Shown: piece after piece, positions 1-10,162 of the stretch
Numbering within the stretch: position 1 is the first letter of the stretch
How the letters are laid out: every line of letters begins with the position of its first letter
DNA from: Candidatus Brocadiaceae bacterium
GTDB lineage: Bacteria > Planctomycetota > Brocadiia > SM23-32
Reading direction: 5' to 3'
Assembly: GCA_003567495.1 (NCBI GenBank)
Contig: PWZK01000040.1
Coordinates: 1-10,162, forward strand
Length of the DNA: 10,162 nucleotides
The notes under the pieces: generated by a model
What the model was told of the DNA's origin: nothing
The model's input: the letters and a program-made list of their open reading frames with translations, nothing else
Databases searched by the model: none
Made by a program: the position numbers and the translations under genes

Positions 1-16
1 AGCGCCTGCGGCGCGG

Positions 17-107
17 CATGCTAAAGCCTGTGACGGCGCGAAAGTCCGGCAGGACTGAAGCAGAGTCACAGGACACGCCGCACGCCGCAATCGAGCACTG
101 AAAGTGC
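17..107. repeat. Nested hairpins, possible structured repeat
   Basis: Three perfect stems are visible. An outer stem pairs 27-34 (CCTGTGAC) with 65-72 (GTCACAGG). An inner stem pairs 43-47 (AGTCC) with 52-56 (GGACT) around a GGCA loop. A third stem pairs 95-99 (GCACT) with 103-107 (AGTGC) around GAA. The 13-mer CATGCTAAAGCCT at 17-29 recurs at 4096-4108, so at least part of this is a dispersed repeat. It could instead be the end of a structured RNA truncated by the window edge. A TATAAT-like string follows at 110-115. Confidence 0.4.
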
Positions 108-363
108 GGTATAATATCAAGCCTCACGCATGGTTCAATTGCATTTTTTATGGCGCCACTGTGCGCGATCGTTTATATCGTCCCTTCAGGACTCCCGATT
201 GTGCGATCCCCTCTCCTTTGACTGCGCTGCGGCCCTTTCGGGCCTGCGCTCCGCCACAGGTTATAACATATTGCGCTTTCAGCGCTTACTCCGGTCGTTT
301 TTTTGTCACTGGATATTTGTCATTCGTAATTGTCCTTCAGGCCCGGCAGGGCCAACTCACCCG

Positions 364-611
364 CCTGCCTGCCGCGCTGCGGCGCAGGCAGGTAGCCCCG
401 GGTGACCGAAGGGAACCCGGGGAAAACGGTGTCGCCCTGCACAAGAGCCCCGGCGGGGCGACTCAGGGAAGGGGCTCACCCTGAGTTCGCCAAACCTTTG
501 AATCGCCCCTTCGGGGCTCTGATCTGTTGTCTGCACAAGTTTTCCGGGGTTACAGCGCCCAACGACATGGCGCTTCCACCCCGGGCTATTAATCAGACGG
601 CCCTGCGGGCC
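364..611. repeat. Cluster of seven palindromic (REP-like) hairpins
   Basis: Perfect stems follow one another with little spacing. They are 364-371/385-392 (CCTGCCTG/CAGGCAGG), 396-403/415-422 (CCCCGGGT/ACCCGGGG), 447-451/455-459, 461-468/479-486 (ACTCAGGG/CCCTGAGT), 505-509/513-517, a compound hairpin 544-584, and 599-603/607-611. The compound one has a 7-bp outer stem (CCGGGGT/ACCCCGG) and a 6-bp inner stem (AGCGCC/GGCGCT) separated by symmetric 3-nt internal loops. Such strings of non-coding palindromes are typical of REP/BIME-type interspersed repeats. The first stem's sequence recurs at 4070-4088. Confidence 0.6.
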
Positions 612-785
612 TAAAGACAAACCTGCAACATTTCTTTTTGGCATTTCCGTAGTCGTTGCCGTTTTGTCGTTGATTCCTCATTCCTAATTTCTAATTCTTA
701 ATTTTTTATTTCAACGACACTTACAGCGTCTCAAATTAATCTATTTGCCAATAAAACAAGATAATTACAAATAAGATACTAAATA

Positions 786-1457
786 TTATGTATTTTGGAG
801 GTACTCGGCGGCGGCACTGACAGTTTCGGTAGATGCAGCGAGGAATACCTGGTCGCCTGCGTGGATCATGGCGCCCCCTCGCGGGAAGATGAATTGTTCG
901 CCTTCTTCACGGTAAATGCCGGCGATTACACATTCCTTCGGAAATCGTTTGCTTTGCGCAACTTCGCTTACTGTCTTTCCGGCGGCGGCCCCGTCCGGTA
1001 TTGTTGCAACTACTATGCTTGCCTCACCTCTTCCGAAAGTCGCCACCTGCCGCAGGGAGGGCTGTTCTATCTCCAGCACAAGTTGTTTAACGAACAACCC
1101 GCTGACATTAAGCGTCCTGCTCGCTCCGGCGATTTTATAGGCTTCGGCATAATTGGGGTTGCGCATTCGAACGACTACGCGAGGGACCCCGGCGTTTCGG
1201 GCAAGAACGGTAAAAGACAGGTTATCGGCATCTCCGGGCATCGCGCCCACAGCCACATCGGCCTTGCTTATCCCGGCTTCTTCCAGCACTTCGACATCGG
1301 TGGCCGGGCCGTGAATGGCCAGAGCGCCTATGCGTGTGGTGATGTCCTCACAAACCGATCGGTCGGTCTCAACTATCACGACGTCGTGATGATTTTCCGC
1401 CAGCTCTCGGGCGAGCGTTCCGCCCACCATACCACCTCCTGCAATCAGTACATACAT
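786..1457 (-). CDS. trkA: TrkA-type K+ uptake regulator (single RCK unit)
   Basis: Cytoplasmic nucleotide-gated subunit that binds the TrkH/KtrB potassium channel and controls its opening. The 223-residue product has an N-terminal Rossmann RCK_N domain (about 1-118). Its glycine motif is IAGGGMVGG at 5-13, and Glu30 sits at the end of the second strand, the usual place for the acidic residue contacting the nucleotide ribose. An RCK_C (TrkA_C) domain follows at about 135-222. The length is half that of E. coli TrkA, which carries two such units, so this is the single-unit form seen in KtrA and many other bacteria. The start is ATG at 1455-1457 with a GGAGG at 1465-1469, seven bases upstream. 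The trkH stop lies directly against that site, four bases before the ATG, which implies translational coupling. The name TrkA rather than KtrA is chosen because the partner is closer to TrkH. Confidence 0.92.
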   Translation of the reverse strand: MYVLIAGGGMVGGTLARELAENHHDVVIVETDRSVCEDITTRIGALAIHGPATDVEVLEEAGISKADVAVGAMPGDADNLSFTVLARNAGVPRVVVRMRNPNYAEAYKIAGASRTLNVSGLFVKQLVLEIEQPSLRQVATFGRGEASIVVATIPDGAAAGKTVSEVAQSKRFPKECVIAGIYREEGEQFIFPRGGAMIHAGDQVFLAASTETVSAAAEYLQNT

Positions 1458-1461
1458 AATA

Positions 1462-2952
1462 TTACCTCCATGTCCATCGGCTAAATAACATCAGAACCGG
1501 CAGAATTTCGAGTCTTCCGGCCAGCATTCCCGTTATATAGGTCAGTTTTACGACAGGATGCAGTTCGCTCATCTCTCCGGCCGGTATGTAGCTTGGCCCT
1601 ATGTTTCCAAGTGCCGAAAACATACCCGAAGCCGCTTCGAGAGGTCCGTACTGAGGGGCAAAGAGCGCGGTGATTGCCGCGCCGACCGCCAGCAGTGCGA
1701 TCCACGAGAAAAACATGGCTGAAACGCCTTGCACTTCATCGCTTTCTACACTTTTACCGTCTATTATCATCAGGTTGGTTGCACGCCGTCCGAATATCGC
1801 TGATCTTATCCGGCTTTTTACCAGTTTTAAAAGCACGGCTATTCTGAGTACCTTTATACCGCCGGTAGTGGAGCCTGCGCAGCCGCCTATAACCATAAAC
1901 ATCAGAAACAGCAACCTTGAGAAAGAAGGAAAAAAAGGACTGCCGATAAATTCCGTGCTGTAGCCGGTGCCTGTCGCCATTGACATGACCTGGAAGAGAC
2001 TTGTACGAAACGCAGAACCTGATGCGGCGGCATCGACGGCGTGCAGGCGGTGGTTTATCCAAACCAGCAGGGTTGCGCCACAGAGCAGCGCCCACCAGAG
2101 CCGCATTTCCAGGTTGTTCCACAGCGCCCCGAGACCGCCTGTGAGCACCCTGAAATGCACCAGGAAGTTAATGCCCCCCAGCAGCATTCCAAAGATTATT
2201 ATGTATTCTATAAAAACATAGTTTGCGTAGCCCGCTTCACCGAAGTGACCGATGCTTGCATCGTAGGGAGAAAAACCGCCGGTAGCAATGCATGTAAGGG
2301 CGTGAGCTGCGGCGTCGAAAGGGCCCGCACCGGCCAGCAGCAGAAGAAATGCTATGAGCGCGGTGAAAAGCGCGTATATGCCCCAGAGAATCTTGAGGGT
2401 GCGCCTGAGGCTGGGAACGGGGCGGCGTGAAAAAATTTTGTGTGCCTCGGCCGAAAAAAGACTGTGAGAGGCGCCGCCCCCCCCCACAACCATCAAAAAA
2501 AAAGTCAGTATTCCCAGCCCGCGGAGCCACTGCAGCTGTGCACGCCAGAACAAAATGCTGCGCGGCATATCGTCGAGCCCGTCAAGCATCGTTATGCCGG
2601 ACGTAGTGAAACCGCTGACCGTCTCGAAGTAAGCATCAAGATAACTTATCCCCAGCGCCGTTACAAACGGTAGAGCGGCGGCCAGCGAAAGAAGTATCCA
2701 GGCCAGCACACAGACAAGCACCGCCCCTTTGGTGCTCAGTCGCCTGCTCTTAGCCAAACTGCGCATAAGCAGGCCGACAGCAAAAGCCAGCGCTGCCGGC
2801 AAAAGGTAGCTCAGGATAGAAACATCTTCGTAACCTCTGTACAAATACAAAACGCACACGACGAGCGGGACAAGTAAAAGCAGTGCCAAAACCATGAAAA
2901 GAGACCCGAGGTAAAAAAAAACGGGCCCAAGAAAACCAAATCTGTTCCGCAT
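1462..2952 (-). CDS. trkH: TrkH family potassium uptake channel
   Basis: Integral inner-membrane K+ translocating subunit that works with the RCK protein encoded just downstream. The 496-residue length is normal for TrkH (about 480-500). Hydrophobic membrane segments fill the protein, and four pore-loop/filter regions can be picked out: TTSG (116-119), IATGGF (222-227), ATGTG (326-330) and LGNIG (448-452). The motif GGCAGSTTGGIK at 356-367 and the C-terminal GRLEILPVLMLF at 479-490 are characteristic of the family. ATG at 2950-2952 is preceded by an AGAGGA-like ribosome binding site. The coding strand has a run of nine G (2477-2485) and nine T (2495-2503) close together, around codons for FFLMVVGGGG. 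These are slippage-prone tracts, but the frame is intact here. It forms a two-gene unit with trkA. Confidence 0.93.
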   Translation of the reverse strand: MRNRFGFLGPVFFYLGSLFMVLALLLLVPLVVCVLYLYRGYEDVSILSYLLPAALAFAVGLLMRSLAKSRRLSTKGAVLVCVLAWILLSLAAALPFVTALGISYLDAYFETVSGFTTSGITMLDGLDDMPRSILFWRAQLQWLRGLGILTFFLMVVGGGGASHSLFSAEAHKIFSRRPVPSLRRTLKILWGIYALFTALIAFLLLLAGAGPFDAAAHALTCIATGGFSPYDASIGHFGEAGYANYVFIEYIIIFGMLLGGINFLVHFRVLTGGLGALWNNLEMRLWWALLCGATLLVWINHRLHAVDAAASGSAFRTSLFQVMSMATGTGYSTEFIGSPFFPSFSRLLFLMFMVIGGCAGSTTGGIKVLRIAVLLKLVKSRIRSAIFGRRATNLMIIDGKSVESDEVQGVSAMFFSWIALLAVGAAITALFAPQYGPLEAASGMFSALGNIGPSYIPAGEMSELHPVVKLTYITGMLAGRLEILPVLMLFSRWTWR

Positions 2953-3015
2953 TATAGTCCTCTGGTTATATCAGCGAACCAGGTTAGAAACAGCGCAGGC
3001 GTTCCAACCCGGCCA

Positions 3016-3053
3016 GTAGGGGCGAAACATCTTTCGCCCAAACGTTTAAACGT
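3016..3053 (+). repeat. REP-like palindrome GGGCGAAA-CATC-TTTCGCCC
   Basis: A perfect 8-bp stem, GGGCGAAA (3020-3027) with TTTCGCCC (3032-3039), closes a CATC loop. It is followed by the 12-bp palindrome ACGTTTAAACGT (3042-3053). The reverse complement of this 38-bp unit recurs at 8873-8910 with 34 of 38 positions identical. The first 18 bases of the stem-loop also recur exactly at 8836-8853, so this is a dispersed repeat family. Confidence 0.75.
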
Positions 3054-3060
3054 GCCCTAA

Positions 3061-3219
3061 CCCGCATATTTCATAAACCAACGACAGGTGTTAATATAAA
3101 GGCTTAATGTTTAGTATGTTAAATAGCGTTTTCAGGGCGACTCTAATTTTACAGTGTGTACCTGAGCTCCGCAAACGGCGGTTTACCCTACGGGCGCGTC
3201 CCCAGCGGCGCATCTGCTT
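3061..3219 (+). repeat. 159-bp dispersed repeat, copy 1
   Basis: This block and 9678-9836 have equal length and the same orientation. The first 23 bases (CCCGCATATTTCATAAACCA then ACG) are identical. So are TTTTACAGTGTGTAC in the middle, CGGTTTACCC near the end, and GGCGCATCTGCTT at the end, while the central part has diverged. The string GCAAACGGCGGTTTA (3171-3185) also occurs inside the small transposable element at 8973-8987. The repeat has no long open frame; its function is unknown. Confidence 0.7.
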
Positions 3220-3336
3220 CAGAAATCTTGCCCCTGCGATTACTTTCTCCGCATCCGGCAGGTTTTGAATTTACAATTTTGAGCATTGTAATTCATTTCG
3301 GATTTGGTGCTTTGAATTTTGAATTTTCGGTACCAG

Positions 3337-4014
3337 TCATAAAATTTCTTTGCTCAATTCCACCTGATCCAACGTATCGCCGGCGCTGTTTACCACACGC
3401 ATACTGTCTCCCGAAATCTCATCGATAAGCACCACCTCGCCGTCAACTCTGCCGAATTCATATTTAATATCCACGAGGCGAAGGTCGCGTTTTTCAAGCA
3501 TCGCCTCAATAGCTTTTGTTATATCCACCGTAAGTCCTTTTGCCTTCTCCAATTCTTCTTCAGAAAGGATGCTCAGTGCCAGCAAGGTTTCGTCATTGGC
3601 CAGGGGGTCTCCCCGCTGATCGTCTTTAAGCGTTATTTCCACGAGGTAAGGCAGCTCCGCCATTTCCGCAGCATATTCCCCGTAACGGCGAAGAAAACTC
3701 CCGCAGGCATATCTTCTGCATATAAATTCCAATCCGCCCCCAAATGCTTCGGCGGCCCTTACAGTCATCGTTTGCCCGTGCGTATCGGCGCCCGTAAAAT
3801 GAGTCGGTATCCCCTGCTCTTCCAACCTGGAGAAGAAATAAACAGATAATGCAAAACTGGCTTTGCCTTTATCCGCCACCTCGCCCATGACTTCATTGGC
3901 GCCGGGATCGATCTTGCCCTCCGCGCCCGTCACTGTATCTTTAAATTTCAAAAGAAACTGCCCGTCACCTTTATCGAAAACATCCTTGGTTTTGCCTTCA
4001 AACAATCTTTTCAT
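3337..4014 (-). CDS. purC: SAICAR synthase (PurC)
   Basis: Cytoplasmic enzyme of de novo purine synthesis. It joins CAIR and L-aspartate, using ATP, to give SAICAR (EC 6.3.2.6). The 225-residue product is near the usual 230-240 residues of bacterial PurC. Family landmarks are visible: N-terminal LFEGKTKDVF (4-13), ICRRYACGSFLRRYG (98-112), DDQRGDP (131-137), VDIKYEFGR (181-189) and LIDEISGDSMR (196-206). These include the two classical PurC signature regions. ATG at 4012-4014 is preceded by AGGAGGG (4024-4030), nine bases away. No other purine gene is adjacent, so it is a stand-alone locus flanked on both sides by repeat-rich spacers. Confidence 0.95.
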   Translation of the reverse strand: MKRLFEGKTKDVFDKGDGQFLLKFKDTVTGAEGKIDPGANEVMGEVADKGKASFALSVYFFSRLEEQGIPTHFTGADTHGQTMTVRAAEAFGGGLEFICRRYACGSFLRRYGEYAAEMAELPYLVEITLKDDQRGDPLANDETLLALSILSEEELEKAKGLTVDITKAIEAMLEKRDLRLVDIKYEFGRVDGEVVLIDEISGDSMRVVNSAGDTLDQVELSKEIL

Positions 4015-4050
4015 CTACTAAAACCCTCCTGCTTGTAAAAGTAATGCGGG

Positions 4051-4108
4051 GTATATATCCAGTGAACCACCTGCCTGCAGCAGGCAGGCAGGCGACATGC
4101 TAAAGCCT
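4051..4108. repeat. Mosaic of small repeats between the glycosidase gene and purC
   Basis: Three repeat pieces abut. At 4051-4070, GTATATATCCAGTGAACCAC resembles the IS66-like ends at 8792 and 8937, with an exact CAGTGAACCAC core. At 4070-4088 a perfect hairpin pairs CCTGCCTG with CAGGCAGG around CAG, using the same stem as at 364-392. At 4096-4108, CATGCTAAAGCCT also occurs at 17-29. The purC promoter must lie in or beside this mosaic. Confidence 0.55.
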
Positions 4109-4132
4109 ATGGCGAAGCGCATGAGAGCCTGT

Positions 4133-6538
4133 TTAGTCCGCGCCCGGAACTTCTTTCAAATACACGGCAATATCTTTGTTAAAGTCCGGCAAAGATATCC
4201 CTTCCCCGGGTCTTAGCACCGTCTTCAGCTCCGAATATGCCTCGCCGGATTGCGTGTCCCACAATATCATTTTATATTCCGTTTCCGCTTCAATATCTGA
4301 GATATCGAGTGTGAGGTCTGTAATCTCACCCAGCTCCAGCTCGTCGCGCAGATTCCCCACGTATTGTTTGTTGTAAAACCAGCCTATGTAAGCGCCGGCT
4401 TCCCCGCAGTGCATCATCTGGCCCGCGGCCCCGTGATCGCCGCGATCTTCGCCCACCCCTTCTTCGAGCTTCAGTTTCCACCCACCGAAAATATCCATAT
4501 TTCTCCTGTCCTCTCCGACTATGCGTTCGAACCGCACCATGGACTCGTAAATATGATACCAGTTCTGATCTCTGACCAGCTGGTTCCACCAGAAAAGCGG
4601 CGATGCCGCAATAGGCATCGTGTAGCCCGCCCAGAGCCCAACCTGAAGGTCGCGTTTCAGGTTTCTTACCGTACCCCCCCCGGAAGTTCCTCCGTATTCA
4701 GCGACGAGGAAAGGTTTATCAAATCGCCGGTGAAAATTGTAGGTTCCCCGCAGCCGGCTTACAAGGTCCTGATTATTTACGTTATAGTACGCATTGTTGG
4801 CCGAGTAATCGACACCTTCTATGCGAAATATGTCGCTGTCAAAATTCCCGGTAAAGTGCCCGGTCACCATATGATCCCACGGATCCGTCTCTTTCAGGTA
4901 AAGCGTCATTTCCTCGAACCATTCTGTTATCTCGTCGCTGCGCCAGAATCTGTTATTATCGCCCACGAGGTTCATCTCGTTGAGCAAATTCCACGAAAAG
5001 ATATAAGGACTGTACCCCCAGCGGGCTATAATATAGCGCAACATGTTTTTTGTAAGCCGCCTGGCTCTTTCATCGCTGAAGACCTCCTCCGGAGATTGCA
5101 GAAAGCCGCCGTTTTCCACGTTGTATGGATGATCCTGCCATTCTGCGTCAACAAATGACGAAAGCTGGCCGTGGTTAATGAGTACAAGCTGAACGTAAAT
5201 ATCATGTGCAGCGGCCGCATCCATTACACGGTCGAGCTTCCAGGCATTGCGAAGATTATAGCGCCCCGCCCCCCTGAACCCGATACGCTGCGGGCTCCAT
5301 TCAATCGCAAGCCACCACGGAGCCATCCACGTTTCCATGAAATTCATGCCATGCCCGGCCATCTCCTCCATATTCTCTTCGTAGCCAAATGTCCCGTCGT
5401 CAAGCGCGACATTCGAAGAAGCACAGTCCTGCGTGGGATCGGTAAGACGCTCGCGGAGTATGTTACTCTCATACCTGACGTCATACGGTGAACGATAGTT
5501 AAAACCGATAGGGAAAAAATAGTCGCCGTTGTCAAGCACAAAACCCTTGCCTCCGTCCGGACAGGTCCGCACGAATCCCAGCGAATCCCCTGCTTGCACG
5601 TCGAACTCCCCCGGCTGAGTAGTTCTGGTTCCGCCGGCATCTGTAATACTGATCTCATAGGTATGCATTCCCGCCTCCAACGGCGTAAAACGTATTTTCC
5701 ACCCGGGTGCGCCTTTTGGATCAAGAGCCTCCAAACGTCGCCCTTCGTCATCGCTTACCAGATACCGCTCATAGTCCTGGTAAAAAAAACCGGGCACTAC
5801 CATCTCGTCGCCCGACGGACCGGTAAAATGCCCGTCAACACTAATTTCCTCCGGATCAAACGGATTCCTGTAAGTAGAAGGAAGATTGAAGCTAAACTCC
5901 AGTTTATCACCAACAGACAACTCAGAAGGGCTGACCTCATAATTTGGAAACATGGTTCTGGTAAACGCCACGTTATCGAGGTTAAGACGGCCGGCATAAT
6001 CCTCCGTGGAACGAATTTTCACCCCAACAACATTGATATTGGAGCGGCTCAAAGGCCCCCACGGCTGGCTGTGACCCCGACCGGCCCATTCCATACTTTC
6101 CGGCGCTATGCTTGCGGAAATGGTCCTCCATTCGCCGGGAGAAAGGCTGTATTCGCGCGTCTGATACCAAAGCCACTCCCCGTCCTGGATGAAAAGAAGA
6201 CACGACACATCATCCGGCGCGTCATCGGGCAGGAAAAAGTCAAATTCAATGCGATCGTAAATAGAAGTTTCCGAACTGCTTATATAAGTATAAACACCGG
6301 CATCCCCGGGAAATTCCACCTCTATTCCAAGTGAATGGTAACCCCGCGAAACTATTGTGTCGTCTACAAGCAGCTCCAAAGCCGCATTCCCTTCCTCTCC
6401 TTCGAGCAAGTCCCACCCCTGAGTGCCGCCGGTAAAGTCAAACGAAGGGGGATTTACCCGGGCAAGAGCGCCTGCACAGGTAAAGACAGACAACATAAAA
6501 AGCACACAAAATAACTGTTTTTTTGTCGCTCCCGGCAT
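4133..6538 (-). CDS. Secreted DUF5060-type clan GH-A glycoside hydrolase
   Basis: Predicted exported polysaccharide-degrading enzyme of 801 residues. The frame is open to a TTG at 6589, but that site has no ribosome binding site and would put a long tail before the signal peptide. The ATG at 6536-6538 gives a normal signal peptide (KK, then a hydrophobic core, ending about ALA at 24-26) and has a GGAG/AAGG stretch upstream. Domains in order: a carbohydrate-binding-like beta-sandwich (about 33-193, ending LNLDNVAF); a DUF5060-like domain (about 199-315, with NPFDPEEISVDGHFTGPSG); a GH5-like TIM barrel (about 322-665); and a C-terminal beta-rich domain (about 680-798). Candidate catalytic residues are Glu521 in SWNLLNE (acid/base) and Glu614 in FLVAEYGG (nucleophile), as in clan GH-A. 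The substrate cannot be told from sequence. It lies 84 bp downstream of the SGNH/MBG gene, probably co-transcribed. Confidence 0.82.
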   Translation of the reverse strand: MPGATKKQLFCVLFMLSVFTCAGALARVNPPSFDFTGGTQGWDLLEGEEGNAALELLVDDTIVSRGYHSLGIEVEFPGDAGVYTYISSSETSIYDRIEFDFFLPDDAPDDVSCLLFIQDGEWLWYQTREYSLSPGEWRTISASIAPESMEWAGRGHSQPWGPLSRSNINVVGVKIRSTEDYAGRLNLDNVAFTRTMFPNYEVSPSELSVGDKLEFSFNLPSTYRNPFDPEEISVDGHFTGPSGDEMVVPGFFYQDYERYLVSDDEGRRLEALDPKGAPGWKIRFTPLEAGMHTYEISITDAGGTRTTQPGEFDVQAGDSLGFVRTCPDGGKGFVLDNGDYFFPIGFNYRSPYDVRYESNILRERLTDPTQDCASSNVALDDGTFGYEENMEEMAGHGMNFMETWMAPWWLAIEWSPQRIGFRGAGRYNLRNAWKLDRVMDAAAAHDIYVQLVLINHGQLSSFVDAEWQDHPYNVENGGFLQSPEEVFSDERARRLTKNMLRYIIARWGYSPYIFSWNLLNEMNLVGDNNRFWRSDEITEWFEEMTLYLKETDPWDHMVTGHFTGNFDSDIFRIEGVDYSANNAYYNVNNQDLVSRLRGTYNFHRRFDKPFLVAEYGGTSGGGTVRNLKRDLQVGLWAGYTMPIAASPLFWWNQLVRDQNWYHIYESMVRFERIVGEDRRNMDIFGGWKLKLEEGVGEDRGDHGAAGQMMHCGEAGAYIGWFYNKQYVGNLRDELELGEITDLTLDISDIEAETEYKMILWDTQSGEAYSELKTVLRPGEGISLPDFNKDIAVYLKEVPGAD

Positions 6539-6599
6539 AGCCCTTAAACTCCGATAAGAATTTTTTTCTTTTGATACAATGCCTGACAAAGGTTTTACA

Positions 6600-6615
6600 C
6601 AGACAGGAATGTCTG
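6600..6615. repeat. Small palindrome CAGACA-GGAA-TGTCTG
   Basis: A perfect 6-bp stem with a GGAA loop lies between the two secreted-protein genes. There is no T-tract on either side, so it does not look like an intrinsic terminator. A 'cagacaggaatgtctg' palindrome is, from memory, a frequent spacer repeat in Planctomycetes-type genomes; I could not verify this. It may instead protect or tune the mRNA between the two genes. Confidence 0.4.
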
Positions 6616-6622
6616 CGTTACT

Positions 6623-8617
6623 TTATTCAATATCCGGATAATCATCAAATTCCGGCTCGATCTCAAAAACCGGAGATTCGGCGTCCAGCTCCAGAACGTA
6701 GTTGTCGCCGACGTCCAGACCGCCGAGCGTAAACGAGTAGATGCCGACGTCCTCCCCGCTCTCGCGCCCGAGCGTGCCGCCAATCTCATTGCCCCTTGCA
6801 AGCGGCGTGTGGGTAAATTCAAGCTCGGGATCATCTTCACCGTAAAGCTTGCCCTGCCCGGCCTCGGGCGTTATCGTGACCGGGCGAGGCTCGATCTCAA
6901 AAACCGGAGATTCGGCGTCCAGCTCCAGAACGTAGTTGTCGCCGGCGTCCAGATCGCCGAGCGTAAACGAGTAGATGCCGACGTCCTCCCCGCTCTCGCG
7001 CCCGATGGAGCCCTCCAGTCTATCGCCCCTTGCAAGCGGCGTGTGGGTAAATTCAAGCTCGGGATCAAAACCTCCGTAAGCCTTGCTTTGCCCGGCCTCG
7101 GGCGTTATCGTGACCGGGCGGGGCTCGATCTCAAAACTCGGTGAATCCTCGGCAAGGACGAGATTACACCTGTAACTTATACGCATATCTTCGAGAGTGA
7201 ACGCGTATTTCCCAACGTCTTCGCCGGATTCGCGCCTGAGAGCCCCGACAAGGGAATCGCCTTCTTCCAGCGGACTGTGCGCAAATTTGAACTCTTCCGG
7301 ATCATCTTCTCCGTAAATCTTTCCCTGTCCCGACCCCGGAGTAATGGCTACATAATACGAATCTTCTCCGTCCAATACATCCCTGACAGCAGCGTTGAAT
7401 TGGTCGCCAAAATTACGTTTGAACGCCGTGAATACTTCATCTGCAATAAACTTGTGTCCGGTTACATTCAGCAGAGGACGATCTCCATATCGGTTATCGA
7501 AATACCGCGCGGGATTATTACACATCATGAATCTCGAAAAAGGGTCGGCAACGGCAATTGCGTTGCGAAACGCCGTTCTTTTGGCAATTCTCGCAAATGC
7601 CCGGGAACTGTGCAATCGTCCTTCAAGAGGCGGGGACGTGACCATTATCAACATCGAATCGGCACTTGCCCGTATTTGTTCTGTAACGGCGGTCAGATAG
7701 TGCTCAAAATCATCCGGCTGCGGCATTCTGGTAGATTCGTCCAGTTGTCCCGCCTTCATCAGCACCTCATGCTCGTGCATGTTTACGAGCTCAATTATCC
7801 CCAAAAATCTTTCCAGCAAATGTCCTTCCGGCGCCGGTATGGTCGTAACATCAAATTTAAGGGGTTTATAGGTGGCCTCGAGTTTTGATTCCAAAATATC
7901 TGCATATAAGGGACCGATCGCCCCTTCAGCGGAATGTTTCTGGAGGGTATCCAGCACAAGTATTCGTATAACTGATAGTTCGGGGCGCATCGAACTCAGC
8001 GCAGAAGGATATGTTGGCGTATCCCTGCCGGTTACGAGTATTACGAGATCACCATTTTTATCTACCAGGTTATCGGCGGAGTCGAGCTCGACACCTTCAA
8101 GACGGGTGGATGCGGAAATTATTGAAATTCGTTTTTTTCGCTCTATTTCGCCGTTCATCATCAGTTCGAAAGACAGCCGGGCGTCTTTCGCAGGCAGTGA
8201 AAACTCCTCGACGAGTTCGACCCACCCGCTTTCGGCCACTGATTCGGGGTTGCCTATTTGTTTTTCGGCCATGATTTGCATCTCTTCTCCCGAAAGATTT
8301 TCCTTACGTATCCGGTAGGAGAGATTCCGGCTCATGCCGGCGGTATCCCGGAATGAAAGCCTGAATTTCAGTGTTTTACCAGACTGCACAACGGGAAACT
8401 CGATAAGTGGCCTGACCGACATTTCAACCGCCGCATCGTTCCCAGATAGAACATCACCCCCCCCCCGCCGTTCGCAGGCATTTAGTTCACCATTATTTCC
8501 GGACTCAACTGCGGTTGCAGAGGTTACCGGCAGGACAAGGCATACCATGGCCAGGATGGCGGCCCATCCGCCCGGCATCGAAGCAGGAAACCCTGCTATA
8601 TGATTTTTCCGGAACAT
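6623..8617 (-). CDS. Secreted protein: degenerate SGNH-like domain plus three MBG-type repeats
   Basis: Predicted exported protein of 664 residues from the ATG at 8615-8617; the frame also opens at a TTG at 8710. The later start is preferred because a TATAAT lies at 8663-8668 and the product then begins with a signal peptide (hydrophobic core about 17-33, ending ATA at 34-36). Residues about 60-170 look like a beta-sandwich. Residues about 189-404 resemble an SGNH/GDSL hydrolase in order and spacing: LVLDT (220-224) where GDS is expected, GQLD (290-293) where GTND is expected, then VTSPPL, then D379-RPLLN-VTGH388 where DGVHLNxxGH is expected. The serine, asparagine and histidine of the triad region all appear replaced, so it is probably not a working esterase. 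Three 78-79-residue repeats follow (about 421-655), each with VTITPEAGQ, YGxxDPE, RESGEDVG and FEIEP. These match MBG-type adhesin/filamentous beta domains. The tail is acidic. No C-terminal anchor is seen. Confidence 0.75.
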   Translation of the reverse strand: MFRKNHIAGFPASMPGGWAAILAMVCLVLPVTSATAVESGNNGELNACERRGGGDVLSGNDAAVEMSVRPLIEFPVVQSGKTLKFRLSFRDTAGMSRNLSYRIRKENLSGEEMQIMAEKQIGNPESVAESGWVELVEEFSLPAKDARLSFELMMNGEIERKKRISIISASTRLEGVELDSADNLVDKNGDLVILVTGRDTPTYPSALSSMRPELSVIRILVLDTLQKHSAEGAIGPLYADILESKLEATYKPLKFDVTTIPAPEGHLLERFLGIIELVNMHEHEVLMKAGQLDESTRMPQPDDFEHYLTAVTEQIRASADSMLIMVTSPPLEGRLHSSRAFARIAKRTAFRNAIAVADPFSRFMMCNNPARYFDNRYGDRPLLNVTGHKFIADEVFTAFKRNFGDQFNAAVRDVLDGEDSYYVAITPGSGQGKIYGEDDPEEFKFAHSPLEEGDSLVGALRRESGEDVGKYAFTLEDMRISYRCNLVLAEDSPSFEIEPRPVTITPEAGQSKAYGGFDPELEFTHTPLARGDRLEGSIGRESGEDVGIYSFTLGDLDAGDNYVLELDAESPVFEIEPRPVTITPEAGQGKLYGEDDPELEFTHTPLARGNEIGGTLGRESGEDVGIYSFTLGGLDVGDNYVLELDAESPVFEIEPEFDDYPDIE
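6654..7355 (-). repeat. Three 234-bp in-frame tandem repeats encoding MBG-type domains
   Basis: The string GGCTCGATCTCAAAA begins at 6654, 6888 and 7122, exactly 234 bp (78 codons) apart. The two C-terminal units (6654-6887 and 6888-7121) are nearly identical over long stretches. The N-terminal unit (7122 to about 7355) is clearly diverged although it keeps the same motifs. This points to a recent duplication or gene conversion of the last unit. Confidence 0.85.
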
Positions 8618-8662
8618 GGTCTTTTTATTTTTAAAAACTTTTTTCTGGAACATATTCACATT

Positions 8663-8692
8663 ATTATAACACATAACCCTTCTCATTTGAAA
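8663..8692 (-). promoter_or_regulatory. Candidate promoter of the SGNH/MBG gene
   Basis: On the minus strand a perfect TATAAT -10 box lies at 8668-8663. A weak TTTCAA -35-like hexamer lies at 8692-8687, 18 bases away. Transcription would start near 8655, leaving a short AU-rich leader before the ATG at 8617. The spacer around it is clearly more AT-rich than the flanking genes. The weak -35 box keeps confidence low. Confidence 0.35.
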
Positions 8693-8791
8693 GAAAAAAA
8701 GGGTTTCCAAAAATTTTTCTTAAACAGCGCATGCTTCGCCAAAAAATATGTAGTTATTTGCTACCCGGCGGCCTTTAGGATATACTTTGTG

Positions 8792-8812
8792 GTAAGTATT
8801 CAGTGAACCGCG
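8792..8812 (+). repeat. Orphan IS66-like terminal repeat
   Basis: GTAAGTATTCAGTGAACCGC (plus one G) matches the left end of the small element at 8937 in 18 of 21 positions, in the same orientation. No matching opposite end or target duplication is visible, so it is probably a decayed one-ended relic of a related element. Confidence 0.55.
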
Positions 8813-8835
8813 TATATTTACGAATATATCCGTAT

Positions 8836-8910
8836 GGGCGAAACATCTTTCGCTCTTTCAGGCACTCGGGGGACGTTTTAACGTTTGGGCGAAAAATTTT
8901 TTGCCCCTAC
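8836..8910. repeat. Inverted pair of REP-like palindromes (BIME-like)
   Basis: GGGCGAAACATCTTTCGC at 8836-8853 is identical to 3020-3037. The segment 8873-8910 is the inverted copy of 3016-3053, with 34 of 38 matches. Two palindromic units in opposite orientation with about 20 bases between them is the usual layout of bacterial interspersed mosaic elements. Confidence 0.65.
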
Positions 8911-8928
8911 AGACCGGTTTAAGAGGTA

Positions 8929-9040
8929 GTTCGCTGGTAAGTCCTCAGTGAACCACGTCTTCCCCGGGAACGGCAAACGGCGGTTTAAGTGCCCATACAA
9001 GCAAAATGATACGTGGTTCACTGAGGACTTACGTTCGCTG
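8929..9040. mobile_element. 96-bp IS66-type MITE with 8-bp target duplication
   Basis: The element spans 8937-9032. Its ends are perfect 22-bp inverted repeats: 8937-8958 starts GTAAGTCCTCAGTGAACCAC, and 9011-9032 is its exact reverse complement. It is flanked immediately on both sides by the 8-bp direct repeat GTTCGCTG (8929-8936 and 9033-9040). Ends beginning GTAAG and 8-bp target duplications are the known hallmarks of the IS66 family. The 52-bp interior has no coding capacity, so movement would need a transposase supplied in trans. Perfect ends and perfect duplication suggest recent insertion. The interior shares GCAAACGGCGGTTTA (8973-8987) with the 159-bp repeat near 3061. Confidence 0.88.
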
Positions 9041-9057
9041 AATATATTCGTTAATAT
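9029..9057 (+). promoter_or_regulatory. Possible tRNA-Pro promoter spanning the element's end
   Basis: TAATAT at 9052-9057 is placed about 19 bases before the tRNA. TTACGT at 9029-9034 lies 17 bases upstream of it and overlaps the element's right end and the target duplication. The -35 match to TTGACA is poor, so this is a tentative placement. Confidence 0.25.
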
Positions 9058-9075
9058 TTATCTCACATTGTGGTA

Positions 9076-9153
9076 CGGGGCGTAGCGCAGCCTGGCTAGC
9101 GCGCGTGCTTTGGGAGCACGAGGTCCCGGGTTCGAATCCCGGCGCCCCGACCA
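9076..9153 (+). tRNA. tRNA-Pro (anticodon UGG), CCA encoded
   Basis: The full cloverleaf can be folded by eye. The acceptor stem is CGGGGCG (9076-9082) with CGCCCCG (9143-9149), followed by T8 and A9. The D stem is GCGC/GCGC. The anticodon stem is CGTGC (9104-9108) with GCACG (9116-9120) around loop TTTGGGA, with TGG at 9111-9113. The T arm is CCGGG-TTCGAAT-CCCGG (9126-9142). A73 and a genomically encoded CCA end the gene at 9153. It reads all four proline codons through UGG wobble, or CCA/CCG mainly. The downstream sequence lacks a clear terminator. Confidence 0.97.
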
Positions 9154-9419
9154 TTCCCCCTAAATCATCTGGACGCCACCTGTCATCGACCGGACATGAC
9201 AGCTCACAATCCGGACAGTTACAGCAATCCGCAAAAATCCCACGTCGTAACCCGGACAGGGAAAAACACCTTCCGGACACAGAATGTGGTTTTCCGGAAC
9301 ATAATATTTGCAGTACGGCTGCGCTTCCCGATGACCTGAAAAAGGTCATCCATGCCTGGCCGGACCTCCCCGAACACATCCAAAAAACCATCCTCACTTT
9401 GTCGGAGAATACCGAATAA
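9154..9419 (+). pseudogene. Probable C-terminal remnant of an integrase-like gene
   Basis: The last 33 codons (9321-9419, TAA at 9417) read AALPDDLKKVIHAWPDLPEH then IQKTILTLSENTE. This amphipathic pattern 'AWPxLPxxIxxxIL' resembles, from memory, the tails of tyrosine-recombinase/integrase proteins in Planctomycetes. Upstream the frame has no start of its own and runs back into the tRNA. A motif CCGGACA recurs at 9190, 9211, 9252, 9273 and (as CCGGAAC) 9294, spaced 21, 41, 21 and 21 bases. It is in one frame (PDMTAHN-PDSYSNP) before about 9230 and in another (PDREKHL-PDTECGF-PEHNICS) after, which suggests a heptad-repeat coding region broken by a one-base indel. No catalytic domain is present. 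The identity is tentative. Confidence 0.4.
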
Positions 9420-9677
9420 TGAACGCCACCACTACGCAAGTTTTGTGCCTGTTCACTGCCATAAGATATCCATGTATTACCACGTCCCGTCAGGGCGCAC
9501 CCTGCGTTTTCATTCAACACCTTGGGCAAAAACTCGGGATGCCCCGTGCTTTACATTGCCCCTTGAGGCGCAGGACCGTATTTTCACCCCGGCGGGGCGA
9601 GGTTCGGTAGCCCCTGGTTTCAACCAGGGGATAACAGGCAGCATAAAACCCATGCGCCCTGAAAGGGGCGCGGTTAG
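9420..9677. other. Non-coding spacer with palindromic repeats
   Basis: No credible gene. A perfect 9-bp hairpin CCCCTGGTT/AACCAGGGG with a 2-nt loop lies at 9611-9630. A 6-bp stem GCGCCC/GGGCGC lies at 9654-9671. CCCC/GGGG-rich pairs are also seen near 9587-9599. These look like further interspersed palindromes. The overlapping open frames on both strands are proline/arginine-rich hairpin translations. Confidence 0.55.
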
Positions 9678-9836
9678 CCCGCATATTTCATAAACCAACG
9701 GCAAAAGTAAATGTAACGGCTTTACAATCGGCATTTTAAATGTCATTCAAAGGGCAGTGCCGATTTTACAGTGTGTACTGCGGCTCCTTAAAAAGCGGTT
9801 TACCCTTCGGGCGCACCGGCGTCGGCGCATCTGCTT
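9678..9836 (+). repeat. 159-bp dispersed repeat, copy 2
   Basis: Same length and orientation as 3061-3219, with identical first 23 bases, identical TTTTACAGTGTGTAC, a shared CGGTTTACCC and identical last 13 bases (GGCGCATCTGCTT). The middle is diverged. Conserved edges and a diverged middle suggest a defined element rather than chance similarity. No terminal inverted repeat or obvious target duplication is visible. Confidence 0.7.
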
Positions 9837-9838
9837 TG

Positions 9839-10021
9839 TCAGGCCGCGCTTGCAGTATACGAATACAGCGGCGCTTGCCTTTCGCGCAGCTGCGCCGACG
9901 ACAGCGCGTGAAATAAGCGGGCCAGTTCTTCTGGATTCCTGGAGACGGCACGCCAGCCGCTCCAGTGGATTTCGTTGTCGGCGAAGTACCTTTTTAAAAC
10001 CGGGGAACGATCCCCGGACAA
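9839..10021 (-). CDS. Possible short hypothetical protein or gene fragment
   Basis: A 60-codon frame starts at a TTG immediately after an in-frame stop and ends exactly beside the 159-bp repeat. The C-terminal part (WSGWRAVSRNPEELARLF, then HALSSAQLRE) has a protein-like, helical composition, unlike the hairpin translations elsewhere in the spacers. There is no ATG, no ribosome binding site, and a hairpin lies across the first codons. It may be a fragment of a larger gene cut by the repeat, or chance. I do not recognise it. Confidence 0.2.
   Translation of the reverse strand: MSGDRSPVLKRYFADNEIHWSGWRAVSRNPEELARLFHALSSAQLRERQAPLYSYTASAA
10000..10017 (-). terminator. Hairpin with short T-tract on the minus strand
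   Basis: A perfect 7-bp stem CCGGGGA/TCCCCGG encloses a 4-base loop. Read on the minus strand it is followed by TTTTAAAAA, a weak terminator-like tail. It would stop transcription arriving from a minus-strand gene beyond the right edge. It may equally be another palindromic repeat. Confidence 0.3.
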
Positions 10022-10043
10022 CTTTTACTGAAGGAGGCGTAAT

Positions 10044-10162
10044 ATGTTGATGTCAGAGATGTCGTGGTAAGTTCAGCAGGGGAAGTGCACCCGTGTCAAT
10101 GCGTATCAGCGCAACGACGGAACGCCGGTTGCCAATGTGGATATAGCCTATGCGGGCGGTAC
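10044..10162 (+). pseudogene. Start of an unidentified gene interrupted by an in-frame TAA (partial)
   Basis: A strong Shine-Dalgarno AAGGAGG (10031-10037) lies six bases before ATG 10044. The frame reads MLMSEMSW and then TAA (10068-10070). After the stop the same frame stays open to the window end and looks like protein (GKCTRVNAYQRNDGTPVANV...). The VNAYxRxDGTxV pattern resembles short repeat motifs in various bacterial and phage-associated proteins. No alternative start exists in this frame between the stop and the GTG at 10137. It could be a gene killed by a nonsense mutation, a leader peptide before a gene beyond the window, or a coincidence. Function unknown. Confidence 0.4.

Follow-up and report, generated by a model that had tools for sequence, protein, structure and literature searches.

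Is the short palindromic stretch beside a tRNA gene in a Candidatus Brocadiaceae genome a mobile element that was inserted into its present place and, if so, which transposase moved it? The stretch lies in a segment of 10,162 nucleotides that was analysed as a whole, here called the window, and a sequence-only reading had taken it for a miniature IS66-type element. IS66-family elements, which comprise the groups IS66 and ISBst12, have ends that begin with GTAA and make 8-bp target duplications.

Structure of the element

The element spans positions 8937–9032 (96 bp) and sits between a gene start and a neighbouring tRNA-Pro gene (TGG; 9076–9153, plus strand), which lies 36 bp past the right copy of the target duplication. 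Its first bases are GTAAGT. It is bounded by a left terminal inverted repeat, GTAAGTCCTCAGTGAACCACGT (8937–8958, plus strand), and a right one of the same sequence (9011–9032, minus strand); the two 22-nt arms match at 22/22 positions, i.e., with 100% complementarity, and are separated by 52 nt. The 8-bp sequence GTTCGCTG stands directly outside both ends, at 8929–8936 and again at 9033–9040. The sequence-only reading had given the element the same 96 bp, the same perfectly matching 22-bp ends and the same perfect 8-bp repeat outside them, and was right to the base. The list of open reading frames has no frame of at least 80 aa inside the element, whose length is too small for a transposase gene. 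The end core GTAAGTNNTCAGTGAACC occurs in the window three times exactly and four times at ≤3 mismatches, compared with a mean of 0.06 after shuffling.

The full 96-bp query gave 104 matches in the host genome (E ≤ 10), many of which are single ends. Among the matches listed, the nearest full-length relative is a sister copy of 96 bp on contig C300 with 93% identity, and a 95-bp copy on C340 is 91% identical. The earlier claim that the element had recently moved therefore holds in a relative sense, given that even the nearest full-length copy listed differs by this much. The interior is of a type, here called b, that is also found in the 155-bp copies on C105 and C368: the element matches positions 1–36 of these copies at 100% (97% for C368) and their last 70 positions at 96%, with a 10-bp overlap between the two matched parts. 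The 59 bases missing from the element are flanked by an imperfect 10-bp direct repeat, CCCGGGAACG / CCCGGCAACG. Judged from this alignment, the 96-bp form is what remains of a 155-bp copy after the loss of 59 bp.

Other parts of the window also carry traces of the family. A palindromic module at 358–392 is found inside 183/184-bp copies as well (30 bp exact at 363–392), a patchwork of three adjoining matches at 2967–3100 is family-related debris, and a solo end of the other terminus type (GTATATATCCAGTGAACCACCTGCC...) lies at 4051–4091 on the plus strand, with no partner end seen. The minus strand at 6623–8710 encodes a protein of 695 aa, in which three stretches match MBG_2 (PF18676).

The insertion site

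The window itself contains the target of the insertion. An additional family end at 8792–8813, missed in the earlier reading, belongs to an older member of the family that extends across the site and is interrupted there. The left part of this member (8792–8936, plus strand) belongs to a 155-bp type, here called a, and is 85% identical to C114:8831–8985 and C276:1098–1250; its last 9 bp, the remainder of the right inverted repeat, lie at 9041–9049 (plus strand). The older member has no visible 8-bp duplication of its own (ACTTTGTG / GTTAATAT). Cutting out the 96-bp element together with one repeat brings both parts of the older member together in register, and the flanks joined in this way match other places in the host genome. 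Of 11 such paralogues read, nine are uninterrupted across the site (C276, C263, C241, C61, C350, C94, C346, C114 and C115); the matches on C372 and C108 stop before it. Four of the nine have 8-bp duplications of their own, exact for C276, C114 and C94 and with one mismatch for C115. The uninterrupted form of the window site would read GGTAGTTCGCTGAATATATTC; C263 carries GTTCGCTG exactly at the corresponding position, and C114 reads GGTAGTTTGCTGAATATATAC around it. On these comparisons, the paralogues of the interrupted older member present the empty target site, and the 96-bp element is nested within an older copy of its own family. In the listed matches to the two sister genomes, all that corresponds to this region is family ends and the stretch with tRNA-Pro, so these matches show no orthologous empty site.

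The family in the genus

The host genome (G000; 2,158,195 bases or 2.16 Mb, 387 contigs, 82% complete) contains 115 matches to the 22-mer end at ≤3 mismatches, 55 on the plus and 60 on the minus strand; the same query read backwards gave 0. To define copies, we took neighbouring ends that face each other 45–400 bp apart, each at ≤3 mismatches to GTAWRTNYTCAGTGAACC, on loci L001–L217, counting one row per flank pair; the host-genome pairs come from stretches around part of the 115 end matches. This gave 81 facing pairs, of which 35 are from the host genome, 39 from the same-genus genome G002, four from G001 and three from other bins.

An exact 8-bp duplication flanks 18 of these pairs, and 28 pairs have one at ≤1 mismatch (the 18 included). 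Exact repeats of 4, 5, 6, 7, 9, 10, 11 or 12 bp were found at none of the 81; allowing one mismatch, there are four at 4 bp, one at 5 bp, three at 7 bp and none at 6 or 9–12 bp. When the partners were shuffled 500 times, the 8-bp means were 0.2 for exact repeats (maximum 2) and 0.4 at ≤1 mismatch (maximum 4). At the latter threshold, the duplications are distributed as 14/35 in the host genome, 14/39 in G002, 0/4 in G001 and 0/3 in the other bins. Further copies flanked by different 8-bp duplications, which the sequence-only reading had proposed to look for, were thus found in 28/81 facing pairs, and such copies carry 8-bp repeats unrelated to the ends. The 53 pairs in which a clear duplication is absent are old, rearranged or false pairs. 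A looser scan (≤4 mismatches, ≤5 kb apart) returned 33 pairs of 57–738 bp with a duplication at ≤1 mismatch, 21 of them exact. The longest of these lengths is represented by L127:4285–5022 (738 bp), which is flanked by TTCATACC as an exact 8-bp duplication, contains long palindromes and has no ORF of at least 130 aa inside it. The ends are of two kinds according to positions 7–8: most pairs (58/81) combine one CC-type and one AT-type end, and seven, including the window copy, have two CC-type ends.

The element is a member of a large family in the genus, although its kind, the bacterial MITE, is already known. At ≤1 mismatch, GTAARTCCTCAGTGAACC was found in 3/58 relatives, all from the same genus. 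The two same-genus genomes have 29 and 241 core matches (241 in G002), and 55 further relatives have 0; judged by identical positions, these sister genomes correspond to two public MAGs, M55B116 (Planctomycetota) and B1Sed10_209R1 (Ca. Brocadiaceae). The wider pattern GTAARTNYTCAGTGAACC, searched with 0 mismatches, was found in two of 392 phylum-wide genomes, a draw that lies outside the sister genomes, namely the host genome and G182. There was no exact pattern match in viral contigs. Single matches in Chthonomonas, Elainella and Elusimicrobia records (L144, L148, L208) look like chance and were set aside.

A lone 22-bp end, GTAAATCCTCAGTGAACCCCGT, lies at L160:2204–2225 in a record from outside Planctomycetota (Omnitrophota MAG Zod_Metabat.338), with no second end at ≤2 mismatches on the 8-kb stretch. 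Facing family ends also occur on L134, L172 and L194 (PUMT01000040.1, PWME01000204.1 and PWNM01000092.1), in bins assigned to Bacteroidetes, Mollicutes and Hydrogenedentota; these are either misbinned planctomycete contigs or cases of horizontal transfer. In G002, an element end lies ≤110 bp from the end of the stretch in 58 of the 79 stretches read (e.g., L191, L122 and L177), and the repeat family therefore probably adds to the fragmentation of this MAG.

Interiors and lengths

The lengths of the 81 pairs peak at 83 bp (19 pairs) and at 154–156 bp (10 pairs). The six pairs of exactly 155 bp have three interiors: a (C114), b (C105 and C368) and c (C222, C27 and C202). The three types do not align with one another, with global alignment z values of 2.5, 0.0 and 0.8 between types and 13.9 and 18.9 within types a and c respectively. 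Single-linkage clustering yields 11 interior families, in which b and c are merged via mixed copies; in direct comparison all that b and c have in common is a GC-rich palindromic piece of 21–23 bp. The nineteen 83-bp pairs have two interiors (types d and e), one in 15 pairs and one in 4, with z = 2.8 between them. Copies with a target duplication exist for each of the three 155-bp and two 83-bp types. A 156-bp pair in G182 has yet another interior and is without a duplication. The two length classes are also separated by genome: 9/10 of the 154–156-bp pairs come from the host genome and 18/19 of the 83-bp pairs from G002.

This pattern could reflect a length rule, where unrelated interiors converge on exactly 155 bp (a, b, c) or 83 bp (d, e) because length and helical phase are selected, and not the interior. 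Short DNA is stiff, and an IS66-type transposase might pair the ends well at certain spacings alone; the difference between 155 and 83 bp is 72 bp, or about seven DNA turns. Since 155 bp is almost confined to the host genome and 83 bp to G002, the transposase of each species may prefer its own spacing. However, copies of 96, 114, 135 and 217 bp also carry duplications, so other lengths move as well, and outside the two length classes no helical period stands out (R 0.05–0.22 for five periods, n = 52), which is evidence against a strict phasing rule. The coincidence of lengths was noticed post hoc, and we put the rule forward as a hypothesis, not a result, and a rather doubtful one. In 83-bp copies of G002 (e.g., L167:2609–2691 and L189:383–465), the ends stay the same but the inner hairpin CCACCGTGCCCTGTGCCGGTGG is found in either orientation, which looks like a flip or an exchange of the interior.

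IS66 pieces in the host genome

A connection between the family ends and a transposase gene is seen at C119:1–750, an IS66-like 3′ end in which the C-terminal frame of TnpC runs to its stop and is followed by about 460 bases and then by the family terminus at position 750. This TnpC matches those of C274 and of the genome G348 with E values of 3e-7 and 2e-7 when searched alone, and of 2e-4 and 1e-4 among all loci. A second copy of the stretch, at 78% identity, lies at C195:2–647; directly next to it stand the final 52 bp of a 155-type copy, an arrangement that looks like an insertion into that copy. On C119 and C195, therefore, a terminus is common to the MITE and to an IS66 element of the same genome, the latter incomplete in the assembly. 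A stretch on C220 is 85% identical to C119:13–150; its PF03050 match is weak and falls below the cut-off (E 6.6e-4).

Further pieces lie at or near family ends. On C147, a family terminus is joined to two fragments of TnpC that lie in different frames. One is a coiled coil and the other the beginning of the DDE domain; the sequence that should separate them and the sequence that should follow are missing. The PF03050 match here is below the cut-off (E 5e-4), and the 52-aa piece is recovered in 3/391 other genomes at E 1.9e-8 to 7.5e-7, and the inner sequence matches C119 at 1–60 and 104–192. Pieces of tnpC are also found about 20 bp (C179) and 74 bp (C279) from a family end, and N-terminal TnpC pieces lie at or near the contig ends of C168 and C201. 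A 147-bp pair on C105 carries KLIPKGMYHHSFWVGV, which resembles the first part of the DDE domain. Although this protein match is weak (E 1.3e-4 and 0.006), C147 is matched at the corresponding place at the DNA level too (E 5e-5 and 8e-5), and by these resemblances the pair probably carries a TnpC relic. This pair has no duplication of its own and lies inside a 259-bp pair that has one. In the search that gave the C105 relic, a stretch of C277 that reads UvrA-like by eye scored 1.25e-4, so such E values are not decisive alone; the tblastn matches of the C147 relic on C277 and L171 were rejected as relics. Interior homology to the IS is thus present on C147, C179 and C279 and probable on C105, and for the interior of the window copy none was detected.

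The host genome has four PF03050 matches, two of them above the cut-off (C351 and C274). The tnpABC-like IS66 element on C351 was rejected as the driver, as its single clear end, GTAAGCGCTTAGTAAAG, is unlike the family ends. The idea that C274 shares subterminal sequence with the copies was also dropped, because its 400-bp end matched itself alone (87 stretches, E 0.5). In the host genome, no intact transposase gene flanked by exactly these ends was found, and the nearest is that of G047, with 18/22 positions. Because the assembly is 82% complete, this does not prove that an intact TnpC with family termini is absent. The pieces look like one multi-copy IS broken up by assembly; such a loss would be an explanation, which we offer as that and not as a demonstration.

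IS66 and DruA elements in relatives

Similar ends bound coding elements elsewhere. An IS66 element of 1722 bp in G348 (same phylum) has an 8/8 duplication and ends at 3 and 4 mismatches from the family consensus, with its tnpC in two overlapping frames. In G047 (same class; contig C202, L243), tnpC and a DruA gene lie between 22/22 ends, GTAAACATTCGGTAAACTACGT, in an element of 2737 bp; these ends agree with the family consensus at 18/22 on both sides, and no target duplication is visible (2/8). DruA is a known phage-defence protein. As on this contig, tnpC is directly followed by a DruA gene (PF14236, Druantia protein family, formerly DUF4338) at C274:1898–4233 of the host genome (L215), where the single end, GTAAATATTCGGTTACCACGT, has 7 mismatches in 22 ungapped positions and 3 over the first 18 positions of a looser consensus. 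In G182 (another family, same phylum), for which 10 of 14 pattern matches were listed, two elements with DruA last (C38 and C133) stop at GTAAATATTCAGTGAACC, which equals the 18-bp core exactly (18/18). The first 60 bp of the C133 end recur on C132 and C150, and no tnpC was seen on the fetched stretches of these DruA elements.

Twelve IS66 loci were also scanned for ends and duplications, trying the starts GTA, GCA and GTG. Two of them combine an 8/8 duplication with good inverted ends, L242 beginning GTAAAT and L248 beginning GTAAGT. For L244, the duplication is 8/8 but the ends match at 9/22, which was taken as chance.

DruA homologues are present in 24 of 75 genomes of the class, with 29 matches in one genome, and DruA therefore looks like a transposon gene here. 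We fetched 30 DruA loci, of which 24 have no end within 4 mismatches. A well-placed end was found on C274 (3 mismatches) and in G047 (2 mismatches). The DruA locus on C133 of the host genome has an end at 2 mismatches, but inside an ORF, and L258, L263 and L282 have one end each at 4 mismatches, where shuffles give 0.16 per locus. The C133 ORF (L283:113–2413) is 766 aa long, with a DruA-like N-terminus and a C-terminus that by eye resembles an IS4/Tn5-type transposase. In G015, ten DruA matches have nearly equal scores, in open frames of 750–811 aa. No paper pairing IS66 with DruA was found in the openly accessible literature searched, outside which most subscription journals lie.

What moved the element

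Taken together, the locus is very likely an IS66-type MITE, i.e., a miniature transposon that depends on a transposase supplied from elsewhere, and was moved by the TnpC of an IS66 element that has the same termini and is present in several copies. The TnpC would bind and pair the two ends, and the element would enter GTTCGCTG via an 8-bp staggered cut followed by gap repair. Elements of this kind would arise by internal deletion of an IS, by interior exchange and by slippage, and the short elements would then multiply by means of the IS transposase. The sequence-only reading of an IS66-type MITE is supported, and the checks meant to break it left it standing. Its expectation of an IS66 element with matching ends is borne out by the fragments on C119, C195, C147, C179 and C279, by the degenerate end of C274 and by the relatives, though not by an intact copy with exactly these ends. 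That an IS66 transposase elsewhere in the genome drives the element stays inferred, because tnpC linked to these ends was seen just in pieces.

The mover could alternatively have been a transposase of a family other than IS66, with the IS66 pieces near the ends as bystanders. Such a mover would fit the 0 PF03050 matches in both same-genus genomes, despite 241 ends in G002, the unlike ends of the tnpABC-like element on C351, and the combination of DruA-like and IS4-like parts in the C133 frame. However, the C-terminus of TnpC is contiguous with the family terminus on C119, C195 supplies a second copy, and tnpC pieces are near an end on three further contigs (C147, C179 and C279). Moreover, the related IS66 elements of G348 and G047 have similar ends on both sides, and the 8-bp duplication is the same as in the IS66 elements L242 and L248. 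We consider another family of transposase distinctly unlikely.

Transposition itself is hardly in doubt. A fixed structural element that was never transposed, i.e., an RNA hairpin, an attenuator or a REP-like palindrome near a tRNA gene, would fit the strong predicted hairpin of the 96 bp (−46.3 kcal/mol, z −6.84) and the position between gene start and tRNA-Pro, but inverted repeats of 22 bp by themselves make the hairpin strong. The family has copies at many places, each with its own 8-bp duplication, and the flanks form an interrupted family member; both speak against a fixed element. In addition, no terminator-like site was found in 8600–9200, and Rfam at gathering score found the tRNA alone. 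The sequence is not conserved as a fixed structure in distant relatives either: even for the sister genomes, the matches listed cover, besides family ends, no more of the flanks than the stretch with tRNA-Pro. A fixed structure is accordingly very improbable. Finally, the chance is negligible that the direct repeat arose by coincidence or merely follows from the resemblance between GTTCGCTG and GTTCACTG in the family inverted repeat. The target was part of the right inverted repeat of the older copy, which accounts for the likeness between the duplicated 8-mer and the ends, and this copy is restored in register when the element and one repeat are taken out. Other copies have 8-bp repeats unrelated to their ends, and 18 exact duplications stand against a shuffled mean of 0.2.

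Relation to known elements and significance

An IS66-type MITE is like other bacterial MITEs (Correia, Chunjie, ERIC, MITEPsy1) in being short and non-coding, with inverted ends, a target duplication, many copies and variable sizes. Chunjie of Geobacter uraniireducens has one 235-bp copy and 37 of 178–235 bp with conserved ends, along with 57 partial copies (PMC10969869). MITEPsy1 has 100 nt with 18-nt ends, is thought to derive from ISPsy2, and duplicates 4 nt, whereas the window family duplicates 8 bp (PMC3189936). The family differs from known bacterial MITEs in its IS66-type ends, in its host, an uncultured planctomycete genus, and in having several unrelated interiors between the same ends with two preferred lengths. 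The family itself, or any IS66 MITE in Planctomycetota, was not found in the literature searched, which covered openly accessible papers and has most subscription journals outside it; the main text of the MITE review contains neither 'IS66' nor 'Planctomyc' (PMC10969869).

With the IS66 family, the window element shares ends that begin GTAA and the 8-bp duplication, and related elements carry DDE_Tnp_IS66, whereas the window element has no gene. Where the ends of a related element are similar, the genes seen between them are tnpC by itself (G348) or tnpC and DruA (G047, C274), with no tnpA or tnpB noticed there, and the ends of the tnpABC-like element on C351 differ from those of the MITE. Among the IS66-DruA elements, the likeness to the MITE ends extends to 18/22 on both sides in G047, to one degenerate side in C274 and to the exact 18-bp core in G182; the element of G047 differs in being coding and 2.7 kb long, and those of C274 and G182 are seen in part.

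The find is mostly ordinary, with the fixed lengths of many copies as its one puzzling feature. It documents that IS66-type MITEs have expanded in a planctomycete genus that is still uncultured; the CC-type ends were found in 3 of 58 relatives, all of them from this genus, and the window itself shows an empty site and a nested order of events. The family may help to explain the fragmentation of such MAGs. Because its short members combine one pair of ends with many different interiors, it also provides natural material with which to test whether the transposase follows a length rule.
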